This document shows, one piece after another, positions 1-64,000 of a stretch of 64,000 nt of DNA. The DNA is from Zobellia barbeyronii (GTDB lineage: Bacteria > Bacteroidota > Bacteroidia > Flavobacteriales > Flavobacteriaceae), in assembly GCF_018603515.1 (NCBI RefSeq), contig NZ_JACATN010000004.1:62001-126000 (forward strand), given 5' to 3'. The notes beneath the pieces were generated by a model, which did no database searches, was not told the origin of the DNA, and saw only the letters and a list, made by a program, of their open reading frames with translations. Each line of letters opens with the position of its first letter. Positions within the stretch are counted from its first letter, which is position 1. Made by a program: the position numbers and the translations under genes.

Positions 1-579
1 CCACTTTAAATAAATACCGGCTGCAGAATTTTCTTTAAAATACACGGAAATACTCCCTGATAGGAAAGCTATCATGCTAAAAATAATAAAAGATATAAAC
101 ATAAACAGCAGTCCAAGAACATAAAACTGCACCATGGTACTTATCTCTTCGCTAAAAAGGAAACCAGGAAAGAATGCCAGAAAAAATATGGTCACTTTTG
201 GGTTTAGCACGTTCATTATAAAACCTTGCTTGAACAATTGCCAAAGTCCTTTTTTAGGTGCCACACCTTCCGATAAATTTAAAGAACCACTGCTTCTAAA
301 GACCTTGAATGCAAGATAAAAGAGGTAAATAGCACCCAAAACTTTGATGCCCATAAAGAGAGCCTCACTCTCTCTTATAATTAAAGATACCCCAAAAGCT
401 AATAAACTGGTATGCACTAGACAACCAGAAATAAGACCGGCTGTAGTTGCTAGCCCATATTTCTTACCATTTACAAGGCTTTGCATTAATACATAAATAT
501 TGTCTGGACCGGGCGAAACGGACAAAGCCATAGTGGCCAACATAAAAGTGTAAAGTATTTCGTAATTAATTGTACCCAA
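1..579 (-). CDS. LysE family amino-acid exporter (3' end outside window)
   Basis: Inner-membrane translocator of the LysE/RhtB superfamily, predicted to export amino acids or similar small molecules. Read on the minus strand the frame is open to base 1, so the C-terminus is missing; about 193 codons are present of a usual 205-215. The family signature PGPDNIYVL lies near residue 23, and the second signature (GFIMNVLNPKVTIFFL, then FFPGF) lies in the middle. Several hydrophobic helices alternate with short basic loops. The start is uncertain: a TTG at 579 gives the N-terminus expected for flavobacterial members (GTINYE then a helix), while the first ATG is at 543 and would cut into the first helix. 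Substrate cannot be told from sequence. Confidence 0.85.
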   Translation of the reverse strand, partial: MGTINYEILYTFMLATMALSVSPGPDNIYVLMQSLVNGKKYGLATTAGLISGCLVHTSLLAFGVSLIIRESEALFMGIKVLGAIYLFYLAFKVFRSSGSLNLSEGVAPKKGLWQLFKQGFIMNVLNPKVTIFFLAFFPGFLFSEEISTMVQFYVLGLLFMFISFIIFSMIAFLSGSISVYFKENSAAGIYLKW

Positions 580-790
580 ATTCCGTTCTATTTTAAGTAT
601 AAATCATAGGTTCCAAAATTTTCTTCTGGAAACCTCAATGAGTGCACTAAAGTAAGTACTCTTTTTTATATCTTGTCACAAATTCAGGTTTCAATAAAAT
701 TCAATTTTTTATGTTCTGAGTTTTTAGCTGGTCGCAATTTCCCCTCCTGTTAGGCCATAAGAGTAATTGCATCACAAAAAAATTAATGAC

Positions 791-1210
791 ATGAAACAAA
801 GTCACATTACATTCACTTTGAGTTTAGTTTTAGTAGCGCTACTTTTAGTAGCTTTTGAAATCAGAAGTGAAACCAAACCAATATCAGAAACCTTCATGCA
901 GAAAGATAGCCTGTTACGTCATGTAGTGTTGTTTAAGTTCAAACCAGAAACATCAAAAGAAGATATAAAAAAAGTTGAGGAAGCATTTACTGCCCTTCCC
1001 TCAAAAATTCCGCAAATAGTTAATTATGAATGGGGATTGAACAACAGCCCTGAAGGTTTAAACGAAGGTTTTACCCATTGTTTTTTCCTGACTTTTGAAA
1101 GCGAAGAAGACCGTGCTATTTACTTACCTCATCCAGACCACAAAGCGTTTGGTGAAGTTTTGACTCCACATCTAGGTGGTGTACTTGTTGTGGACTACTG
1201 GGCTAAATAA
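791..1210 (+). CDS. Exported Dabb (stress-responsive alpha-beta barrel) domain protein
   Basis: A 139-residue protein with an N-terminal hydrophobic segment (residues about 6-23, signal peptide or anchor) followed by a single Dabb domain: it opens with LRHVVLFKFKPET and closes with HPDHKAF and a VVDYW strand, as in other members. Dabb proteins are dimeric ferredoxin-like folds; most bacterial ones have no assigned reaction. I chose the ATG at 791 over an in-frame TTG at 767 because it places a basic residue directly before the hydrophobic core. It converges with pyrD. Function beyond the fold is unknown. Confidence 0.8.
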   Translation: MKQSHITFTLSLVLVALLLVAFEIRSETKPISETFMQKDSLLRHVVLFKFKPETSKEDIKKVEEAFTALPSKIPQIVNYEWGLNNSPEGLNEGFTHCFFLTFESEEDRAIYLPHPDHKAFGEVLTPHLGGVLVVDYWAK

Positions 1211-1234
1211 AAAAATTCTATCCTATAAGCTTAT

Positions 1235-2284
1235 CTAGTTTTCACTACCCTGCCTCTTAAGAAGAGCCTTATTTATTCTTTTAATTAAACCTGGTCCTTC
1301 GTAGATAAAACCAGTATACAATTGAACTAAATCTGCTCCTGCGTCTAGCTTCTCTAGAGCGTCTTCTTCAGAATGTATTCCACCCACACCTACTATAGGG
1401 AAAGCCTTGTTGCTCTTTTCTGCCAAGAACCGAATTACTTCTGTACTTCTTTTGGTCAATGGTTTTCCGCTTAATCCACCCATTTCTTTTGTAAGCGATA
1501 CTTCTGATTTTAAGTTCTCTCTTTCAATAGTTGTATTGGTAGCTATAACACCGTCAATTTTTGTATCGGCAACAATAGTAATGATATCCAACAACTGGTC
1601 ATCCGTAAGGTCTGGCGCAATTTTCAATAAAATAGGTTTTTCCTTCTGTTGTTTCTGCAAAGCCAAATTTGTATTTTCTTTTTTCAGATCCAACAAAAGA
1701 GCAGTCAAAGGTTCTTTGTCTTGAAGCTCCCGGAGTCCCGGAGTATTTGGAGAACTTACGTTGACCACAAAGTAATCTACATGATCAAAAAGTGCATTAA
1801 AACAGATTAGGTAATCCGAAACGGCATCTTCGTTAGGCGTAACTTTATTCTTGCCAATGTTACCTCCAATAAGCACTTTATGTTGTTTCTTTAAACGTTC
1901 TACTGCATCCTCTACGCCCATATTATTGAAGCCCATACGATTCACAATAGCCTGATCAGGTTTCAACCTAAATAATCGCTTCTTAGGGTTTCCTGCCTGT
2001 GGCTTAGGTGTAAGCGTCCCTATTTCTATAAAACCAAAACCAAAGTTGGATAATTCATTATAGAGTTTAGCGTCTTTATCAAAACCAGCTGCTAAGCCTA
2101 CCGGGTTTTTGAATTTAATACCAAAAACTTCCTTTTCCAACCGCGTGTCTTCTATATTATAGATAGCCTTGAATATACCGGAAAAACCGATTTTACAAAG
2201 AAAACGAACTAATGAAAAGGTTACATGATGAGCTTTTTCCGCATCAAGAGAAAAAAGTAAGGGCTGAAGTATAGACTTATACAT
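1235..2284 (-). CDS. pyrD: Dihydroorotate dehydrogenase, quinone-dependent (class 2)
   Basis: Oxidises dihydroorotate to orotate in pyrimidine synthesis, passing electrons from FMN to menaquinone at the inner membrane. 349 residues, the normal class 2 length, with the N-terminal extension that forms the quinone tunnel (about residues 1-45). Motifs seen in order: [42 protein letters not shown] (Ser in the catalytic loop, as in class 2), [21 protein letters not shown] and PIVGVGGI (phosphate binding). The start is the ATG at 2284; a TATTTTTG box on the same strand at 2312-2305 could be its -7 element, but no clear TTTG partner is present. Confidence 0.97.
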
Positions 2285-2407
2285 GAAGGTGGGTAGTGTT
2301 TGCGCAAAAATACAAACTTACCCCAAGTAAGGGCACAACTTATCACTATTTTTAAAAATGAAAGAATGGGGTCTTTTCAAAGAAATTAACGAGTACACCG
2401 CTAATAA

Positions 2408-2845
2408 TTACTCTTCTATTCCAGGAATTCCGTAGATTTTAGGCTCTACTTTAATTGGTTGTCGTATAGCCTCATTACAAAGTTGAAGGTAGCGTTCATA
2501 TTGCTTAGCATTAAAAACAGAAAGAAGCTCTTTATCACTCTCGTAGGCTAAATCTAACTGCTGCTTCTGTAAAACTTTATATTTATCAGCTAATTTAATA
2601 AGATCCTCTTCTGTACTTTGCGGATGTTCTGCCAATAATTTTTCAATTTGGTCTTCCGTACTTTTTGTTTTCACCTCAAGTTCCCCTTTCAAGGTTTCCA
2701 TAATGGCTATTTGCTCCTCATTTAATTGAAAGATAGTTTTGATGGTTTCACTGTTTTTACCACCTATATCTAATGTACAGTTTTGGGCATTTACAACAGA
2801 AAAGAACATTAAAAATACTAGCAAACTATATAATTTTGGCAACAT
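2408..2845 (-). CDS. Exported helical hypothetical protein
   Basis: Not recognised. A 145-residue protein with a clear signal peptide (basic start, hydrophobic run, cleavage after VVNA before QN) and a mature part that is charged and predicted helical (ETIKTIFQLNEEQIAIMETL, then many Glu/Lys/Gln). The pattern recalls periplasmic CpxP/Spy-like or LTxxQ proteins but no motif proves it. The start is taken at 2845 because it gives a standard signal peptide; an ATG at 2872 adds nine residues. Two cysteines occur in the mature part. Confidence 0.6.
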   Translation of the reverse strand: MLPKLYSLLVFLMFFSVVNAQNCTLDIGGKNSETIKTIFQLNEEQIAIMETLKGELEVKTKSTEDQIEKLLAEHPQSTEEDLIKLADKYKVLQKQQLDLAYESDKELLSVFNAKQYERYLQLCNEAIRQPIKVEPKIYGIPGIEE

Positions 2846-2959
2846 ATATTTCTGTTTAAAATTTAATTCCATTTATATAAACAGCAATTTAAGTGAAAAA
2901 TTATATTTCTTCTTTAAATGACATCTTTAAACAAAAATATAGTCTTAAAAAAAAGTGCA

Positions 2960-2992
2960 TTTGCAGGTAATAAGTCCTATTTTGTACTTTTG
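2960..2992 (+). promoter_or_regulatory. Bacteroidota-type promoter of pepT
   Basis: TTTG at 2960-2963, a gap of 21 bases, then TACTTTTG at 2985-2992. This matches the Bacteroidota housekeeping consensus (TTTG / TAnnTTTG). The box ends 16 bases before the pepT ATG, so the leader would be very short. Confidence 0.6.
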
Positions 2993-3008
2993 ATTTAAAA
3001 TTAGAATA

Positions 3009-4238
3009 ATGCAAAATATCATTGATCGCTTTTTAAAATATATTAAAATTGATACCCAAAGCGACCCAAATTCCGAAACTACCCCCAGTACTGAAAAACA
3101 GTGGCATTTAGCAGATTTGCTCGTTGAGGAATTATTAGAGATAGGAATGGAAGAAGTCTCCATTGATAATAAGGCATACATTACGGCTACCCTACCCAGT
3201 AATATTAAAACAGATGTTCCTACTATTGGTTTTATCTCTCACTTTGATACTTCACCAGATTTCTCGGGAACAAATGTTAACCCTCAGATAATTGAGAATT
3301 ATGATGGTAAGGATATTATTCTTAATGCACAGGAGAACATAGTACTTTCCCCAGATTATTTTGAAGACTTATTACAATATAAAGGTCAAACTTTAATTAC
3401 AACAGACGGCACAACATTACTTGGCGCTGATGATAAAGCAGGTATTACAGAAATTGTTACAGCAATGGAATACCTTATTAACCACCCAGAAATAAAACAC
3501 GGCAAAATTAGGGTAGGTTTTACCCCCGATGAAGAAATAGGTCGCGGAGCACATCATTTTGATGTTGATAAATTTGGAGCAGACTGGGCCTACACTATGG
3601 ATGGAAGCCAAATTGGCGAACTAGAATACGAGAACTTTAATGCTGCCAGTGCTAAAGTTGTTATTAAAGGGAGAAGCGTCCACCCTGGTTACGCCAAAAA
3701 CAAAATGGTGAATGCCATAAGTATAGCCAGCGAATTTTTAGAAATCTTACCCCCAGAAGAAACGCCACAGAACACAACTGGTAGAGAAGGCTTTTTTCAT
3801 GTGCATCATATAAAAGGTGAAATAGAACATGCCGAATTTGAGCTTATTGTTCGTGATCATGACAAAACCTTTTTTGAAAATCGAAAACAATTGCTTCGCG
3901 ATATTACGGATAGGCTTAACGATATTCATGGCAATTGCATAAGCATAGAAATAAAAGACCAGTATTTTAATATGCGTGAAAAGGTGGAACCTGTCTTCCA
4001 CATAGTAGAACTTGCAAAGGAAGCTATGGAGGCCATGCGTATTACTCCTATCATAAAACCCATACGCGGTGGAACCGATGGCTCACAACTAAGCTATATG
4101 GGATTACCTTGCCCTAATATCTTTGCTGGCGGACATAACTTTCACGGTAAATATGAGTACGTTCCTGTAGAAAGCATGATAAAAGCTACAGAGGTTATTA
4201 TTAAAATTTGTGAGTTAGCAGCGAAAAAGGCGGTATAA
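3009..4238 (+). CDS. pepT: Peptidase T (tripeptide aminopeptidase)
   Basis: Cytosolic di-zinc M20 peptidase that removes the N-terminal residue of tripeptides. 409 residues, the usual length. Metal-site and catalytic motifs are intact: FISHFDTSPD (His and Asp), TTDGTTLLGADDKAG (bridging Asp), GFTPDEEIGRG (catalytic Glu pair), and the late GGTDGSQLS loop. A dimerisation (lid) domain lies between about residues 210 and 320. It has its own promoter and is followed 50 bases later by the YdeI-like gene on the same strand. Confidence 0.96.
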   Translation: MQNIIDRFLKYIKIDTQSDPNSETTPSTEKQWHLADLLVEELLEIGMEEVSIDNKAYITATLPSNIKTDVPTIGFISHFDTSPDFSGTNVNPQIIENYDGKDIILNAQENIVLSPDYFEDLLQYKGQTLITTDGTTLLGADDKAGITEIVTAMEYLINHPEIKHGKIRVGFTPDEEIGRGAHHFDVDKFGADWAYTMDGSQIGELEYENFNAASAKVVIKGRSVHPGYAKNKMVNAISIASEFLEILPPEETPQNTTGREGFFHVHHIKGEIEHAEFELIVRDHDKTFFENRKQLLRDITDRLNDIHGNCISIEIKDQYFNMREKVEPVFHIVELAKEAMEAMRITPIIKPIRGGTDGSQLSYMGLPCPNIFAGGHNFHGKYEYVPVESMIKATEVIIKICELAAKKAV

Positions 4239-4288
4239 TAACAAATCCTTATCTTTAGGAAAGAGACCAAATAGAGGTCCTAATTTCT

Positions 4289-4888
4289 ATGGATACATCT
4301 GAAAAAACAGAAGCTTATTACGCAGAAAAGCACCCTTTTAAAACGGGTATTGCTTTGCTGCGCGATTTAGTATTGAAAACAGATGTGGTAGAAACATACA
4401 AATGGAACTTCCCTACGTATACTGTTAATAAGAAGAACGTTCTAGCTATTTGTAAATTCAAAAATTATTTTGGCATCTGGTTCTTTAACGGTGTCTTTCT
4501 GAGCGACCCAGAAGATATACTAGAAAATGCGCAAAAAGGCAAAACCCAAGCTATGCGTCATTGGAAATTCTACTCAGAAAAGGATGTAGATATTTTAAAA
4601 GTATCCGCATATATTAATGAGGCCATTGAAAACCAGAAAAAGGGAATTCAGTTAATTAGAGCTCCAAAAGAGAAAACAACAAGCGTAGTTATTCCCATTG
4701 AATTAAAAAGCGCTTTTGACATTCATCCTAAAGCAAAAAGTGCTTTCAAAAAATTAACTCCTTATAAGCAAAAAGAATACGCGGAATACATTGCAAACGC
4801 GAAACGCGAGAAGACAAAAGCAAGCAGGTTGGAGAAGATTTTACCGATGATTATTGATGGTAAAGGTCTAAACGACATGTACCGATAG
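4289..4888 (+). CDS. YdeI/OmpD-associated family protein (DUF1801 plus OmdA)
   Basis: A 199-residue soluble protein made of an N-terminal DUF1801-type alpha/beta domain (about 15-115; note YKWNFPTYTV and ICKFKNYFGIWFFNG) and a C-terminal YdeI/OmdA helical segment (about 130-195) with the typical repeated KAKSAFKKLTPYKQKEYAEYI pattern. Members are widespread in Bacteroidota; no biochemical role is established. It may be read through from pepT, because only 50 bases separate them. Confidence 0.8.
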   Translation: MDTSEKTEAYYAEKHPFKTGIALLRDLVLKTDVVETYKWNFPTYTVNKKNVLAICKFKNYFGIWFFNGVFLSDPEDILENAQKGKTQAMRHWKFYSEKDVDILKVSAYINEAIENQKKGIQLIRAPKEKTTSVVIPIELKSAFDIHPKAKSAFKKLTPYKQKEYAEYIANAKREKTKASRLEKILPMIIDGKGLNDMYR

Positions 4889-4892
4889 AAAA

Positions 4893-4930
4893 GCTTCCAA
4901 ATTCTTATTTACAAAAACTTGGAAGCATCG
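4893..4930. terminator. Possible bidirectional hairpin between converging genes
   Basis: GCTTCCAA at 4893-4900 pairs perfectly with TTGGAAGC at 4919-4926 across an 18-base loop, followed by a few T residues. It lies between the converging YdeI-like gene and the oxidoreductase. The long loop and weak T tract make it a weak terminator call. Confidence 0.35.
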
Positions 4931-4935
4931 TTTTA

Positions 4936-6285
4936 TTATAACATAGGTAGCTTCCAATTGTTTTGATAATTGGCCGTAATCAACTTATTAGCATCTTCCT
5001 CTTTAAACTTACCAGATGCAGCATCCCAATAAATACGATTACCCGTTTTAAAAGCCACGTTACCCATGTGAGATACCAATGCAGCGTCATAACCCACTTT
5101 AATTGGCGCATTAAGCTTAGTGTTATCTCTACTCTTTACGGCTTCTATAAAGTTTACCGTATGCAAATCTAAACCACTAGCATCACCCTTGTCATACGAG
5201 ACTACTTCCATTTTAGGGGTTCCTTTTTTACCCCATCCCGCAAATTCTTCTTCAGGTATAACTTCCCAGCCGTTACGATCTAAAACAAGGGTACCATTAT
5301 TACCAATAAAAGCAATGCCATGGTTACGGCCATAATTACCGCCATCTATTCCCGTAGCATGCTCCCAAAGAATTGAAAACCCGTCATATTCATAAACGGT
5401 TTGTAAGGTATCAGGAGTTTCAGAAGCATCTTCAGGGTACGCGAACTTTCCTCCTAAGGCCATTACAGATTTAGGAGTACCAGCTTTCATTCCGTATAAA
5501 GCATAATCTAACAAATGCACACCCCAGTCGGTCATTAATCCTCCTGCATAATCCCAAAACCACCGAAAATTAAAATGAAACCGATTCGCATTAAAAGCAC
5601 GTTCTGGAGCAGGACCTAACCACATTTTGTAATCTACGCCTTCTGGAGCTGCGGAATCTGAAACAATAGGTACAGGTTTCATCCAACCTTGATAGGCCCA
5701 CGCTTTTGCCAAGCGTATGTTTCCTAATTTACCGGAATGGAGAAAATTAATAGCATCTACAAAATGAGGTTGACTACGCTGCCATTGACCAACTTGAACC
5801 ATACGGTCGCTGGAGCTTACGTAATTCAACATTATATTAGATTCCTGAATAGAGTTTGCTATTGGCTTCTCACAATAGACATCTTTACCCGCCATAAGAG
5901 CATCAGTCAATTGTAGACAATGCCAGTGGTCTGGCGTTCCAATAATTACTACATCAATATCTTTATTCTCTAGTAACTTACGATAATCACGGTACCACAA
6001 CGGCTTTTTAATTCCTGCTTTTTCAAGGTCTGCTGTTCTTGTTTTTAGTACAGCTTCGTCTACATCACAAAGAGCAATAACGTTCGTTTCGCTCATCTTT
6101 AACATTGAGGTCAAATCGCTAAAACCCATCCCCTTACAACCAATCAACCCAACATTGATCCTATCATTAGGACCAACACGTTTGCGCATAGTAGCTAAAA
6201 GCTCCATTGGAAATAAAAATGCAGCACTAGACCCTGCTAAGGCCAATGAACTTTTTTTGATAAAGTTTCGTCTATTTTGGTACAT
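4936..6285 (-). CDS. Gfo/Idh/MocA family oxidoreductase, Tat-exported
   Basis: NAD(P)-dependent sugar or inositol dehydrogenase-like enzyme. 449 residues. The N-terminus has a twin-arginine signal (RRNFIKKSS followed by a hydrophobic stretch with Ala-Gly-Ser), so it is probably exported folded with its cofactor. Next come the Rossmann fold (GLIGCKGMG, LCDVDE), the DHWHC segment and the conserved YCEKPIA loop, whose Lys is the catalytic residue of the family. The C-terminal beta-sheet domain carries the WDYAGGLMTDWGVH motif typical of the Bacteroidota polysaccharide-linked subgroup. Substrate unknown; no carbohydrate locus is adjacent. A strong terminator separates it from yajC upstream. Confidence 0.88.
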   Translation of the reverse strand: MYQNRRNFIKKSSLALAGSSAAFLFPMELLATMRKRVGPNDRINVGLIGCKGMGFSDLTSMLKMSETNVIALCDVDEAVLKTRTADLEKAGIKKPLWYRDYRKLLENKDIDVVIIGTPDHWHCLQLTDALMAGKDVYCEKPIANSIQESNIMLNYVSSSDRMVQVGQWQRSQPHFVDAINFLHSGKLGNIRLAKAWAYQGWMKPVPIVSDSAAPEGVDYKMWLGPAPERAFNANRFHFNFRWFWDYAGGLMTDWGVHLLDYALYGMKAGTPKSVMALGGKFAYPEDASETPDTLQTVYEYDGFSILWEHATGIDGGNYGRNHGIAFIGNNGTLVLDRNGWEVIPEEEFAGWGKKGTPKMEVVSYDKGDASGLDLHTVNFIEAVKSRDNTKLNAPIKVGYDAALVSHMGNVAFKTGNRIYWDAASGKFKEEDANKLITANYQNNWKLPML

Positions 6286-6340
6286 CGTTCAAGTTGTTTT
6301 GTTCAGAAGATGAATATACTAATTTACGTTAGCACGAGAC

Positions 6341-6378
6341 CAAAAAAAAACACCGCTAATTGCTTAGCGGTGTTTTTA
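6341..6378 (-). terminator. Terminator after yajC
   Basis: AAAAACACCGCTAA (6346-6359) pairs with TTAGCGGTGTTTTT (6364-6377) around a four-base loop; on the minus strand it is followed by a run of T. It ends the nusB-DUF1573-yajC transcript. Confidence 0.8.
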
Positions 6379-6396
6379 ATTACTGATTGTGTACAG

Positions 6397-6684
6397 TTAT
6401 TTCTTTTCGGGAGCGTTCAATTTTTTGCTCATTTCCATAGAAATGGAAGAACGGTCAAATTTTAATTTACCAGCCATAGTTTCTAGTATGCAAGAAAAAT
6501 CACTATCATTAAGATCCATGATTTTACCGTGCAAACCACTTTTTGTAACTACCCTATCGCCTCTTTTTAATTCAGCTGCGAATTTCTTTTCATCTTTCTG
6601 GCGTTTCATTTGAGGTCGTATCATAAAGAAATACGCTACCACAAAAATCAAAATCATCGGAAGAAACTGTCCTATATCACCCAT
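6397..6684 (-). CDS. yajC: Preprotein translocase subunit YajC
   Basis: Small accessory subunit of the SecDF-YajC complex. 95 residues: a single N-terminal membrane helix (about 6-24, ending FMIRPQMKRQK, the diagnostic motif) and a cytosolic beta domain with GDRVVTKSGLHGKI. Third gene of the nusB-DUF1573-yajC operon, an order common in Flavobacteriaceae. Confidence 0.95.
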   Translation of the reverse strand: MGDIGQFLPMILIFVVAYFFMIRPQMKRQKDEKKFAAELKRGDRVVTKSGLHGKIMDLNDSDFSCILETMAGKLKFDRSSISMEMSKKLNAPEKK

Positions 6685-6706
6685 ATTTTAAATATCTAAT
6701 CTATTG

Positions 6707-7177
6707 TTATTTTGTTGGTCCTACCGGAGCAGCTCCTTTAGGGTTCACAAATGCCTTAATACGTAATTGCTCAGTACCTTTTTCAGTATTTGCATTTACA
6801 GTAATTGTTTTAGTTATTTGGTTCTGTCCCGATCCGTTAAACTTAACAACCAACTCTCCTGTAGCACCAGGTGCGATAGGGTCTTTTGGAGGATTAGGAA
6901 CAGTACAACCACAAGAACTAGTTGCATTAGTAATTATTAATGGTGCATTACCAGTATTTGTAAACAGAAAAACAGTCTCCTGTGGAGTACCTTGTTCTAT
7001 TGTACCAAAGTCATGCTCCGCTTTCTCAAACTCCATTACCGGAATTTGCTTACCAGCTTCATCACGTTGTGCAGCTTCGACTACATTATCTGTTTTAACT
7101 TTACTAGACGCGTTTTCTTTACATGAAACGAACGCCATAAGTGAACACATGCTCAAGGCAAAAAATGTTTTTCTCAT
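6707..7177 (-). CDS. DUF1573 domain lipoprotein
   Basis: 156 residues. The N-terminus is a lipoprotein signal (lipobox ending SLMAFVSC, Cys about residue 20). The mature part is one DUF1573 immunoglobulin-like domain: EHDFGTIEQGTP, FTNTGNAPLIIT, SSCGCTVPNPPKDPIAPG, the last being the family hallmark with paired Cys. DUF1573 proteins are abundant in Bacteroidota; their exact job is unknown. It sits 40 bases after nusB and 23 bases before yajC, so it is co-transcribed with them. Confidence 0.88.
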   Translation of the reverse strand: MRKTFFALSMCSLMAFVSCKENASSKVKTDNVVEAAQRDEAGKQIPVMEFEKAEHDFGTIEQGTPQETVFLFTNTGNAPLIITNATSSCGCTVPNPPKDPIAPGATGELVVKFNGSGQNQITKTITVNANTEKGTEQLRIKAFVNPKGAAPVGPTK

Positions 7178-7216
7178 ATCTATAACTTTAATTTGGGGTA
7201 AAATTAATCAATTATT

Positions 7217-8164
7217 TTAAATCAGACCTCTACCTATTTTGTTAAGCTTACCTTCTTTTCTGTATTCTTTGACAAGATTATCCAAAATACCGTTGATAAA
7301 GATGCTACTTTTTGGAGTGGAATACTCTTTAGCTATCTCCAAAAATTCATTGATAGTTACTTTTTCTGGTATAGACGGAAAATTCAAAAGTTCGCAAATT
7401 GCCATTTTTAATAGAATAGCATCCATATCTGCAATACGGTCTTTATCCCAATTAGGAGTTTTACCTTCTATTTCTTTAGTAAGTTCCCCATCTTTCAACA
7501 ACGTTTTTCTAAGTAGATTCTTGGCGAACTCCATATCTTCCTTATCCTTTATCAAACGAGGCAAAAAGAAAGAAGTAGACTGCTCGCTCTTAATCTTTTT
7601 AAACATTTTTAAGATATAGGTATTTACAATAGGAATATCATCTACCCATGTAAGGTTGCTATCTTCAAAATAGTCGTAAATTTTTTCATCGGGAGCAATA
7701 ATCTCTTTGAACAAAGTAATAATAAACTCTTTGTCTTCTGCATAAGTGCTGCCTTTAACAGACATATATTTCTGATATGCTGCACTTGAAACCATGTTGT
7801 TGTAAATAATCTTTACATACTCCTCGTTCAAGTACCAGTTATCTAGCTTTCTTTTCTTAAGCTCAGCCAATAATGGTTCGTTATGTACCATTTGAAGCAA
7901 TAATTTGTTATTTACAAATTTTGCCTGATCCGGTAAATTATCTGCCTCAGTAGCTAGATATTTTTTTGAAGAAATTCTTAATTGGTCCGACCCCCTTTTC
8001 TGAATCTCAATAATTAAGCTCAGCATTAGAAGGTAAAGCGTATACATATTGTCTATGCTAAACCGTAGAAATTTTTCTTGTTTCTCTAAAGAATCGTCTT
8101 TAGATTGGGTAATTGCATAAATACATTGCATTACTTTTACCCGTATATGTCTTCGTGTTAGCAT
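7217..8164 (-). CDS. nusB: Transcription antitermination factor NusB (long flavobacterial form)
   Basis: RNA-binding protein that joins NusE (S10) in rRNA antitermination complexes. Starting at the ATG at 8164 gives MLTRRHIRVKVMQ, the normal N-terminus; an upstream in-frame ATG at 8263 would add 33 unrelated residues. 315 residues, about twice the E. coli length, as usual in Bacteroidota, where an insert lies between the first helices and the conserved C-terminal half (WDKDRIADMDAILLKMAICE, then VTINEFLEIAKEYS and SIFINGILDNLVKE). First gene of the operon with DUF1573 and yajC. Confidence 0.93.
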   Translation of the reverse strand: MLTRRHIRVKVMQCIYAITQSKDDSLEKQEKFLRFSIDNMYTLYLLMLSLIIEIQKRGSDQLRISSKKYLATEADNLPDQAKFVNNKLLLQMVHNEPLLAELKKRKLDNWYLNEEYVKIIYNNMVSSAAYQKYMSVKGSTYAEDKEFIITLFKEIIAPDEKIYDYFEDSNLTWVDDIPIVNTYILKMFKKIKSEQSTSFFLPRLIKDKEDMEFAKNLLRKTLLKDGELTKEIEGKTPNWDKDRIADMDAILLKMAICELLNFPSIPEKVTINEFLEIAKEYSTPKSSIFINGILDNLVKEYRKEGKLNKIGRGLI

Positions 8165-8486
8165 TTTAAAGAACTTTTTTGGAATAGTATTGGTTTGACT
8201 TTCACGTGGCAAAAATAAGAATAAACCCCAAAAGACTACTATACAAAACGATGAAACAATCATAGCTTTTGATTATCTGAGAGAAACGCAACCACAAAAC
8301 CCTGTTGTTAAGGTTATTGACAGCTAAAAAAAGATAAAGAATTACCATAAACTTAACTTTTAGCCTTCTTATATTTAATTTCCGTCAATTTGTAATCCAT
8401 CAACATCTTATGGTATTTATAACATATGGTTTATACCCAAACCATTATCTTTGACCAATTAAATATAGCCTTAGTTTATACCCTTC
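8165..8486. other. Divergent control region, nusB / ABC exporter
   Basis: 322 bases without a credible gene. It must hold promoters for nusB (minus; a TATTTTTG box lies at 8217-8210) and for the ABC exporter (plus; TATCTTTG at 8446-8453). An inverted repeat, ATGGTTT/AAACCAT, lies directly before the latter box. Confidence 0.5.
8426..8453 (+). promoter_or_regulatory. -7 box and operator-like inverted repeat for the ABC exporter
   Basis: TATCTTTG at 8446-8453 matches the -7 consensus. Immediately upstream, ATGGTTT (8426-8432) and AAACCAT (8439-8445) form a perfect inverted repeat with a six-base spacer, placed where a -33 TTTG would be expected but is absent. This could be a regulator site. 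Confidence 0.4.
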
Positions 8487-10241
8487 ATGAAGGAACTTGC
8501 ACACCTAAATAAGTACTTTAAAAAATATTGGTCCAAATTACTGGTTGGGCTATTCATTACCATTATTGCCCGTGTGCTACAATTGGTTATGCCTAGATTG
8601 GTAAAAGAATCGATAGTGGTTATCGAAAATTTTATGGACGGACAGGTTGAGGAATCAGCTGCAAAAGGACTCCTGCTAGAGTATATTTTAATTATTGTGG
8701 GAGCTGCCCTTCTATCGGGTTTCTTCACTTTTTTAATGCGTCAGACGATAATCAATGTTTCTCGATATATAGAGTATGACCTTAAAAATGAAATCTTTGA
8801 CCATTATCAGTTTTTGAGCCTAAACTTTTATAAGAAAAATAGGACTGGTGACCTCATGAACCGTATTAGTGAAGATGTTAACCAGGTACGTATGTATTCC
8901 GGGCCAGCATTAATGTACGGCATCAACACTATAACTTTATTTGCCTGTATTATACCTATTATGTTTATGACGGCACCTAAACTGGCCGCGTATACATTAA
9001 TTCCGCTACCTATATTATCGGTTCTAATTTATTATATCAGTAAGATAATTCATGAACGTAGTACTATTGTTCAACAGTACCTATCCACACTGTCAACTTT
9101 TACACAAGAGGTATTTTCTGGAGTTTCCGTAATTAAGGCCTATGCTTTAGAACCGAGCATAAATAATGATTTAAGTACTTTGGCAGTTGAGGGCAAGGAT
9201 AAAAGCATGGATTTAGCCAAGGTAAATGCGTGGTTTTTTCCATTAATGGTATTACTTATTGGTATCAGTAATATTTTTGTTATTTATATAGGTGGAAAAC
9301 AATATATAAACGGAGAAATAGCCTCTTCAGGAGTCATTGCCGAATTTGTTCTCTATGTAAATATGCTTACTTGGCCAGTGGCCATTATTGGTTGGTTAAC
9401 CTCTATTGTACAACGCGCAGAAGCCTCACAAAAACGTATAAACGAATTCTTGAATGAAACTCCAGATATTAAGAACACCGTATTTGAAGAAACACCGATT
9501 AAAGGAAAAATAGAGTTCAAAAATGTAACCTTTACCTATGAGGATACAGAAATTACCGCTCTGGATAATATTTCATTTACTATTAATGAAGGCGAAACAG
9601 TAGCTATTCTTGGTAAAACCGGCTCAGGAAAGTCCACTATATTAGATTTGATTGCACGATTATACGATGTAACCTCTGGAGAAATATTGATAGATGACAC
9701 GCCTATAAAAGAGTTGAATATAAATAGTATACGGCAAGCAATAGGGGCTGTACCGCAAGATGCTTTCTTATTCTCAGATTCAATTAAGACCAATATTAAG
9801 TTTGGTAAAGAGAATGCCACTGATGAAGAAGTTATAGAAGCTGCTAAGAATGCCGTAGTCCATGAAAACATAATAGGCTTTTCAAAAGGATACGATACGG
9901 TTTTAGGCGAAAGGGGAATTACGCTGAGCGGCGGACAAAAACAACGGGTATCTATTGCTAGGGCATTATTGAAAAAACCAGAGATATATCTTTTTGACGA
10001 TTGTTTATCTGCTGTGGATACAGAAACGGAAGAAGACATTTTAAATAACCTGAAAAAAGCCTCTAAAAATCGCACTACACTTATAGTTAGTCACCGGGTA
10101 TCATCTGCTAAAAATGCTGACAAAGTATTAGTTCTTTCCAATGGTAAACTTCTTCAAGAAGGCAACCACACAGATTTAAACAGTGTTGAAGGGTATTACA
10201 AAGATTTATACTACACCCAACTGTCAGAAAAAGAAAACTAA
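8487..10241 (+). CDS. ABC exporter, MsbA-like half-transporter
   Basis: Membrane ATP-driven exporter, probably a homodimer moving lipids or drugs. 584 residues: six membrane helices in about residues 15-310, then a nucleotide-binding domain. All catalytic motifs are present: Walker A GKTGSGKSTI, Q-loop AVPQDAFLF, signature LSGGQKQR, Walker B IYLFDDCLSAVD and H-loop IVSHR. The catalytic Glu after Walker B is replaced by Asp (FDDC), which occurs in some exporters and suggests a slow or asymmetric ATPase. Its position divergent from nusB is common in the family. Substrate unknown. Confidence 0.92.
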   Translation: MKELAHLNKYFKKYWSKLLVGLFITIIARVLQLVMPRLVKESIVVIENFMDGQVEESAAKGLLLEYILIIVGAALLSGFFTFLMRQTIINVSRYIEYDLKNEIFDHYQFLSLNFYKKNRTGDLMNRISEDVNQVRMYSGPALMYGINTITLFACIIPIMFMTAPKLAAYTLIPLPILSVLIYYISKIIHERSTIVQQYLSTLSTFTQEVFSGVSVIKAYALEPSINNDLSTLAVEGKDKSMDLAKVNAWFFPLMVLLIGISNIFVIYIGGKQYINGEIASSGVIAEFVLYVNMLTWPVAIIGWLTSIVQRAEASQKRINEFLNETPDIKNTVFEETPIKGKIEFKNVTFTYEDTEITALDNISFTINEGETVAILGKTGSGKSTILDLIARLYDVTSGEILIDDTPIKELNINSIRQAIGAVPQDAFLFSDSIKTNIKFGKENATDEEVIEAAKNAVVHENIIGFSKGYDTVLGERGITLSGGQKQRVSIARALLKKPEIYLFDDCLSAVDTETEEDILNNLKKASKNRTTLIVSHRVSSAKNADKVLVLSNGKLLQEGNHTDLNSVEGYYKDLYYTQLSEKEN

Positions 10242-10315
10242 AAAATTGTTGCCGTATTGGCTTTTTTTTTACATTTTTGGAAGATTAACAACTATTAACT
10301 ACACTTTTAAACGCG

Positions 10316-10696
10316 ATGAACGAAAAAGATTCAATGGACCAGGAGGAAATTCATTCCAAAGTTTTACGGGCAGGTAGACGCACGTACTTCTTTGATGTAC
10401 GAAGTACCAAGGCAGGCGATTATTATTTAACCATCACAGAGAGTAAAAAATTCACTCATGATGATGGTTCTTTTCATTATAAGAAGCACAAGATTTATCT
10501 TTATAAAGAAGATTTTGAGGCCTTCAAAGAAAATGTAGAGGAAATGATGAATTTCATTATTGAAGAAAAAGGCTCTGAAGTTATCTCTGAACGTCACCAA
10601 AAAGATTTTAAGAAAGAAGAGGAAGTAAAGGTTACTGAAGAATTGAAACCTACAGAAACAGAAAGCTTTACCGATGTTAGTTTTGACGATATTTAA
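10316..10696 (+). CDS. PUR-alpha-like nucleic-acid-binding protein (DUF3276)
   Basis: 126 residues. The central part (about 14-85) is a PUR repeat: VLRAGRRTYFFDVRSTKAG, YYLTITESKK and HKIYLYKEDFEAFKE are diagnostic. Bacterial PUR proteins bind single-stranded RNA or DNA as dimers; the physiological target in Bacteroidota is unknown. The C-terminal third is acidic and probably disordered. It is followed by a strong terminator and preceded by 74 bases after the ABC gene, including a T-rich run. Confidence 0.9.
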   Translation: MNEKDSMDQEEIHSKVLRAGRRTYFFDVRSTKAGDYYLTITESKKFTHDDGSFHYKKHKIYLYKEDFEAFKENVEEMMNFIIEEKGSEVISERHQKDFKKEEEVKVTEELKPTETESFTDVSFDDI

Positions 10697-10719
10697 AAAC
10701 TAGCACTAAATACTATACT

Positions 10720-10750
10720 AAAACGACCCTTTCGGGTCGTTTTCTATTTT
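10720..10750. terminator. Bidirectional terminator
   Basis: AAAACGACCC (10720-10729) pairs with GGGTCGTTTT (10734-10743) around TTTC, with A-rich and T-rich flanks. It lies between the converging DUF3276 and acyltransferase genes and can serve both. Confidence 0.8.
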
Positions 10751-10776
10751 ATTAAGTTCTTACTGCACTCAAAAAA

Positions 10777-11820
10777 TTAATTGGTTCTTACATATAACCA
10801 ATTGTATAAAAACAAGAATACTATAACCCCTAAACCTACAATACCATTGCAGAACAAAGCTATTATGACAAACAATAGCGCATAATAGACAGGATAAGCC
10901 AACAAGGCAAAACCAAACCGCAAGGTTCCCATAAACTCTGGCTCCCAAACTTTGGGTCTTGCCCATTTCCGCCACAAAAGCAGTAATGGAAAATTTAACA
11001 CCGTAAAAACGGCGGTGCCCACCACTCCAAAAAATCCTTTTTCCTTTTTGACAGGTTTGACAGACTTTCTAGGGTCTATAGTCTCAATAACTTTATTGGT
11101 CTCAAAAGGATTCAGAAAATCAACATCTAAAACATTTAATTGTCCTGAAATATTATCATATTGCTTCTCATCTGCAATGTGTGTAGTTAGCGTTTTAAGT
11201 CTGTCGGACACCATTCCCTTTACCCTATTCACCGAACCCTGAACATCGTTAGCGTCATACATTGTATTTACCACAATACTTTTATCATAGTAAATAGCCA
11301 TCCTATCCGGAAACCCAGAATTGCTTTTATAATTGAGCCCTACGGGAATAATATGAATTTCTGTGTCTGGCAATTGTTCTACAGCATTGAACAGAATACG
11401 AGTAAACCCTTTGCTTAAAGGCCTTACACGACGCTTAATATTATGGTTAGCTTCCGGAAACATGAGAATGGCATGTCCGTTCCCAAAAATTTCTGCACAT
11501 TGATCAAAGACGGCTTGGTTATTTTTTAAGGCTTCCCTTCCGTCTCTAATCCTATAAATGGGAATCATCCTCAGGTAGGCAAAAAACTTTTTTAGCGTGG
11601 GTTTGGTAAAAACATCAGACCGTGTTAAAAAGAAAGGTTTACGGTTGCAGTTTACACCTATTAAAAGCACGTCTAACAGCGCACTTTGGTGATTGGGCAA
11701 AAAGAGTACAGGTTTACCCTTAGGTACATTCTCTAGCCCTGAAACTTGAATTTTACCATAGTAAAAATACAATCCGGTTTTAATCCAGTTTTTTAATAAT
11801 TGGTAGCCTATATTTTTCAA
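10777..11820 (-). CDS. 1-acyl-sn-glycerol-3-phosphate acyltransferase-like protein (PlsC family)
   Basis: Phospholipid acyltransferase. The acceptor motif NHQSALLD (HX4D) is near residue 43, FLTRSDV and a TPTLKKFF segment follow, and the second block reads MFPEANHN, where the usual PEG is PEA. 347 residues, about 100 longer than PlsC, because of a C-terminal extension with two or three membrane helices (FFGVVGTAVFTVLNF, then ALLFVIIALF). It overlaps the symporter gene by four bases, so the two are translationally coupled. It may act on a lipid other than lysophosphatidate. Confidence 0.85.
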   Translation of the reverse strand: MKNIGYQLLKNWIKTGLYFYYGKIQVSGLENVPKGKPVLFLPNHQSALLDVLLIGVNCNRKPFFLTRSDVFTKPTLKKFFAYLRMIPIYRIRDGREALKNNQAVFDQCAEIFGNGHAILMFPEANHNIKRRVRPLSKGFTRILFNAVEQLPDTEIHIIPVGLNYKSNSGFPDRMAIYYDKSIVVNTMYDANDVQGSVNRVKGMVSDRLKTLTTHIADEKQYDNISGQLNVLDVDFLNPFETNKVIETIDPRKSVKPVKKEKGFFGVVGTAVFTVLNFPLLLLWRKWARPKVWEPEFMGTLRFGFALLAYPVYYALLFVIIALFCNGIVGLGVIVFLFLYNWLYVRTN

Positions 11821-12737
11821 GTCAGTGTTTCTGTTTTAATTGGTTTATAACCCCAAAATGTAGCAAGCAAAAGGCCAGAGACCAAATGCCAAATTCCCCA
11901 AAACGCAGCCAATAGCGCCATTCCGCCAAGGCCATCAAAAAAGGAAAAAATCAAAATTAAGCCTAATCCAGAATTCTGAATGCCGGTTTCTATGGTTACA
12001 GAACGTATATTTCTTTTTGATAGCCCCATAAATTTAGCAAACGAGAACCCCGTTAGAAAAGCCAAGATGTTATGCGAAACCACAATCCAGAATACATACC
12101 ATATGTAATCGTAAAATACTGCTCGGTTATTATACAGCGCCAAAAATACCAATAGTATAAAAAAGACCAATGAAACTACTTTAAGAACTTTGCCTAATTT
12201 TTTTGCAAAGTTGGGTCTGAGATGATTTACCCAAATACCTAAAGCCAACGGCAACCCTAATAACAGCGAAACCAGTTCAATCATTTGCCATGGCGATAAT
12301 GCTACTTTTGTCAAAATCTGTTGCGTAGGTACATATAAATTACCCCAAAATTGAAGATTTAAAGGAGTCATTACAACTGCCAACAAAGTAGCCGCCGCAG
12401 TAAGACTAACGGACAAGGCTGTGTTACCACCTGCCAAATGGGATATAAAATTAGAAACATTACCTCCCGGGCAAGCTGCCACCATTATCATTCCCAAGGC
12501 AATACTAGGTATGGGGTTGATTATCAATACTAGAAGAAAAGTTAATAGCGGAAGTAAAATAAACTGACTAAAGAGACCTGTAAATATTGGTTTGGGGTTC
12601 TTAAGAAGTCCTTTAAAATCTGATATAGAAATTTCTAAAGCAATACCGAACATTACGAACGCTAGTGAAACATTCAATATCCACTGCGCCTGTGCGTCAA
12701 AATTAAGGGAGACGTTATCTAGTAAATTTTCAGTCAA
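11817..12737 (-). CDS. Bile acid:sodium symporter family (BASS) transporter
   Basis: 306 residues with nine or ten hydrophobic helices. Conserved BASS elements are seen: a first helix region LAFVMFGIALEIS, then AACPGGNVSNFISHLAGGN (sodium-site crossover) and IETGIQNSGLGLIL (second crossover). Flavobacterial homologues probably carry organic anions with sodium rather than bile acids. Its stop overlaps the acyltransferase start (ATGA type), and it starts four bases after csaA ends, so csaA-symporter-acyltransferase look like one operon. Confidence 0.88.
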   Translation of the reverse strand: MTENLLDNVSLNFDAQAQWILNVSLAFVMFGIALEISISDFKGLLKNPKPIFTGLFSQFILLPLLTFLLVLIINPIPSIALGMIMVAACPGGNVSNFISHLAGGNTALSVSLTAAATLLAVVMTPLNLQFWGNLYVPTQQILTKVALSPWQMIELVSLLLGLPLALGIWVNHLRPNFAKKLGKVLKVVSLVFFILLVFLALYNNRAVFYDYIWYVFWIVVSHNILAFLTGFSFAKFMGLSKRNIRSVTIETGIQNSGLGLILIFSFFDGLGGMALLAAFWGIWHLVSGLLLATFWGYKPIKTETLT

Positions 12738-12741
12738 TCAA

Positions 12742-13080
12742 TTACGATATTTTCAGTCCGTTTGCAACTGTAGCTTTCGGTTGTAAAAGCTCTACATCCT
12801 TGCCATTAACAGCGCCCAATATTAGACATTCACTCATGAAGTTTGCAATCTGCTTTTTAGGAAAATTCACTACAGCAACCACCTGAGTATCTAAAAGCTG
12901 CTCCTTAGTATATAGCATGGTAACCTGTGCAGATGTTTTCTTTACTCCTATTTCTTCTCCAAAATCTATATGAAGTTGATATGCAGGATTCCGAGCTTCA
13001 GGAAAATCGTCTACTTTAATAACCGTTCCGACGCGCATATCTATCTTTGCAAAGTCCTGCCAGTTTATCGTATCGTCCAT
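12742..13080 (-). CDS. csaA: tRNA-binding protein CsaA
   Basis: 112-residue OB-fold protein, homologous to the C-terminal tRNA-binding domain of MetRS and to B. subtilis CsaA, which binds tRNA and has been described as an export chaperone. Motifs: KIDMRVGTVIKVDDFPEARNP, KKTSAQVT and NFPKKQIANFMSECLILGA. First gene of a three-gene minus-strand unit. Function in Bacteroidota is not established. Confidence 0.92.
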   Translation of the reverse strand: MDDTINWQDFAKIDMRVGTVIKVDDFPEARNPAYQLHIDFGEEIGVKKTSAQVTMLYTKEQLLDTQVVAVVNFPKKQIANFMSECLILGAVNGKDVELLQPKATVANGLKIS

Positions 13081-13193
13081 GTTATTATTTAGTTTTTAAA
13101 TTATTTACAGAAGATGAAGGTAAAAATAGATTATGGTTTTGCAAAGGCACTCAAAATACTTTTTATAACTTTAAGTTTTAAATACAACTAATA

Positions 13194-13751
13194 ATGTCAA
13201 GAACTCCCAGTAATATGCTTCCGTTAGGAACGCTAGCCCCAGATTTTAATTTATTGAATACCCAAAGCGGGGAGCAAGCATCCCTTACTAAACTGAAAGG
13301 CAAAAAAGGAACTGTTATAGCCTTTATTTGTAACCATTGTCCTTTCGTTAAGCATGTTAACCCGGAATTAGCAAAATTAGCAAGAGATTATCAATCCAAA
13401 GAAATTGGTTTCATCGCCATTTCTAGTAACGATGTTGACAATTACCCGCAGGATGCTCCACACCTCATGAAACAAGTAGCTTTAGAGGAAGGGTATACGT
13501 TCCCTTATTTATATGACCAAACACAGCAAGTTGGGAAGGATTATGATGCTGCCTGCACACCTGATTTCTATTTATTTGATGCGAATTTGAAATTAGTGTA
13601 CCGTGGTCAGTTGGATGATTCCCGACCAGAAAATGGCATTCCCGTAACCGGAAAAGATTTAAGAAATGCCCTTGACGCTTTAATTGAAAATAGACCGATA
13701 ATTGAGTTACAAAAGCCTAGTATTGGTTGCAACATCAAATGGAAAAAATAA
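13194..13751 (+). CDS. Thioredoxin-like family protein (AhpC/TSA fold)
   Basis: 185-residue cytosolic protein with a thioredoxin fold. The active-site CNHC (Cys46/Cys49 in AFICNHCPFVKHV) is followed by AISSNDVDNYPQDAP, YLYDQTQQVGKDY and ACTPDFYLFD. This subgroup is common next to stress genes and usually annotated as thioredoxin family; whether it reduces disulfides or peroxides is not known. No signal peptide. Confidence 0.85.
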   Translation: MSRTPSNMLPLGTLAPDFNLLNTQSGEQASLTKLKGKKGTVIAFICNHCPFVKHVNPELAKLARDYQSKEIGFIAISSNDVDNYPQDAPHLMKQVALEEGYTFPYLYDQTQQVGKDYDAACTPDFYLFDANLKLVYRGQLDDSRPENGIPVTGKDLRNALDALIENRPIIELQKPSIGCNIKWKK

Positions 13752-13786
13752 CTTTTCTCGTTTCTTTTAAAAAATCGTCGGTAATA

Positions 13787-14329
13787 CTACCAGCCTTTCC
13801 TCTCTATTAAATTAAAAATTTGAGCAAAGTGATGTCTTCCATGCCACGCGTAAGTTCCTATATTCTCATCTAATGATACTTCCGTATTATTGTGAGGATG
13901 AATAAAGGTCTTTTTAAGTTGAAGACTAGAAAGTCCTTTTAATAAATAGACTAATTTACCATGAACAGCCTTTAAATGATCTAATGAAAATTGAATAGGC
14001 GCGGTCTTGGTATCAAAAAGTTCCGCCCAGGCCTTTTCATCGTAAGCTTTTATAATAGGGTTATCCTCCGTAAGTGCCCATTTAAATCGTAGATAGCTGT
14101 TATGATGACTATCTGCTATATGATGGACCGTTTGTCTTACTGTCCACCCGCCAGGTCTATAAGGCGTTTCTAATTGTTCCTCTGTTAAATCCTTAACTAG
14201 GTTCTCCAGCTCTTCAGGAATCATTTCCAGAATATGAATCCATTCCTGAATTTGGTCATGAGTTATCTGTTCCGGTTTTTCAAATTTTCCTATCGGGTAT
14301 TTTAACTGCTCTAAATCTATTTTTTCCAT
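13787..14329 (-). CDS. YfiT/BstA-type DinB metal-binding protein (bacillithiol transferase-like)
   Basis: 180 residues, a four-helix DinB-superfamily protein of the YfiT/BstA branch. The metal triad is recognisable: His in VHHIADSHH (69 or 70), and His163 and His167 in YAWHGRHHFAQ. B. subtilis BstA transfers bacillithiol to electrophiles. Opening residues YPIGKFEKPE and the RPGGWTVRQTVHH motif are strongly conserved in this branch. It stands between two redox genes, consistent with thiol or detoxification chemistry, but I cannot show that this organism makes bacillithiol. Confidence 0.85.
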   Translation of the reverse strand: MEKIDLEQLKYPIGKFEKPEQITHDQIQEWIHILEMIPEELENLVKDLTEEQLETPYRPGGWTVRQTVHHIADSHHNSYLRFKWALTEDNPIIKAYDEKAWAELFDTKTAPIQFSLDHLKAVHGKLVYLLKGLSSLQLKKTFIHPHNNTEVSLDENIGTYAWHGRHHFAQIFNLIERKGW

Positions 14330-14437
14330 GCACTAAAAATAGGAAACTTTAATACATTTTTAACCATAAACCTAAGGTCGTCTTTCTATAATCTACTAAT
14401 TTTATAGGATTAAGTTTCAAACCTAAAAACATATATA

Positions 14438-15076
14438 ATGGCAACAATACGATTGGGCGATAAAGCCCCTAATTTTACAGCAGACAGTTCTATTGGAAAA
14501 ATTAACCTTTATGATTATTTAGGAGATAGTTGGGGTATACTTTTTTCTCACCCAGCAGATTTTACACCAGTTTGTACAACAGAGTTAGGTACAGCTGCTC
14601 AATTTAAAGGTGAATTTGACAAACGCAATGTAAAAATGATAGCATTGAGTGTAGATGGTGCTGCATCTCACCTTGAGTGGATAAAAGATATTAACGAGGT
14701 TCAAAAAACCAATGTAGAGTTTCCTATTATAGCAGATGAAGACAGAAAAGTTTCTGACTTGTATGATATGATTCACCCAAAAGCAGACAGTACTTTAACT
14801 GTCCGTTCCGTATTTATTATAGCACCAGACAGAACGGTAAAGTTAATGTTGACTTACCCAGCTTCTACTGGTCGTAATTTTTATGAACTATTACGTGTCA
14901 TAGATTCTTTACAACTTACCGCTAATCATAAAGTAGCAACACCCGCCAACTGGAAAAATGGTGAAGATGTTGTAGTAAGTCCAGCAATTTCAACAGAAGA
15001 CGCTAAACAAATGTTTACTAAAGGTGTTAAGGAGGTTAAACCTTATTTACGCATGACACCAGACCCAACAATATAA
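14438..15076 (+). CDS. 1-Cys peroxiredoxin (Prx6 subfamily)
   Basis: 212-residue cytosolic peroxidase. The peroxidatic Cys46 lies in HPADFTPVCTTELG; the conserved Arg is in LTVRSVFIIAPD. The long C-terminal domain ending KPYLRMTPDP is the mark of the Prx6 group, in which no resolving Cys is present. It removes hydrogen or lipid peroxides. It is single-gene, with a strong hairpin terminator downstream. Confidence 0.95.
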   Translation: MATIRLGDKAPNFTADSSIGKINLYDYLGDSWGILFSHPADFTPVCTTELGTAAQFKGEFDKRNVKMIALSVDGAASHLEWIKDINEVQKTNVEFPIIADEDRKVSDLYDMIHPKADSTLTVRSVFIIAPDRTVKLMLTYPASTGRNFYELLRVIDSLQLTANHKVATPANWKNGEDVVVSPAISTEDAKQMFTKGVKEVKPYLRMTPDPTI

Positions 15077-15094
15077 AGGTTTTTATAATTAAAA

Positions 15095-15133
15095 ATAAAG
15101 CCATCTATACTTTAAAAATATAGATGGCTTTAT
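15095..15133 (+). terminator. Terminator after peroxiredoxin
   Basis: ATAAAGCCATCTATA pairs with TATAGATGGCTTTAT, a perfect 15-bp stem, with a short loop of about nine bases. The T tract is weak (TTTATGATTT). Confidence 0.7.
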
Positions 15134-15348
15134 GATTTATATAATACTTACAAAAAAAAATAACAAGAGCAACTATTTACAAACTCATTGCTTTTTCCCT
15201 CATTCAATTGAGGGTCTATTTTAAAATTCGTAAAAATCTCAAACGAAAGCTGTTAGCCCACTTACAGGGTACAGGAAATATTTTACAAATAACCTTCAGT
15301 TAAAGTAAATATAACTTAGTTAAAATCATTGAATTAATTTTTTATAGT

Positions 15349-15356
15349 TATATTTG
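15349..15356 (+). promoter_or_regulatory. -7 box of the cold-shock gene
   Basis: TATATTTG matches TAnnTTTG exactly, 31 bases before the ATG. Upstream ATTG at 15328-15331 is a poor -33 element with a 17-base gap. Confidence 0.5.
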
Positions 15357-15386
15357 TGCCATAATTTAATTTAATTTTTTTGTATT

Positions 15387-15581
15387 ATGAGTAAAGGAAC
15401 AGTAAAATTCTTCAATGATTCCAAAGGTTACGGTTTTATCACTGAAGATGGTTCAAGCGAAGATCACTTTGTACACATTTCTGGTTTAATCGATGAAATT
15501 CGTGAAGGTGACGTTGTAGAATTTGAGCTACAACAAGGTAAAAAAGGATTGAACGCGGTAAATGTGAAAGTAGTTGACTAA
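15387..15581 (+). CDS. Cold-shock protein, CspA family
   Basis: 64-residue OB-fold RNA chaperone. RNP1 (KGYGFITED) and RNP2 (DHFVHISGL) are intact, and the N-terminus SKGTVKFFND is typical. It binds single-stranded RNA and relieves structure in the cold. Single gene with its own promoter and a perfect terminator. Confidence 0.97.
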   Translation: MSKGTVKFFNDSKGYGFITEDGSSEDHFVHISGLIDEIREGDVVEFELQQGKKGLNAVNVKVVD

Positions 15582-15607
15582 GAAAGACGCATAAACTTTT
15601 TTTATAC

Positions 15608-15645
15608 AAAAGCCCTGTTACCATTGGTAACAGGGCTTTTTTTAT
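15608..15645 (+). terminator. Terminator after the cold-shock gene
   Basis: AAAAGCCCTGTTACC (15608-15622) pairs perfectly with GGTAACAGGGCTTTT (15626-15640) around a three-base loop, followed by more T. One of the strongest terminators in the window. Confidence 0.92.
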
Positions 15646-15777
15646 TTCCTATAAGTAAGTAGCGACAATCTTGTCGTATTTTTCATACATTTGTTCTAAA
15701 GTTTTTAACGCAACCCTTTTGCTATTTGTGCGTCTAGTTAAAGACTAGGTTTTCCCCAATTAACCAAACAATAGAAT

Positions 15778-15870
15778 ATGCTTGCTTTTTTTGGTATTAT
15801 TTTCGTGTTGCTTGTTGTAAATATTATTTTACTAATCCTGAGCACAAACAGAGCTAAGAACTCCCGATAA
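15778..15870 (+). CDS. Possible 30-residue single-helix membrane peptide
   Basis: ATG to TAA, 30 residues. Residues 2-22 are almost purely hydrophobic (start MLAFFGIIFVLLVVNIIL) and the tail is hydrophilic and basic (STNRAKNSR), the pattern of a single-pass membrane peptide with a cytosolic or periplasmic tail. It stands alone between a strong plus-strand terminator and a minus-strand terminator, so it needs its own promoter, which I cannot define. Not a recognised family. Chance origin is possible, but hydrophobicity and basic end argue for a real peptide. Confidence 0.4.
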   Translation: MLAFFGIIFVLLVVNIILLILSTNRAKNSR

Positions 15871-16049
15871 ACGACATTGGGTAGATTCATTGATTCTTTA
15901 GCTGAGTGGCCAAAACCACCCTGCCCTCCTCCACCATGTTTTTTTTTGAATTAAAAATCACCAACATTAGTCTATTAATGTTGCCTCTTAGCTCACGTAT
16001 ATTTTATTGAGACATCCGTCAAAGAAATCCTCTTAGACTATAAAGCTGT
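15871..16049. other. Intergenic region with a short inverted repeat
   Basis: About 180 bases with no gene. AACATTA and its inverse TAATGTT stand around 15963-15984, without a T tract. Nothing else can be supported. Confidence 0.3.
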
Positions 16050-16089
16050 TAAAAAAAAAGAAAGCCCTGACATTTCTGTCAAGGCTTTT
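16050..16089 (-). terminator. Terminator after the cyclophilin-FKBP gene
   Basis: AAAGCC and TGACA (16061-16072) pair with TGTCA and GGCTTT around TTTC, with one mismatch; on the minus strand the stem is followed by nine T residues (complement of the A run at 16051-16059). Confidence 0.8.
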
Positions 16090-16120
16090 CATTATCTATT
16101 AAAAGAGCAACGTTGCTTCT

Positions 16121-17053
16121 TTATTTAACACCCATTAATTCAACATCAAACAATAATGTAGCATCTGGAGGAATAACACCGCCTGCACCTGCACTACCGT
16201 ATCCTAAGCTAGAAGGTATAACCAATCTGGCTTTATCTCCTACTTTTAAAAGTTGAATACCTTCATCCCAACCTGGAATTACCTGACCAACTCCTAATTG
16301 AAAATCAATTGGTTCATTACGTTTGTAAGAAGAATCAAAAACTTGACCGTTCAATAAAGAACCTTCATAATGAACTGATACAGTTTGACCTTTTTCAGCC
16401 TGTGCACCATTTCCTTTTTGAATCATTTTATATCTTAACCCGCTTTCAGTCTCATCAAAGCCAGCAGCTATTTTATCTAATTCTGCAGATTGCTTAGCCT
16501 TTTCTTCAGCTAAACGTTCTTCTTTGGAACTCTTAAACTTAGCAAAGCTCGTAAGAGCATCCCATTTCTGAGCTTCATCACCTACACGAACGATTTCAAC
16601 GCTATTTAATTTATCTCCTTGAGCGATAGCATCTACCACATCTTGACCGCTTTCTACCTTACCAAAAACAGTATGCTTATTATCTAACCATGGTGTTGGT
16701 ACATGAGTAATAAAGAATTGGCTACCATTAGTACCAGGACCTGCATTTGCCATAGAAAGTACACCTGGCTCAGAATGGTTAAGGTCTGGATGAAATTCAT
16801 CATCAAACTTATAACCGGCATCACCACTACCAGTACCTTGTGGACATCCACCTTGTACCATAAAATCAGGAATTACCCTGTGGAATTTTAATCCATCGTA
16901 ATATGGTTCACCTGCAGCTTTTGCAGAGTTATCTTGTTTTCCTTCGGCAAGGGCAACAAAGTTACCTACCGTACCCGGAGTTTTATCATGAGTTAGTTTT
17001 ACTAATATCTCACCTTTATCCGTATTGAATTTTGCGTAGATTCCGTCTTGCAT
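16121..17053 (-). CDS. Cyclophilin-FKBP fusion peptidyl-prolyl isomerase
   Basis: 310 residues containing two different prolyl isomerases. Residues about 1-155 are a cyclophilin: FHRVIPDFMVQGGCPQGTG (catalytic Arg), MANAGPGTNGSQFFITH and NKHTVFGKV. A charged helical linker follows (about 165-200, rich in Lys/Glu/Ala). Residues about 200-310 are an FKBP domain: VSVHYEGSLLNGQVFDSS, VIPGWDEGIQLL, PSSLGYGS and IPPDATLLFDVEL. No signal peptide, so cytosolic. The pairing is like that of dual-family immunophilins; it probably helps protein folding. Own terminator; a TATCTTTG box on the same strand lies at 17083-17076. Confidence 0.94.
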   Translation of the reverse strand: MQDGIYAKFNTDKGEILVKLTHDKTPGTVGNFVALAEGKQDNSAKAAGEPYYDGLKFHRVIPDFMVQGGCPQGTGSGDAGYKFDDEFHPDLNHSEPGVLSMANAGPGTNGSQFFITHVPTPWLDNKHTVFGKVESGQDVVDAIAQGDKLNSVEIVRVGDEAQKWDALTSFAKFKSSKEERLAEEKAKQSAELDKIAAGFDETESGLRYKMIQKGNGAQAEKGQTVSVHYEGSLLNGQVFDSSYKRNEPIDFQLGVGQVIPGWDEGIQLLKVGDKARLVIPSSLGYGSAGAGGVIPPDATLLFDVELMGVK

Positions 17054-17219
17054 TTTTCATTTTTTTAATGAGCGGCAAAGATAGGCAAATTTGTTCGAAA
17101 ATCTTGGACGTAAACCTTGGCACTAACCAATTTTACCTCTTTCAATCCAAAGAAAAAATACCCTGTTATTTGAAGAATTAAAAGAATCCCTAACGGACTC
17201 CTTCTTCATTTTATAGAAT

Positions 17220-18602
17220 CTATTTTACAATACCGTATTTATCGAACAAGTAAACCAAACTAGCCATTGTAGCTGCACCTAGCTCCAACTCACGTTCATT
17301 AACATGTTCAAACGTATCGTTTTCCGCATGATGGTGTACAAAGTAACGTTGCGAATCAGGTCTAAGACCTGCCAAAACCATATCATCACTTTTTAAAGGT
17401 CTGATGTCTGCACCACTATATCCTTTTTCAAAAAGATGAATATAATACGGTTCAAAAAGGCTTTTCCAGCTATGAACTTGTTTCAGATTTTCGTCCGAAC
17501 AGTCAAAAGAAAATCCCCTTGGTGTAAAACCACCTGCATCACTTTCCAAAGCAAAAACGTGTTTTTCTTTTTTTCCACTGGCTACCTCTGCATACTTATT
17601 ACCACCTCTTAGTCCATTTTCTTCATTCATAAACAACACGGCACGAATGGTTCTTTTTGGCTTATACCCTGTGACTTTCAAAAGACGGAGTACATCCATG
17701 CTTTGTACACAACCAGCACCATCATCATGAGACCCGTCCCCTAAATCCCAAGAATCTAAATGACCACCTACGACCATAATTTCGTTTGGAAACTCACTTC
17801 CCTTTATTTCACCAATAACATTAAAAGAATCAACATCATTAAACTGCTTGCAATTCTGTTTAAAATAAAACTGAGTATCAGTGCTTAACTTTAAAGTAGT
17901 ACTCAACAATTCCGCACCTTTAGTACTTATTGCTGCAGCAGGAATTCTTTTTGACGCCGGTGTATCTCCATAGCCCATAGATCCCGTATGCGGATAATCA
18001 TCTAGTCGCAAATTCATAGACCTGACAATTATTCCAACTGCTCCATATTTTGCTGCCTCTTCGGCTCCTGAGTAACGCTGATCTACACAACCTGAATAGG
18101 AAGCAAAGGTGCTTATCACGGTAGGGTCCATTGGTCTATTATAAAAAACGATGTTACCTTCTATCTTAGCTTTACCTAATTTTTGCAAATCTTCAATACC
18201 TTGCACCTCTACAACACCTGCCTTAATTCCTGCCAGAGGTGTTGCTATAGACCCACCAAGTGCACAAATAGGTACATTGGTTGAAAGACCAGGGCTTGTT
18301 TCAAAATAGGCGAATTCTGGTGTGCCGCGAACCCATTTAGGAACTTTTACCGGCTGAAGCCAAACACGGTCAAGACCCAAAGAATCTAATTGAGCTTTAG
18401 TATAATCTACCGCTTCTTGAGCTTGCAGACTACCAGACAACCTACCTCCTATTTGATTAGAAAGATAATTAAGCCAGTCATAAGCCTGACCATCAGTAAG
18501 TGCTTGATCATAGATTTTTTTTAACTGTTTCTCATCTTCGTTTTGGGTATACCCATTTGTACTAAGACCTATACATAGTAGGAGAAGGATTATTTTCTTC
18601 AT
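17220..18602 (-). CDS. Secreted M28 family metallopeptidase with PA domain
   Basis: 460 residues, signal peptide (cleavage near GYTQ), then an N-terminal cap, a PA insert (about 120-250) and the M28 catalytic domain. Di-zinc ligands are intact: GGHLDSWDLGDGSHDDGAG (His, Asp), MNEENGLRGG (Glu pair), ESDAGG (Asp) and FVHHHAENDTFE (His). The arrangement resembles carboxypeptidase Q-type enzymes that release single amino acids from short peptides in the periplasm. Its start ATG overlaps the last base of the PPK2 stop, so the two are coupled. Confidence 0.92.
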   Translation of the reverse strand: MKKIILLLLCIGLSTNGYTQNEDEKQLKKIYDQALTDGQAYDWLNYLSNQIGGRLSGSLQAQEAVDYTKAQLDSLGLDRVWLQPVKVPKWVRGTPEFAYFETSPGLSTNVPICALGGSIATPLAGIKAGVVEVQGIEDLQKLGKAKIEGNIVFYNRPMDPTVISTFASYSGCVDQRYSGAEEAAKYGAVGIIVRSMNLRLDDYPHTGSMGYGDTPASKRIPAAAISTKGAELLSTTLKLSTDTQFYFKQNCKQFNDVDSFNVIGEIKGSEFPNEIMVVGGHLDSWDLGDGSHDDGAGCVQSMDVLRLLKVTGYKPKRTIRAVLFMNEENGLRGGNKYAEVASGKKEKHVFALESDAGGFTPRGFSFDCSDENLKQVHSWKSLFEPYYIHLFEKGYSGADIRPLKSDDMVLAGLRPDSQRYFVHHHAENDTFEHVNERELELGAATMASLVYLFDKYGIVK

Positions 18603-19483
18603 TAAGCTTCTTTTTCTAATTGTTCTTTATATTGCGCCAAGTTGGCTTTAATTTTATCATCAAGCTCCGGCTCCTTAATATCCTTATATTTTTTAAGCTC
18701 TTCAAGTAAGACAGAAGCCACTATTACTCGTGCAGCCTTTTTATTATCTGCAGGAACAACATACCATGGGGCGTGGGGTTTTGAAGTCTCGTTAATGGCT
18801 TCTTCATAAAATTTCTGATACGTATCCCATAACTTTCGTTCTTCAAGGTCTCCCGGAGAAAATTTCCAATTCTTACGTTTCAACTCCAATCTTCTAAGCA
18901 ACCTTAAGCGCTGCTCTTCTTTTGAAAGGTGAAGAAAAAACTTAAATACAATTGTACCACTTTCAGCAATATGCCGCTCAAAGTTATTTATCTGCTCAAA
19001 ACGTTTGTCCCAAAATTTCTGGTCAATATCAGACACCTCATGAATACCGGGAATATGCTCACCCATTATGTATTCTGGATGTACACGGGTCACTAAAACA
19101 TTCTCATAATGTGTTCTATTAAATACACCAAACTTTCCTTTTGCCGGTAAGGCTATATAGTGTCTCCATAGAAAATCATGACCCAACTCTAATTTGGTTG
19201 GCACCTTAAAACTGTGCACTACAACACCACGTGCATTAAAATCTTTGAATACTTCGCGAATTAAACTATCCTTTCCGGCGCTATCCATACCCTGTAAGCA
19301 GATTAATACGCTGTATTTTGAGTGAGCGTAGAGTGTATCTTGAAAATCACCCAGCTCCTCACGGATGGATTCCAAGTCCTTTTTCAGTTTTTTATCGCTG
19401 ACACCAAAATCTTCTTTGGTAGCACATTTTGACAACTCGATACTCTTATCGACCCTAAATGAGGTTATTTTTTTTCCATACAT
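18602..19483 (-). CDS. Polyphosphate kinase 2 family protein
   Basis: 293 residues. Walker A QGMDSAGKDS (about 65-73), Walker B FNRTHYENVLVTRVHPE and the lid ELKRKNWKFSPGDLEER identify PPK2, which uses inorganic polyphosphate to phosphorylate nucleotides (AMP to ADP or NDP to NTP). Length and lid suggest the single-domain class I or III type, but the class cannot be fixed by eye. Overlaps the M28 peptidase by one base. Confidence 0.92.
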   Translation of the reverse strand: MYGKKITSFRVDKSIELSKCATKEDFGVSDKKLKKDLESIREELGDFQDTLYAHSKYSVLICLQGMDSAGKDSLIREVFKDFNARGVVVHSFKVPTKLELGHDFLWRHYIALPAKGKFGVFNRTHYENVLVTRVHPEYIMGEHIPGIHEVSDIDQKFWDKRFEQINNFERHIAESGTIVFKFFLHLSKEEQRLRLLRRLELKRKNWKFSPGDLEERKLWDTYQKFYEEAINETSKPHAPWYVVPADNKKAARVIVASVLLEELKKYKDIKEPELDDKIKANLAQYKEQLEKEA

Positions 19484-19682
19484 AGGCTGAATATAAAACT
19501 ATTTTACCGTTGAACGGTTGAGAATGTTAAAAAAAATGACCGTTTAGCAACAGAAACTTCCGGTTCATCCAAAATACCTCAGAGGGGGCGCCATCCATCG
19601 AAAAAACTACACGTTAACCACCTGACCGGGGTAACTTTACATTGTAATAATCCCAAATTTTACAGCACATAAAACCTAACAT

Positions 19683-20372
19683 ATGAAGTTATTTTACTTT
19701 ATACTATTTCTATTCATATTTACATTTTCTTCCTCTTATGGGGCAAGTCAGGATTGTGATTATGCAACCTCTAATATAGGTTACGTAAAAAATCAAACTA
19801 AAAAAGCTCTTTCTATGAAAGACTTGCAAATGACTCGTTTTTATACATATAAGGCATTAACTGCCCTTGAGAAATCAAAAAAAAATATTGCAGATTGTGG
19901 TTGTGAAGAAGCTTCGGACAGTGTTCTAGAGAATATTGAATACTTAAAAAACGCCACTAAAGCCACTTCGCTTGCAGGTGCTAGAATATTATTGAACAAA
20001 GCACTTTTATTTAGCATAGAAAGCTTAGAAGCAATTGCAAACCATGATGAACATGGAAGTATATATGGTTCCGATAATTTGATTATGAACGTTGCAAGTT
20101 CTAACAAAGAAGAGACTATGGCTTTTCTTGACCAGAATAAAATACGTCAGAGAATAGACACCTCTTTATTGAAGTATAAAACTTCTTTAGATAATGTTAT
20201 AAATACCGTAGATTGTGCCGAAGCTCGTGCTTTTGCTCAAAATATTTACGAAAATTGTGAGCAAGAACTTTTAAAGCCGCACTTGTCTGAAAGCAAGAAA
20301 TACTACAATCTAAAGACCAAAGAAATTACCGAGAAGGCTCTTGACCGTTTGGGTAACTGCGAAAGGAAGTAG
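19683..20372 (+). CDS. Exported hypothetical protein
   Basis: Not recognised. 229 residues with a signal peptide (hydrophobic run then SSSYGAS before QDCDY). The mature part is helical and contains several Cys (CDYATS, DCGCEEAS, VDCAEARA, YENCEQEL, LGNCERK), spaced as if paired. It lies alone between PPK2 and the regulator gene and converges with the latter. No domain name can be given. Confidence 0.6.
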   Translation: MKLFYFILFLFIFTFSSSYGASQDCDYATSNIGYVKNQTKKALSMKDLQMTRFYTYKALTALEKSKKNIADCGCEEASDSVLENIEYLKNATKATSLAGARILLNKALLFSIESLEAIANHDEHGSIYGSDNLIMNVASSNKEETMAFLDQNKIRQRIDTSLLKYKTSLDNVINTVDCAEARAFAQNIYENCEQELLKPHLSESKKYYNLKTKEITEKALDRLGNCERK

Positions 20373-20430
20373 GACTATTTCATAATCCTACTCTACGTTT
20401 CCAGATATTACAGCTACGTGAATTTGTAGA

Positions 20431-21594
20431 TTATTTACTAGCAAAAAGTTTCACATCTTCTTCTGCTACTTCTTTTCCTCCTAAAATAATTAAACGTTCA
20501 ACAACGTTTCTTAGCTCTCTAATATTCCCTGTCCAATCGTAACTTTTAAGAAGTTTGATGGCTTTAGCCGAAAAAACTTTGGGTGCAATACCCTGTTCGG
20601 AAGCTATTTTTTTAGCAAAATGTTCTATAAGCAACGGTATATCATCCCGTCTATCATTCAAGGCTGGAACTTGGATTAAAATTACCGCCAATCTATGGTA
20701 CAAATCCTCTCGGAAATTACCTTCCTCTATCTCCTTCTTAAGATTTTTGTTCGTTGCAGCAATAACGCGTACATCTACTTTAATATCCTTATCAGTACCT
20801 ACACGAGAAATTTTACTTTCCTGAAGAGCTCTTAGCACCTTGGCTTGGGCAGATAAACTCATATCACCAATTTCATCAAGAAAAATAGTACCCTTATTAG
20901 CTGCTTCAAATTTACCGGCACGGTCCCTTACGGCAGATGTAAAAGCACCTTTTACGTGACCAAAAAGCTCGCTTTCTATTAATTCTGATGGAATAGCGGC
21001 ACAATTCACCTCAATAAACGGCCCACCGCTACGGTAACTTTTTTCATGAACCCAGTGTGCTACTAGCTCTTTACCCGTACCGTTTGAACCTGTTATAAGC
21101 ACACGGGCATCAGTAGGAGCCACTTTCTCAATCATATCTTTAATAACGGAAATCTCTTCGCTATTACCGATCATCTCATAATTCTTACTCACCTTTTTCT
21201 TCAATACCTTATTTTCAACAACCAACACTTTGCGATCTACCGCATTTCGTACAGTTGTCAAAAGGCGGTTAAGATCTGGTGGTTTTGAAATGTAGTCAAA
21301 AGCACCAAGCCTCATGGTGTTTACCGCAGTATCTAAATCTCCATGACCGGAAATCATTATAAAGGGAATTTCTGGCTTTATTTTACGAGCCGCTTCGAGC
21401 ACTTCTACACCATCCATTTTTGGCATCTTAATATCGCAGAGCACAAGATCATAATCGTTGTTCTTGACAGCTTCTAGACCTTTTAGACCGTCTTCTGCTT
21501 CTTCCAGTTGATAACTGTCGCTTTCTTCGGAAAGAATCTTAACCAGTACACGTCTAATTGCAGCTTCGTCTTCGATTACCAATATTTTGGGCAT
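20431..21594 (-). CDS. NtrC-like response regulator lacking the DNA-binding domain
   Basis: 387 residues: receiver domain (phospho-acceptor Asp54 in LCDIKMPKMDG; conserved Lys in SKPPD) and a sigma-54 AAA+ domain with Walker A GSNGTGKE, the GAFTSA loop (usual GAFTGA), Walker B LDEIGDMS and the arginine finger region. It ends at EEDVKLFASK soon after the AAA+ lid, with no Fis-type HTH. Such regulators act either from solution on sigma-54 polymerase or not as DNA-bound activators at all. Last gene of the ABC-MscS-barrel operon. No kinase gene is adjacent. Confidence 0.9.
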   Translation of the reverse strand: MPKILVIEDEAAIRRVLVKILSEESDSYQLEEAEDGLKGLEAVKNNDYDLVLCDIKMPKMDGVEVLEAARKIKPEIPFIMISGHGDLDTAVNTMRLGAFDYISKPPDLNRLLTTVRNAVDRKVLVVENKVLKKKVSKNYEMIGNSEEISVIKDMIEKVAPTDARVLITGSNGTGKELVAHWVHEKSYRSGGPFIEVNCAAIPSELIESELFGHVKGAFTSAVRDRAGKFEAANKGTIFLDEIGDMSLSAQAKVLRALQESKISRVGTDKDIKVDVRVIAATNKNLKKEIEEGNFREDLYHRLAVILIQVPALNDRRDDIPLLIEHFAKKIASEQGIAPKVFSAKAIKLLKSYDWTGNIRELRNVVERLIILGGKEVAEEDVKLFASK

Positions 21595-21606
21595 AGTATC
21601 TTAATT

Positions 21607-22485
21607 TTAAAGTCCTATTCTAAATCCTGTTCTAAAGTAGAAACTAGGATTATCGTTTAATGTAAAAATGTCATTTCTGTCTTCGTCTCTTAATACTCCA
21701 TCTTGAAATACCGTATGACCAGCATAAGCATAAAGAAATGTATTTGCAGCTAATTTATATTGATAGCCCACAGTAACTAATGCCGCCGATGATGATACCG
21801 AAGAAGCACTTGTTGTATTAGGTAGAACGATATTATTTTGCAAATTCACATAATAACCATCAAAAATAAATTCAGTCTGAAACTGATGCTTTTCTTTCAT
21901 GTGATATTTCATTCCGGTTTTTGGGACTCCCACAACATAGCTCCAGTTTTTATGAAAGCGTTTTTCATAATAGAAAATAGGCAAAGGCACACGAAGCGCT
22001 ACTGTAGAATTATAAGCAATACCTAAAACCATAATAGAAGGTTTATCTATATTCTTCTTCTCTTTAAGAAAACCTGCCGTAGCATTTACCGAAAAATCTC
22101 CGTTTTCCAAAGGGTTTGACAAGGTAGATGACAAACGAGGTGTAACCACGCCTATAAACCGCCAGTCTGGTGTAAATTTCCAAACATAGGCCATATTAAA
22201 GTCTACTACATGAAACTGCTTTAGACCGGCACTACTAAAAGGGAGCTCTCTTTGTAAATTATAAGCTAATCGGTTATATTCTACTCCAATTACCACTAGA
22301 TTATTAGAATCTTTCACTTTTATAGGTACATTCACCAAAAGCTTCATCCTAGATAGCTCGGCATCCGAACCATTTCTTGGCATCATCATATACTCTGCCC
22401 TTACTATGTCTGGAGTTTGGCTTAGACCAACAAAAGACCACAAAAGAAAAAAGACAGCACAGGCACTAAATTTTCTGCAATTCAC
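21607..22485 (-). CDS. DUF6268-type outer-membrane beta-barrel protein
   Basis: 292 residues with a signal peptide and repeated amphipathic beta strands (alternating hydrophobic residues, aromatic belts such as FYYEKRF and YAYAGH) ending in a strand that closes with a terminal Leu-like residue (FRTGFRIGL). It is similar in pattern to DUF6268 proteins found in Bacteroidota; no substrate is known. It begins one base after the MscS gene stop and is 12 bases before the regulator, so it is in the operon. Confidence 0.75.
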   Translation of the reverse strand: MNCRKFSACAVFFLLWSFVGLSQTPDIVRAEYMMMPRNGSDAELSRMKLLVNVPIKVKDSNNLVVIGVEYNRLAYNLQRELPFSSAGLKQFHVVDFNMAYVWKFTPDWRFIGVVTPRLSSTLSNPLENGDFSVNATAGFLKEKKNIDKPSIMVLGIAYNSTVALRVPLPIFYYEKRFHKNWSYVVGVPKTGMKYHMKEKHQFQTEFIFDGYYVNLQNNIVLPNTTSASSVSSSAALVTVGYQYKLAANTFLYAYAGHTVFQDGVLRDEDRNDIFTLNDNPSFYFRTGFRIGL

Positions 22486-22486
22486 T

Positions 22487-23413
22487 CTATTTTGCTTCTA
22501 TATTATTAGCGTTACTATGTTGAAACGGTTTCTGTTGAATAATATGTACATCTCTTTGCGGAAACGGTATAGAAATATTGTTCTTTCTAAATTCCGCGTC
22601 TAATTTATATCGCATTTCACTTTTAACTCTAGTGACATTAAAACTATCTATAGTATAAAAATTAAGAGTAAACAGTAAGGCTGAGTCTCCAAAATCTTCA
22701 AAAATTACAAATGGCTTTGGACTTTTTAATATGCCCTTTTGCCCTCCTGCAAGAGTTTCTAAGATTTTCGTTGCCAAATTAATATCGCTGCCATATGCAA
22801 TACCAATTTTAATTTGCTCTCTGGTTGTTTTATGGTTTTGGGTATAGTTATAAATTATGTCGCTGATAAACTTATGATTGGGAATGATTATTACTTTATC
22901 ATCTCTAGTTATAGCCCTGGTTGTTCTCAATTTTATTTCAAACACCTTGCCAACTTTACTATCTATTTCTATAATATCACCAACATGAAGAGATTTATCT
23001 ATAATAATAAAAATACCTCCAATTACATCTTGAAAGAGCTCTTGTAACGCTAAGCCCAAACCAACAAAAAGTGCTGCAGAAGCCGTAAGAAGTAGTGTTA
23101 TATCTATACCGGCCGCACTCATAGTCAAGAGGATAACCACTACATAGACTAAGTACCTTATGAATTTAAAAACACTAACAAACTTAAGTTTGTCTTCTGC
23201 TTCCATACGTTGCGTTAAAAGTATACGCAACCATTTTAGCACAAACCCGGTAATTAAGAAAACAACAGTTACCAGCAGCAAAAGTCCAATAGTAATATTA
23301 ATGGAGTTTTCTCCCTCCCCATACCTGAGTCCAAGATTAAGAAAATCCTTAATCCCTTGCCAAAGGCCTACTTCTAGAATTTCTTCTACTTTACTTTGCG
23401 TTTCTTGAATCAT
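22487..23413 (-). CDS. Mechanosensitive channel, MscS family
   Basis: 308 residues. Membrane helices at about 30-55, 70-95 and the pore helix region SAAALFVGLGLALQELFQDVIGG, followed by the beta domain motif GDIIEIDSKVGKVFEI and IIPNHKFISD, all typical of MscS. It releases osmolytes when membrane tension rises. ATG at 23413 is chosen; a start at 23431 would overlap the permease gene by 16 bases. Part of the ABC-to-regulator operon. Confidence 0.93.
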   Translation of the reverse strand: MIQETQSKVEEILEVGLWQGIKDFLNLGLRYGEGENSINITIGLLLLVTVVFLITGFVLKWLRILLTQRMEAEDKLKFVSVFKFIRYLVYVVVILLTMSAAGIDITLLLTASAALFVGLGLALQELFQDVIGGIFIIIDKSLHVGDIIEIDSKVGKVFEIKLRTTRAITRDDKVIIIPNHKFISDIIYNYTQNHKTTREQIKIGIAYGSDINLATKILETLAGGQKGILKSPKPFVIFEDFGDSALLFTLNFYTIDSFNVTRVKSEMRYKLDAEFRKNNISIPFPQRDVHIIQQKPFQHSNANNIEAK

Positions 23414-23415
23414 GC

Positions 23416-24744
23416 TCAATATTTTAACCACTTGAACAATTCCTTATAGGTTGGTTTTTTACCGTACATAAGAATACCTACCCTATAAATTTTTGCAGCC
23501 AGCCATACTATACCTATAAATGTAACAATTAATAGGACAATAGAAGTGACCAGTTCCCAAACGGGTACACCTCCTTCTCCAATACCTCCAGGCAGACGCA
23601 TGAGCATAACAATTGGAGAGGTTAACGGGAACAATGAAAAACCAACAGCAATAGGACCATGTGGATTACTAAAGACCGAAAAGAAGCCCACATAGATAGC
23701 TAGCATTAAGGGTAAAATAATAGGAAAAATAAATTGTTGTGTATCCGTCTCATTATCTACTGCAGCTCCTATAGCCGCATAAATTGAGCTATAAATTAAA
23801 TAACCCAGTATAAAATATATCAAAAAGAAAGTAATAAGCATCGCCCACGGAATCTTAAAAAGTTCTTGGGCATATAACTGCATGGTCTGGTCTACCGTAG
23901 GTAAGCTAGGCCCCATATTTGGGGCAATGGATGCTCCAGCATTCATTGCAGATGGGTCTATATCAAAAACGGCAAATGATATTAATAGAAGAATACTCGC
24001 GGATACAATCCAAATGGCAAATTGAGTAAGCCCCGCTAGAGAAGTACCTATTATTTTACCCAGCATGAGCTGAAACGGTTTTACAGATGAAATAATAACC
24101 TCAATAATTCGGCTGGTTTTTTCTTCTATGACACTCCGCATGACAAAACCTCCGTAGATGATAATAAACATCATAATCAAGTAGCCAAAACCACCCCCAA
24201 TAAAAGCCTTTATTTCATTTATACCCTTAAGGTTCGTCTCTCCGGAAAAGGTTTCTGTATTCATCTGAAAATGCGTATCCATCTTTGCGAAATCTGCCGC
24301 AGAGATACCCAATTGATGTAATCCTTCTTGACGTAATCGCTCTTGAAAAGTATTCTCAAGTCTTTCTACTACCTGAGTAGGAGGCGCATCTTTTGTATAA
24401 AAGAAAGAGCGTTTTGTTACGGCTCTTACAGTTGAATCTTTTGGTATATACAAAAGACCATCAAAACCTAAACTGGCAACAGAGTCTTTTGCCTCTTGTA
24501 ACGTAACATCCCTAAAATCTACAAATGCTGTGGTTGCGCTAGGTACAAAATCATTTGAAAAAAAATTACTCTCGTTTAATATTCCTATAACCCGAGATTC
24601 GTTATCATTCACTTTGGCCAAATACGCAACAAGTACCACCATTGCGACCATAAGAATGGGACTTAAAAATGTCATTATAACGAAAGACTTATTCCGCACC
24701 TTGGCTAAATACTCCCTTTTTATAATTAGTGGTAATTTATTCAT
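23416..24744 (-). CDS. ABC-2 type transporter permease (NatB-like)
   Basis: 442 residues: N-terminal helix (about 20-45), a large extracytoplasmic domain (about 50-180) and five further helices in the C-terminal half (IIIYGGFVMRSVIEEKTSRIIE is the conserved ABC-2 motif). Partner of the ATPase encoded just upstream; the genes overlap by eight bases. NatAB-type systems export sodium or drugs; substrate not proved here. Confidence 0.9.
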   Translation of the reverse strand: MNKLPLIIKREYLAKVRNKSFVIMTFLSPILMVAMVVLVAYLAKVNDNESRVIGILNESNFFSNDFVPSATTAFVDFRDVTLQEAKDSVASLGFDGLLYIPKDSTVRAVTKRSFFYTKDAPPTQVVERLENTFQERLRQEGLHQLGISAADFAKMDTHFQMNTETFSGETNLKGINEIKAFIGGGFGYLIMMFIIIYGGFVMRSVIEEKTSRIIEVIISSVKPFQLMLGKIIGTSLAGLTQFAIWIVSASILLLISFAVFDIDPSAMNAGASIAPNMGPSLPTVDQTMQLYAQELFKIPWAMLITFFLIYFILGYLIYSSIYAAIGAAVDNETDTQQFIFPIILPLMLAIYVGFFSVFSNPHGPIAVGFSLFPLTSPIVMLMRLPGGIGEGGVPVWELVTSIVLLIVTFIGIVWLAAKIYRVGILMYGKKPTYKELFKWLKY

Positions 24745-25678
24745 CTAGACCTTTTCCTTTACTTTGTACCGTTTGTATAAAAATTTCACTTGTAGACGGA
24801 ATGGTCTCTACAAAATGATTGATGTTTGCTTTTGATGCCAAATAAGTCAATAATTCTCCTGAATCGTCCGTAGGCAATTGAAGGGTGAAATCTAACTGAT
24901 TTTCCTTAGCATCAAATTTAGAAGCACTTATTGTGAATTTATCTGTTAATTCTCTTAAAAGTATATCCGCATTATTTGTCTGCAAGCCTACATTAAATAT
25001 GTTGTTCTTATAGGCTTTTTTAATATCAGATAACTTACCGTCTAATATTTTTTCGGAGCGGTGTATTAATGCTATGTACTCGCAAAGTTCTTCAACAGAT
25101 TCCATTCTATGGGTCGAAAATATAATTGATGTTCCATTATCTTTTAACCTGAGTATTTCTTCTTTTATAATATTGGCATTAATAGGGTCAAACCCACTAA
25201 AAGGTTCATCAAAAATTAAGAGTTTTGGCTCATGTAATACAGTTACAATGAACTGTATTTTTTGCGCCATACCTTTAGAAAGTTCTTGAATTTTCTTGTT
25301 CCACCAATCGCCTATCTCTAATCTTTCGAACCAAAATTTTAATCTCTTTTTTGCCTCGGGTTTTGATAGTCCTTTTAATTGTGCAAGATAAAGTGCTTGC
25401 TCACCAACCTTCATACTCTTGTATAGACCTCTTTCTTCCGGCAAGTACCCAATTTGGGCAATATGTTCTGCTTTTAATGGCTTTCCATTAAACAAAACCT
25501 CACCACTGTCTGGGTATGTAATTTGATTTATAATACGAATAAGGGTAGTCTTCCCTGCACCGTTAGGACCAAGAAGTCCGTAGATACTATTTTCAGGAAT
25601 CTCTAAAGAAATTTTGTCTAGAGCGGTATATTCTCCAAATTGTTTGGTGACCTCTTTAGTGACCAAAATATTGTTCAT
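24737..25678 (-). CDS. ABC transporter ATP-binding protein (NatA-like)
   Basis: 313 residues. Walker A GPNGAGKTTLIRI, Q-loop GYLPEERGLY, signature ELSKGMAQK, Walker B LLIFDEPFSGFDP and H-loop FSTHRMES are present. The C-terminal 80 residues form the extra domain common to NatA-like ATPases. First gene of a five-gene operon: ATPase, permease, MscS channel, barrel, regulator. The signature is LSKG rather than LSGG, usual for this subfamily. Confidence 0.93.
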   Translation of the reverse strand: MNNILVTKEVTKQFGEYTALDKISLEIPENSIYGLLGPNGAGKTTLIRIINQITYPDSGEVLFNGKPLKAEHIAQIGYLPEERGLYKSMKVGEQALYLAQLKGLSKPEAKKRLKFWFERLEIGDWWNKKIQELSKGMAQKIQFIVTVLHEPKLLIFDEPFSGFDPINANIIKEEILRLKDNGTSIIFSTHRMESVEELCEYIALIHRSEKILDGKLSDIKKAYKNNIFNVGLQTNNADILLRELTDKFTISASKFDAKENQLDFTLQLPTDDSGELLTYLASKANINHFVETIPSTSEIFIQTVQSKGKGLDE

Positions 25679-25859
25679 ACAAGAATTTTGTCAAAGATAG
25701 TTTTTTGTCTTCACAAGACATTGCCAATGTCTCTAAAAACAAAACCCACCCTTAAGTAAATAAGGATGGGAAAAAAATTGCTATGAAAAAGAAAATTAAT
25801 ATTGGAATCCAATATTAAACCAAATATACGTTTTTTATTTAAAACCCAATAAAATGGAT

Positions 25860-26990
25860 TTATGAGAACATATCTTTCACTTTTTCAAAGAATGACTTAT
25901 CAGATTTCTCAGGTTTTGGTACAAAATTTTCATTGTTCTGCATTCGCTCAAAGAAGTCTTTTTGCTCTTTGTTCAGCTCTCTTGGAGTCCAAACATTTAC
26001 ATGAACTAATAAATCGCCACTACCGTAACCATTAATGCTTGAGATACCTTTACCTCTTAAGCGTAGTATTTTACCAGACTGAATACCAGACTCTAGTTTT
26101 ATGCGGACTTTACCAACAACAGCATCAATTTCTTTAGAAGTACCCAAAACGGCTTCAGAAAAACTAATGTATAAGTCATAATGCAGGTTATCTCCTTCAC
26201 GTTTTAAAGTCTCGTGATCTATAGTCTCAATAGCCACTAACAGGTCTCCAGGTATTCCATTACTACCAGGTGCATCGTTACCTTTATTAGGTACCTTTAA
26301 CTGCATACCATCTTCTACCCCTGCTGGAATATTAATAGACACAGTTTCCTCAGTAACTTTAAGTCCTTGAGCATCGGCATCACTAGGTTTTTTATCTAAA
26401 ACCTGACCACTACCACCACAAGTACTACAGGTTGCTGCAGTTTGCATACGTCCAAGAATTGTATTGGTAATTTTGGTCACCTGACCAGCACCTCCACAAG
26501 TTCCACAAGTCCTGTATGTAACACCGCTTACCTGTTTTTTTCTTTTGACCTTTATCTTTTTCTCAACGCCATTGGCTACTTCTTCCAAGGTTAACTTTAC
26601 ACGTATACGTAGGTTACTTCCTTTAACCCTACGTTGGCCTCCACCAAAACCTCCGCCGCCGAAACCACCGCCACCGCCACCAAAGGCGCTACCGAAAATG
26701 TCTCCAAACTGACTGAAGATATCATCCATGTTCATTCCACCGCCGCCGCCGCCGAAACCGCCAGAACCGTCAAAAGCGCCATGTCCGAACTGGTCATAAC
26801 GTGCTTTTTTGTCAGCATTACTCAAAACCTCATACGCTTCCGCAGACTTCTTGAACAATTCTTCAGCCTTGGGATCACCCTGATTTTTATCTGGATGATG
26901 CTCCAATGCCTTTTTTCTATAGGCTTTTTTTATCTCCGCTGCGCTGGCACTTTTACTAATGCCAAGTACTTCATAATAATCTTCCTTCAT
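25860..26990 (-). CDS. dnaJ: Chaperone DnaJ (Hsp40) with reduced zinc domain
   Basis: 376 residues: J domain with the HPD motif (EHHPDKNQGD, stimulates DnaK), Gly/Phe-rich linker (about 75-120, a dense run of Gly), zinc region and C-terminal substrate domain. The zinc region shows only two CxxCxGxG-type motifs (CGTCGGAG and CSTCGGSG) where classical DnaJ has four. This reduced form appears typical of the Flavobacteriaceae. It follows grpE by nine bases, so grpE-dnaJ is an operon; dnaK is not in the window. Confidence 0.95.
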   Translation of the reverse strand: MKEDYYEVLGISKSASAAEIKKAYRKKALEHHPDKNQGDPKAEELFKKSAEAYEVLSNADKKARYDQFGHGAFDGSGGFGGGGGGMNMDDIFSQFGDIFGSAFGGGGGGFGGGGFGGGQRRVKGSNLRIRVKLTLEEVANGVEKKIKVKRKKQVSGVTYRTCGTCGGAGQVTKITNTILGRMQTAATCSTCGGSGQVLDKKPSDADAQGLKVTEETVSINIPAGVEDGMQLKVPNKGNDAPGSNGIPGDLLVAIETIDHETLKREGDNLHYDLYISFSEAVLGTSKEIDAVVGKVRIKLESGIQSGKILRLRGKGISSINGYGSGDLLVHVNVWTPRELNKEQKDFFERMQNNENFVPKPEKSDKSFFEKVKDMFS

Positions 26991-26999
26991 TCTTGATTT

Positions 27000-27545
27000 T
27001 TAGTTTCCTACAACCACTTTTGGATGACGAATAATTTTATCGCCAAGCTTAAATCCTCTTTCAACAACATCTACAATCTTGCCTTTAAGTTTCTTGCTTG
27101 GAGCTGGAATTTGTGTAATAGCCTCGTGTATATCAGCATCAAAAACATCACCTGCCTCTGCACTTACCTCTTCTAATCCTTTAGATTTTAAGGTTTCGCG
27201 AAACTTAACACGAATAAGCTCTACACCTTTAAACATTTCTTTGTCTTCTGATTTGGCCATCTCTTTTAGAGCACGCTCAAAATCATCCAAAACCGGTAAC
27301 ATAGAAACCATGATTTCTTGTCCGGCTGTTTTGAATAGCTCTACTCGCTCTTTTGAAGTTCTTCTTTTGAAGTTCTCAAACTCAGCGAACAATCGAAGGA
27401 ATTTATCTTTTTCCTTCGCAAGGTCTTCCCTTAACTGTTCTTCTACACTTAGTTCTTCTTGCTCTATATTGCTCTCAGATGTTGCTTCAGTTTGGTTTTC
27501 ATCCAAAACTTCTTCAAAATCTTCTGTATTTTGTTTATCGCTCAT
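27000..27545 (-). CDS. grpE: Nucleotide exchange factor GrpE
   Basis: 181 residues. Acidic, disordered N-terminus (about 1-35), long coiled-coil helix (about 36-90, FLRLFAEFENFKRRTSKE is the conserved stretch) and the beta wing with FDADIHEAI and GFKLGDKIIRHPKVVV. It exchanges ADP on DnaK. Promoter identified upstream; first gene of grpE-dnaJ. Confidence 0.96.
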   Translation of the reverse strand: MSDKQNTEDFEEVLDENQTEATSESNIEQEELSVEEQLREDLAKEKDKFLRLFAEFENFKRRTSKERVELFKTAGQEIMVSMLPVLDDFERALKEMAKSEDKEMFKGVELIRVKFRETLKSKGLEEVSAEAGDVFDADIHEAITQIPAPSKKLKGKIVDVVERGFKLGDKIIRHPKVVVGN

Positions 27546-27578
27546 TGTGATACAATTTGAATTCTCGTTTTAGGTTGG

Positions 27579-27611
27579 CAAAAGTACTGCCATTTCTTCA
27601 AAATTGTCAAA
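27579..27611 (-). promoter_or_regulatory. Promoter of grpE-dnaJ
   Basis: Read on the minus strand: TTTG at 27611-27608, 21 bases, TACTTTTG at 27586-27579. This fits the Bacteroidota consensus; the box ends 33 bases before the grpE ATG. No CIRCE-like repeat is visible. Confidence 0.6.
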
Positions 27612-27690
27612 ATGTCATTAAAAAAGAACCTATAACATGCCTCTATGAACCTAACAGACAACAATGCGACAAAACATTGAATACAAGTCA

Positions 27691-27722
27691 TAAAAAAACA
27701 CCTGCAAACTGCAGGTGTTATA
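27691..27722 (-). terminator. Terminator after the TIGR01777 epimerase gene
   Basis: AACACCTGC (27697-27705) pairs with GCAGGTGTT (27711-27719) around a five-base loop; on the minus strand it ends in seven or eight T residues. Confidence 0.85.
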
Positions 27723-27750
27723 TTCATTAAATCCCGTACAATTATCTATT

Positions 27751-28716
27751 CTAAGAACTATACTCCTTAGTTAAAGAACCCAATTCAGATGATTCAGTAC
27801 ATTCTGGACTACTGTATATTGCTTCTAAAGCTACACATACATTGGGGAAGGTAAAATTAAAACCTTCTTCCTCTATTTTTTTACAACTTACCCGTTGGCT
27901 CGCAAACAGCAAATAAGACATTTTGCCTAAAATTATCTTCATTACCAACTTAGGTATATTAGGTAACACAACTGGTCTATCTAGAACCTTGGCTATTTCT
28001 TTAACAAGCTTAGTGTTCGTTACTGGGTTGGGACCTACACCGTTATAAATACCTTCCAAACCATGCTCCACAACAAACATAAATATCCGTGCTAAATCTG
28101 AAACATGAACCCAAGACTGCCACTGTTCGCCACTACCAAATGCAGCTCCCACATAATTCTTGACAGGTTTAGCCATTTCTGGAAGTGCCCCACCTTTGCA
28201 AGACATAACCAAGCCTATTCTCACTTTGGCTACTTTAAAATCAAAACTATTGAATTTATCTATTTCATTTTCCCAGACCTCTACCACTTCTCCCAAAAAA
28301 CTATCGTCTACGGCTGTTTCTTCTTCCGTATAAAATTTACTCAAAGAATCTGGGTATCTGCCAATTGCAGACGCTGAAACGAAAGAGAATATATCTGTGG
28401 TATCAACCTTTTCCAACGCAGTATGCAGCGTACGCAAAGAATTAACCCGACTGGACATAATTTCCTTTCTATAACTGGAGGTCCATCTTTTGGAGATGCT
28501 GGCACCTGCCAAATTTATAATAGCAGAAACTCCGATAAGGGAATCTAAATCGATTTCTCCTTTATCAGGGTTCCAATAATAACCTTGAAATTTGGGCTCT
28601 GAAGTAATTTTACTTTTACTGGTAGTAAGATAATTTACTGCAATATCTTTCTTGTGGCATTGCTCTACAATCGCACTGCCTACCAGACCTGTTGCCCCTG
28701 TAATCAGTATTCTCAT
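27751..28716 (-). CDS. TIGR01777 family NAD-dependent epimerase/dehydratase
   Basis: 321 residues. An N-terminal Rossmann fold (MRILITGATGLVGSAIVEQC), the SxxR region with VSASAIGRYPD (a Tyr, but not a classical YxxxK), and the C-terminal DUF1731-like block GKMSYLLFASQRVSCKKIEEEGF. The family is related to human SDR39U1; its substrate is unknown. The ATG at 28716 gives the canonical start; a start at 28740 would add eight residues. Confidence 0.88.
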   Translation of the reverse strand: MRILITGATGLVGSAIVEQCHKKDIAVNYLTTSKSKITSEPKFQGYYWNPDKGEIDLDSLIGVSAIINLAGASISKRWTSSYRKEIMSSRVNSLRTLHTALEKVDTTDIFSFVSASAIGRYPDSLSKFYTEEETAVDDSFLGEVVEVWENEIDKFNSFDFKVAKVRIGLVMSCKGGALPEMAKPVKNYVGAAFGSGEQWQSWVHVSDLARIFMFVVEHGLEGIYNGVGPNPVTNTKLVKEIAKVLDRPVVLPNIPKLVMKIILGKMSYLLFASQRVSCKKIEEEGFNFTFPNVCVALEAIYSSPECTESSELGSLTKEYSS

Positions 28717-28844
28717 AAACCAAAGATATAGGATTTCCAAATCACCTGACTATCATTTAATTCGGATTTAACACTAAACCGTGTCCATATGTTAAGAAAA
28801 TGGGATGACCTGTGTTTTGTTAACTTTTCTTTAGAACTAAAAAA

Positions 28845-29504
28845 CTACTTTCTAGCTCTTAACATCTCTCTTTTTCCCGGTGGCCCAGGCAAGCGTTCAA
28901 CCTCAAAACCTACCGCAAGCATAGCTCTTCTTACACTACCCTTGGCTGCATAAGTAACTAAAACTCCACCTTCTTTCATGGCTTGATACATTTTTAAGAA
29001 TATCTCTTCTGTCCACAACTCGGGCTGAACCCGCGCGCCAAATGCATCAAAATAAACGAGATCAAAAACATTTTCGTCTGCTATATCAGCAAAAAGCTTT
29101 TGCTCTTTTTTAAGAATAAAATTTTCAGAAATCAGAATATCGCTTTCCCAGGGCGACTGGTGCATTTTCTCAAAATCCTTTTGAAATTCTTCTGCCTTTA
29201 ATTCTGAAATATAATTGAGCTGCTCTAATTCTTCTGGAGAAACAGGATAAGCTTCCACTCCTCTATAAGCAACTTCTGTATTATTTTTTTTCGATTCAAT
29301 GTGGGTGATTAGGGCATTAAGTCCTGTTCCGAAACCTATTTCAAGAATATCTACCTTTTTTCCAAAGAAGAGTGAGAGGCCATGTTTTATAAAAACGTGA
29401 TATGCTTCTTGTACAGCACCGTGTTTTGAGTGGTACTGCTCATCCCATTCAGAAATTTGAATAGTCTTAGACCCATCTCCTGTGGTAATAATCTTTCTTT
29501 CCAA
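28845..29504 (-). CDS. mnmD: tRNA 5-methylaminomethyl-2-thiouridine methyltransferase MnmD
   Basis: 219 residues. SAM-dependent methyltransferase that finishes the mnm5s2U34 wobble modification of certain tRNAs. Motifs: DILEIGFGTGLNALIT (SAM site) and DLVYFDAFGARVQPELWTEE (catalytic region of the MnmC methyltransferase domain). It is the stand-alone form, without the FAD oxidase half found in E. coli MnmC. Its end is two bases after the DUF4920 gene on the same strand, so they form an operon. Confidence 0.92.
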   Translation of the reverse strand: MERKIITTGDGSKTIQISEWDEQYHSKHGAVQEAYHVFIKHGLSLFFGKKVDILEIGFGTGLNALITHIESKKNNTEVAYRGVEAYPVSPEELEQLNYISELKAEEFQKDFEKMHQSPWESDILISENFILKKEQKLFADIADENVFDLVYFDAFGARVQPELWTEEIFLKMYQAMKEGGVLVTYAAKGSVRRAMLAVGFEVERLPGPPGKREMLRARK

Positions 29505-29505
29505 A

Positions 29506-30000
29506 CTATTGATTTTTAATCAAAACACCATCTGCTTCAAAACCGAAGGTTTTCTTAGGTTCCGTAATTTTTGCGATTTCCGATTCTGCTTCTCCTCCAT
29601 CTTTGGCGTAGTGCTTTTGGTCTTCCACACTCATAGCTTCAACATAGGCATACCCGTTTACAACCACCTCTTTTCCTGTTATATCACTTGGCATAAAAAA
29701 ACCGTAGTCCTTAAAACGCACCATAGCCTCTTGTCCATCATCCAACTTTAACTTCATCCAACAGCCTTTTACTTTACAAACATCCGTTACTGTAGCTTTA
29801 AATTTTGTCCGAAGCGTATCTTTAACCGTCATTTTATCAAACCTCATTGTCATTTCGGCATCTGTCAAGACATTACTAGCCTCTAGATTAGCACCAATAA
29901 TTTGATAGTCAACACCGTCAAAAGTGACCTTTTCTGTTTCTTGGCCTCTACAGGCCAAAACCACCATAAAAACCGCAAGTAAATTGTTAAATAGACGCAT
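29506..30000 (-). CDS. DUF4920 domain exported protein
   Basis: 164 residues with a signal peptide (probable lipobox VVLACRG). The mature part is an OB-like beta protein with KATVTDVCKVKGCWMKL, VRFKDYGFFMP and a KEVVVNGYAYVE strand, the pattern of DUF4920. Cys pairs in the CKVKGCW motif suggest metal or disulfide binding, not proven. One-base gap to mnmD. Confidence 0.8.
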   Translation of the reverse strand: MRLFNNLLAVFMVVLACRGQETEKVTFDGVDYQIIGANLEASNVLTDAEMTMRFDKMTVKDTLRTKFKATVTDVCKVKGCWMKLKLDDGQEAMVRFKDYGFFMPSDITGKEVVVNGYAYVEAMSVEDQKHYAKDGGEAESEIAKITEPKKTFGFEADGVLIKNQ

Positions 30001-30106
30001 TTCCGATAAAAATTAGATATGTACCGCAAAACTGGGCATTTTATAACGAAAAAAGAAGAACAGGTAAGGATAATTCGTTAATTTTAATTTTTTAATTCTA
30101 AAAATT

Positions 30107-31171
30107 ATGAACTCGACCATGCAAAAAATCAGCATAGAAAAGGTAAAAGAATCCAAAATCGAACAAGTAGATTTTAACAATCTTGCCTTTGGCAGTGTAT
30201 TCTCTGACCACATGCTCGTCTGCGATTATAGAAATGGTGCTTGGGAAACTCCAAAAATAACTCCCTACCAGCCTATTACTCTTGATCCATCTGCAAAAAT
30301 ATTTCATTACGGTCAATCTATTTTTGAAGGAATGAAAGCCTACAAAGATGATAAGAACAAAACCTGGCTTTTTAGACCGTTGGAAAACTACAAAAGGTTG
30401 AATGTCTCAGCAAACCGTATGGCTATTCCAGAATTGCCAGAAGAATTTTTCATGGAAGGGCTTAAAGCGTTATTGGAATTAGACAACAAATGGATTCCTC
30501 AGACCGAAGGAAGTTCTATGTACATAAGACCTTTTATATTTGCGTCCGGAAATGGCTTTCACGCGTCTCCTGCTGATGCTTATAAGTTTATAATCTGCCT
30601 TGCTCCATCTGGATCTTACTTCTCAGGAAAAGTAAAGGTTCTTATTGAAGAAAAGTATTCTCGTTCAGCAAATGGCGGAGTAGGTTACGCAAAGACAGGT
30701 GGTAATTATGCTGGCCAGTTCTACCCTACGCAATTGGCAGTAGCTAAAGGTTACAACCAAGTTATTTGGACGGATGATAGCACACATGAATATATAGAAG
30801 AGGCTGGTGCAATGAATATTTTTATTCGTATTGATGACACTTTAATTACAGGTCCAACTAGTGATCGTATACTAGATGGTATTACCCGAAAAAGTATTCT
30901 ACAGCTAGCTGAGAAAAAAGGAATAAAAACAGAGGTAAGAAAAATTACTGTTACAGAAGTGGTTGAAGCTGCTAAAAACGGGAGATTGAAAGAAATGTTC
31001 GGAGCAGGTACTGCCGCTGTCATTTCTCCAATTTCTACATTTGGCTACAGAGACGTAGATTATGATTTACCTGAAATAGAAAATAGCTTTTCTTCTCAAA
31101 TGAAGAAAGAGATTACGGATATACAATATAACCGTTCCGAAGACCCGTTTGGTTGGAGAGTTGGTCTTTAA
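30107..31171 (+). CDS. ilvE: Branched-chain amino acid aminotransferase
   Basis: 354 residues, PLP class IV. Transaminates Val, Leu and Ile. The N-terminal block FGSVFSDHML, the IFHYGQSIFEGMKAY motif, the PLP Lys in GYAKTGGNYAGQFYP and the C-terminal GAGTAAVISP phosphate loop all match type II BCATs. The start used is the ATG at 30107, with a second ATG at 30119. Followed by a strong terminator. Confidence 0.96.
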   Translation: MNSTMQKISIEKVKESKIEQVDFNNLAFGSVFSDHMLVCDYRNGAWETPKITPYQPITLDPSAKIFHYGQSIFEGMKAYKDDKNKTWLFRPLENYKRLNVSANRMAIPELPEEFFMEGLKALLELDNKWIPQTEGSSMYIRPFIFASGNGFHASPADAYKFIICLAPSGSYFSGKVKVLIEEKYSRSANGGVGYAKTGGNYAGQFYPTQLAVAKGYNQVIWTDDSTHEYIEEAGAMNIFIRIDDTLITGPTSDRILDGITRKSILQLAEKKGIKTEVRKITVTEVVEAAKNGRLKEMFGAGTAAVISPISTFGYRDVDYDLPEIENSFSSQMKKEITDIQYNRSEDPFGWRVGL

Positions 31172-31212
31172 TAATTAGAGATTTTTATAAACCTTATATA
31201 TTAAGGATACTA

Positions 31213-31250
31213 AAAACGGTCACTAAATTCTTAGTGACCGTTTTTTTTTA
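31213..31250 (+). terminator. Terminator after ilvE
   Basis: AAAACGGTCACTAA (31213-31226) pairs with TTAGTGACCGTTTT (31231-31244) around ATTC, then more T. Bidirectional use with the MazG-like gene is possible. Confidence 0.9.
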
Positions 31251-31269
31251 TACTTCACGAAGAATATCA

Positions 31270-31656
31270 TTATCCTTTTAAAATCTCGGAAATATTGGGC
31301 TTAAAATAATCTGGCCCTTTAAGCACTTTACCATCTTCGCGGTAAATAGGTTTACCGTCTGCACCCAACTTACTCATATTACTACGCTGTATCTCATTAA
31401 AGACTTCTTCTATTTTGTGTTGCATACCATGTTCCAATATGGTTCCACATAATATATAAAGCATATCGCCCAAAGCATCGGCAACCTCAACAAGATCATT
31501 GTTTTTTACAGCTTCCAAGTATTCGTTGTTCTCCTCATCCATTAAATTAAAACGTAGTAGGTTCTTGGCTTCACCCAAATCTGCTTTCATGGTTTCTGAA
31601 ACGCCTTGCCCAAAAGAGGTATGAAAAAGCGCTACGGCACTAAGTTTGTTTTTCAT
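31270..31656 (-). CDS. MazG-like nucleoside triphosphate pyrophosphohydrolase
   Basis: 128-residue all-alpha NTP pyrophosphatase. The metal motif is visible: EENNEYLEAV (ExxxE), then VEVADALGDMLYILCG (ExxD). It ends with the KPIYREDGKVLKGPDYFKP tail seen in phage and bacterial HisE/MazG-like proteins. It may cleave non-canonical nucleotides; substrate not determined. Confidence 0.85.
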   Translation of the reverse strand: MKNKLSAVALFHTSFGQGVSETMKADLGEAKNLLRFNLMDEENNEYLEAVKNNDLVEVADALGDMLYILCGTILEHGMQHKIEEVFNEIQRSNMSKLGADGKPIYREDGKVLKGPDYFKPNISEILKG

Positions 31657-31693
31657 CTATAGTTGTATTGATTTAAAAATAGTTTCTGCCAAT

Positions 31694-31709
31694 AATAGCG
31701 TAATTTTGC
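31694..31709 (+). promoter_or_regulatory. Promoter segment, first copy of a 16-base repeat
   Basis: AATAGCGTAATTTTGC contains the -7 box TAATTTTG (31701-31708). The identical 16 bases recur at 31987-32002 before the next small membrane protein gene. Confidence 0.5.
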
Positions 31710-31724
31710 CTAAAAATAAAGAAT

Positions 31725-31913
31725 ATGTTCACTACCGGACAAACCGCTTTTGCAGCGATTTTTGCTATCTGTTTTATCGTTATTATCTTTTTCTCTTACA
31801 GAAAAGACAAAAAATTACATGCAAAAAACTACAAAGGGGTGAAATGGGTAGGACTTTTATTCATAGCATTCGTAATAATTCTCCTCTTTATTAAGCATTT
31901 CTTGAAATATTAA
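31725..31913 (+). CDS. Small two-helix membrane protein
   Basis: 62 residues with two hydrophobic helices (about 7-24 and 43-60) separated by a basic loop (YRKDKKLHAKNYKGVKWV). The length and layout resemble conserved small membrane proteins of Flavobacteriaceae with no known role. A -7 box (TAATTTTG) ends 16 bases before the ATG. Second of its kind is 115 bases downstream, with the same promoter repeat. Confidence 0.6.
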   Translation: MFTTGQTAFAAIFAICFIVIIFFSYRKDKKLHAKNYKGVKWVGLLFIAFVIILLFIKHFLKY

Positions 31914-31967
31914 GATAATTTTCACAGTTTCGTTAAAAGCACCACTTTTAACGACCAAAAGCCGTTT

Positions 31968-32002
31968 TTTGACGTATAACATAACAAATAGCGTAATTTT
32001 GC
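31968..32002 (+). promoter_or_regulatory. Promoter of the second small membrane protein
   Basis: TTTG at 31968-31971, then 22 bases, then TAATTTTG at 31994-32001. The region includes a second copy of AATAGCGTAATTTTGC. Confidence 0.5.
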
Positions 32003-32028
32003 GTTATCTATTCCAAAGGGGCAATATT

Positions 32029-32202
32029 ATGATGACTTTTTTCACAATACTTTTAGTACTTATCGGAGCAAATGCTCTGTTTATGGTATTCAGTTTAAGC
32101 GGAATAAATAACGGAGGTAAAAAATCTCAGGCAAATGAGTCTACATCTCCTAAAGTTTATCCTCTAAACAATCTTTCTTCAAAACTTAAGAAAGCGGTTT
32201 AA
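32029..32202 (+). CDS. Small single-helix membrane protein
   Basis: 57 residues. Residues 3-24 are a hydrophobic helix (TFFTILLVLIGANALFMVF), and the rest is a hydrophilic tail rich in Ser, Asn and Lys (GGKKSQANESTS, KLKKAV). ATG at 32029 with a second ATG directly after. It lies between the twin promoter and crcB, 56 bases upstream of crcB. Not a recognised family. Confidence 0.55.
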   Translation: MMTFFTILLVLIGANALFMVFSLSGINNGGKKSQANESTSPKVYPLNNLSSKLKKAV

Positions 32203-32258
32203 CAAGTAAGTGCTAAAAGCACAGTTCATCTGATAAATTATTTATGTAATTTGCACCG

Positions 32259-32630
32259 ATGAAACAATTGTTACTCGTATTCCTAGGAGGTGGCATAGGT
32301 AGCACACTTCGCTATCTAGTTTCTAAATCCCTCAACACTCACTTTCAATATTTCTTTTTAGGTACTTTTTTAGTCAATATTATAGGTTGCCTATTAATTG
32401 GTCTTATTTTAGGACTTTCTATTAAAACCAATTACTTAACCCCAAACCAAACGCTTTTACTAGCAACAGGTTTTTGCGGAGGCTTCACTACTTTCTCTAC
32501 TTTTGCTTTTGAAAAACATTCGCTTTTAACTTCTGGCGAACTTGTACATTTCTCTATCTACCTTATAGCCAGTATAGTGGTTGGCATTGCTGCTGTATCC
32601 TTCGGTTTATGGCTATCCAAATTGTTATAG
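32259..32630 (+). CDS. crcB: Fluoride channel CrcB (Fluc)
   Basis: 123 residues with four membrane helices. Conserved FLGGGIGSTLRY opening, GTFLVNIIGC (Asn of the pore region) and TGFCGGFTTFSTFAFE (the phenylalanine box and Thr/Ser pore lining). Dimeric channel that removes toxic fluoride. No fluoride riboswitch-like element was noticed in the 56 bases upstream. A near-consensus -7 element (TAATTTG) lies at 32242-32248. Confidence 0.95.
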   Translation: MKQLLLVFLGGGIGSTLRYLVSKSLNTHFQYFFLGTFLVNIIGCLLIGLILGLSIKTNYLTPNQTLLLATGFCGGFTTFSTFAFEKHSLLTSGELVHFSIYLIASIVVGIAAVSFGLWLSKLL

Positions 32631-32803
32631 ATTAAAAATTTTATAACAGCTCCACACCCCTTTTGTTAAAAATATAGAATTTTAAGTAGTAAAATTAAGA
32701 TTATCTAATCTTATGGCAGTTTTTGCGCGATTTTTTCAATTTTTCGTTAGTTTTTGTAGATACCAATCAACGAAAATGCATTTTTGACTAAATTTAATTG
32801 TAT

Positions 32804-32822
32804 ACCCCAAAAAATATAGGGG
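32804..32822 (+). promoter_or_regulatory. Candidate nitrogen operator, site 1 of glnK
   Basis: ACCCCAAAAAATATAGGGG. Inverted C and G runs are separated by an AT-rich core. Its start is 89 bases before the start of the -7 box. Function is inferred from its match to elements beside glutamine synthetase. Confidence 0.45.
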
Positions 32823-32857
32823 GTAATATTCCTATAAACATAAAAATTACTTCTTAG

Positions 32858-32876
32858 ACCCCAAAATTTTGAGGGT
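32858..32876 (+). promoter_or_regulatory. Candidate nitrogen operator, site 2 of glnK
   Basis: ACCCCAAAATTTTGAGGGT, 54 bases (about five helical turns) after site 1. It covers the -33 TTTG (32868-32871), so a bound protein would meet RNA polymerase directly. Confidence 0.45.
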
Positions 32877-32900
32877 GTTAATTAATTTAACATACATTTG
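32868..32900 (+). promoter_or_regulatory. Promoter of glnK-amtB
   Basis: TTTG at 32868-32871, 21 bases, TACATTTG at 32893-32900, 23 bases before the glnK ATG. An exact match to the Bacteroidota consensus. Confidence 0.7.
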
Positions 32901-32923
32901 CTTCTCTAATTAATACAATACTT

Positions 32924-33262
32924 ATGAAACAAATCGAGGCAATTATTAGAAAATCTAAGTTTGATGAAGTTAAAAAGGCACTACATCAGATAGAGGTTAA
33001 CTTCTTCAGTTACTGGGATGTAACCGGAGTAGGAAATGAAAAACAAGGTCATGTATATAGAGGTATCTCTTATAGCACGAGCGACATTCAAAGAAGATAC
33101 CTTTCTATAGTAGTATCTGATGAATTTGCACAACGTACTGTTGACACCATTCTCGAAGCAGCTTACACTGGTAATGTTGGAGATGGGAAAATCTTTGTTT
33201 CTGAAATTTTAGAAGCATACAGAATCCGTACAAAAGAAAACGGACAATCTGGAATCAACTAA
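32924..33262 (+). CDS. P-II nitrogen regulatory protein (GlnK-type)
   Basis: 112-residue trimeric signal protein that binds ATP/ADP and 2-oxoglutarate and blocks AmtB. The T-loop reads GHVYRGISYSTSDIQRRYL, with Tyr45 and Tyr50 at the places of E. coli Tyr46 and Tyr51 (the uridylylation site), so the loop is one residue shorter before it. TGNVGDGKIFV is the conserved B-loop and the C-loop ends EAYRIRT. It is directly upstream of amtB (27 bases), the classical glnK-amtB pair, which supports this job. No GlnD gene is in the window, so uridylylation is unproved. Confidence 0.93.
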   Translation: MKQIEAIIRKSKFDEVKKALHQIEVNFFSYWDVTGVGNEKQGHVYRGISYSTSDIQRRYLSIVVSDEFAQRTVDTILEAAYTGNVGDGKIFVSEILEAYRIRTKENGQSGIN

Positions 33263-33289
33263 AAAAACCAATAACTAAACTTTATAGAA

Positions 33290-34528
33290 ATGGACGCAGG
33301 ATTATTTACAGCAAATAACGTTTGGATGATGTTGGCTACCGCCTTGGTATTCTTCATGCACACCGGGTTTTCTTTTTTGGAAATCGGCCTTACAAGACAA
33401 AAAAATACAATAAACATATTATTTAAGAACATCTTTATTATTACAGGTGGACTTTTACTTTACTACGCATGGGGCTTTAACCTTATGTACCCAGGATTTG
33501 AAGAAGGTTCTTCTGGAATTATAAAATTCTCAATGGATAGCTTTGGAATATCAGCTCCTGAAAACGGAATGACTCCAGAATATGCAGATGGAGGTTACAC
33601 ATGGTGGACAGACTTCTTGTTTCAAGGTATGTTCGCAGCTACAGCAGCTACTATTGTATCTGGTGCCGTTGCAGAACGTATTAAAATTGGAGCCTTTATG
33701 ATTTTCACAGTTATTTACGTAGGTCTTGTTTATCCTATTGTAGGCGCTTGGAAATGGGGTGGTGGTTTCTTAGACTCATGGGGTTTTTATGATTTCGCAG
33801 GTTCTACATTAGTTCACTCTGTAGGAGGTTGGGCAGCATTGGTTGCTATCTTCTTATTAGGTTCACGTATTGGTAAATTTGACGAAGATGGTAAGGCTAA
33901 AGCTATACCTGGTCACAGTATTCCAATGGCAACAGCAGGTGTACTTATCCTATGGTTAGGATGGTTTGGATTTAACGGTGGCTCTGTACTATCAGCTGAT
34001 CCAGAATTAACTTCTCTAGTATTGGTAACTACAAGTTTAGCTGCTGCTGCAGGTGGTTTTGGAGCTATGATTCTATCTACCGTATTATACAAGAATTTAG
34101 ATTTAACTATGTTCCTTAACGGTATTCTAGGTGGTCTAGTAGGTATAACGGCTGGCGCTGACCTTATGTCTCCCAACGAAGCGGTAGTAATTGGCTTTTT
34201 AGCAGGTATACTAATTGTTTTTGCAGTTGCTTTAGTTGACAAAATGAAATTAGACGATCCTGTTGGTGCCGTTGCAGTTCACTTGGTATGTGGTATCTGG
34301 GGAACATTAGCAGTAGGTATCTTCGGAGCCAAAGCAGGCGGTGAGCAGTTCATGACGCAGTTATACGGTGTATTGATCGTAGGTGTATTCTGCGTAGTGT
34401 GCACATTTATTATCCTTGGAACCTTAAAAGCGGTAATGGGACTTAGAGTGAGCAAAGAAGAAGAGATCGAAGGTCTTGACATTCATGAACATGGTATGGA
34501 TGCTTACCCAGATTTCATAAACGATTAA
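33290..34528 (+). CDS. amtB: Ammonium transporter AmtB
   Basis: 412 residues, eleven hydrophobic helices. The opening MMLATALVFFMHTGFSFLE, the signature stretch QGMFAATAATIVSGAVAERI, and the twin pore histidines in LVHSVGGWAALV and AVHLVCGIWGTLAVG are intact. No signal peptide, as in many Bacteroidota Amts. It imports ammonium, gated by the P-II protein encoded just upstream. A hairpin follows the gene before the porin gene. Confidence 0.97.
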   Translation: MDAGLFTANNVWMMLATALVFFMHTGFSFLEIGLTRQKNTINILFKNIFIITGGLLLYYAWGFNLMYPGFEEGSSGIIKFSMDSFGISAPENGMTPEYADGGYTWWTDFLFQGMFAATAATIVSGAVAERIKIGAFMIFTVIYVGLVYPIVGAWKWGGGFLDSWGFYDFAGSTLVHSVGGWAALVAIFLLGSRIGKFDEDGKAKAIPGHSIPMATAGVLILWLGWFGFNGGSVLSADPELTSLVLVTTSLAAAAGGFGAMILSTVLYKNLDLTMFLNGILGGLVGITAGADLMSPNEAVVIGFLAGILIVFAVALVDKMKLDDPVGAVAVHLVCGIWGTLAVGIFGAKAGGEQFMTQLYGVLIVGVFCVVCTFIILGTLKAVMGLRVSKEEEIEGLDIHEHGMDAYPDFIND

Positions 34529-34542
34529 ATATATTAATTAGA

Positions 34543-34570
34543 AACGGAGCGTTTTGCAGAACGCTCCGTT
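34543..34570 (+). terminator. Hairpin between amtB and the porin gene
   Basis: AACGGAGCGTT (34543-34553) pairs perfectly with AACGCTCCGTT (34560-34570) around six bases. The T tract is poor (TATATAA), so it may slow or protect the transcript rather than stop it fully. Confidence 0.6.
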
Positions 34571-34642
34571 ATATAACCCTTTCAAAATCTTCACAGATTA
34601 CAATTAAATCATTCCTAACAGGGATAACTAAATAAAATACAG

Positions 34643-35725
34643 ATGAAAGCGATTACAAATACAAAATACGTAAAAAATCTATTTTTCCTAGCAATATTAC
34701 TTTTCTCTGCGACCGCTGTTGTTGCACAGGAAGAAGAAGAGGAAGAAACTAAACCATCATTTACTTTTACTGGTTCTGTTGATGCATACTACCGTGCCAA
34801 TCTAAACGGAGATAATTCTGCACCAGATGGTGCTCCAAACGCTGCGCCAGGTTCATCATTCGCCAACTTACCAGGTTTCTCTCTAGGTATGGCAAATTTT
34901 GTTGCAGGTTATGAAGGCGAAAAAGTTGGTTTCGTAGCAGATTTAGTATTTGGCCCAAGAGGAACGGATGCCATATTTGCTTCTCCAATTTATTCTGCAA
35001 CAGGTAATATTGTAAATCAATTATACGCATACTGGAATGTAAGTGACGCTGTTACCTTAACCTTTGGTAACTTCAATACTTTCTTAGGTTACGAGGTTAT
35101 ATCTCCGGTTGCTAACTTTAACTACAGTACTTCTTATTTATTCTCTTACGGTCCGTTTTCACACACTGGTTTAAAGGCTGATATTGCCTTATCAGATGAT
35201 TTTAGCTTAATGTTAGCAGTTATGAACCCAACTGATATGACCGAATTGAATGTTACCGGTAAATATACATACGGAGCTCAGATAGGATATAGCGGACAGT
35301 ATTTAAACCTATTGATTGATAACGGTGCTTACGAAGTTGATTATACAGGTGGATTTGATTTATCTGATTCTTTCTTCCTAGGATTGAACGCAGCTTATTT
35401 TGATGGTGACGGCGCAGGAAGCTTTGCTGGTGCAGCAATTTACCCTCAGTTAACAACTTCAGAAAACTTTGCTATTGGTCTTAGAGCAGAATATTTTGCT
35501 GAAACCGATGCTTTCGGTGCAATCGGAACTGACACCAATGCAGATCCAGACGCGAGCGTTTTTGCTGTTACTCTTACAGGAAGCGCAACAATAGGAAATT
35601 TAATAATCAAACCTGAACTTCGTTTAGATACGGCTTCAGATGATTCTGGATATTTTCTTGATAGCGACTTAATGGCACAAAAGAGCTTATCTTCTTTTGT
35701 ATTGGCCGCAGTCTACTCTTTCTAA
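34643..35725 (+). CDS. Outer-membrane beta-barrel porin (BBP2-like)
   Basis: 360 residues with a signal peptide ending VVAQ, an acidic mature N-terminus (EEEEEETKPS), then repeated amphipathic strands with aromatic ends (FTFTGSVDAYYRANL, FGNFNTFLGYEVI, and the closing strand SFVLAAVYSF, whose last residue Phe is the usual BAM signal). The pattern fits the bbp2/OmpL-like porin group. Placed 115 bases after amtB, it probably lets ammonium or amino compounds cross the outer membrane, but this is inferred from context. Confidence 0.8.
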   Translation: MKAITNTKYVKNLFFLAILLFSATAVVAQEEEEEETKPSFTFTGSVDAYYRANLNGDNSAPDGAPNAAPGSSFANLPGFSLGMANFVAGYEGEKVGFVADLVFGPRGTDAIFASPIYSATGNIVNQLYAYWNVSDAVTLTFGNFNTFLGYEVISPVANFNYSTSYLFSYGPFSHTGLKADIALSDDFSLMLAVMNPTDMTELNVTGKYTYGAQIGYSGQYLNLLIDNGAYEVDYTGGFDLSDSFFLGLNAAYFDGDGAGSFAGAAIYPQLTTSENFAIGLRAEYFAETDAFGAIGTDTNADPDASVFAVTLTGSATIGNLIIKPELRLDTASDDSGYFLDSDLMAQKSLSSFVLAAVYSF

Positions 35726-35762
35726 AAACAGAGTTTAATGGTTAAGTGTTTATAGTTTACTT

Positions 35763-35800
35763 AAAGACCCTGACGTTTAACGTTGGGGTCTTTATTTTTT
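35763..35800. terminator. Bidirectional terminator after the porin gene
   Basis: AAAGACCC plus GACG pairs with CGTT plus GGGGTCTTT, with a small mismatch and loop, then ATTTTTT. It overlaps the last bases of the converging DUF1684 gene. Confidence 0.75.
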
Positions 35801-36442
35801 AGTAGGGTCAAAAGCTTTTACACCAGCTAATATCTCTGTATCCAAATTATTTACACTGGGTACGACAGGACAGGAAAATTTTTTATTGTAGGCGCAATAT
35901 GGATTATAAGCCTTATTAAAGTCGATAACTATAGTATCCCCATCCGGTATTGAAAGATCAATATATCTCCCACCTGTATACGTCTCTACACCATTGGTAT
36001 CATCGGTAAAAGGTAAAAACAGGTAATCCCTAAACTTTTCTTGTTGCATCAATTCTTTATTTTGATACACCTCTAATTGTCTATTTTTTCCATTTAAAGT
36101 GAAATGGGCTATACCATAAACCGTTTCCTCAGAAGAATCTCCGGTAGTACTGGGCATTAAAAAAGGTAAAGCCTCCGGCGTACGAACAAACTTGGCCGTT
36201 ACTACATAATTAGTATCAGGCGCAAAGAAATCCAATACCTCAAAATTCTTGCGATAACGATCCGGCAATGGCGAAGTTTCCGGGTCTTTAAACTCCTTAT
36301 TTAATTTTTCTTGATGGTCCAAGATAGCCTGTAAAGCATCGGTTTCAACAACCACTACCTTTTCTTCAGGTGCATCATGATATTTTTTATCGGTCTTACA
36401 TCCCAAAACCGTAAGGAAAAAAACCAAAACAAGAATTCGCAT
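35792..36442 (-). CDS. DUF1684 domain lipoprotein
   Basis: 216 residues. The ATG at 36442 gives a lipoprotein signal (MRILVLVFFLTVLGC), while the ATG at 36514 would start 24 residues earlier without one. The mature protein has the DUF1684 features: SPLPDRYRKNFEVLDFF, YGIAHFTLNGKNRQLEVY, FLPFTDDTNGVETYTGGRYIDL and NKAYNPYCAYNKKFSCP with conserved Cys. Function unknown; it probably sits in a membrane leaflet facing the periplasm. Confidence 0.88.
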   Translation of the reverse strand: MRILVLVFFLTVLGCKTDKKYHDAPEEKVVVVETDALQAILDHQEKLNKEFKDPETSPLPDRYRKNFEVLDFFAPDTNYVVTAKFVRTPEALPFLMPSTTGDSSEETVYGIAHFTLNGKNRQLEVYQNKELMQQEKFRDYLFLPFTDDTNGVETYTGGRYIDLSIPDGDTIVIDFNKAYNPYCAYNKKFSCPVVPSVNNLDTEILAGVKAFDPTKK

Positions 36443-36526
36443 ACAATCAATTTTTGCAACAAAAATACAATATAAAGTGATTAACCTAATTGAACCAATT
36501 GTACATTGCAGCATAAAAGACTAAAA

Positions 36527-37264
36527 ATGAACAAACTTTATTCAATATTTCTCATACTGTCTTTGTTCTGCTCCTGCAACACACCAAAAGAACAACCTAA
36601 GACTACAGGAGGTATAAAACGAATAGTACCCGAAATTTCTCCTGACCGTTACAACGTAGCCTTTCTAATTATGGATGGAACTTTCAACACGGAGCTAACG
36701 GCTCCGTTCGATATTTTTCAACATACCAAATACCGGGAAAATATAAAAGCCATGAATACCTTTACCGTGGCCAACACATTAGACCCTATAACAACTTTTG
36801 AAGGTATACGCTTATTGCCTGACTTTGACTATACCAAAGACCAGCTACCACAAATAGATATTCTGGTAATACCTAGTGCAGAACATCATTTAGACACAGA
36901 TTTGAAGGATACCGTAATGCTTGATTTTGTTCGTAAAATAGATAGTTCTGCGTTATTTATGACAAGCCATTGCGATGGTGCCTTTGTTTTAGCAAAAGCC
37001 GATGTTCTTAAAGGAAAAACCTCTACCACCTTCCCTAGTGATATTGAAGCATACCGCAAGATGTTTCCCAGCTTAAAAGTAGCCGATAGCGTTCTATTTG
37101 TTCATGATGGAAAATATATTAGTTCCGCAGGAGGTGCTAAAAGTTTTGAAGCTGCCCTCTACTTATGCGAACATTTATACGGAAAAGAAGTTGCCGATGC
37201 TTTAGCAAAAGGCTTGGTCATTGACTGGAACTTAGCAGAAATCCCACATCTAATTGTGGAATAA
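36527..37264 (+). CDS. DJ-1/PfpI family lipoprotein
   Basis: 245 residues. Lipobox SLFCSC near residue 15, then a DJ-1/PfpI fold: NVAFLIMDGTFNTELTAPFD, the nucleophile elbow SHCDGAFVLAKA with the putative catalytic Cys, and ISSAGGAKSFEAALYLCE. It belongs to the AraC-type GATase1 subgroup in which the catalytic triad may be partial. It faces the DUF1684 gene across a short shared promoter region. Substrate unknown. Confidence 0.85.
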   Translation: MNKLYSIFLILSLFCSCNTPKEQPKTTGGIKRIVPEISPDRYNVAFLIMDGTFNTELTAPFDIFQHTKYRENIKAMNTFTVANTLDPITTFEGIRLLPDFDYTKDQLPQIDILVIPSAEHHLDTDLKDTVMLDFVRKIDSSALFMTSHCDGAFVLAKADVLKGKTSTTFPSDIEAYRKMFPSLKVADSVLFVHDGKYISSAGGAKSFEAALYLCEHLYGKEVADALAKGLVIDWNLAEIPHLIVE

Positions 37265-37270
37265 CAACAA

Positions 37271-38683
37271 TTACTCTTCAATAATAGAGTAGCGAGCTCC
37301 TTTCAGATATTTCTCTACCAATTCATTAAATTCTGGTGTTATGCGAAGCAATGCTGTATTTTCTAGCGCGTATAACTCACTACGATTCTTATATCCTTTT
37401 TTAAGAAGTTCTTCTAAGTAAAAAAGAGCTGTACCATAATCATCAGTTTTGGCTGTGTAGGATATGATTTTCAGATAACTTTCAAAATTATCTGGCTCAA
37501 TGACTGTCTTTAACATCCATAAAAAATTCAAGGCCTCTCCATCAATCGGGTCTTCTGCACTTAGCACATCCACGTTATCGGAGACTAATGCTTTGACATA
37601 ACCCTCCAAACGTTTCCCCATTTTTTGCTGGAGTACTTCTGGATTTTTTTGAAATTTTTGAAGCTCTTCCATTTGGTACTTCCACCATCCTAAATTGTTG
37701 TAATTATAGGTAAGAATATCTTCCTCCAAATAATAATTATATTCCTCTTTTATTAAGCTCTCTTTTAAAGAAAGTGCATTCTGAGTTCTATTTTTATTTT
37801 TAAATAATCGGCTTCTTCGCACTGCCTTTCTACTCTCTTTTATAGAATCTAAAGATATAAAAGGCTGGTATACCTCAGACATCTCTTCTAACCAGTTATC
37901 GGCTAACAAAGGCTTGTTTGCAGTATACAACCTATTTACTTTTACTAAATCTGCTGTGTAGTTTGCATCTACATATGCTTCATCTTTTAACACAATTCCT
38001 TTTGCCATAGCCGCTAATGTCAAAAGTCTTAAAGCGGAACTCAAATCTTCTGTTTTAGGCCATTCGTGTCCACCATTAAAAACCAATAACTGGTTAGGAA
38101 ATTTCATTCTGCTCAGAACTTTTTCTACAGTCAACATTTCCGAATAACTGAAATCCTCATCACCCACAACTCCAATAAAGTGAAATGGATTTCTACTGGT
38201 AAGCACCTCAAAATTAGCTACTGCCGCGCCACAAGCAATTACGCCCTCCACACCCTTTATAAAAGTAGGAATTAGAGTAGAAAACCGGCCACCTGCAGAA
38301 AAACCGCTCGTGTATATACCGTTCTTTCTAATAGGTAACATAGTAGTCACTGTATTCAACATTCTACTTGTAATTAGTATATTTTTAGAAATAGATAGTG
38401 TATCACTAATGTTATTGGAAGCTGCAAGTACATACCCTTGTTCTTCGGCAGCAGCACTGAACATGGCTAAAGATTGTTTGCCTCTACCGTTCATATCAAA
38501 AACAAATACAACCGGCCAAGTTTTAGAAACATCAAATTTCTTTGGCAGATACAAGGAAAATGTTTCGGGAACGGTATCGTTGACTACTAACGAATCTATT
38601 ACCACACCTTTTTTTAATGTAATATTTTGTGCAGAACCAATAAACGTAGCACTAAATGCCAGTAACAGTAGTATTCTTTTCAT
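37271..38683 (-). CDS. Secreted alpha/beta hydrolase (esterase- or peptidase-like)
   Basis: 470 residues with a signal peptide (cleavage near GSAQ). The catalytic domain contains WPVVFVFDMNGRG (oxyanion region), the nucleophile elbow YTSGFSAGGRF and a late GGHEWP His. The C-terminal 230 residues are helical (TPR-like Leu/Ala spacing, EELLKKGY). It is likely a periplasmic esterase; specificity is unknown. It is convergent with the DJ-1 gene. Confidence 0.8.
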   Translation of the reverse strand: MKRILLLLAFSATFIGSAQNITLKKGVVIDSLVVNDTVPETFSLYLPKKFDVSKTWPVVFVFDMNGRGKQSLAMFSAAAEEQGYVLAASNNISDTLSISKNILITSRMLNTVTTMLPIRKNGIYTSGFSAGGRFSTLIPTFIKGVEGVIACGAAVANFEVLTSRNPFHFIGVVGDEDFSYSEMLTVEKVLSRMKFPNQLLVFNGGHEWPKTEDLSSALRLLTLAAMAKGIVLKDEAYVDANYTADLVKVNRLYTANKPLLADNWLEEMSEVYQPFISLDSIKESRKAVRRSRLFKNKNRTQNALSLKESLIKEEYNYYLEEDILTYNYNNLGWWKYQMEELQKFQKNPEVLQQKMGKRLEGYVKALVSDNVDVLSAEDPIDGEALNFLWMLKTVIEPDNFESYLKIISYTAKTDDYGTALFYLEELLKKGYKNRSELYALENTALLRITPEFNELVEKYLKGARYSIIEE

Positions 38684-38772
38684 AAAATTTAATCATCAAA
38701 AATCTAGCCAAACGGCCGGTACCTAAAGATCTTTATTAGAAGTATGTTCCATAAATTAATAGGGAGACAAGA

Positions 38773-39597
38773 CTACTCTCCTATTTTACCTATCTCAACA
38801 CCTTCTGAGTAAGCCACTTTAATATCATGTGCGCTAAAGGCCTTTTTTATGGCCTTATTGGCACTAAAGGTTACTTCCCAAAAATCATCTGGCAATACAT
38901 AGGGCCGCACAATTAATTGTACATTATGGGAGTCAAAATCTACAATACCAATTTCCGGCACAGGCTCAGGAAGTATTTTTGAAACCTCTTTTAGAGCTTC
39001 CTCTAAAACCTGTCTTACTTTTGGAAAACTTTCTTCATAAGGCATGGTAACCTCCAACTCCAGCCTAATCATCCCTTTTTCTGAGTAGTTCGTTACTACA
39101 GATTCTGTTATCATTGAGTTGGGAATAATCAATATTTTATTACCAGGAGTAAGTACATCTGTACTAAAAATACCAATTTCAACCACCCTGCCAAACTTGT
39201 CCTCTACCTGTATCCAATCTGCTACTTTAAAAGGTTTGAGCGTTAGAATTAATATACCAGAAGCAAAATTACCCAAACTTCCCTGCAAAGCCATACCTAC
39301 AGCAAAAGCAGCTGCGGCAAGTATTGCAAACAAACCTGTTAGATCTGCACCAAGCACGGTGGCTATAACAAATAGCACAGTACCTTTTAGAAGCACCCCT
39401 ACTATAGATGACAAAAAAGGGCGTAAGGTTTCTGAAAACCCAGTCTTTTCTAAGGCTTTACCTACGAGTTCAACTATTTTTTTGACAATCTTAAAGCCGA
39501 CCCATAAAATAAGTCCCGCTAAGAAAATTCGCGGTACGTAAAATATTACCTTATCCGTAGCAATCTGAGCGTACTCATTAATTTTTTCCAAGTCCAT
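38773..39597 (-). CDS. Mechanosensitive channel, MscS family (second copy)
   Basis: 274 residues. Two helices at the N-terminus (IFLAGLILWVGF), then the pore helix region LAAAAFAVGMALQGSLGNFASG, and the beta domain with VADWIQVEDKFGRVVEIG and LIIPNSMI. A close functional parallel of the MscS at 22.5-23.4 kb but with a shorter N-terminus. Both are intact. Confidence 0.94.
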   Translation of the reverse strand: MDLEKINEYAQIATDKVIFYVPRIFLAGLILWVGFKIVKKIVELVGKALEKTGFSETLRPFLSSIVGVLLKGTVLFVIATVLGADLTGLFAILAAAAFAVGMALQGSLGNFASGILILTLKPFKVADWIQVEDKFGRVVEIGIFSTDVLTPGNKILIIPNSMITESVVTNYSEKGMIRLELEVTMPYEESFPKVRQVLEEALKEVSKILPEPVPEIGIVDFDSHNVQLIVRPYVLPDDFWEVTFSANKAIKKAFSAHDIKVAYSEGVEIGKIGE

Positions 39598-39725
39598 GAA
39601 TTAAAATTAATGATTAGCGAGCATTCTCCTACAGAAAGTTTGTGTTTTTATACATTTTACATTGTAAAACTTAATAAATAACACTGAAAATAAAGTTTGA
39701 TATTTCTAAACAAGGTTAAAGGCTA

Positions 39726-41795
39726 TTACCTTTTTAAAGAAAAATGACTCTTGAATTCTTTTCGTTCTCCGTCTTTGGTGTATTCCACCCTAAACCAATA
39801 ATCATTTGACGGAACTATTTTTCCGTTAAAAGTGCCGTCCCAACTATCGTTTCCGTTCAACTGAAATAACAACATTCCATATTGGTTATAGATACTTACA
39901 TTAGGATTTTCCATACCTGCAAAACCAACTATAGACCATCTTTCATTATCTCCATCTCCATTAGGTGTAAAAAACCGTGGAAAATCTACTACTGTAAATT
40001 CTTTTGAGAGTGTACTACAGTTATGAATATCCGTTACAAAAGCGGTATGCTCTCCTGCTGTTAGATTTTCAAATCTATTTCCTGAAGAAAAATCTGAATC
40101 ATCAACACTATAGAGATAACTGCCATCTCCCTCGGCCATAATATCTATGGTATTGTTATCCGTAAAAGGGTCGGAAACAAACACTACTTCAAAAACTTCT
40201 GCCTGTGGGGAAGTAACTACTTGGGTAGACAACGAAAATTGACAACCCAATTCTTTATTTAGAAGATTTACTACATAGGTACCTTCTTCATTTGCCGTAT
40301 AAAAAGCATCTATTGCTCCCGTTATTAAGTTTTCCGGAGAAATACTGTCCTTATACCATGTAAAACCATATTCTGAAGTTAACAGTTCTGTATTCAAAAC
40401 TGGTAGCGGGTCTATTGTATCTCCATTAGAATCCAAACAAAGGATATACTCTTCTTCTAATCCTGATTCAAAATCCACCCCTAATAACTCTACCTCAAAA
40501 GAAGAGGTTTCATAACAACTATTTCCAGATGATATTCTAGTAAAAAAAGTCTCGGATGCATTTGTTATCTCATACGCTTCGGGAGTTTCTATTGCATTTT
40601 GAAAAGCCTCGGCATCCTCTAACGACGAGTAATATGTAACCTGATAGATTTGTGAGTCCTGTGCACCAAGTATTAGTTTATCATTAACGGTAAGATCCAC
40701 TATCTTACCATCACCACCATCTACATTACAAAAAATTAACGAATCTGGCTCGTCAATATTAACAGGAACAGGAATAAAATCTGCCTCTAAAGTTCCAGTA
40801 GCAACGCAAGATTCAGAAAAAACGAGTTCTACACGGTATTCGCCGCCTTCAGTAACATCTACAGTAGATAGTCCTGACCAAGCTGCAATTTCAACATCAT
40901 CTTTAAACCATACATAATCATCAACACCTACAACAGTAGCATCCAAAGCTATGGTTTCATTAACACATGCAGGGTTTCCGCTAGCCACAGTTCTATCATC
41001 TCCTAAATCATACCCTAAAGAAAAACTTCCCGCTTCTAAAAAAACTGCCGAGTCTACTTGAGAATCACGATTATCCGCTATTACCAACTTAATAGTATAT
41101 GAATCGCCTGGCACCACTAAAGATTCCGCTGTCATACTAACAGTCTGACCATGAAAAGATATTGCTGAATCATCTCCGTTAATCTTATCAAAATAGGAAA
41201 GATTTTTACTATTGCACTCCCCTGTCACTCCAGGCCTAATAGTCGTAACACTAACAGGCAATTTATTATTAGGAATTACAGCCAAGTTTGTGGAAACACC
41301 TTTTGAATCGGTTAATATAAATGCAAAAACATCCCCAAAAGTACATTGGTAATTTTCCTGATACTCTTCGGATGCAAATAAAAAATTGAAACTGATACTA
41401 TTGGTTTGAGGAACAAAGTCAAATTGAATATAAGATGCGTTGAAAAGTAAATCTGACCCCGTAATAGACTTCAATTCGGCATCACCAAGCCATTCGTCAC
41501 TTCCTGAATTGTGAATATCATCATTAGGTCCCTCAGCCAGTTTAGCCCTACCTGTACTTAGAACAATACCCTCTTCAAAAGGAAAGTCAGAACTATTAGC
41601 ATCAAAATAACCAATACCGTTCACACCTTCTGCGCTACCGGTCTTTGAAGTATAATTGCCAGTTTCTGCGCAATTACTATTTATTAGAATATCCTTCACT
41701 AACTCTTCTACCGAATAAGTGGTGACATCAACGTTTATCTGAGCCCTGAGCCCAATAGACGACAGTAATAGTACTAAAAACCCTAATATTTTCAT
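39726..41795 (-). CDS. T9SS type B cargo protein with choice-of-anchor L domain
   Basis: 689 residues. Signal peptide (ends GLRAQ), an N-terminal choice-of-anchor L domain (about 30-260, containing SVEELVKDIL, FDANSSDFPFEEGIVLSTG and FLFASEEYQENYQ), several Ig-like repeats with paired Cys, and a C-terminal gliding-motility-associated domain: FFTPNGDGDNERWSIVGF, IYNQYGMLLFQL and WDGTFNGK. The last domain directs type IX secretion to the surface. Probably a surface adhesin or scaffold. ATG at 41795 is preferred to a TTG two codons earlier. Confidence 0.92.
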   Translation of the reverse strand: MKILGFLVLLLSSIGLRAQINVDVTTYSVEELVKDILINSNCAETGNYTSKTGSAEGVNGIGYFDANSSDFPFEEGIVLSTGRAKLAEGPNDDIHNSGSDEWLGDAELKSITGSDLLFNASYIQFDFVPQTNSISFNFLFASEEYQENYQCTFGDVFAFILTDSKGVSTNLAVIPNNKLPVSVTTIRPGVTGECNSKNLSYFDKINGDDSAISFHGQTVSMTAESLVVPGDSYTIKLVIADNRDSQVDSAVFLEAGSFSLGYDLGDDRTVASGNPACVNETIALDATVVGVDDYVWFKDDVEIAAWSGLSTVDVTEGGEYRVELVFSESCVATGTLEADFIPVPVNIDEPDSLIFCNVDGGDGKIVDLTVNDKLILGAQDSQIYQVTYYSSLEDAEAFQNAIETPEAYEITNASETFFTRISSGNSCYETSSFEVELLGVDFESGLEEEYILCLDSNGDTIDPLPVLNTELLTSEYGFTWYKDSISPENLITGAIDAFYTANEEGTYVVNLLNKELGCQFSLSTQVVTSPQAEVFEVVFVSDPFTDNNTIDIMAEGDGSYLYSVDDSDFSSGNRFENLTAGEHTAFVTDIHNCSTLSKEFTVVDFPRFFTPNGDGDNERWSIVGFAGMENPNVSIYNQYGMLLFQLNGNDSWDGTFNGKIVPSNDYWFRVEYTKDGERKEFKSHFSLKR

Positions 41796-41910
41796 TTTCA
41801 ATAGCGTGATTCCAGAAAGCCTGAAAGTTAAATATAAGAAACTCTTTACAGGTTTTTAGTACTTATTTAGAAATTTCGGGCAACGGGATTATTATACCGG
41901 TAGTTCCTCT

Positions 41911-42357
41911 CTAAAAGGGATTCTTTCCTATTGGCGCACTTGATACTACGTTGGACAGTATAATGTGGGTACGCGTCTCACCATACTGAATTAGTTTATC
42001 TATAAATCGTTCCAAATGAAACTGGTCTTTTAACACAACCTCCATAACAATATTCTCATTCCCAGTGATACGATAACAATTCACCACTTCTTTATAGGTC
42101 TTAACGGTTTCTAAAAAAGGTTTTAGTTTACCCATAAAAGCTCTTAAAGTTATAATAGCTTTAAGATGATGTCCTGTTTTAGCATGCGAAACTTTTGTAT
42201 TATAACCTTCTATAATACCCAAGTCTTCCATCTTCTTTATACGTTCTGCAACAGCAGGTGCAGTAAGCCCTACCTGCCTACCAATATCCACATAGGTTTC
42301 GCGAGCATTTGCCTGAAGAAGTTTGAGTATTTTCCAGTTTAAATCGTCTATATTCAT
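41911..42357 (-). CDS. Lrp/AsnC family transcriptional regulator
   Basis: 148 residues. N-terminal AsnC-type HTH (NWKILKLLQANARETYVDIG, then GLTAPAVAERIKKMEDLG) and a C-terminal ligand-binding RAM domain (VVNCYRITGNENIVMEVV). Such regulators respond to amino acids; target unknown. The gene stands alone facing the unknown gene at 42484. Confidence 0.93.
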   Translation of the reverse strand: MNIDDLNWKILKLLQANARETYVDIGRQVGLTAPAVAERIKKMEDLGIIEGYNTKVSHAKTGHHLKAIITLRAFMGKLKPFLETVKTYKEVVNCYRITGNENIVMEVVLKDQFHLERFIDKLIQYGETRTHIILSNVVSSAPIGKNPF

Positions 42358-42483
42358 TTTCGAGCCTAAAATTCGTAAATAGCTTGTTATCCAAAGCTAA
42401 TATATGAAATCACTTTCGATTCTAAAGGTAAAACTTGGAAACTGGCCGTAACTTTAATAATCCTAATTCTTAGTAATAGAAAA

Positions 42484-42876
42484 ATGTCTTACGATAATCT
42501 TCGGGCCTTACCGGTCTACAAAAAAGCTTTAGAGCTCTGCCATATGAGTAGGGAGATTGCTTCGTACGTTTCTTTGAACAAAGACCTTATGAATCTCTAT
42601 CAATCTAATAGCCATAGAGATACTATTGCAAATTCGTTATTAACGGACGCTATTCTTATTCCTAAAAAGATTGCTTCCGCAGAAATTAGTGGATGTCATT
42701 TAGAGCGGATGAAAAGTGCGAGCTTCATTAATATTATGATTCGTAATATTAATTCTTACTGTAACGGCTTAGAAAATGATGGGGTAAAAGAAAAAGAATA
42801 CCTGAACCTTCTGAGAAAAGAAATAAAAATCTTTAGACGTTCTTTTAAGAAATGGCGAAATTCTTTCCCTGACTGA
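42484..42876 (+). CDS. Hypothetical helical protein
   Basis: Not firmly recognised. 130 residues, basic and helical, with an N-terminal stretch (LRALPVYKKALELCHMSREIAS) reminiscent of the start of four-helix-bundle proteins related to 23S rRNA intervening-sequence proteins, though their consensus begins with a kind of FxxLxVWQKA. The match is loose, so I only suggest the possibility. It lies between the Lrp-type regulator and purU. Confidence 0.5.
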   Translation: MSYDNLRALPVYKKALELCHMSREIASYVSLNKDLMNLYQSNSHRDTIANSLLTDAILIPKKIASAEISGCHLERMKSASFINIMIRNINSYCNGLENDGVKEKEYLNLLRKEIKIFRRSFKKWRNSFPD

Positions 42877-42985
42877 GGGCACCAGTAATTTAAATTAAAC
42901 AGCCTCCTCTTCATTTTGTTTTAAATTTACGATATACTAAAATTGTTAGTTTAAAGTTCTAATTTTGGATTTTAAATTATCTATT

Positions 42986-43837
42986 TTGAAAACAACTATT
43001 CTTATTCATTGCCCCGATCAAGCGGGAATCATAAGTGTTACCACTAACTTTATACATCAACATAAAGGGAACATCATTTATCTTGACCAACATGTAGACA
43101 AAGAAACCAACGTATTTTTCATGCGTTTGGATAGTGATTTTGAAGATTCAAATTTTCCCACTGAGACATTCAAGCAAGAATTTCAGAGAGAACTTGCCGA
43201 TAGATACAACATGCAATGGAGTATGCACGAGGCGGGCGTAAAACCCAAGATGGCACTTTTTGTATCTAAATACAACCATTGTTTATACGACCTTTTAAGT
43301 AGATTTAACTCTAGTGAGCTTGAAGTTGATATTCCTTTTATTATCAGTAACCACCCTGACCTTAAACCTATTGCAGACCAGTTTAACATTCCTTATTACC
43401 ACATACCGGTAACAAAAGATACCAAAGCGGAAGCTGAAACGAAGCAATTGGAGCTTTTAAATGAATATGAAGTCGATTTTATTGTTTTAGCTCGCTACAT
43501 GCAAATTGTAAGTCCAAAAATCATAAGCAACTTTCCCAATCGTATTATAAATATTCACCACTCATTTTTACCGGCATTTGCAGGCGCCAAACCTTATCAC
43601 GCGGCTTTTAAACGTGGTGTAAAGATTATTGGAGCCACAAGTCACTATGTTACCGAAGAATTGGATGCAGGGCCTATTATAGAGCAAGATGTTACTACGG
43701 TAACGCATGCCAATAGTATAAAAGATTTTATTGCCAAAGGTCGTGATTTAGAGAAAATTGTGCTTTCAAGAGCAGTTAAGCTACATATTCTTAGAAAGAC
43801 TATGGTCTACAACAATAAGACAGTAATTTTTTCGTAG
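42986..43837 (+). CDS. purU: Formyltetrahydrofolate deformylase
   Basis: 283 residues. Hydrolyses 10-formyl-THF to THF and formate. N-terminal ACT domain begins KTTILIHCPDQAGI; the C-terminal formyltransferase fold has the Asn-His-Asp catalytic set in NIHHSFLPAFAGAKPY, GATSHYVTEELDAGPII and EQDV. The start is a TTG at 42986, because this gives the N-terminus normal for the family; a TTG at 42965 adds seven residues, and no ATG is near. Confidence 0.93.
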   Translation: MKTTILIHCPDQAGIISVTTNFIHQHKGNIIYLDQHVDKETNVFFMRLDSDFEDSNFPTETFKQEFQRELADRYNMQWSMHEAGVKPKMALFVSKYNHCLYDLLSRFNSSELEVDIPFIISNHPDLKPIADQFNIPYYHIPVTKDTKAEAETKQLELLNEYEVDFIVLARYMQIVSPKIISNFPNRIINIHHSFLPAFAGAKPYHAAFKRGVKIIGATSHYVTEELDAGPIIEQDVTTVTHANSIKDFIAKGRDLEKIVLSRAVKLHILRKTMVYNNKTVIFS

Positions 43838-43941
43838 TATATCCTAAGACATAGAAAGAAGTGTTCAAGGTCCTTAGTTACAGAGAATACCTGTACCTAA
43901 TAAGCTGCTCTTTTTTCTCAATATTAAATTTTAAAAAAGTT

Positions 43942-44646
43942 ATGAAAAAACTGGTTATATTATTTCTTGCATTGAGCTTAAATTCATGTCACGAACTTCA
44001 ACAGGTCGTAAATCAATTACCTCAAGGAAGCGTTGCCCTAGGCAATGACCAAATTGCTGCGGGACTTAGAGAAGCGCTAGATAAAGGCATTCAAAGTCAA
44101 GTAAGCAAACTAACCAAAGAAGATGGTTTTCTAAAAAATGAAGCCGTAAAAATACTTCTCCCTGAAGAACTTCAGAAAGTAGATAAAACTCTTCGTGACA
44201 TTGGACTTGGTAGTTTAGCCGATGAAGGCCTTAAGGTATTGAACAGAGCCGCTGAAGATGCTGTTGGTGAAGCTACTCCTATTTTTGTTGATGCAGTAAA
44301 GGGAATTACATTTAGTGATGCCAAGAATATTTTATTAGGAAGCGACAATGCTGCTACTCAATATTTGACTTCAGCTACACAAACGCAACTTTATGCTAAA
44401 TTCAATCCGGTTATTAAGAATTCTTTTAGCAAAGTAGGTGCCGATAAAATTTGGAGCAACCTCATTACAAAATACAATAACATACCGCTTACGAAGAAGG
44501 TTAACCCAGACTTAACTGACTACGTTACGCAAGAAGCACTTAATGGTGTTTTCACGATGATTGCCGTAGAAGAAAAAGAAATTAGAAACGACGCAAGCTC
44601 TAGAACAACTGATCTTTTAAGACGTGTTTTTAGCTTACAGGATTAA
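43942..44646 (+). CDS. DUF4197 domain lipoprotein
   Basis: 234 residues. Lipoprotein signal ending in the lipobox ALSLNSC (ATG at 43942; an in-frame start 27 codons earlier gives no signal). Mature part fits DUF4197: GLREALDKGIQSQV, LPEELQKVDKTLRDIGLG, AVKGITFSDAKNILLGSDNAAT and TDYVTQEALNGVF. Function unknown. It is downstream of purU (104 bases), perhaps in the same unit. Confidence 0.85.
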   Translation: MKKLVILFLALSLNSCHELQQVVNQLPQGSVALGNDQIAAGLREALDKGIQSQVSKLTKEDGFLKNEAVKILLPEELQKVDKTLRDIGLGSLADEGLKVLNRAAEDAVGEATPIFVDAVKGITFSDAKNILLGSDNAATQYLTSATQTQLYAKFNPVIKNSFSKVGADKIWSNLITKYNNIPLTKKVNPDLTDYVTQEALNGVFTMIAVEEKEIRNDASSRTTDLLRRVFSLQD

Positions 44647-44684
44647 AAATAAATATTTTGTATTAACCTTACAATAACTTGAAA

Positions 44685-44837
44685 ATTAACCCGTTAAATT
44701 CATAAGTAGTCTTTAACGGCTACCAATCTCTAAGACCTTGTTGATCATTTTAAATTAGAGATTGTGATACTGAATTTTTTGAGTTAGTAATTTTTGAGTT
44801 AGTTAGTTTAAAACCGGTGGGAGCACCGGTTTTTTTA
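44685..44837 (+). ncRNA. Candidate small RNA (multi-hairpin intergenic element)
   Basis: In the gap between DUF4197 and the hydrolase lie three perfect inverted repeats in a row: CCGTTAAA/TTTAACGG (44691-44719), CAATCTCTAA/TTAGAGATTG (44724-44764) and the terminator stem. A 13-base direct repeat, TTTTTGAGTTAGT, also occurs twice, 15 bases apart (44776-44788 and 44791-44803). The combination suggests a structured transcript of about 150 nt, but it could equally be a leader or 3' UTR of DUF4197. Confidence 0.35.
44811..44837 (+). terminator. Terminator at the end of the DUF4197 region
   Basis: AAACCGGTG (44811-44819) and CACCGGTTT (44824-44832) around GGAG, followed by T residues. Confidence 0.85.
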
Positions 44838-44912
44838 TATTCTTTTTTTGAAATACTGATAAACTCTGATTTCGAAAGGAGAAGATTCCTCACGGTATTT
44901 ACTTGAAGTTTA

Positions 44913-45701
44913 TTATCCTCTATCTACGTCAGCCACAAAATCTATAACAAACCTATTGAATAGTTGGGGCTGTTCTACGTTAACTACATGACCACAATGC
45001 TCAATAGTCAACAAACTAGATTGTGATTGTTTCTGAACCATTTTCTTTACAGAAGGAAGAAAAAGATAATCTTCACCACCCATAACATATAGTGTAGGAA
45101 TATTAATATCCCCAGCTCTAAAAAAGCGTAAGAGTCTATTTATTTGCGAGCCCATTTTATACCACCTTACAAATTCCTTTTGATACATTCGTTTTGCTTC
45201 ACGAACAAAAAGTAATCTAGACTCTTTATGATTGCCATCTGGCATTATCGCAAAAGTAAAAAGCTTGTAAAGCCATATATAAGGAACAAGTGATTTGAAA
45301 AGACCGCCAAAGCCCATTAAAATCCTAAAGCGCATATCCAACCTAATAATAGCACCCCCCAATACCATGCTCTCCACACGGCCAGGATATTTTTCAGCTA
45401 AATTCCTGATAAGTACAGTACCTAAGGAAATACCTACAAAATGAGATTTTTGAATTTTAAGATAATCCAACACCTCTAAGATATCTTCTGTGATATAGTC
45501 AAAAGTATATTTATCATCAAAGGCATCTTTTAAGCCTGGTTGTGAATCACCATGACCCCTAAGATCTAGTAATAAAATATTAAAGTGTTTTTTAAACTCC
45601 CTTAATTGTTTAAACCAAATAGAAGAACTGCCTCCGGCTCCATGAACGAAGGTGACCCAAGAATCTGATTCTTGATTTAGATATGTAACGTAATTCAGCA
45701 A
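44913..45701 (-). CDS. Alpha/beta hydrolase
   Basis: 262 residues when started at the TTG at 45701 (reading LLNYVTYLNQ). A TTG at 45791 would add 30 residues that resemble nothing; the shorter form matches typical family N-termini. Core motifs: WVTFVHGAGGSSSIWF (oxyanion), LLLDLRGHGDS, the nucleophile elbow VGISLGT and the late His in EHCGHVVNVEQP. Cytosolic esterase/lipase-like; substrate unknown. Start uncertain. Confidence 0.8.
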   Translation of the reverse strand: MLNYVTYLNQESDSWVTFVHGAGGSSSIWFKQLREFKKHFNILLLDLRGHGDSQPGLKDAFDDKYTFDYITEDILEVLDYLKIQKSHFVGISLGTVLIRNLAEKYPGRVESMVLGGAIIRLDMRFRILMGFGGLFKSLVPYIWLYKLFTFAIMPDGNHKESRLLFVREAKRMYQKEFVRWYKMGSQINRLLRFFRAGDINIPTLYVMGGEDYLFLPSVKKMVQKQSQSSLLTIEHCGHVVNVEQPQLFNRFVIDFVADVDRG

Positions 45702-46084
45702 GTGTTCTATTATTTTCTCCCATTTGGGAACCTTGCAATGTATTAAATCTTTTGATCCATTATTGCATTGACCAAAAAATATAATCCACAAAGATGTTAG
45801 ACAACGAAAAATTCAACAAAAATCAAAGAATACTAAGAATTCGACCCACAACTCCCTAAGCGCCCTGAAAGAGATTATTGATTTCTTATCATTTTAACGA
45901 AAAACGATTTGACAGAACTGCAAGAAAAAAAGAGTTATTAACAAGTCTTAAACGAGATTCGCAAGCTTTGTATTTAGTTACTGTTAATAAATCATCAATT
46001 CAACTTAATTTTTGCTATCTACAGCGAATATCGAGATCCAAAGTTGGATTCCGTCCGTATATTTGTAGTAAAGTATTTATAATT
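45702..46084. other. Intergenic region upstream of the hydrolase and the 65-residue protein
   Basis: 383 bases with no clear gene if the hydrolase starts at 45701. A consensus -7 box TATATTTG lies at 46058-46065 before the plus-strand gene. No CDS can be supported. Confidence 0.4.
46058..46065 (+). promoter_or_regulatory. -7 box of the 65-residue protein gene
   Basis: TATATTTG, an exact match to the consensus, 19 bases before the ATG at 46085; no good TTTG at the right upstream distance. Confidence 0.4.
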
Positions 46085-46282
46085 ATGGAAAATCAGTATT
46101 GCAAAGTAGGAACAGTTACTCCGATCACATCAAACAGAAACGTGATTTCGCTTTTAGAGTATCAGTATCAGACCTTTTTGAACAAAGCCAGTGACATGAA
46201 GTACACTGATGCTAAATTGGTTGAATTTTTCGAGCAAAAAGCCGAGAAGATTCAAAGAGTTCTAGAAAATATGATGAAGTAG
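46085..46282 (+). CDS. Hypothetical protein, 65 residues
   Basis: Not recognised. Begins MENQYCKVGTVTPITS, which reads as a natural start behind a -7 box; a longer reading frame upstream to 45878 exists but contains basic, low-complexity text that does not look like protein. The second half is helical (YQYQTFLNKASDMKYT, FFEQKAEKIQRVL). It converges with pyrF, 12 bases apart. Confidence 0.55.
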   Translation: MENQYCKVGTVTPITSNRNVISLLEYQYQTFLNKASDMKYTDAKLVEFFEQKAEKIQRVLENMMK

Positions 46283-46294
46283 TTTCTTCGAAAA

Positions 46295-47104
46295 TTATAA
46301 AAGTTCGGCCATTTGATGTTGTAGCTCCAAAGCTTTAAGCCTTGCTGCATCCGCAAAATCCGATTCTGCTGAGGCATATATTATTCCTCTTGAAGAATTT
46401 ATAAGAAGACCTACATTTTCACTCATACCGTTTTCGCAAACCTCCTTTAGACTTCCTCCCTGTGCGCCAACACCTGGCACCAGTAAAAAGCTTTTAGGAA
46501 TTATTTTCCGAATATCCTTCAAGTACTCTGCCTTGGTTGCACCTACTACGTACATTAGATTTTCAGAATTAGTATAGGTTTTTGAAGTCTCCAGTACCGT
46601 TTTGTACAATTCCTTACCGTCTATCAATTTCGTTTGAAAGTCAAAAGCACCAACATTAGATGTTAATGCCAATAATATGGTGTGCTTATCTTTAAAAGCC
46701 AAAAATGGTTCAACCGAATCTTTACCCATATATGGGGCTATAGTAACAGAATCAAACTCTAAATCCTCGAAAAATGCTTTTGCATAACGCGTGGAAGTAT
46801 TACCAATATCACCTCGCTTAGCATCTGCTATTGTAAATATTTCCGGATAGTTAGCATTAATATATTTAATAGTCTTCTCTAAGGACTGCCATCCTTTAAT
46901 ACCATACGCTTCATAAAAAGCTATATTAGGCTTGTACGACACACAAATATCATGCGTAGCATCAATAATAGCTTTATTAAAAGCAAATATTGGATCTTCT
47001 TCACCAAGAAGGTGCGCCGGAATTTTTTCTAAATCGGTATCAAGACCAATACATAGAAATGATTTTTTCTTTCTAATCTGGGCAACAAGTTCTTCAGTAG
47101 TCAT
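46295..47104 (-). CDS. pyrF: Orotidine-5'-phosphate decarboxylase (type 2)
   Basis: 269 residues. Last step of UMP synthesis. Catalytic set seen in [18 protein letters not shown] (Asp-Lys-Asp), with the N-terminal [13 protein letters not shown] and the phosphate loop [11 protein letters not shown]. The length is that of the longer bacterial subgroup. Adjacent to prfA by 43 bases. Confidence 0.95.
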
Positions 47105-47147
47105 AGAGAAGCTACGGCTATAATTAAGTTTCTATAAAATAGGTTCG

Positions 47148-48224
47148 TTAAAAAATCTCGGAAGCTTCTTTTAGTTTTTCGGTATTCTCCACGAAACTAA
47201 GCTCATCGATAATCTTTTGAATATCACCATCAATAATATTTTGCAAATCGTAAAGAGTCAACCCAATACGGTGATCCGTTACACGACCTTGTGGATAATT
47301 GTACGTTCTAATCTTAGCTGAACGGTCACCACTGCTTACCTGAGAATTACGTTTTGCTGCATCTTCTTCTTGCTTTTTAGCAAGTTCTTGATCATACAGA
47401 CGTGAGCGCAATACCCTAAAGGCTTTATCTTTATTTTTATGCTGTGACTTTTGATCTTGACATTGCGCAACTAATCCCGTAGGAATGTGTGTTAAACGTA
47501 CTGCAGAATACGTGGTGTTCACAGACTGACCACCAGGGCCTGAAGAACAGAAAAAATCTATCCGCACATCTTTTGGATCTATCTGAACATCAAAATCTTC
47601 AGCCTCAGGAAGTACCATTACGGTTGCGGCACTGGTGTGCACTCTACCTTGGGTTTCTGTCTGAGGTACACGCTGCACACGATGTACACCTGCCTCAAAC
47701 TTAAGGGTACCATAAACATCCTTACCACTTACTTCAAACTGAATTTCTTTATAACCACCACTGGTACCTTCGCTTAAATCTATAACGTTAGTTTTCCAGC
47801 CCCTGCCTTCGCAATACTTGGTATACATGCGAAATAAATCCCCAGCAAAAATACTAGCCTCATCTCCACCAGTTCCAGCCCTAATTTCAACTACCACATC
47901 TTTGGCATCTTCAGGATCTTTAGGTATGAGCATTAATTTAATTTCCTCTTCTATTTTAGGTATACCCCCTTTTGCTTCATCTAGCTGCATTTTGGCCATT
48001 TCTACCATCTCTGCATCACTACCGTCCGCTATAATTTCTTCCGCCTCTTCAATGTTGCTCATGAGCTCTAAGTACTGCTCACGTTTAGCTACAAGCTCTT
48101 TTAAATCGGAATATTCTTTGGTCAATCCTACATAACGTTTCTGGTCCGAAATAATATCCGGTTGAATAATAAGGTCAGAAACCTCATCAAAACGCTGCTT
48201 AACAATATTAAGTTTATCTATCAT
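47148..48224 (-). CDS. prfA: Peptide chain release factor 1
   Basis: 358 residues. Recognises UAA and UAG; the GGQ of [20 protein letters not shown] (about residue 230) hydrolyses peptidyl-tRNA. The anticodon-like motif is PQT ([16 protein letters not shown]) where E. coli RF1 has PAT, a normal variation. Complete with N-terminal domain and coiled coil. Neighbour of pyrF on the same strand. Confidence 0.97.
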
Positions 48225-48282
48225 TATCTTACATCACTTGTGTTGCGAATTTACGACAAATTTGTACATTTATTGATATACC

Positions 48283-48609
48283 TTGGTTTTGATAAAAAGC
48301 ATTTTCCGTCTACGATATCCCCTTTTCTTTCTTTTCTATCGATCTTTGTTAGCTTTTTCCTTTGCCATTACGCTAATTCAGTATTTCCTACTTAAATCTT
48401 CTGGCACAAATGGCCTTATTACAAAAGTTCTGATAGCAAAGTTCATTTCACTACTCTTATATTTTGCATTCACCTTTTCAGGACTCTCTTCTAAAAAACT
48501 GATTTTCTATAAAAATTTTGGTATTTCTACCACTCGTTTATTTTTGACCTCTTTTATTACGGACAGCTTTCTAACCCTAATAATCATTAAAATCTTAAAT
48601 CTATTTTGA
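48283..48609 (+). CDS. Small membrane protein paired with an ABC ATPase
   Basis: Not recognised. 108 residues, strongly hydrophobic, with three predicted helices (about 12-38, 46-66 and 82-106) and short basic loops; too small to be a classical permease. TTG start at 48283 (another TTG at 48289). Its TGA overlaps the TTG of the ATPase gene (bases 48606-48609), so translation is coupled. Divergent from prfA. This is the likely membrane half of a small ABC system. Confidence 0.55.
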   Translation: MVLIKSIFRLRYPLFFLFYRSLLAFSFAITLIQYFLLKSSGTNGLITKVLIAKFISLLLYFAFTFSGLSSKKLIFYKNFGISTTRLFLTSFITDSFLTLIIIKILNLF

Positions 48610-49253
48610 AACTTGAAATAGACAACATAGAACTAAGCTTTAACCATAAACGTATTCTATACGGTATTTACCTTAAGGCTGAAACAGGAAAAATAACCGG
48701 AATTCTTGGAAGAAACGGCTGTGGAAAAACTTCCTTACTGCGCATCTTGTTCGGAAGTCTTTCCTCCAAATATTCCAATGTGCGAATTGATGGAGTTTAT
48801 CAAAAGAAGAAATTATATAAAACTGGAGAGGTCGCCTATTTACCGCAGCATCAATTACTGCCGACTGGACTAAAAATACATGCAGCGTTCGATTATTTCA
48901 ATGTGGAATGGCATTTATTTATTACTATTTTTCCTTCCTTCGAAAAATATAAAAAAAACCGAATTAGCGAATTAAGCTCAGGCGAACTTCGTGTAATAGA
49001 GACATATTTGGTACTTAATTCAAATAAAAAAATAATTTTACTAGATGAACCTTTTTCGTTTATAGCTCCTATCTACGTGGAAAAAATAAAACAGATTATT
49101 CAAAGAAAAAAGGAACATTGCACGATAATTATTACAGACCATTTCTACCAAGAAATTATGGAAATAAGCGACACCATTTACTTATTAAAAGAAGGATATT
49201 GTAAACCGATAAGCTCCAAAAAAGATTTAAAGAATGAAGGGTATCTTTCTTAA
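48606..49253 (+). CDS. ABC transporter ATP-binding protein with altered D-loop
   Basis: 215 residues. Walker A GRNGCGKTSLLRIL, Q-loop YLPQHQLLPTG, signature ELSSGELRV, Walker B IILLDEPFSFIAPIY and the H-loop IIITDHFY. After Walker B the D-loop reads FIAP where LptB-type ATPases have GVDP, so the usual Asp is lost. It otherwise resembles LptB in its H-loop (ITDH). Starts with TTG inside the stop of the membrane protein gene. No larger permease or binding protein is encoded nearby. Confidence 0.8.
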   Translation: MKLEIDNIELSFNHKRILYGIYLKAETGKITGILGRNGCGKTSLLRILFGSLSSKYSNVRIDGVYQKKKLYKTGEVAYLPQHQLLPTGLKIHAAFDYFNVEWHLFITIFPSFEKYKKNRISELSSGELRVIETYLVLNSNKKIILLDEPFSFIAPIYVEKIKQIIQRKKEHCTIIITDHFYQEIMEISDTIYLLKEGYCKPISSKKDLKNEGYLS

Positions 49254-49278
49254 TGAAGCAATTATTCGAAAATTGAGG

Positions 49279-50277
49279 TTATTTAGGTTCTTCACTCAAT
49301 AGAATACCACTACTCTTATACACCTTATTATCAGCATCAATCAAAATAACTTCGGTAACACCCAATTGATTTATCAGAGCCAACCCATCTTCTTTGCCCA
49401 TTATATATACTGCTGTTGCTAAAGCGTCACAAAGTTCTGCGCTCTTTGCAAAAACAGAAACACTATTAATTCCTGTAGAAGGATAACCAGTTCTAGGATC
49501 TAAAATATGGGAGTATTTAACTCCATCAAAAGTGACGTATTTTTCAGAATTTCCAGAGGTTGCTACTGAAGATTCGACAACTGGTAACCAAGAAAAAATC
49601 TTTTCTTCACTTAATGGATTCGCTATACCAATTAACCATTTTTCTCCTGTTGCTTTTGTTCCCCAAGTAGTTAAATCTCCTGCAGCATTGATAATACCAC
49701 CCAAAACCTGTTTAGAAACAAGAAACTCCTTAGCTTTATCTGCAGCATAGCCTTTACCAATTGCTCCAAAAGAAATCTTCATGCCCTTTTGACTCAAATA
49801 CACTGTTCTCTCTATAGGGTTCAAAATAATTTTTTCGTAACCTACGTTTTTAATCGACTCACGAATATCTTCAGGACTAGGCATTTCCTTCATAGAACCA
49901 TCAAATTTCCAGATATTATCCATGGAAGCGAAAGAAATATCGAATGCACCATCCGTAATTTCAGAAATCTGTTTGGCGCGTTCAATAAGCATATACAACT
50001 CCATACTTACTTTTACGGGCTTGATACCAGCATTTTTATTTATCAATGAAGTTTCGGAATCTGGGTTCCATGCAGAAATCATATTTTCTATACGAAGGAT
50101 TTCCGCTGTAGCCTCTTCAATATTTATATACCCTAAATCTTCATTACCAGATACAACGGTAATATCAAACCGTGTACCCATAAGTTCCATAGCCTTATGT
50201 ACAGTTACTAGTTTCTTTTCCTGGGCAAAGCCACTGGATAAGAAAAAAAAAGAAAGTATGTAAAATACTATTCTCAC
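49279..50277 (-). CDS. apbE: FAD:protein FMN transferase ApbE
   Basis: 332 residues, signal peptide (ending SGFAQ), so periplasmic. It transfers FMN from FAD to a Thr of target proteins. Seen: MGTRFDITV, ISFGAIGKGYAADKA, GGIINAAGDL, DPRTGYPSTGINSVSVFA and the late DALATAVYIMG Asp/Thr pair for Mg2+ and FAD. Overlaps the preceding thioredoxin gene by one base; with the Rieske protein they form a three-gene unit. Confidence 0.94.
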   Translation of the reverse strand: MRIVFYILSFFFLSSGFAQEKKLVTVHKAMELMGTRFDITVVSGNEDLGYINIEEATAEILRIENMISAWNPDSETSLINKNAGIKPVKVSMELYMLIERAKQISEITDGAFDISFASMDNIWKFDGSMKEMPSPEDIRESIKNVGYEKIILNPIERTVYLSQKGMKISFGAIGKGYAADKAKEFLVSKQVLGGIINAAGDLTTWGTKATGEKWLIGIANPLSEEKIFSWLPVVESSVATSGNSEKYVTFDGVKYSHILDPRTGYPSTGINSVSVFAKSAELCDALATAVYIMGKEDGLALINQLGVTEVILIDADNKVYKSSGILLSEEPK

Positions 50278-50708
50278 TAAAACATAGATTTTAAATGTGT
50301 TATATATTCATTAGGAGAGAGTTTGAGGTAACCCGTCTCCCCTAAGACCTCAGCCTCTTTATTCAACAGAACTACTAAAGGAAAATGACCCTGAGAGTTA
50401 TATTTTTCGGCTAAGCCGTTATTTTGGGCGGTTAGCTCTTCACTAAGTTTATTTGCTTTTTTTCTTGGAAAATCAGCTCGATAAAGTATTAAATCGGCTT
50501 CAGCAAATTTCTTGAATTCTTCAGATTCCCAAATTGTCTTTTCTAGTTTTATACAAGGGGCACACCAATCCGACCCGGCAAAAACCAATAGTAAATTCTT
50601 ATCGTTCTTCTTTGCCAAAGCCTGAGCTTCTGCATAATTTTCCTGCCAATCTTGGGCAGAAAGAGAGGTGACAACACTCATGCAAAATAAAAATATAATC
50701 TTCTTCAT
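50277..50708 (-). CDS. Periplasmic thioredoxin-like protein
   Basis: 143 residues. Signal peptide (cleavage near SLSAQ), then a thioredoxin fold with the active site SDWCAPCIKLE. The ATG at 50708 gives the clean signal peptide; an ATG at 50744 would precede it. Thioredoxins in this position next to apbE may keep target cysteines reduced or serve as disulfide helper. Coupled with apbE. Confidence 0.85.
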   Translation of the reverse strand: MKKIIFLFCMSVVTSLSAQDWQENYAEAQALAKKNDKNLLLVFAGSDWCAPCIKLEKTIWESEEFKKFAEADLILYRADFPRKKANKLSEELTAQNNGLAEKYNSQGHFPLVVLLNKEAEVLGETGYLKLSPNEYITHLKSMF

Positions 50709-50736
50709 ATCTAGACTAAAACAAATTCGGTGCCAT

Positions 50737-51189
50737 TTATTCAAAAATGCGCAACATATTATCAGTTAATTCAGTTTTAAAAATCTTCAATGTTTTTGCT
50801 GTTGCCCCATCTACTTTATTGATTGGCGTGCCATTTTGCTCAAAACGAGATCCGTGCACATCGCAATAAAATATACCACCATCCAAATCCACAAAACGTA
50901 CTTCCTCATAACCTTGATGGCTACAAACTTGGCTAGCAGCAACAAATTCTCCTTCCAAGTTTTTAGCTACCACCACTAAATTTTTCAATACAAATCCGCC
51001 ATTATTAGCAAGTTTTGCATTTTCGGGATCACTTAAGTCTAGAGTAAAATCTATTCCGGTAGGCACGGGGGTATTTCCTTCCGCTCCCTCATCTTCTTTG
51101 CTATCATTAGAACAACCATGCAAACATGGAAAAGCGAGTGCAAAAGCCGCGCTGGCCCCTAAAGTTTTTAAGAACTGTTTTCTTTCCAT
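50737..51189 (-). CDS. Rieske 2Fe-2S domain protein, exported
   Basis: 150 residues. A Tat-like N-terminus (MERKQFLKTLGASAAF) and a Cys that could be a lipid site (LHGCSND). The Rieske cluster sites are in VCSHQGYEEV and FYCDVHGSRFE (CxH and CxxH sets). It begins the Rieske-thioredoxin-apbE cluster and could be an electron-transfer partner of a flavinylated protein; none is visible here. Confidence 0.85.
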   Translation of the reverse strand: MERKQFLKTLGASAAFALAFPCLHGCSNDSKEDEGAEGNTPVPTGIDFTLDLSDPENAKLANNGGFVLKNLVVVAKNLEGEFVAASQVCSHQGYEEVRFVDLDGGIFYCDVHGSRFEQNGTPINKVDGATAKTLKIFKTELTDNMLRIFE

Positions 51190-51240
51190 AGTACTGAGGT
51201 TTACTATAGAAAACGAAGTATTGAATCGATTCGTATGCTT

Positions 51241-52419
51241 TTAATAAACAAACTTGCCATAAGTGCTCTCAATTGTTAGCTTTTTAGAAGCACTAGCTTC
51301 TACTCTACCCACAATTTGAGCATCCACGCCAAAACTTTCTGAAATAGCAATAAGTTCTTTGGCTACAGTTTCATTTGTATAAATTTCAAGACGATGGCCA
51401 CAGTTAAAAACCTGATACATTTCTTTCCAGTCTGTACCGGACTGTTCTTGAATTAATTTAAAAAGCGGTGGAACAGGAAAAAGATTATCCTTTATAATGT
51501 GAAGCTCATCTACAAAATGTAGAATTTTGGTTTGCGCACCACCACTACAGTGCACCATACCATGAATATCTTCAGAAGAATATTTATTAAGTATTTTCTT
51601 TACAATAGGCGCATAAGTACGTGTTGGCGACAATACCAACTTACCAGCGTCCAAAGGAACATCATCAATCTTATCAGTTAATTTTGTATTACCTGAATAC
51701 ACCAAATCATCTGGCACGGAAGCATCAAAGCTCTCTGGATATTTCTCCGAAAGATATTTAGAGAACACATCATGTCTGGCAGAGGTAAGTCCGTTACTAC
51801 CCATACCTCCATTGTATTCTTTTTCGTAAGTAGCTTGACCAAATGAGGCCAAACCAACAATAACATCTCCTGCTTTTATATTGGCGTTATCTATAACATC
51901 TTCCTTCTTTAAACGAGCGGTAACTGTAGAATCTACAATAATAGTACGTACCAAATCACCCACATCTGCCGTTTCGCCGCCTGTAGAACGGATTGTTAAA
52001 CCGTGCGCCGCCAAATCTTTGATTAGCTCTTCTGTTCCATTAATTATTTCGGATATTACTTCACCGGGAATCAAGTTCTTATTACGCCCTATAGTAGAAG
52101 AAAGCATAATATTATCCGTAGCCCCAACACAGATAAGATCATCTATGTTCATGATAAGTGCATCTTGAGCAATACCTTTCCAAACGGATAAATCTCCCGT
52201 TTCTTTCCAGTACATATAAGCCAATGACGATTTTGTTCCGGCACCATCTGCATGCATCACCAAGCAATAATCCTCATCATTCGTTAAATAATCTGGCACA
52301 ATCTTACAGAACGCTTTTGGAAAGAGTCCCTTATCAATATTCTTTATGGCGTTGTGCACATCTTCTTTTGAGGCTGAAACACCTCTTTGGCTATATCTTT
52401 CACTAGTAGACGAACTCAT
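51241..52419 (-). CDS. AIR synthase-like protein (PurM-related)
   Basis: 392 residues. The protein has the PurM ATPase fold in both halves: VMHADGAGTKSSLAYM (Mg/ATP region), AQDALIMNIDDLICVGATD, TGGETADVGDLVRT and VGLASFGQATYEKEYNGGMG in the first, and a C-terminal half that diverges from E. coli PurM. In Bacteroidota this form is the usual phosphoribosylformylglycinamidine cyclo-ligase, fifth step of purine synthesis; I infer it to be PurM. No purine genes are adjacent. Confidence 0.8.
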   Translation of the reverse strand: MSSSTSERYSQRGVSASKEDVHNAIKNIDKGLFPKAFCKIVPDYLTNDEDYCLVMHADGAGTKSSLAYMYWKETGDLSVWKGIAQDALIMNIDDLICVGATDNIMLSSTIGRNKNLIPGEVISEIINGTEELIKDLAAHGLTIRSTGGETADVGDLVRTIIVDSTVTARLKKEDVIDNANIKAGDVIVGLASFGQATYEKEYNGGMGSNGLTSARHDVFSKYLSEKYPESFDASVPDDLVYSGNTKLTDKIDDVPLDAGKLVLSPTRTYAPIVKKILNKYSSEDIHGMVHCSGGAQTKILHFVDELHIIKDNLFPVPPLFKLIQEQSGTDWKEMYQVFNCGHRLEIYTNETVAKELIAISESFGVDAQIVGRVEASASKKLTIESTYGKFVY

Positions 52420-52503
52420 TATTGTGGCTTTTGGGCAAAAATAAGGTATTCACCGAATAATCATAGCTTGACGAAAAAAACTTTCTAAAAGTTCTCAAGT
52501 AGA

Positions 52504-53352
52504 TTAAAATTTGTGATAAATACCTCCACCAACAACAGCCCTTTTAGGCACATTGGTTCCAGAAATTGCTGAAGTGTAGTTAGCTAGCACTCCAAACTTT
52601 TCTGTAATCTCAACTATACCCTTTATACCATAAGCAACATACTCCTGATCGTTAAGATACAATCCAGTAGCCAAATTAGCTTCGGGAAGTATAACATCTC
52701 CATTTTCAAAAGAGGTTGAAAAGTCAAGAAAACCAATTAACCAAAGTCGTTTTATAGGTTTTACCCCTGCTTCAGCACTAGCTCTAAAATTTGAACTATA
52801 GTCGTTAAAACGAATATCAACTCCTGTAGATGCTTGAATAAAGAAATTATCATAACCTCTACCAATATTCAGTTTTGGAGATAATGTAAATGTATCATAC
52901 CCACTTCTAAGTCCTGATGCCTCAAAATAGTTTCCGGTGTTGGCCTCAACATTAAATTGACCGGAAATCACCCATTTATTATTATAAAGTTGATGTTTTA
53001 CCCCAACAACCAAATTACCTAAAGCAGTTTCAGAACCATCTGAAGTAATAGGTATGCCAGCATCAGATAATACTACATCGCCAGCTTTTATCATTTTAAT
53101 AGGTAGACTTAATAGAACAGTAGTCTTATCAGTAATACCGTATTCACCAAAAAGTTGAAGAGTGTTATCTGTTATTTTACGCTCGGTTCTATAATCCGGA
53201 TTTCCATAGATACCTGAATAACCGGCTATATTATAATAAGATAATTGAACGTAAGCTTCGTTTTTTGCTTTCGTCCACGCTCCTTGAGAGAAAAGAGAAA
53301 TAGAAAATAAAAAAAGCAGGGTGAAAAGGTATTTTTTTAAGGTACTATGCAT
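52504..53352 (-). CDS. Outer-membrane beta-barrel protein
   Basis: 282 residues. Signal peptide (cleavage near SQGA) followed by alternating strands (YVQLSYYNIAGYSG, LQLFGEYGITDKTTVLLSLP, FFIQASTGVDIRF). The last strand ends VVGGGIYHKF with a terminal Phe, the usual BAM signal. Similar in size to transporter-like barrels (DUF-type, phenol MetA pathway-like), but I cannot name it. It is upstream of GSIII with 130 bases in between. Confidence 0.7.
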   Translation of the reverse strand: MHSTLKKYLFTLLFLFSISLFSQGAWTKAKNEAYVQLSYYNIAGYSGIYGNPDYRTERKITDNTLQLFGEYGITDKTTVLLSLPIKMIKAGDVVLSDAGIPITSDGSETALGNLVVGVKHQLYNNKWVISGQFNVEANTGNYFEASGLRSGYDTFTLSPKLNIGRGYDNFFIQASTGVDIRFNDYSSNFRASAEAGVKPIKRLWLIGFLDFSTSFENGDVILPEANLATGLYLNDQEYVAYGIKGIVEITEKFGVLANYTSAISGTNVPKRAVVGGGIYHKF

Positions 53353-53482
53353 ATTGAGAATATTTATAATATTCTTTACTTAGTATAACTTTTCACCACT
53401 GCCTTACACCACTTTGACCAATATTTGCGCCTCTCAACTAATTGTTATCTAAAACGTAGCTGATAGAGCACCTAGTTTACAC

Positions 53483-55669
53483 TTATTTAATAGACAACAA
53501 CTCGCGGTACTTAGTTAATGGCCAAAAGCGGTTATCTACTAGTCTTTCTAATTTATCGCAATGCATCCGTATTTCATCAAAATATGGTTTTACATTATCA
53601 CAGTAAGCAAATGCTTTTTTATGGGTATCGGTAAGCTTGTTTGCTTTTCTTCTAGCATCAATCATAGCATCTGTCTGCTTTTTAAGCTCTGTGACATGCT
53701 CAGCAATTTGCTCAATAATTCCCGACTGGCCATCTGTCAATTTTCTGTGTACGGCACCATAAATTTCTTTTAGGCCCAAAACATTTTTAATCAAAATATT
53801 CTGGTATTCTATTACTGAAGGAATTATATGATTGTACACTAATTCATTGAATACTCTACCCTCAATCTGGATATGTAAAATATAGGCTTCCAGCTCAACT
53901 TCTTGTCTCGCTACAACCTCTTTTTCACTCATAACGCCCATAGACTCAAAAAGGTTTAGACTCTCTTTTGAGGTCAAAACTTGTAAAGCTTGCGGCGTAT
54001 TTTTGTTATTACTTAATTTTCTTCGTTTTGCTTCTTTCTCCCATTCATCGCTATATCCATCACCATCAAAACGAATACGTTTTGAAGTTTTGATATATTC
54101 ACGTAGCACATTAAAAACAGCCTCATCTTTTTTAAGACTCTTTTTATCTACCAACGCGTCTACTTCCTTTTTGAACTCTTGTAACTGTTTCGCAACAATT
54201 GTATTTAGAATGGTCATTGGTTTTGCACAGTTGGTCTTTGATCCAACACCTCGCATTTCAAATTTATTCCCAGTAAACGCAAAAGGAGAAGTACGATTAC
54301 GATCTGTATTGTCTAATAAAATTTCAGGGATTTTACCAACAACATTTAGTTTCAGTTCTGTTTTCTCTTCCGGTGACAGTTTCCCTTTGGACACACCTTC
54401 TAATTCATCTAAAACACTACTTAACTGTTTACCTACAAATATGGAAAAAATGGCTGGTGGTGCTTCATTAGAACCCAATCTATGGTCATTACCTGCTGAT
54501 GCAATAGACGATCGCAACAATTCTTCATAGGTATCAACAGCCTTGATTGTATTTATAAAAAACGTCAAAAACTGAAGGTTCTTCATTGGCGTAGAACCAG
54601 GGCTCAATAAATTTACACCCGTATCCGTAGCTAAGGACCAATTATTATGCTTACCCGAGCCATTAATATCTGCAAATGGTTTTTCATGAAAAAGAACTTT
54701 AAGATGATGCCGATCCGCAATACGGTCCATAACATCCATCAAAAGCAAATTGTGATCTACCGCCAAATTTGCTTCTTCATAAACAGGAGCCAATTCAAAT
54801 TGATTAGGAGCTACCTCGTTATGTCTTGTTTTCAACGGAATACCAAGACGCATACACTCTACCTCTAGCTCCTTCATAAAGTTTATGGCCCGTAATGGAA
54901 TTACCCCAAAATAATGATCATCTAACTGCTGACCCTTCGCCGCTGAATGCCCAACTAGCGTTCGCCCCGTTAAACTAATATCAATTCTAGAAAAAGCAAG
55001 CTCCTTATCTACCAAGAAATACTCTTGTTCCCAACCTAAAGTGGCATTTACTTTTACTACTGTTTTATCAAAATATCTAGCTACGGCCGTTGCAGCTTCA
55101 TCAACAGCGCCTAAAGCACGCAATAAAGGTGCTTTATTATCTAAGGCTTCACCCGTATATGAAACAAATATTGTTGGTATACACAAGGTAGTATCATATA
55201 CAAAAGCTGGACTTGTTGGATCCCATGCAGTGTATCCTCTAGCTTCAAATGTATTACGGATCCCACCACTGGGAAAACTAGAAGCATCTGGTTCTTGTTG
55301 TACCAATTGTCCACCTCCAAATTTCTCCAAAGCCCTACCATCTGGCATTAAATCAAAAAAGGCGTCATGTTTCTCCGCGGTAGCCCCAGTAAGTGGCTGA
55401 AACCAATGAGTATAATGCGTAGCACCCATTTCAATAGCCCAACCTTTCATGGCTTCGGCTACTTGATCTGCTATTTTTCTATCGATTTTTGATCCTGAAA
55501 AAATAGCGCCCTGCACACTTGCCAAAGCATCTTTGGTAAGGTATTGCAACATGCGTTCACTATTAAATACATTGTTCGCAAAAAGCTCTGACCTACGCCC
55601 CTGTTCATCTACGCTTACGCGGTCTCTTTTTCTACTCTCGGCAATAGCATCAAATCGCTGTCTAGACAT
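53483..55669 (-). CDS. glnN: Glutamine synthetase, type III
   Basis: 728 residues, the length of GSIII, which forms double hexameric rings and makes glutamine from glutamate and ammonium with ATP. Motifs: GATAEKHDAFF near the start, GWEQEYFLVDKELAF, TRHNEVAPNQFELAPVYEE (glutamate/metal site), NGSGKHNNWSLATDTG and LGSNEAPPAIFSIF. The C-terminal region is helical. It is divergent from GSII, with a 211-base region between them holding the candidate operator. Confidence 0.96.
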   Translation of the reverse strand: MSRQRFDAIAESRKRDRVSVDEQGRRSELFANNVFNSERMLQYLTKDALASVQGAIFSGSKIDRKIADQVAEAMKGWAIEMGATHYTHWFQPLTGATAEKHDAFFDLMPDGRALEKFGGGQLVQQEPDASSFPSGGIRNTFEARGYTAWDPTSPAFVYDTTLCIPTIFVSYTGEALDNKAPLLRALGAVDEAATAVARYFDKTVVKVNATLGWEQEYFLVDKELAFSRIDISLTGRTLVGHSAAKGQQLDDHYFGVIPLRAINFMKELEVECMRLGIPLKTRHNEVAPNQFELAPVYEEANLAVDHNLLLMDVMDRIADRHHLKVLFHEKPFADINGSGKHNNWSLATDTGVNLLSPGSTPMKNLQFLTFFINTIKAVDTYEELLRSSIASAGNDHRLGSNEAPPAIFSIFVGKQLSSVLDELEGVSKGKLSPEEKTELKLNVVGKIPEILLDNTDRNRTSPFAFTGNKFEMRGVGSKTNCAKPMTILNTIVAKQLQEFKKEVDALVDKKSLKKDEAVFNVLREYIKTSKRIRFDGDGYSDEWEKEAKRRKLSNNKNTPQALQVLTSKESLNLFESMGVMSEKEVVARQEVELEAYILHIQIEGRVFNELVYNHIIPSVIEYQNILIKNVLGLKEIYGAVHRKLTDGQSGIIEQIAEHVTELKKQTDAMIDARRKANKLTDTHKKAFAYCDNVKPYFDEIRMHCDKLERLVDNRFWPLTKYRELLSIK

Positions 55670-55751
55670 ACTTTTACTTTATTTTTATCGGCTAAAATAA
55701 GGATTAACGATTTAATAATAAAAACTTAAAATAATCAACTTACCATAAAAT

Positions 55752-55770
55752 ACCCCATTAAAAATGGGGC
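55752..55770 (+). promoter_or_regulatory. Candidate nitrogen operator, upstream site of GSII
   Basis: ACCCCATTAAAAATGGGGC. CCCCATT and AATGGGG are perfect inverted repeats around AAA. It starts 87 bases before the GSII -7 box and about 83 bases from the GSIII start. Confidence 0.45.
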
Positions 55771-55802
55771 TATATTAAATTATACTCATTTTTTTCATAT
55801 TT

Positions 55803-55821
55803 ACCCCCCTAAAAATTAGTA
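55803..55821 (+). promoter_or_regulatory. Half-site of the candidate nitrogen operator before GSII
   Basis: ACCCCCCTAAAAATTAGTA has the ACCCC run and A-rich core but no closing GGG. It starts 51 bases after the full site and 36 bases before the -7 box. Confidence 0.35.
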
Positions 55822-55880
55822 TAATTCAGTAAAAAACATATTTTTGTTCGTCTTTAAATTTAAAATTAATTACCGTAATT

Positions 55881-56897
55881 ATGAGCAAAACTAAATTAGA
55901 GTACATCTGGTTGGATGGATATTTCCCCACACAGAACATGCGTAGCAAAACTAAAGTTGTAAACGATTTTGGTGGAAAATTAGAGGATTGCGATATGTGG
56001 TCTTTTGATGGAAGCTCAACAAGACAAGCCGAAGGCGGGTCTTCTGACTGTTTATTAAAACCAGTTGCTATATATCCAGATCCTGCACGTAGAGATGCCT
56101 TTTTAGTAATGACTGAGGTCTTAAATGCTGATGGTACTCCACACGTTTCAAACGGTAGAGCTGGTATTGATGACGATGATAATGATTTCTGGTTCGGTTT
56201 TGAACAAGAATACTTTATCATGGATACAAAAACACAACTTCCTTTAGGTTTCCCTATTGGTGGATACCCTGCTCCACAGGGAATGTACTACTGCTCTGTA
56301 GGTGGTTTACACACACACGGTAGAGAACTTGTTGAAAAGCACGCTGACCTTTGTATTGATGCTGGCTTAAATTTTGAAGGAATTAACCAAGAGGTTGCAT
56401 CTGGACAATGGGAATTTCAATTGTTCGCTAAAGGTGCTAAAAAAGCTGGTGATGAAATCTGGGTAGCTAGATACCTTTTAGATAGATTAACAGAACAATA
56501 TGGTTACTATATTGATTATCACCCAAAACCATTAGGTAAAGATATGGACTGGAACGGTTCTGGTATGCACGCTAACTTCTCTAACGAGGTTCTAAGAACA
56601 TGTGGTTCTAAAGAGACTTACGAGAAAATATGTGAAGCTTTCCGCCCAGTTGTAAAAGAACACATTGCAGTTTATGGTGAATTTAACGACCAACGTTTGA
56701 CTGGTCTTCACGAAACTGCTTCAATTACTGACTTTAGCTTTGGTATTTCTGATAGAGGTGCCTCTATCCGTATTCCAATTATTACAGTAGAGCAAGGCTG
56801 GAAAGGTTGGTTGGAAGATAGAAGACCTGCTTCTAACGGTGATCCATACAAGATTGCTGGTAGAATTATCAAAACAGTTAAATCTGCTAAGCTTTAA
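55881..56897 (+). CDS. Glutamine synthetase, type II (beta-grasp)
   Basis: 338 residues. N-terminal beta-grasp with MWSFDGSSTRQAEGGSSD, then the catalytic domain: FGFEQEYFIMD (metal Glu), GINQEVASGQWEFQ, WNGSGMHANFS and SFGISDRGASIRIP (the usual Asn of the NR motif is Asp here). This is the compact enzyme of the eukaryotic/actinobacterial type II group, present in many Flavobacteriaceae beside GSIII. It makes glutamine with ATP and ammonium. Promoter with a -7 box at 55839; strong terminator behind. Confidence 0.95.
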   Translation: MSKTKLEYIWLDGYFPTQNMRSKTKVVNDFGGKLEDCDMWSFDGSSTRQAEGGSSDCLLKPVAIYPDPARRDAFLVMTEVLNADGTPHVSNGRAGIDDDDNDFWFGFEQEYFIMDTKTQLPLGFPIGGYPAPQGMYYCSVGGLHTHGRELVEKHADLCIDAGLNFEGINQEVASGQWEFQLFAKGAKKAGDEIWVARYLLDRLTEQYGYYIDYHPKPLGKDMDWNGSGMHANFSNEVLRTCGSKETYEKICEAFRPVVKEHIAVYGEFNDQRLTGLHETASITDFSFGISDRGASIRIPIITVEQGWKGWLEDRRPASNGDPYKIAGRIIKTVKSAKL

Positions 56898-56928
56898 TTA
56901 TAAGATTTTTTGTTGTTAACATAATGTA

Positions 56929-56965
56929 AAACGCCCGAACCAATTGGTTCGGGCGTTTTTTTTAT
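56929..56965 (+). terminator. Terminator after GSII
   Basis: AAAACGCCCGAACC (56929-56942) pairs perfectly with GGTTCGGGCGTTTT (56947-56960) around AATT, with further T. Confidence 0.92.
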
Positions 56966-56985
56966 ATCTAAATGTATCGATAAAT

Positions 56986-58140
56986 CTACTTTTTATCTGG
57001 GCCTTCCCAAGTTTTTATGGCATTTACAGCTTCGTCTGTGTAATCTGTAAAGACACCATCTACACCTGCATCAAAGAAAAGGTGGTACTCACTTTCCGCA
57101 TCTCCGCTACTCCACTTCTCATCTTCATTTCTAAAAGTATATGGGTGTACCTGCAAATCATATTTATGGGCCAACTCAATAAAATTAGTTTTTGGTAGCA
57201 CAGAAATAGCTCCGCTTTCATCCGTTGTAAACGAAATTATAAAAGGTTTCCAAGGACCAATACCATCTGCATAAGATGATACAAAATTCATACCTTCTTC
57301 TGTAGAAAAATACTCGTAAGATCTTGCATCTCCATTGGCATAAAAATCAAAAGGCGCTGCGTATGAAATAAAATCACCTTCAGGCACATTATAATCTAAA
57401 GAACCGTCAGTATTTACGTTATATGTCGATATTAATTGTACCAACTTAACGTCTGATTTTGAATTGATGTATTGTAAAGGCGCAACCTCAAAACACTGCA
57501 CAAAAACAGGCGAATCATACGAGTCTAATTTTGCTTCTGATAACTTAGCTAATAGTGCATCTTCAATAGCGAGACCTATTTGGTTATGAAAATAAGGATG
57601 TTTCATTTCTGGATAAAGACCAACATCGTTTCCTTTTAGGGTCTTTTTTGATTTAGCCAAAGCAATGATTTCATCTATTGTTGGAATCTCGAACATTCCA
57701 TCAAACTGACTAGAACGATCAGAACGAGCCTGCTTGGCTTTCAATTTCTTGATTTGCTCTAAAGTAAAATCAGAAACAAACCAGTCCGTTATTTCTTTTC
57801 CATCGAGATTTTTAGTGGTTTTAAGGCTGGCGAATTCAGGTAAATCAGCAACGTTTGTTGTACCAGAAATAAAAGGCTCATGTCTTGCTACCAAAAAGCT
57901 ATCCTTTGTCATTACAAAGTCTGGCTCAATATAGTCAGCCCCCATTTCAATAGCCTTAGCATACGCCTTTAACGTATGCTCTGGATAAATAGATTGCGCT
58001 CCTCTATGCGCAATTATCAATGGTTCGCGCACCTGCTCTTCCTGATGCCCTCCTCCAATAAAATCATCTAATTTATCGCATGAGACACCCATTGTTAACA
58101 GTGCGAAACCTGCCATTGATAAAAAATTCATTCTTTTCAT
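56986..58140 (-). CDS. Exported glycerophosphodiester phosphodiesterase
   Basis: 384 residues. Lipoprotein or signal sequence (TMGVSCDKL near residue 20), then a GDPD TIM barrel: LIIAHRGAQSIYPEHT (His/Arg/Glu of the site), MGADYIEPDFVMTKD (second Glu and Asp), and VARHEP (His/Glu). It hydrolyses glycerophosphodiesters to glycerol-3-phosphate and an alcohol in the periplasm or at the surface. Confidence 0.93.
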   Translation of the reverse strand: MKRMNFLSMAGFALLTMGVSCDKLDDFIGGGHQEEQVREPLIIAHRGAQSIYPEHTLKAYAKAIEMGADYIEPDFVMTKDSFLVARHEPFISGTTNVADLPEFASLKTTKNLDGKEITDWFVSDFTLEQIKKLKAKQARSDRSSQFDGMFEIPTIDEIIALAKSKKTLKGNDVGLYPEMKHPYFHNQIGLAIEDALLAKLSEAKLDSYDSPVFVQCFEVAPLQYINSKSDVKLVQLISTYNVNTDGSLDYNVPEGDFISYAAPFDFYANGDARSYEYFSTEEGMNFVSSYADGIGPWKPFIISFTTDESGAISVLPKTNFIELAHKYDLQVHPYTFRNEDEKWSSGDAESEYHLFFDAGVDGVFTDYTDEAVNAIKTWEGPDKK

Positions 58141-58278
58141 TTTAGTGGTTTTAAAGTTAACACTAAAACAACAAAACGAATATTAGCTAAGCGTAAAAGA
58201 AAGTTACCATATCAATACGATTAGATAATGTAATCTTTAGGAGAATGTAAAGAATACTGCAGATACGATAGAAAAGCC

Positions 58279-59217
58279 TTATGAAATGGTTGTGTAGACA
58301 AAAGCAATATAAACTCCCAGCAAAATTATACCATCTCGCCACCCCAAGCGCAAACCTCTAGGAATGAAAACCAAAGGAAGAATAAGAAAGGAAATTCCTA
58401 ACATCCAAAAAATATCGCTACTTAGCAAACCTTCATCCATTACTCTAATTGGCGTTATAATAGAAGTAATACCAAGTACAGCCAAAAGGTTAAAAATATT
58501 AGACCCAATAAGGTTCCCCAAAGAAATAGCTTTTTCTTTTTTGATAACTGCAATAACCGAAGCTGCCAATTCTGGTATACTGGTACCCACAGAAACAATT
58601 GTCACAGCAATTATACGCTCACTAACACCATATAAAGTAGCCAAACCTACCGCACCATTAATAAGCAACTCTGAGCCTCCCCAAAGTGCCGTACCACCAA
58701 GTCCTAAAAATAGCACCAGCTTATATAGCGGTAGAGGTTCATCATCCTCTGGAGACTCGTCCTCAACTGCCTGTTTTTGAAAGCGTAGTAAATAGACTAG
58801 GAACAAGAACAACACTACAACCATAATAATACCTTCGTACTGTTGCAATTCTCCATCAAAAAATATAAAACCAAAAAACAGTAGTGAAGCGGCCATCATA
58901 ACCGGCCAATCCGTTGTATAAAAAGTTCTTCTTACGTCTATACTCCCCATAAGTATGGTTATACCTAGCACCAAACCTAGATTAGCAATATTAGACCCAA
59001 CCACATTACCTAGCGCTAAATCCGGAAAACCGTCTAAAGCTGCTTTTATACTCACAATAAGCTCCGGAGCAGAAGTGGCAAAAGAAACCACCGTCATACC
59101 AATAACAATTTTCGGAATATTTAATCGTAAAGAAAGAGCAACGGCCGATTTTAAAAGCCAATTACCTCCAGCTATTAAAAGTATAAGGCCAAGCGCAATA
59201 AAAAGAAGATTCTGCAT
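58279..59217 (-). CDS. Calcium/sodium antiporter (CaCA family)
   Basis: 312 residues with ten membrane helices. Both alpha repeats are intact: SFATSAPELIVS with GNVVGSNIANLGLVLG, and VSVGTSIPELAAS with GNLIGSNIFNLLAVLG; each carries the acidic residue for ion binding. A YrbG/ChaA-like exchanger that expels calcium against sodium or protons. The inner acidic loop (EDESPEDDEPLP) lies between the repeats. A -7-like TATCTTTG lies upstream at 59250-59243. Confidence 0.94.
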   Translation of the reverse strand: MQNLLFIALGLILLIAGGNWLLKSAVALSLRLNIPKIVIGMTVVSFATSAPELIVSIKAALDGFPDLALGNVVGSNIANLGLVLGITILMGSIDVRRTFYTTDWPVMMAASLLFFGFIFFDGELQQYEGIIMVVVLFLFLVYLLRFQKQAVEDESPEDDEPLPLYKLVLFLGLGGTALWGGSELLINGAVGLATLYGVSERIIAVTIVSVGTSIPELAASVIAVIKKEKAISLGNLIGSNIFNLLAVLGITSIITPIRVMDEGLLSSDIFWMLGISFLILPLVFIPRGLRLGWRDGIILLGVYIAFVYTTIS

Positions 59218-59631
59218 GTACTGGTTTCAGGGAATTAAAAAACAAAGATATATGAACATTTTAACTTTTAGTCGTCTTTTTTACCGAGTTGCCGAAGCAA
59301 AATAGACCCTAAAAAAAAGTCTATCGAAAATGGTTTTACAACAAAAGCATCAATTCTGGCTCAAAACTATACTTAAAAAAGAGAAGGGGTATCAAAACAT
59401 GCCTTCAGATGTTACATATTATAATCATATGTAACATTTTTAATAATAATTTAAAACAACACTGAAGAAACTATTTTAAAATTATAAACACAAACCATTA
59501 ATACACTTATAAAATCGCATTAGAATTGATTAATTCGCATCAATTCGCTTGGATATGAATATTTCTTTTAATTATCTTGATTGGATAATCGATTATTATC
59601 AACTATCTATTAACCTTAAAAATCCCTAATT
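59218..59631. other. Long intergenic region with palindromes
   Basis: 414 bases without a clear gene. Contains ATGTTACATAT/ATATGTAACAT (59409-59437), GAATTGAT/ATCAATTC (59523-59546), and the palindrome ATAATCGATTAT (59585-59596). The CaCA promoter on the minus strand is near its left end. Confidence 0.5.
59409..59437 (+). repeat. Perfect 11-bp inverted repeat
   Basis: ATGTTACATAT and ATATGTAACAT around TATAATC, followed by TTTT. Length and symmetry fit either a dimeric regulator site or a short terminator for an unseen transcript. Confidence 0.5.
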
Positions 59632-59694
59632 ATGATTACACTTGCTAAACTTCTGTTGTTACTCCTAGTATCGCTGATCACGATAGTAGCGTAA
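59632..59694 (+). CDS. Possible 20-residue hydrophobic peptide
   Basis: ATG to TAA, 20 residues, mostly Leu, Ile, Val and Ala (LLLLLLVSLITIVA). Preceded by a TTG, 20-base gap and TATCTTG pattern (59549-59579) close to a promoter, and followed by the palindrome ATATAGGCCTATAT (59703-59716) and a strong terminator. So a short transcript is likely; whether the peptide is made is unknown. It could be a membrane toxin-like or leader peptide, or the true product may be an RNA. Confidence 0.35.
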   Translation: MITLAKLLLLLLVSLITIVA

Positions 59695-59720
59695 GTTAAA
59701 TCATATAGGCCTATATAATA

Positions 59721-59757
59721 AAAAGACCGCCGTACAGCGGTCTTTTACTTTATTTTC
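59721..59757 (+). terminator. Terminator of the short 59.6 kb transcript
   Basis: AAAAGACCGC (59721-59730) pairs perfectly with GCGGTCTTTT (59737-59746) around a six-base loop, with further T-rich sequence. It lies upstream of the next gene, so it must end a separate transcript. Confidence 0.8.
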
Positions 59758-59787
59758 AATAAGTTAGCATCTTTGATAAATTAACCG

Positions 59788-59940
59788 ATGAAAAAACTAG
59801 TATTTAAATTTCTTGCCAAAGTAAACCAGTTACTTCTTCCTTCTTTTTCTAAAAAAAGGCTTGACCTTTCTAAAGCATCAAAGTTTCAGATGGCTTTAAT
59901 TGGCTGGCGTTATTTCGTTACTAGCCGCGCTTTGGATTAA
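59788..59940 (+). CDS. Small conserved basic protein (50 residues)
   Basis: 50 residues: KLVFKFLAKVNQLLLPSFSK, then KKRLDLSKASKFQMALIG and WRYFVTSRALD. I recall short flavobacterial proteins of this pattern that databases tend to call SsrA-binding protein, but this is not SmpB; no such function is supported. Its TAA overlaps the stop of apt by two bases on the opposite strand. It seems a real, conserved small gene of unknown role. Confidence 0.65.
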   Translation: MKKLVFKFLAKVNQLLLPSFSKKRLDLSKASKFQMALIGWRYFVTSRALD

Positions 59941-60449
59941 TAATTTAAAAGTGCCTTTACATCAGTTTCTCCCAATTTGCTCCTTCCCTTTAAAAAATCT
60001 AGTTCAATTAAAAAATTACATTGAACGATTTCCCCTCCCAAACGTTTGATTAAATCACACGTAGCTTTTGCTGTACCACCTGTAGCAAGAACATCATCAT
60101 GCACTAATATTTTTTCTCCGGTTAAAATTGCATCGCTATGTATTTCTAAAGTATCGGTACCATACTCTAAATCATAGGTCTGACTAGTTTTCTCAGCAGG
60201 TAGCTTACCAGGCTTACGCACTGGAATAAATCCGGCATTTAATCGCTGAGCTAATAAAGGTGCGAAAAAAAATCCGCGGCTTTCCATACCCACAACTTTA
60301 TCAATCTTAACATCACCCACCATTTCAAGAAGTCTATCTAGTGTATACTGCATAGCTTTGGCATCTGCCAACAGAGGTGTTATATCTTTAAAGATGACAC
60401 CTTCTTGCGGAAAATTGTCTATATCTCTAATAAACGCTTTTAAATTCAT
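59937..60449 (-). CDS. apt: Adenine phosphoribosyltransferase
   Basis: 170 residues. Salvages adenine with PRPP to AMP. The PRPP loop ILVHDDVLATGGTAKA is intact, with GVIFKDITPLL and VGMESRGFFFAPLLAQRL in the N-terminal half. Complete; convergent with the 50-residue gene and overlapping it at the stops. Confidence 0.97.
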   Translation of the reverse strand: MNLKAFIRDIDNFPQEGVIFKDITPLLADAKAMQYTLDRLLEMVGDVKIDKVVGMESRGFFFAPLLAQRLNAGFIPVRKPGKLPAEKTSQTYDLEYGTDTLEIHSDAILTGEKILVHDDVLATGGTAKATCDLIKRLGGEIVQCNFLIELDFLKGRSKLGETDVKALLNY

Positions 60450-60467
60450 TTAATAAGTAACTTATAT

Positions 60468-60498
60468 TTTGCCGTAAATGTAAAAAGAAATATATTTG
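60468..60498 (+). promoter_or_regulatory. Promoter of tRNA-Arg
   Basis: TTTG at 60468-60471, 19 bases, TATATTTG at 60491-60498. An exact consensus promoter. It sits 72 bases before the tRNA. Confidence 0.7.
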
Positions 60499-60569
60499 CA
60501 CCCCGTTAGGCAAAAAACTAGCTAAAACTAGTTTCCGTTAAGGAAAGACCCAACAGGAATACTTTTATT

Positions 60570-60643
60570 GGCCCTGTGGCGCAACTGGATAGCGCATCTC
60601 ACTACGAATGAGAAGGTTACTGGTTCGAATCCAGTCAGGGTCA
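60570..60643 (+). tRNA. tRNA-Arg (ACG)
   Basis: 74 bases. Acceptor GGCCCTG pairs with CAGGGTC (one G-U), D arm GCGC-GCGC, anticodon stem TCTCA/TGAGA with loop CTACGAA (anticodon ACG at 60604-60606), T arm ACTGG-TTCGAAT-CCAGT, discriminator A. CCA is not encoded. The A34 is probably edited to inosine. Own promoter upstream and terminator downstream. Confidence 0.95.
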
Positions 60644-60651
60644 CTTAAATA

Positions 60652-60692
60652 GGAAGCAGTTACATTTTTTGTAGCTGCTTTCTTTTTTTTTA
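60652..60692 (+). terminator. Terminator after tRNA-Arg
   Basis: GGAAGCAG-TTACA pairs with TGTA-GCTGCTTTC, with one mismatch, followed by nine or more T residues. Confidence 0.85.
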
Positions 60693-60930
60693 ATAGATTC
60701 TCACTATTAAGATAGGCTACTTGTAAATTTCTTGATTTTCGCCGACTATATCACCTTAAAAAAGCATATTTTGTATTGACAAAGCACATTTATGGTCTCT
60801 TAACCGCAATCCTCAAATTTCAATTTTCATGAATTCTCTGCAGCTATTACCTCTGCAACAACTTAAAATTGAAACCTAATCTATTATATCCTACATATTA
60901 TCTATTGGAGTTTCACTAAAAATTTGAGCT
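60693..60930. other. Intergenic region before the barrel gene
   Basis: About 240 AT-rich bases. I see no gene, repeat or clear promoter box. Confidence 0.4.
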
Positions 60931-63900
60931 ATGTACAACCGTCTATACCTTACTTTATCCCTATTATTTCTCATAGTTTTTGGAACGCACTACTCAATTG
61001 CGCAATCTTCCGAAGTTGAACACCGAGTATATTTATTAGGTAATACTACGGATATTGGATTAGAGTCTCCATTTTATGACAGCCTCTCCGAGCTTCTTTC
61101 AACAACAGACCCTTTTACGGTTATTCTTAACGGCGACCTCATAAACAGTGGCAAGACTAAAGAACCCACCACCCAAGATTCTCTGAAAATAGACAAACTC
61201 CTACAAAGTATAACCCAACATGAAAACGGGAAGGTCGTTATCATTCCTGGAGATAGGGATTGGGCCAATTCCGGAAAAAAAGGACTAAGCAGTGTCAATA
61301 AACTTGAAAAGTTGGTTAAGTCCATGGATTTCGAAAATGTAAAATGGGCTATTCGCAAAGGCTGTCCAGGACCCGATATCATAGAAGTGAACGACCATTT
61401 AATATTGGTATCTATAAACACCCAATGGTACAACCACCCTTATGACAAACCCGAAGCTTCTACCGCGGAATGTGGAATAGCCACTGAACGCGATTTTCTT
61501 ATTGAACTAGAAAATGCTGTTGAGGATTCTGAGGATAAGAATATTTTGGTAGCGGGCCATTTCCCTCTGGAGTCATTAGGTAATTACGGAGGACATTTTC
61601 AATTGGCTAAATATTTATCCCCTCCTATTATAGGAAGTCTTAATGCTGGCTATAGACAAAACATAGGTTCTTCCGTAGATATTGTTAATTCTCGTTTTGA
61701 TGCCATCCGCGGTAGCATTGAAAACATTGTACTCCGTAAAGGGTCTGTAATCTACGCGGCCGGACATGAGAAGAATTTACAAGTATTACGGATGGGTGAA
61801 AATTATATCATTAATAGTGGTGCTCCAACCAAAGCAAAATACGTAGCGAAAGACAAAGAACATACACTTTTTGCAAAGGCCATTCCAGGACTAGTAGAAT
61901 TGGACTATTATACTTCGGGCAAAGTAGACTACACTATACACCGTTTTGAACTATCAGGAAAATTTGAATTAAATACAACTGAAACTCTATTTACATCGCC
62001 TTGCGAAGCAGGTAACGAGGACAATTTTAATTTAGCTTATAATCCATGTAAACCCTCACTCACGGCAAGCCATGGACAAAGAACATGGGCAGCGGACACT
62101 ACTGCTATAGCGGGCGATTACACTATAGGGGGTATAACAAAGTTCTTTATGGGCGAACACTATAGAACCACTTGGAAGGCTCCCGTAAAAGTACCCTATT
62201 TAGACCTTGAGCAAACCTTTGGCGGATTATCGGTTTACGAAAAGGGAGGCGGACACCAGACCACTTCTTTAAAAATTAAAGGAGGAGACGGCAGAGAATA
62301 TGCGTTCCGTTCTGTAGACAAAGACCCTCTTCAGTTACTACCCTATGAACTTCAAGGAACCATAATAGCTAGAGTAATGCAAGATGTTACTTCTTGGCAG
62401 CAACCTTATGGCGCCATGGCAGTTGGCTCTATGCTAAATGCTACTAATATATTACACGCTACGCCAAAACTCTATATGATGCCACCTTCAGATGAATTAG
62501 GTGCATTTAAAAGAAAGTATTCCAATTTACTGGGCATGTTGGAAGAAAAACCGGTGAATGTAAAAAAGGTAACAAAGCCTTTTGGAGATGCCAATGAGAT
62601 TCTTCAAAGTCGCAAAATGTTCAGGGAGCTTTATAAAGACCATGATAACAAGGTAGATGCTAAGGAGTATGCCAAGGCGAGAATGTTCGATATTTTAGTG
62701 GGAGACTGGGGAAAACACGAGGACAATTGGAAATGGGCAGGTTACAAGAAAAAACATGATAACCTTTATAGACCAATTCCTCGAGATAGGGATTATGTCT
62801 TTTCGCTTTGGAATGGTCTCCTACCCTACTTTGCAGACAGGAAATGGGGCCTAGAGCGTGGAGAAACCTTTGGATACAAAATTAAAGATATTCGTAGCCT
62901 AACGTTTAGCTCACAACCAGCAGACCGTCGTTTGCTAAACGAGCTCACTAGAGAAGATTGGCAAGAAGCTGCAGCTTATATCCAGACCCATATCACAGAC
63001 CAAGTTATTGAAGAGGGCATTAAAGCAATGCCCCCAGAAATTTATGAACTTTCAGGTAAGGAAATAGCAGACAAATTAAAGCAACGCAACAAAGACTTGA
63101 ACACCTATGCCAATCAATATTACGAGCAATTAATGATTGGAGGCGTAGAGGTAGTTGGATCCAACAAACGGGAATATTTTGAGGTAACCAGAAACGATAA
63201 TGGGTCTGCAGAGGTGGCCATGTACAATACCAAAGATGATAAGAATGAAAAAGGCAAACGACTCTACTACCACCGGACTTTTGACCCAAAAGAAACTAAA
63301 GAAATCCGGCTTTATGGATTAGATGGTCATGATGTTTTCAATATTTCAGGAGCAGCAAAAAAGTCTATAAAAATACGAGTAATTGGAGGACCTGACCCTG
63401 ATGTTATTACTGACAACTCAGAAGTAAAAAAAGGGGGTAAAAAAACCTTGATATATGAAAAGGGTGATACATCTGAGCTCAATTTTGGCGAAGAAGGTAG
63501 AATGATTGACCACTGGAACAAGGAACTTTATTCTTATGACAGACATAGATTTGGGTTCAACAGGTATTTTCCTATAGCCGCAATACGGTACAACAGTAAT
63601 CAGGGACTTGGACTAAACGCCGGAGTTAAGTTTACTCAAAAGAACGCGATGAAGAAGGACTATAGTTCTATTCATAAAATAACCGGCACTTTCACGACTG
63701 AAAATATGAACATATTAAAGTATGAGGGTAGGTTTCACCATGTATTTAAAAAATGGGATATTCAGATTGGTGGTTTGTTTGCAGACCATACTGGGTTTAC
63801 AGATTTCTATGGTATTGGTAACGGGACTATAAAAGACGATGACCTTGATTCTGATGATTTTTACGAAACTCGGTATGATTCCTATAGCCTTCAAGCTGGT

Positions 63901-64000
63901 CTAATAAAAGACTTTTGGAAAAAAAGTAGCCTTGGCTTTCAACTGAACTATGAGAACAACAAAACAATCCGGGAAGAGGGCACTATTTTAGCCGCGGACA
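60931..64000 (+). CDS. Phosphoesterase-like/outer-membrane-barrel fusion protein (3' end outside window)
   Basis: Open from the ATG at 60931 to the window edge, over 1020 codons. Signal peptide (cleavage near SIAQ). Residues about 30-330 show the layout of calcineurin-like phosphoesterases, as in ILNGDL, PGDRDW, LVAGHFP and AAGHEKNLQ, but several metal ligands are changed. A middle domain (about 390-850) contains KMFRELYKDHDNKVDAKEYAKARMFD and WGKHEDNW. From about residue 880 on, barrel strands with FGFNRYFPIAAIRYNSN resemble a BamA/ShlB-type outer-membrane domain. The likely role is a surface or outer-membrane protein; enzyme activity is doubtful. Confidence 0.8.
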   Translation, partial: MYNRLYLTLSLLFLIVFGTHYSIAQSSEVEHRVYLLGNTTDIGLESPFYDSLSELLSTTDPFTVILNGDLINSGKTKEPTTQDSLKIDKLLQSITQHENGKVVIIPGDRDWANSGKKGLSSVNKLEKLVKSMDFENVKWAIRKGCPGPDIIEVNDHLILVSINTQWYNHPYDKPEASTAECGIATERDFLIELENAVEDSEDKNILVAGHFPLESLGNYGGHFQLAKYLSPPIIGSLNAGYRQNIGSSVDIVNSRFDAIRGSIENIVLRKGSVIYAAGHEKNLQVLRMGENYIINSGAPTKAKYVAKDKEHTLFAKAIPGLVELDYYTSGKVDYTIHRFELSGKFELNTTETLFTSPCEAGNEDNFNLAYNPCKPSLTASHGQRTWAADTTAIAGDYTIGGITKFFMGEHYRTTWKAPVKVPYLDLEQTFGGLSVYEKGGGHQTTSLKIKGGDGREYAFRSVDKDPLQLLPYELQGTIIARVMQDVTSWQQPYGAMAVGSMLNATNILHATPKLYMMPPSDELGAFKRKYSNLLGMLEEKPVNVKKVTKPFGDANEILQSRKMFRELYKDHDNKVDAKEYAKARMFDILVGDWGKHEDNWKWAGYKKKHDNLYRPIPRDRDYVFSLWNGLLPYFADRKWGLERGETFGYKIKDIRSLTFSSQPADRRLLNELTREDWQEAAAYIQTHITDQVIEEGIKAMPPEIYELSGKEIADKLKQRNKDLNTYANQYYEQLMIGGVEVVGSNKREYFEVTRNDNGSAEVAMYNTKDDKNEKGKRLYYHRTFDPKETKEIRLYGLDGHDVFNISGAAKKSIKIRVIGGPDPDVITDNSEVKKGGKKTLIYEKGDTSELNFGEEGRMIDHWNKELYSYDRHRFGFNRYFPIAAIRYNSNQGLGLNAGVKFTQKNAMKKDYSSIHKITGTFTTENMNILKYEGRFHHVFKKWDIQIGGLFADHTGFTDFYGIGNGTIKDDDLDSDDFYETRYDSYSLQAGLIKDFWKKSSLGFQLNYENNKTIREEGTILAAD

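Follow-up and report, generated by a model that had tools for sequence, protein, structure and literature searches.

A predicted paired operator at nitrogen-assimilation genes of Flavobacteriaceae and an AsnC/Lrp-type candidate for its regulator

In Bacillus, glutamine synthetase (GS) and ammonium uptake are controlled by TnrA and GlnR, proteins of the MerR type that recognise the dyad TGT-N11-ACA, and in Proteobacteria glnK-amtB and GS are controlled by NtrC with sigma-54. Tandem Crp promoters carry one site near -40 and a second about 52 bp further upstream. Lrp-type control is known for alanine dehydrogenase (by AldR) and for gltBD, and the Lrp consensus, YAG-HAWATTWTD-CTR, is like the operator described below an A/T-rich dyad with G/C flanks.

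The sites that we describe here resemble several of these systems in part. Compared with NtrC/sigma-54, a difference is the -7 box that stands at a fixed distance in the promoters here. The dyad has the geometry of the TnrA/GlnR operator with different bases: motif logos give CCC-N11-GGG and not TGTNA-N7-TNACA. The layout resembles that of tandem NtcA or Crp/Fnr promoters, whereas the motif differs. Unlike the sites of AsnC/Lrp proteins, the core here is CCC-N11-GGG, and it serves glnK-amtB, a porin and either GSII or GSIII. In Prevotella ruminicola, amtB is reported to rise 69-fold and glnK 46-fold on limiting ammonium, while other passages of the same paper tie amtB/glnK to non-limiting ammonium (PMC5552732); in the part of that text available, the terms 'promoter', 'binding site' and 'transcription factor' do not occur. 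For Flavobacteriaceae, no nitrogen regulator or operator is named among the matches listed in the open-licence literature (titles and starts of abstracts). A defined operator, a regulon and a candidate protein make nitrogen control in this large bacterial family directly testable.

We consider it probable that the two sites before GSII are an operator through which Flavobacteriaceae control a regulon for nitrogen assimilation, bound by a dimeric protein that would act as an activator. As far as sequence goes, operator and regulon are firm; binding, the direction of control and the signal are what we infer from them.

Paired sites before glnK and GSII

The window is the whole stretch of DNA analysed, 64,000 nucleotides of a contig of Zobellia barbeyronii. 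Its features at GSII are the following; sites were located by direct reading and a script, and the -7 box follows the TAnnTTTG consensus in the available part of PMC9723704.

53483..55669, minus strand: glutamine synthetase III (GSIII) gene, divergent from GSII (domain annotation of window genes)
55752..55770, no strand assigned: distal GSII operator, ACCC-N11-GGG dyad, window copy ACCCCATTAAAAATGGGGC
55803..55821, plus strand: proximal GSII operator, left half-site only (ACCCCCC)
55839..55846, plus strand: GSII -7 box TATTTTTG
55881..56897, plus strand: glutamine synthetase II (GSII) gene (PF00120/PF03951)

At glnK, with sites and -7 box again from direct reading and a script and genes from domain annotation, they are:

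32804..32822, no strand assigned: distal glnK operator, full dyad ACCCCAAAAAATATAGGGG
32840..32847, plus strand: ATAAAAAT, between both glnK sites, kept in glnK and porin promoters
32858..32876, no strand assigned: proximal glnK operator, full dyad ACCCCAAAATTTTGAGGGT
32893..32900, plus strand: glnK -7 box TACATTTG
32924..33262, plus strand: glnK (P-II) gene
33290..34528, plus strand: amtB gene (AmtB)
34643..35725, plus strand: BBP2 (OmpL-like) porin gene

The preliminary description of this DNA, made from the letters alone, had proposed one operator pattern at both loci, with a spacing agreement that chance could hardly produce. Its distances are exact: the GSII dyad and half-site start 87 and 36 bases before the -7 box, and the two glnK sites, both with CCC-N11-GGG spacing, start 89 and 35 bases before theirs. 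The perfect palindrome CCCC-N9-GGGG that it reported before GSII is also present, but on its own does not exceed chance within the window, where one copy was found against 0.18 expected and 15 of 100 shuffles reach that number. The case for the operator therefore rests on conservation. The two sites might otherwise be chance palindromes, as the weak statistics of the single copy would allow, or owe their conservation to something else, for instance the structure of the DNA or a hairpin in the RNA; the comparisons below make this reading very improbable.

What relatives in the family conserve is the core CCC-N11-GGG around an A/T-rich spacer, and the logos give a fuller form (A)CCC-N11-GGG(T), which the distal GSII site of the window fits with one mismatch in eight letters. 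The CCCC-N9-GGGG first reported is the window version on the same axis. A search for GSII in 60 family genomes yielded 30 loci, 28 of which carry ACCC-N11-GGGT upstream (six without mismatch, 20 with one and two with two of the eight letters), against 0/30 in a reversed control at up to one mismatch and 2/30 at two. At these loci a CCC half-site follows 50-53 bp after the dyad and, where a -7 box matches (24 loci), precedes that box by 33-37 bp. Two loci (L012 and L029) were excluded from the motif logo and scored as misses in the 28/30. Eight more promoters bring the total to 33 of 38 family promoters read; five of the eight have the site, and the GSII promoters of G002, G020 and G004 have none at up to two mismatches. 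Across the family, nearly every promoter with a strict -7 box has its distal and proximal sites 50-55 bp apart and a distance of 33-38 bp from the proximal site to that box. Palindrome and spacing, for which the preliminary description had looked to close relatives, are thus kept across Flavobacteriaceae.

At glnK, 15 of 30 loci have a pair of dyads directly upstream, 52-55 bp apart with at most three mismatches summed, and at others a porin or another gene stands between operator and glnK. In some relatives the porin is the first gene of the operon, behind the operator: among 18 regions we found 11 such operons (L126-L129 and L131-L137), with the pair before the porin in eight, one site in L132, none in L133 and a contig end at L135. 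A separate operon, L130 of genome G009, holds a second GSII copy (L012) behind porin and amtB, with a tandem operator before the porin.

The proximal site differs between promoters. Its GGG is complete in 1 of 31 GSII promoters, 15 of 25 glnK promoters and 11 of 14 porin promoters, so that the 'half-site' named in the preliminary description is a real property of GSII. The element ATAAAAAT between the sites of glnK and porin promoters is a plausible contact for the alpha subunits of polymerase.

Specificity of the arrangement and further targets

We searched for the whole arrangement as a pattern of dyad, 33-39, half-site, 32-38 and TTTG. Of 60 genomes, 29 contain it, with 47 matches in all, while the reversed control has eight. 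In 239 family genomes, a stricter form with an A/T spacer has 122 matches, spread over 92 genomes (the operators in G037 and G519 being counted twice, as they match on both strands), and none in the reversed control. The 4.98-Mb genome from which the window comes has exactly two matches, at glnK and at GSII, with none in the control. Of the 122 matches, 80 were fetched with their surroundings, the others lying in the first 60 genomes, which had partly been examined before. Seventy-seven of the 80 adjoin nitrogen genes: 31 stand at GSII, 25 at glnK, 14 at the porin, six on the gltB side and one at ald, with three lacking an assigned gene. Behind the porin there is amtB in all 14 cases, and glnK was seen in eight. 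Two of the gltB matches have a porin on their other side and one of the matches lacking an assigned gene has glnK there, as a tandem of dyads reads alike in either direction.

The numbers 122 and 0 bear out both the common pattern at glnK and GSII and the view that its spacing is hard to explain by chance, and with nearly all fetched matches at nitrogen genes they stand against an accidental origin. An RNA hairpin is opposed by the position of the sites, which lie upstream of the inferred start site and so would be absent from the transcript.

Single sites were a poor guide to targets. A scan of the source genome at up to two mismatches gave 568 matches against 612 in the control and was too noisy to use, and a scan of 60 genomes for ACCC-N-W9-N-GGGT rose only modestly above its control. 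The AraC-type genes of G000 and G011 also gave single sites, which were dropped since they lie inside conserved coding sequence (YPNFLRV). One single site stands before gyrB in G000.

Where no GSII match had been found, we turned to GSIII. In 22 such family genomes, the dyad lies upstream of GSIII in 14 at up to one mismatch (reversed control 0/22) and in 18 at up to two (control three). It is absent at that threshold from L212, L217, L219 and L220; L220 has CCC half-sites, and GSIII of L217 seems to follow closely on another gene. The predicted operator thus accompanies whichever glutamine synthetase is kept, and most of the GSII-less genomes that we read have it before GSIII. Four genomes gave the first instances of alanine dehydrogenase (ald) as a target. 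Taken together, the dyad, usually paired, stands before GSII, the glnK-amtB and porin-amtB operons, some ald genes, and GSIII in most of those genomes without GSII, which on sequence grounds defines the regulon.

Two arrangements may extend this list. In L241, L334 and L355, gltB and the BBP2 porin are divergent with a tandem operator between them, and GOGAT (gltB) may share that operator with the porin. In 11 of the 30 loci L001-L030, the centre of the distal GSII dyad is 98-102 bp away from a TAnnTTTG box that faces GSIII, and some of the remaining GSIII-facing boxes lie 36-38 or 62-63 bp from that centre. It is possible that the divergent GSIII also uses this dyad, at distances to its -7 box that vary.

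Helical phase and direction of control

The -7 box consensus TAnnTTTG is placed at -12 to -5 in the available part of PMC9723704, and this puts the proximal centre near -38 and the distal centre near -91; in the window, with the first T of the GSII -7 box taken as -12, the half-site is centred at about -39 and the dyad at about -90, and transcription would be expected to start near 55851 for GSII and, by the same count, near 32905 for glnK. Counted from the first T of each -7 box, dyad centres fall at 26-27, 36-38, 69, 77-80 and 90 bp, with one at 32 bp that is the sole out-of-phase site and comes from G009, a genome that has GSII too. At a period of 10.5 bp the vector strength R is 0.84 for 53 sites and likewise 0.84 when only the 17 GSIII sites are taken; among these are single sites displaced by roughly one turn, to 36-38 bp. 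Other periods score too, such as 13.25 bp (R 0.80 for the 53 sites), which gives 0.63 for the GSIII sites. The GSIII sites are the better test of phase because the second period scores lower there. Since the sites come from related, non-independent genomes, we attach no p-value to these figures.

These positions would allow a dimeric regulator to bind the two sites from the same side of the DNA helix, with centres near -38 and -91, and from there to help RNA polymerase at these promoters. Activation is likely on this basis, which is mainly that of helical phasing, and would most probably occur under nitrogen shortage, the signal suggested by the targets.

The preliminary description had reached activator dependence by another route, from the poor -33 element of GSII. 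Among 66 aligned promoters (29 GSII, 23 glnK and 14 porin), TTG at 17-29 bp before the -7 box indeed has a summed frequency of only 0.19 at GSII, and of 0.08 at glnK and 0.07 at the porin. In 135 other boxes taken as control, however, the corresponding sum is about 0.25. A -33 element is thus scarce in control promoters too, and its rarity at GSII says little about activation; the dependence itself is favoured by the phasing, and the direction of control stays an inferred one. The same aligned promoters show TAnnTTTG and no conserved GG/GC pair such as a -24/-12 promoter of sigma-54 would have, in an alignment anchored on the TAnnTTTG box. The sigma-54 genes of F. psychrophilum named in the available part of PMC9723704 belong to envelope stress, motility and exported proteins.

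The same operator could also serve a repressor released from the DNA under nitrogen shortage, with the proximal site blocking polymerase at the -33 region. Such a protein would find its proximal site covering the place of the -33 element, and sites near a promoter can also repress; AsnC/Lrp proteins, moreover, can activate or repress. We nevertheless regard repression as unlikely. The phasing, which extends to the displaced single sites of GSIII, is what proteins in contact with polymerase typically show, a distal site near -91 is too remote to fit simple blocking well, and the want of a conserved -33 element points weakly the same way.

Candidate regulators and reach beyond the family

Among the proteins tested, the best candidate for the proposed activator is an AsnC/Lrp-type protein that we call group A, although we put this forward tentatively, at somewhat under even chances. 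It has 150-157 amino acids in most genomes read, and its gene in the source genome is placed as follows:

G000:C32 near 740560, outside the window: group A gene of the source genome

Like E. coli AsnC/Lrp, group A has both domains of the family, with PF13404 (AsnC HTH) at 7.5e-14 and PF01037 (ligand domain) at 1.3e-19, both over the cut-off in the L489 copy, and its closest solved structure is E. coli AsnC (2cg4, E 2.1e-42). The copy of the source genome scores 151.5 bits with the AsnC equivalog NF008384, under the cut-off of 227.

AsnC/Lrp proteins were searched in 18 genomes, several of them only 80-91% complete, and compared as proteins; one fragment (L482) yielded no reading frame and was left out. 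All 11 genomes with sites (G000, G043, G046, G052, G494, G468, G506, G466, G008, G028 and G058) have group A, as do two of seven without: G004 and G020 have it, and G055, G022, G023, G002 and G035 do not. The one-sided Fisher value is 0.0025, or 0.0063 if G035, which has half-sites, is left out; both values ignore kinship and the several protein groups tried. Against group A stand G004 and G020, which have the protein yet no site at GSII or glnK. Two other AsnC/Lrp proteins were rejected. Group B is in 17 of the 18 genomes, with and without sites (it was not seen in G058, which is 80% complete), and for the window's own Lrp gene (41911-42357), between glnK and GSII, the only close relatives among the 18 genomes are in G028 and G046.

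The neighbourhood of group A was read in the best 80 of at least 587 loci in named genomes, the nearest being Zobellia amurskyensis at 98%. In 39 of these 80 loci ald lies within 3 kb. Of 23 ald promoters that could be judged, 13 have the operator at up to one mismatch, three (L496, L499 and L508) have the core CCC-N11-GGG with the outer letters off, and seven have none; the other 16 of the 39 linked loci were left out of this count as the upstream stretch was cut or the start not seen. In the loci read, group A typically follows saccharopine dehydrogenase and is itself followed by a Zn-peptidase and ald on the other strand. At the locus of Zobellia amurskyensis (L483) there is no ald. Further points against group A are that the neighbouring saccharopine-dehydrogenase gene may instead be its real target and that the stretches read upstream of group A contain no operator.

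The operator might instead be real and belong to a regulator of another family, for example the short MerR-type protein of 109 amino acids, a LysR protein or a response regulator, a reading that we hold to be a serious contender falling a little short of an even chance. The short MerR protein is found in 59 of 60 family genomes (30 copies were read as proteins), and a composite typed from its sequences has weak matches in the PDB that include TnrA and GlnR. That same breadth speaks against it: its occurrence in flavobacteria does not follow that of the sites, the protein being equally present in the site-free genomes G055, G022 and G023 and not found in G048 (82% complete), which has sites. 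It was set aside as the regulator. In the 30 copies read (L168-L197), the protein hardly varies.

A Crp/Fnr protein of the NtcA-like kind is likewise disfavoured, since it would be needed in every genome with sites. G052 (90% complete) has sites and no HTH_Crp_2 match, and G046, which has sites in a 1.9-Mb genome, has only a remnant of a Crp-type HTH with stops (L315); a Crp-type protein is present in the six others of the eight searched genomes with sites. Its presence leans toward genomes with sites (7/8 against 2/6 without; 0.063).

If group A is the regulator, Flavobacteriaceae, and perhaps Bacteroidota, would have an AsnC-type master regulator of nitrogen in place of NtrC, NtcA or GlnR, acting through one phased operator at whichever of GSII and GSIII is kept, with half-sites reaching GSIII of another order. 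We offer this wider proposal as a possibility that is slightly more doubtful than the candidate itself.

In a tandem scan of 295 genomes of the class, matches outside the family were mostly G/C-rich and chance-like, with one clear exception: in G199, which belongs to another order, GSIII is preceded by a pair of perfect dyads at a distance of 53 bp from each other. In 46 genomes of that order we obtained 30 GSIII loci (L275-L304), and 26 of them have an anchored GGGT within strongly conserved surroundings, AGGGGGTGTTRATAAAAA. The arrangement there is GGGGTGTTRATAAA, then CCC 35-37 bp on; this half-site is found in 16 of the 26, and in 15 of those 16 a -7 box follows 14-18 bp later. These look like the same half-sites moved by about two helical turns relative to Flavobacteriaceae, and would be consistent with the same regulator acting in that order.
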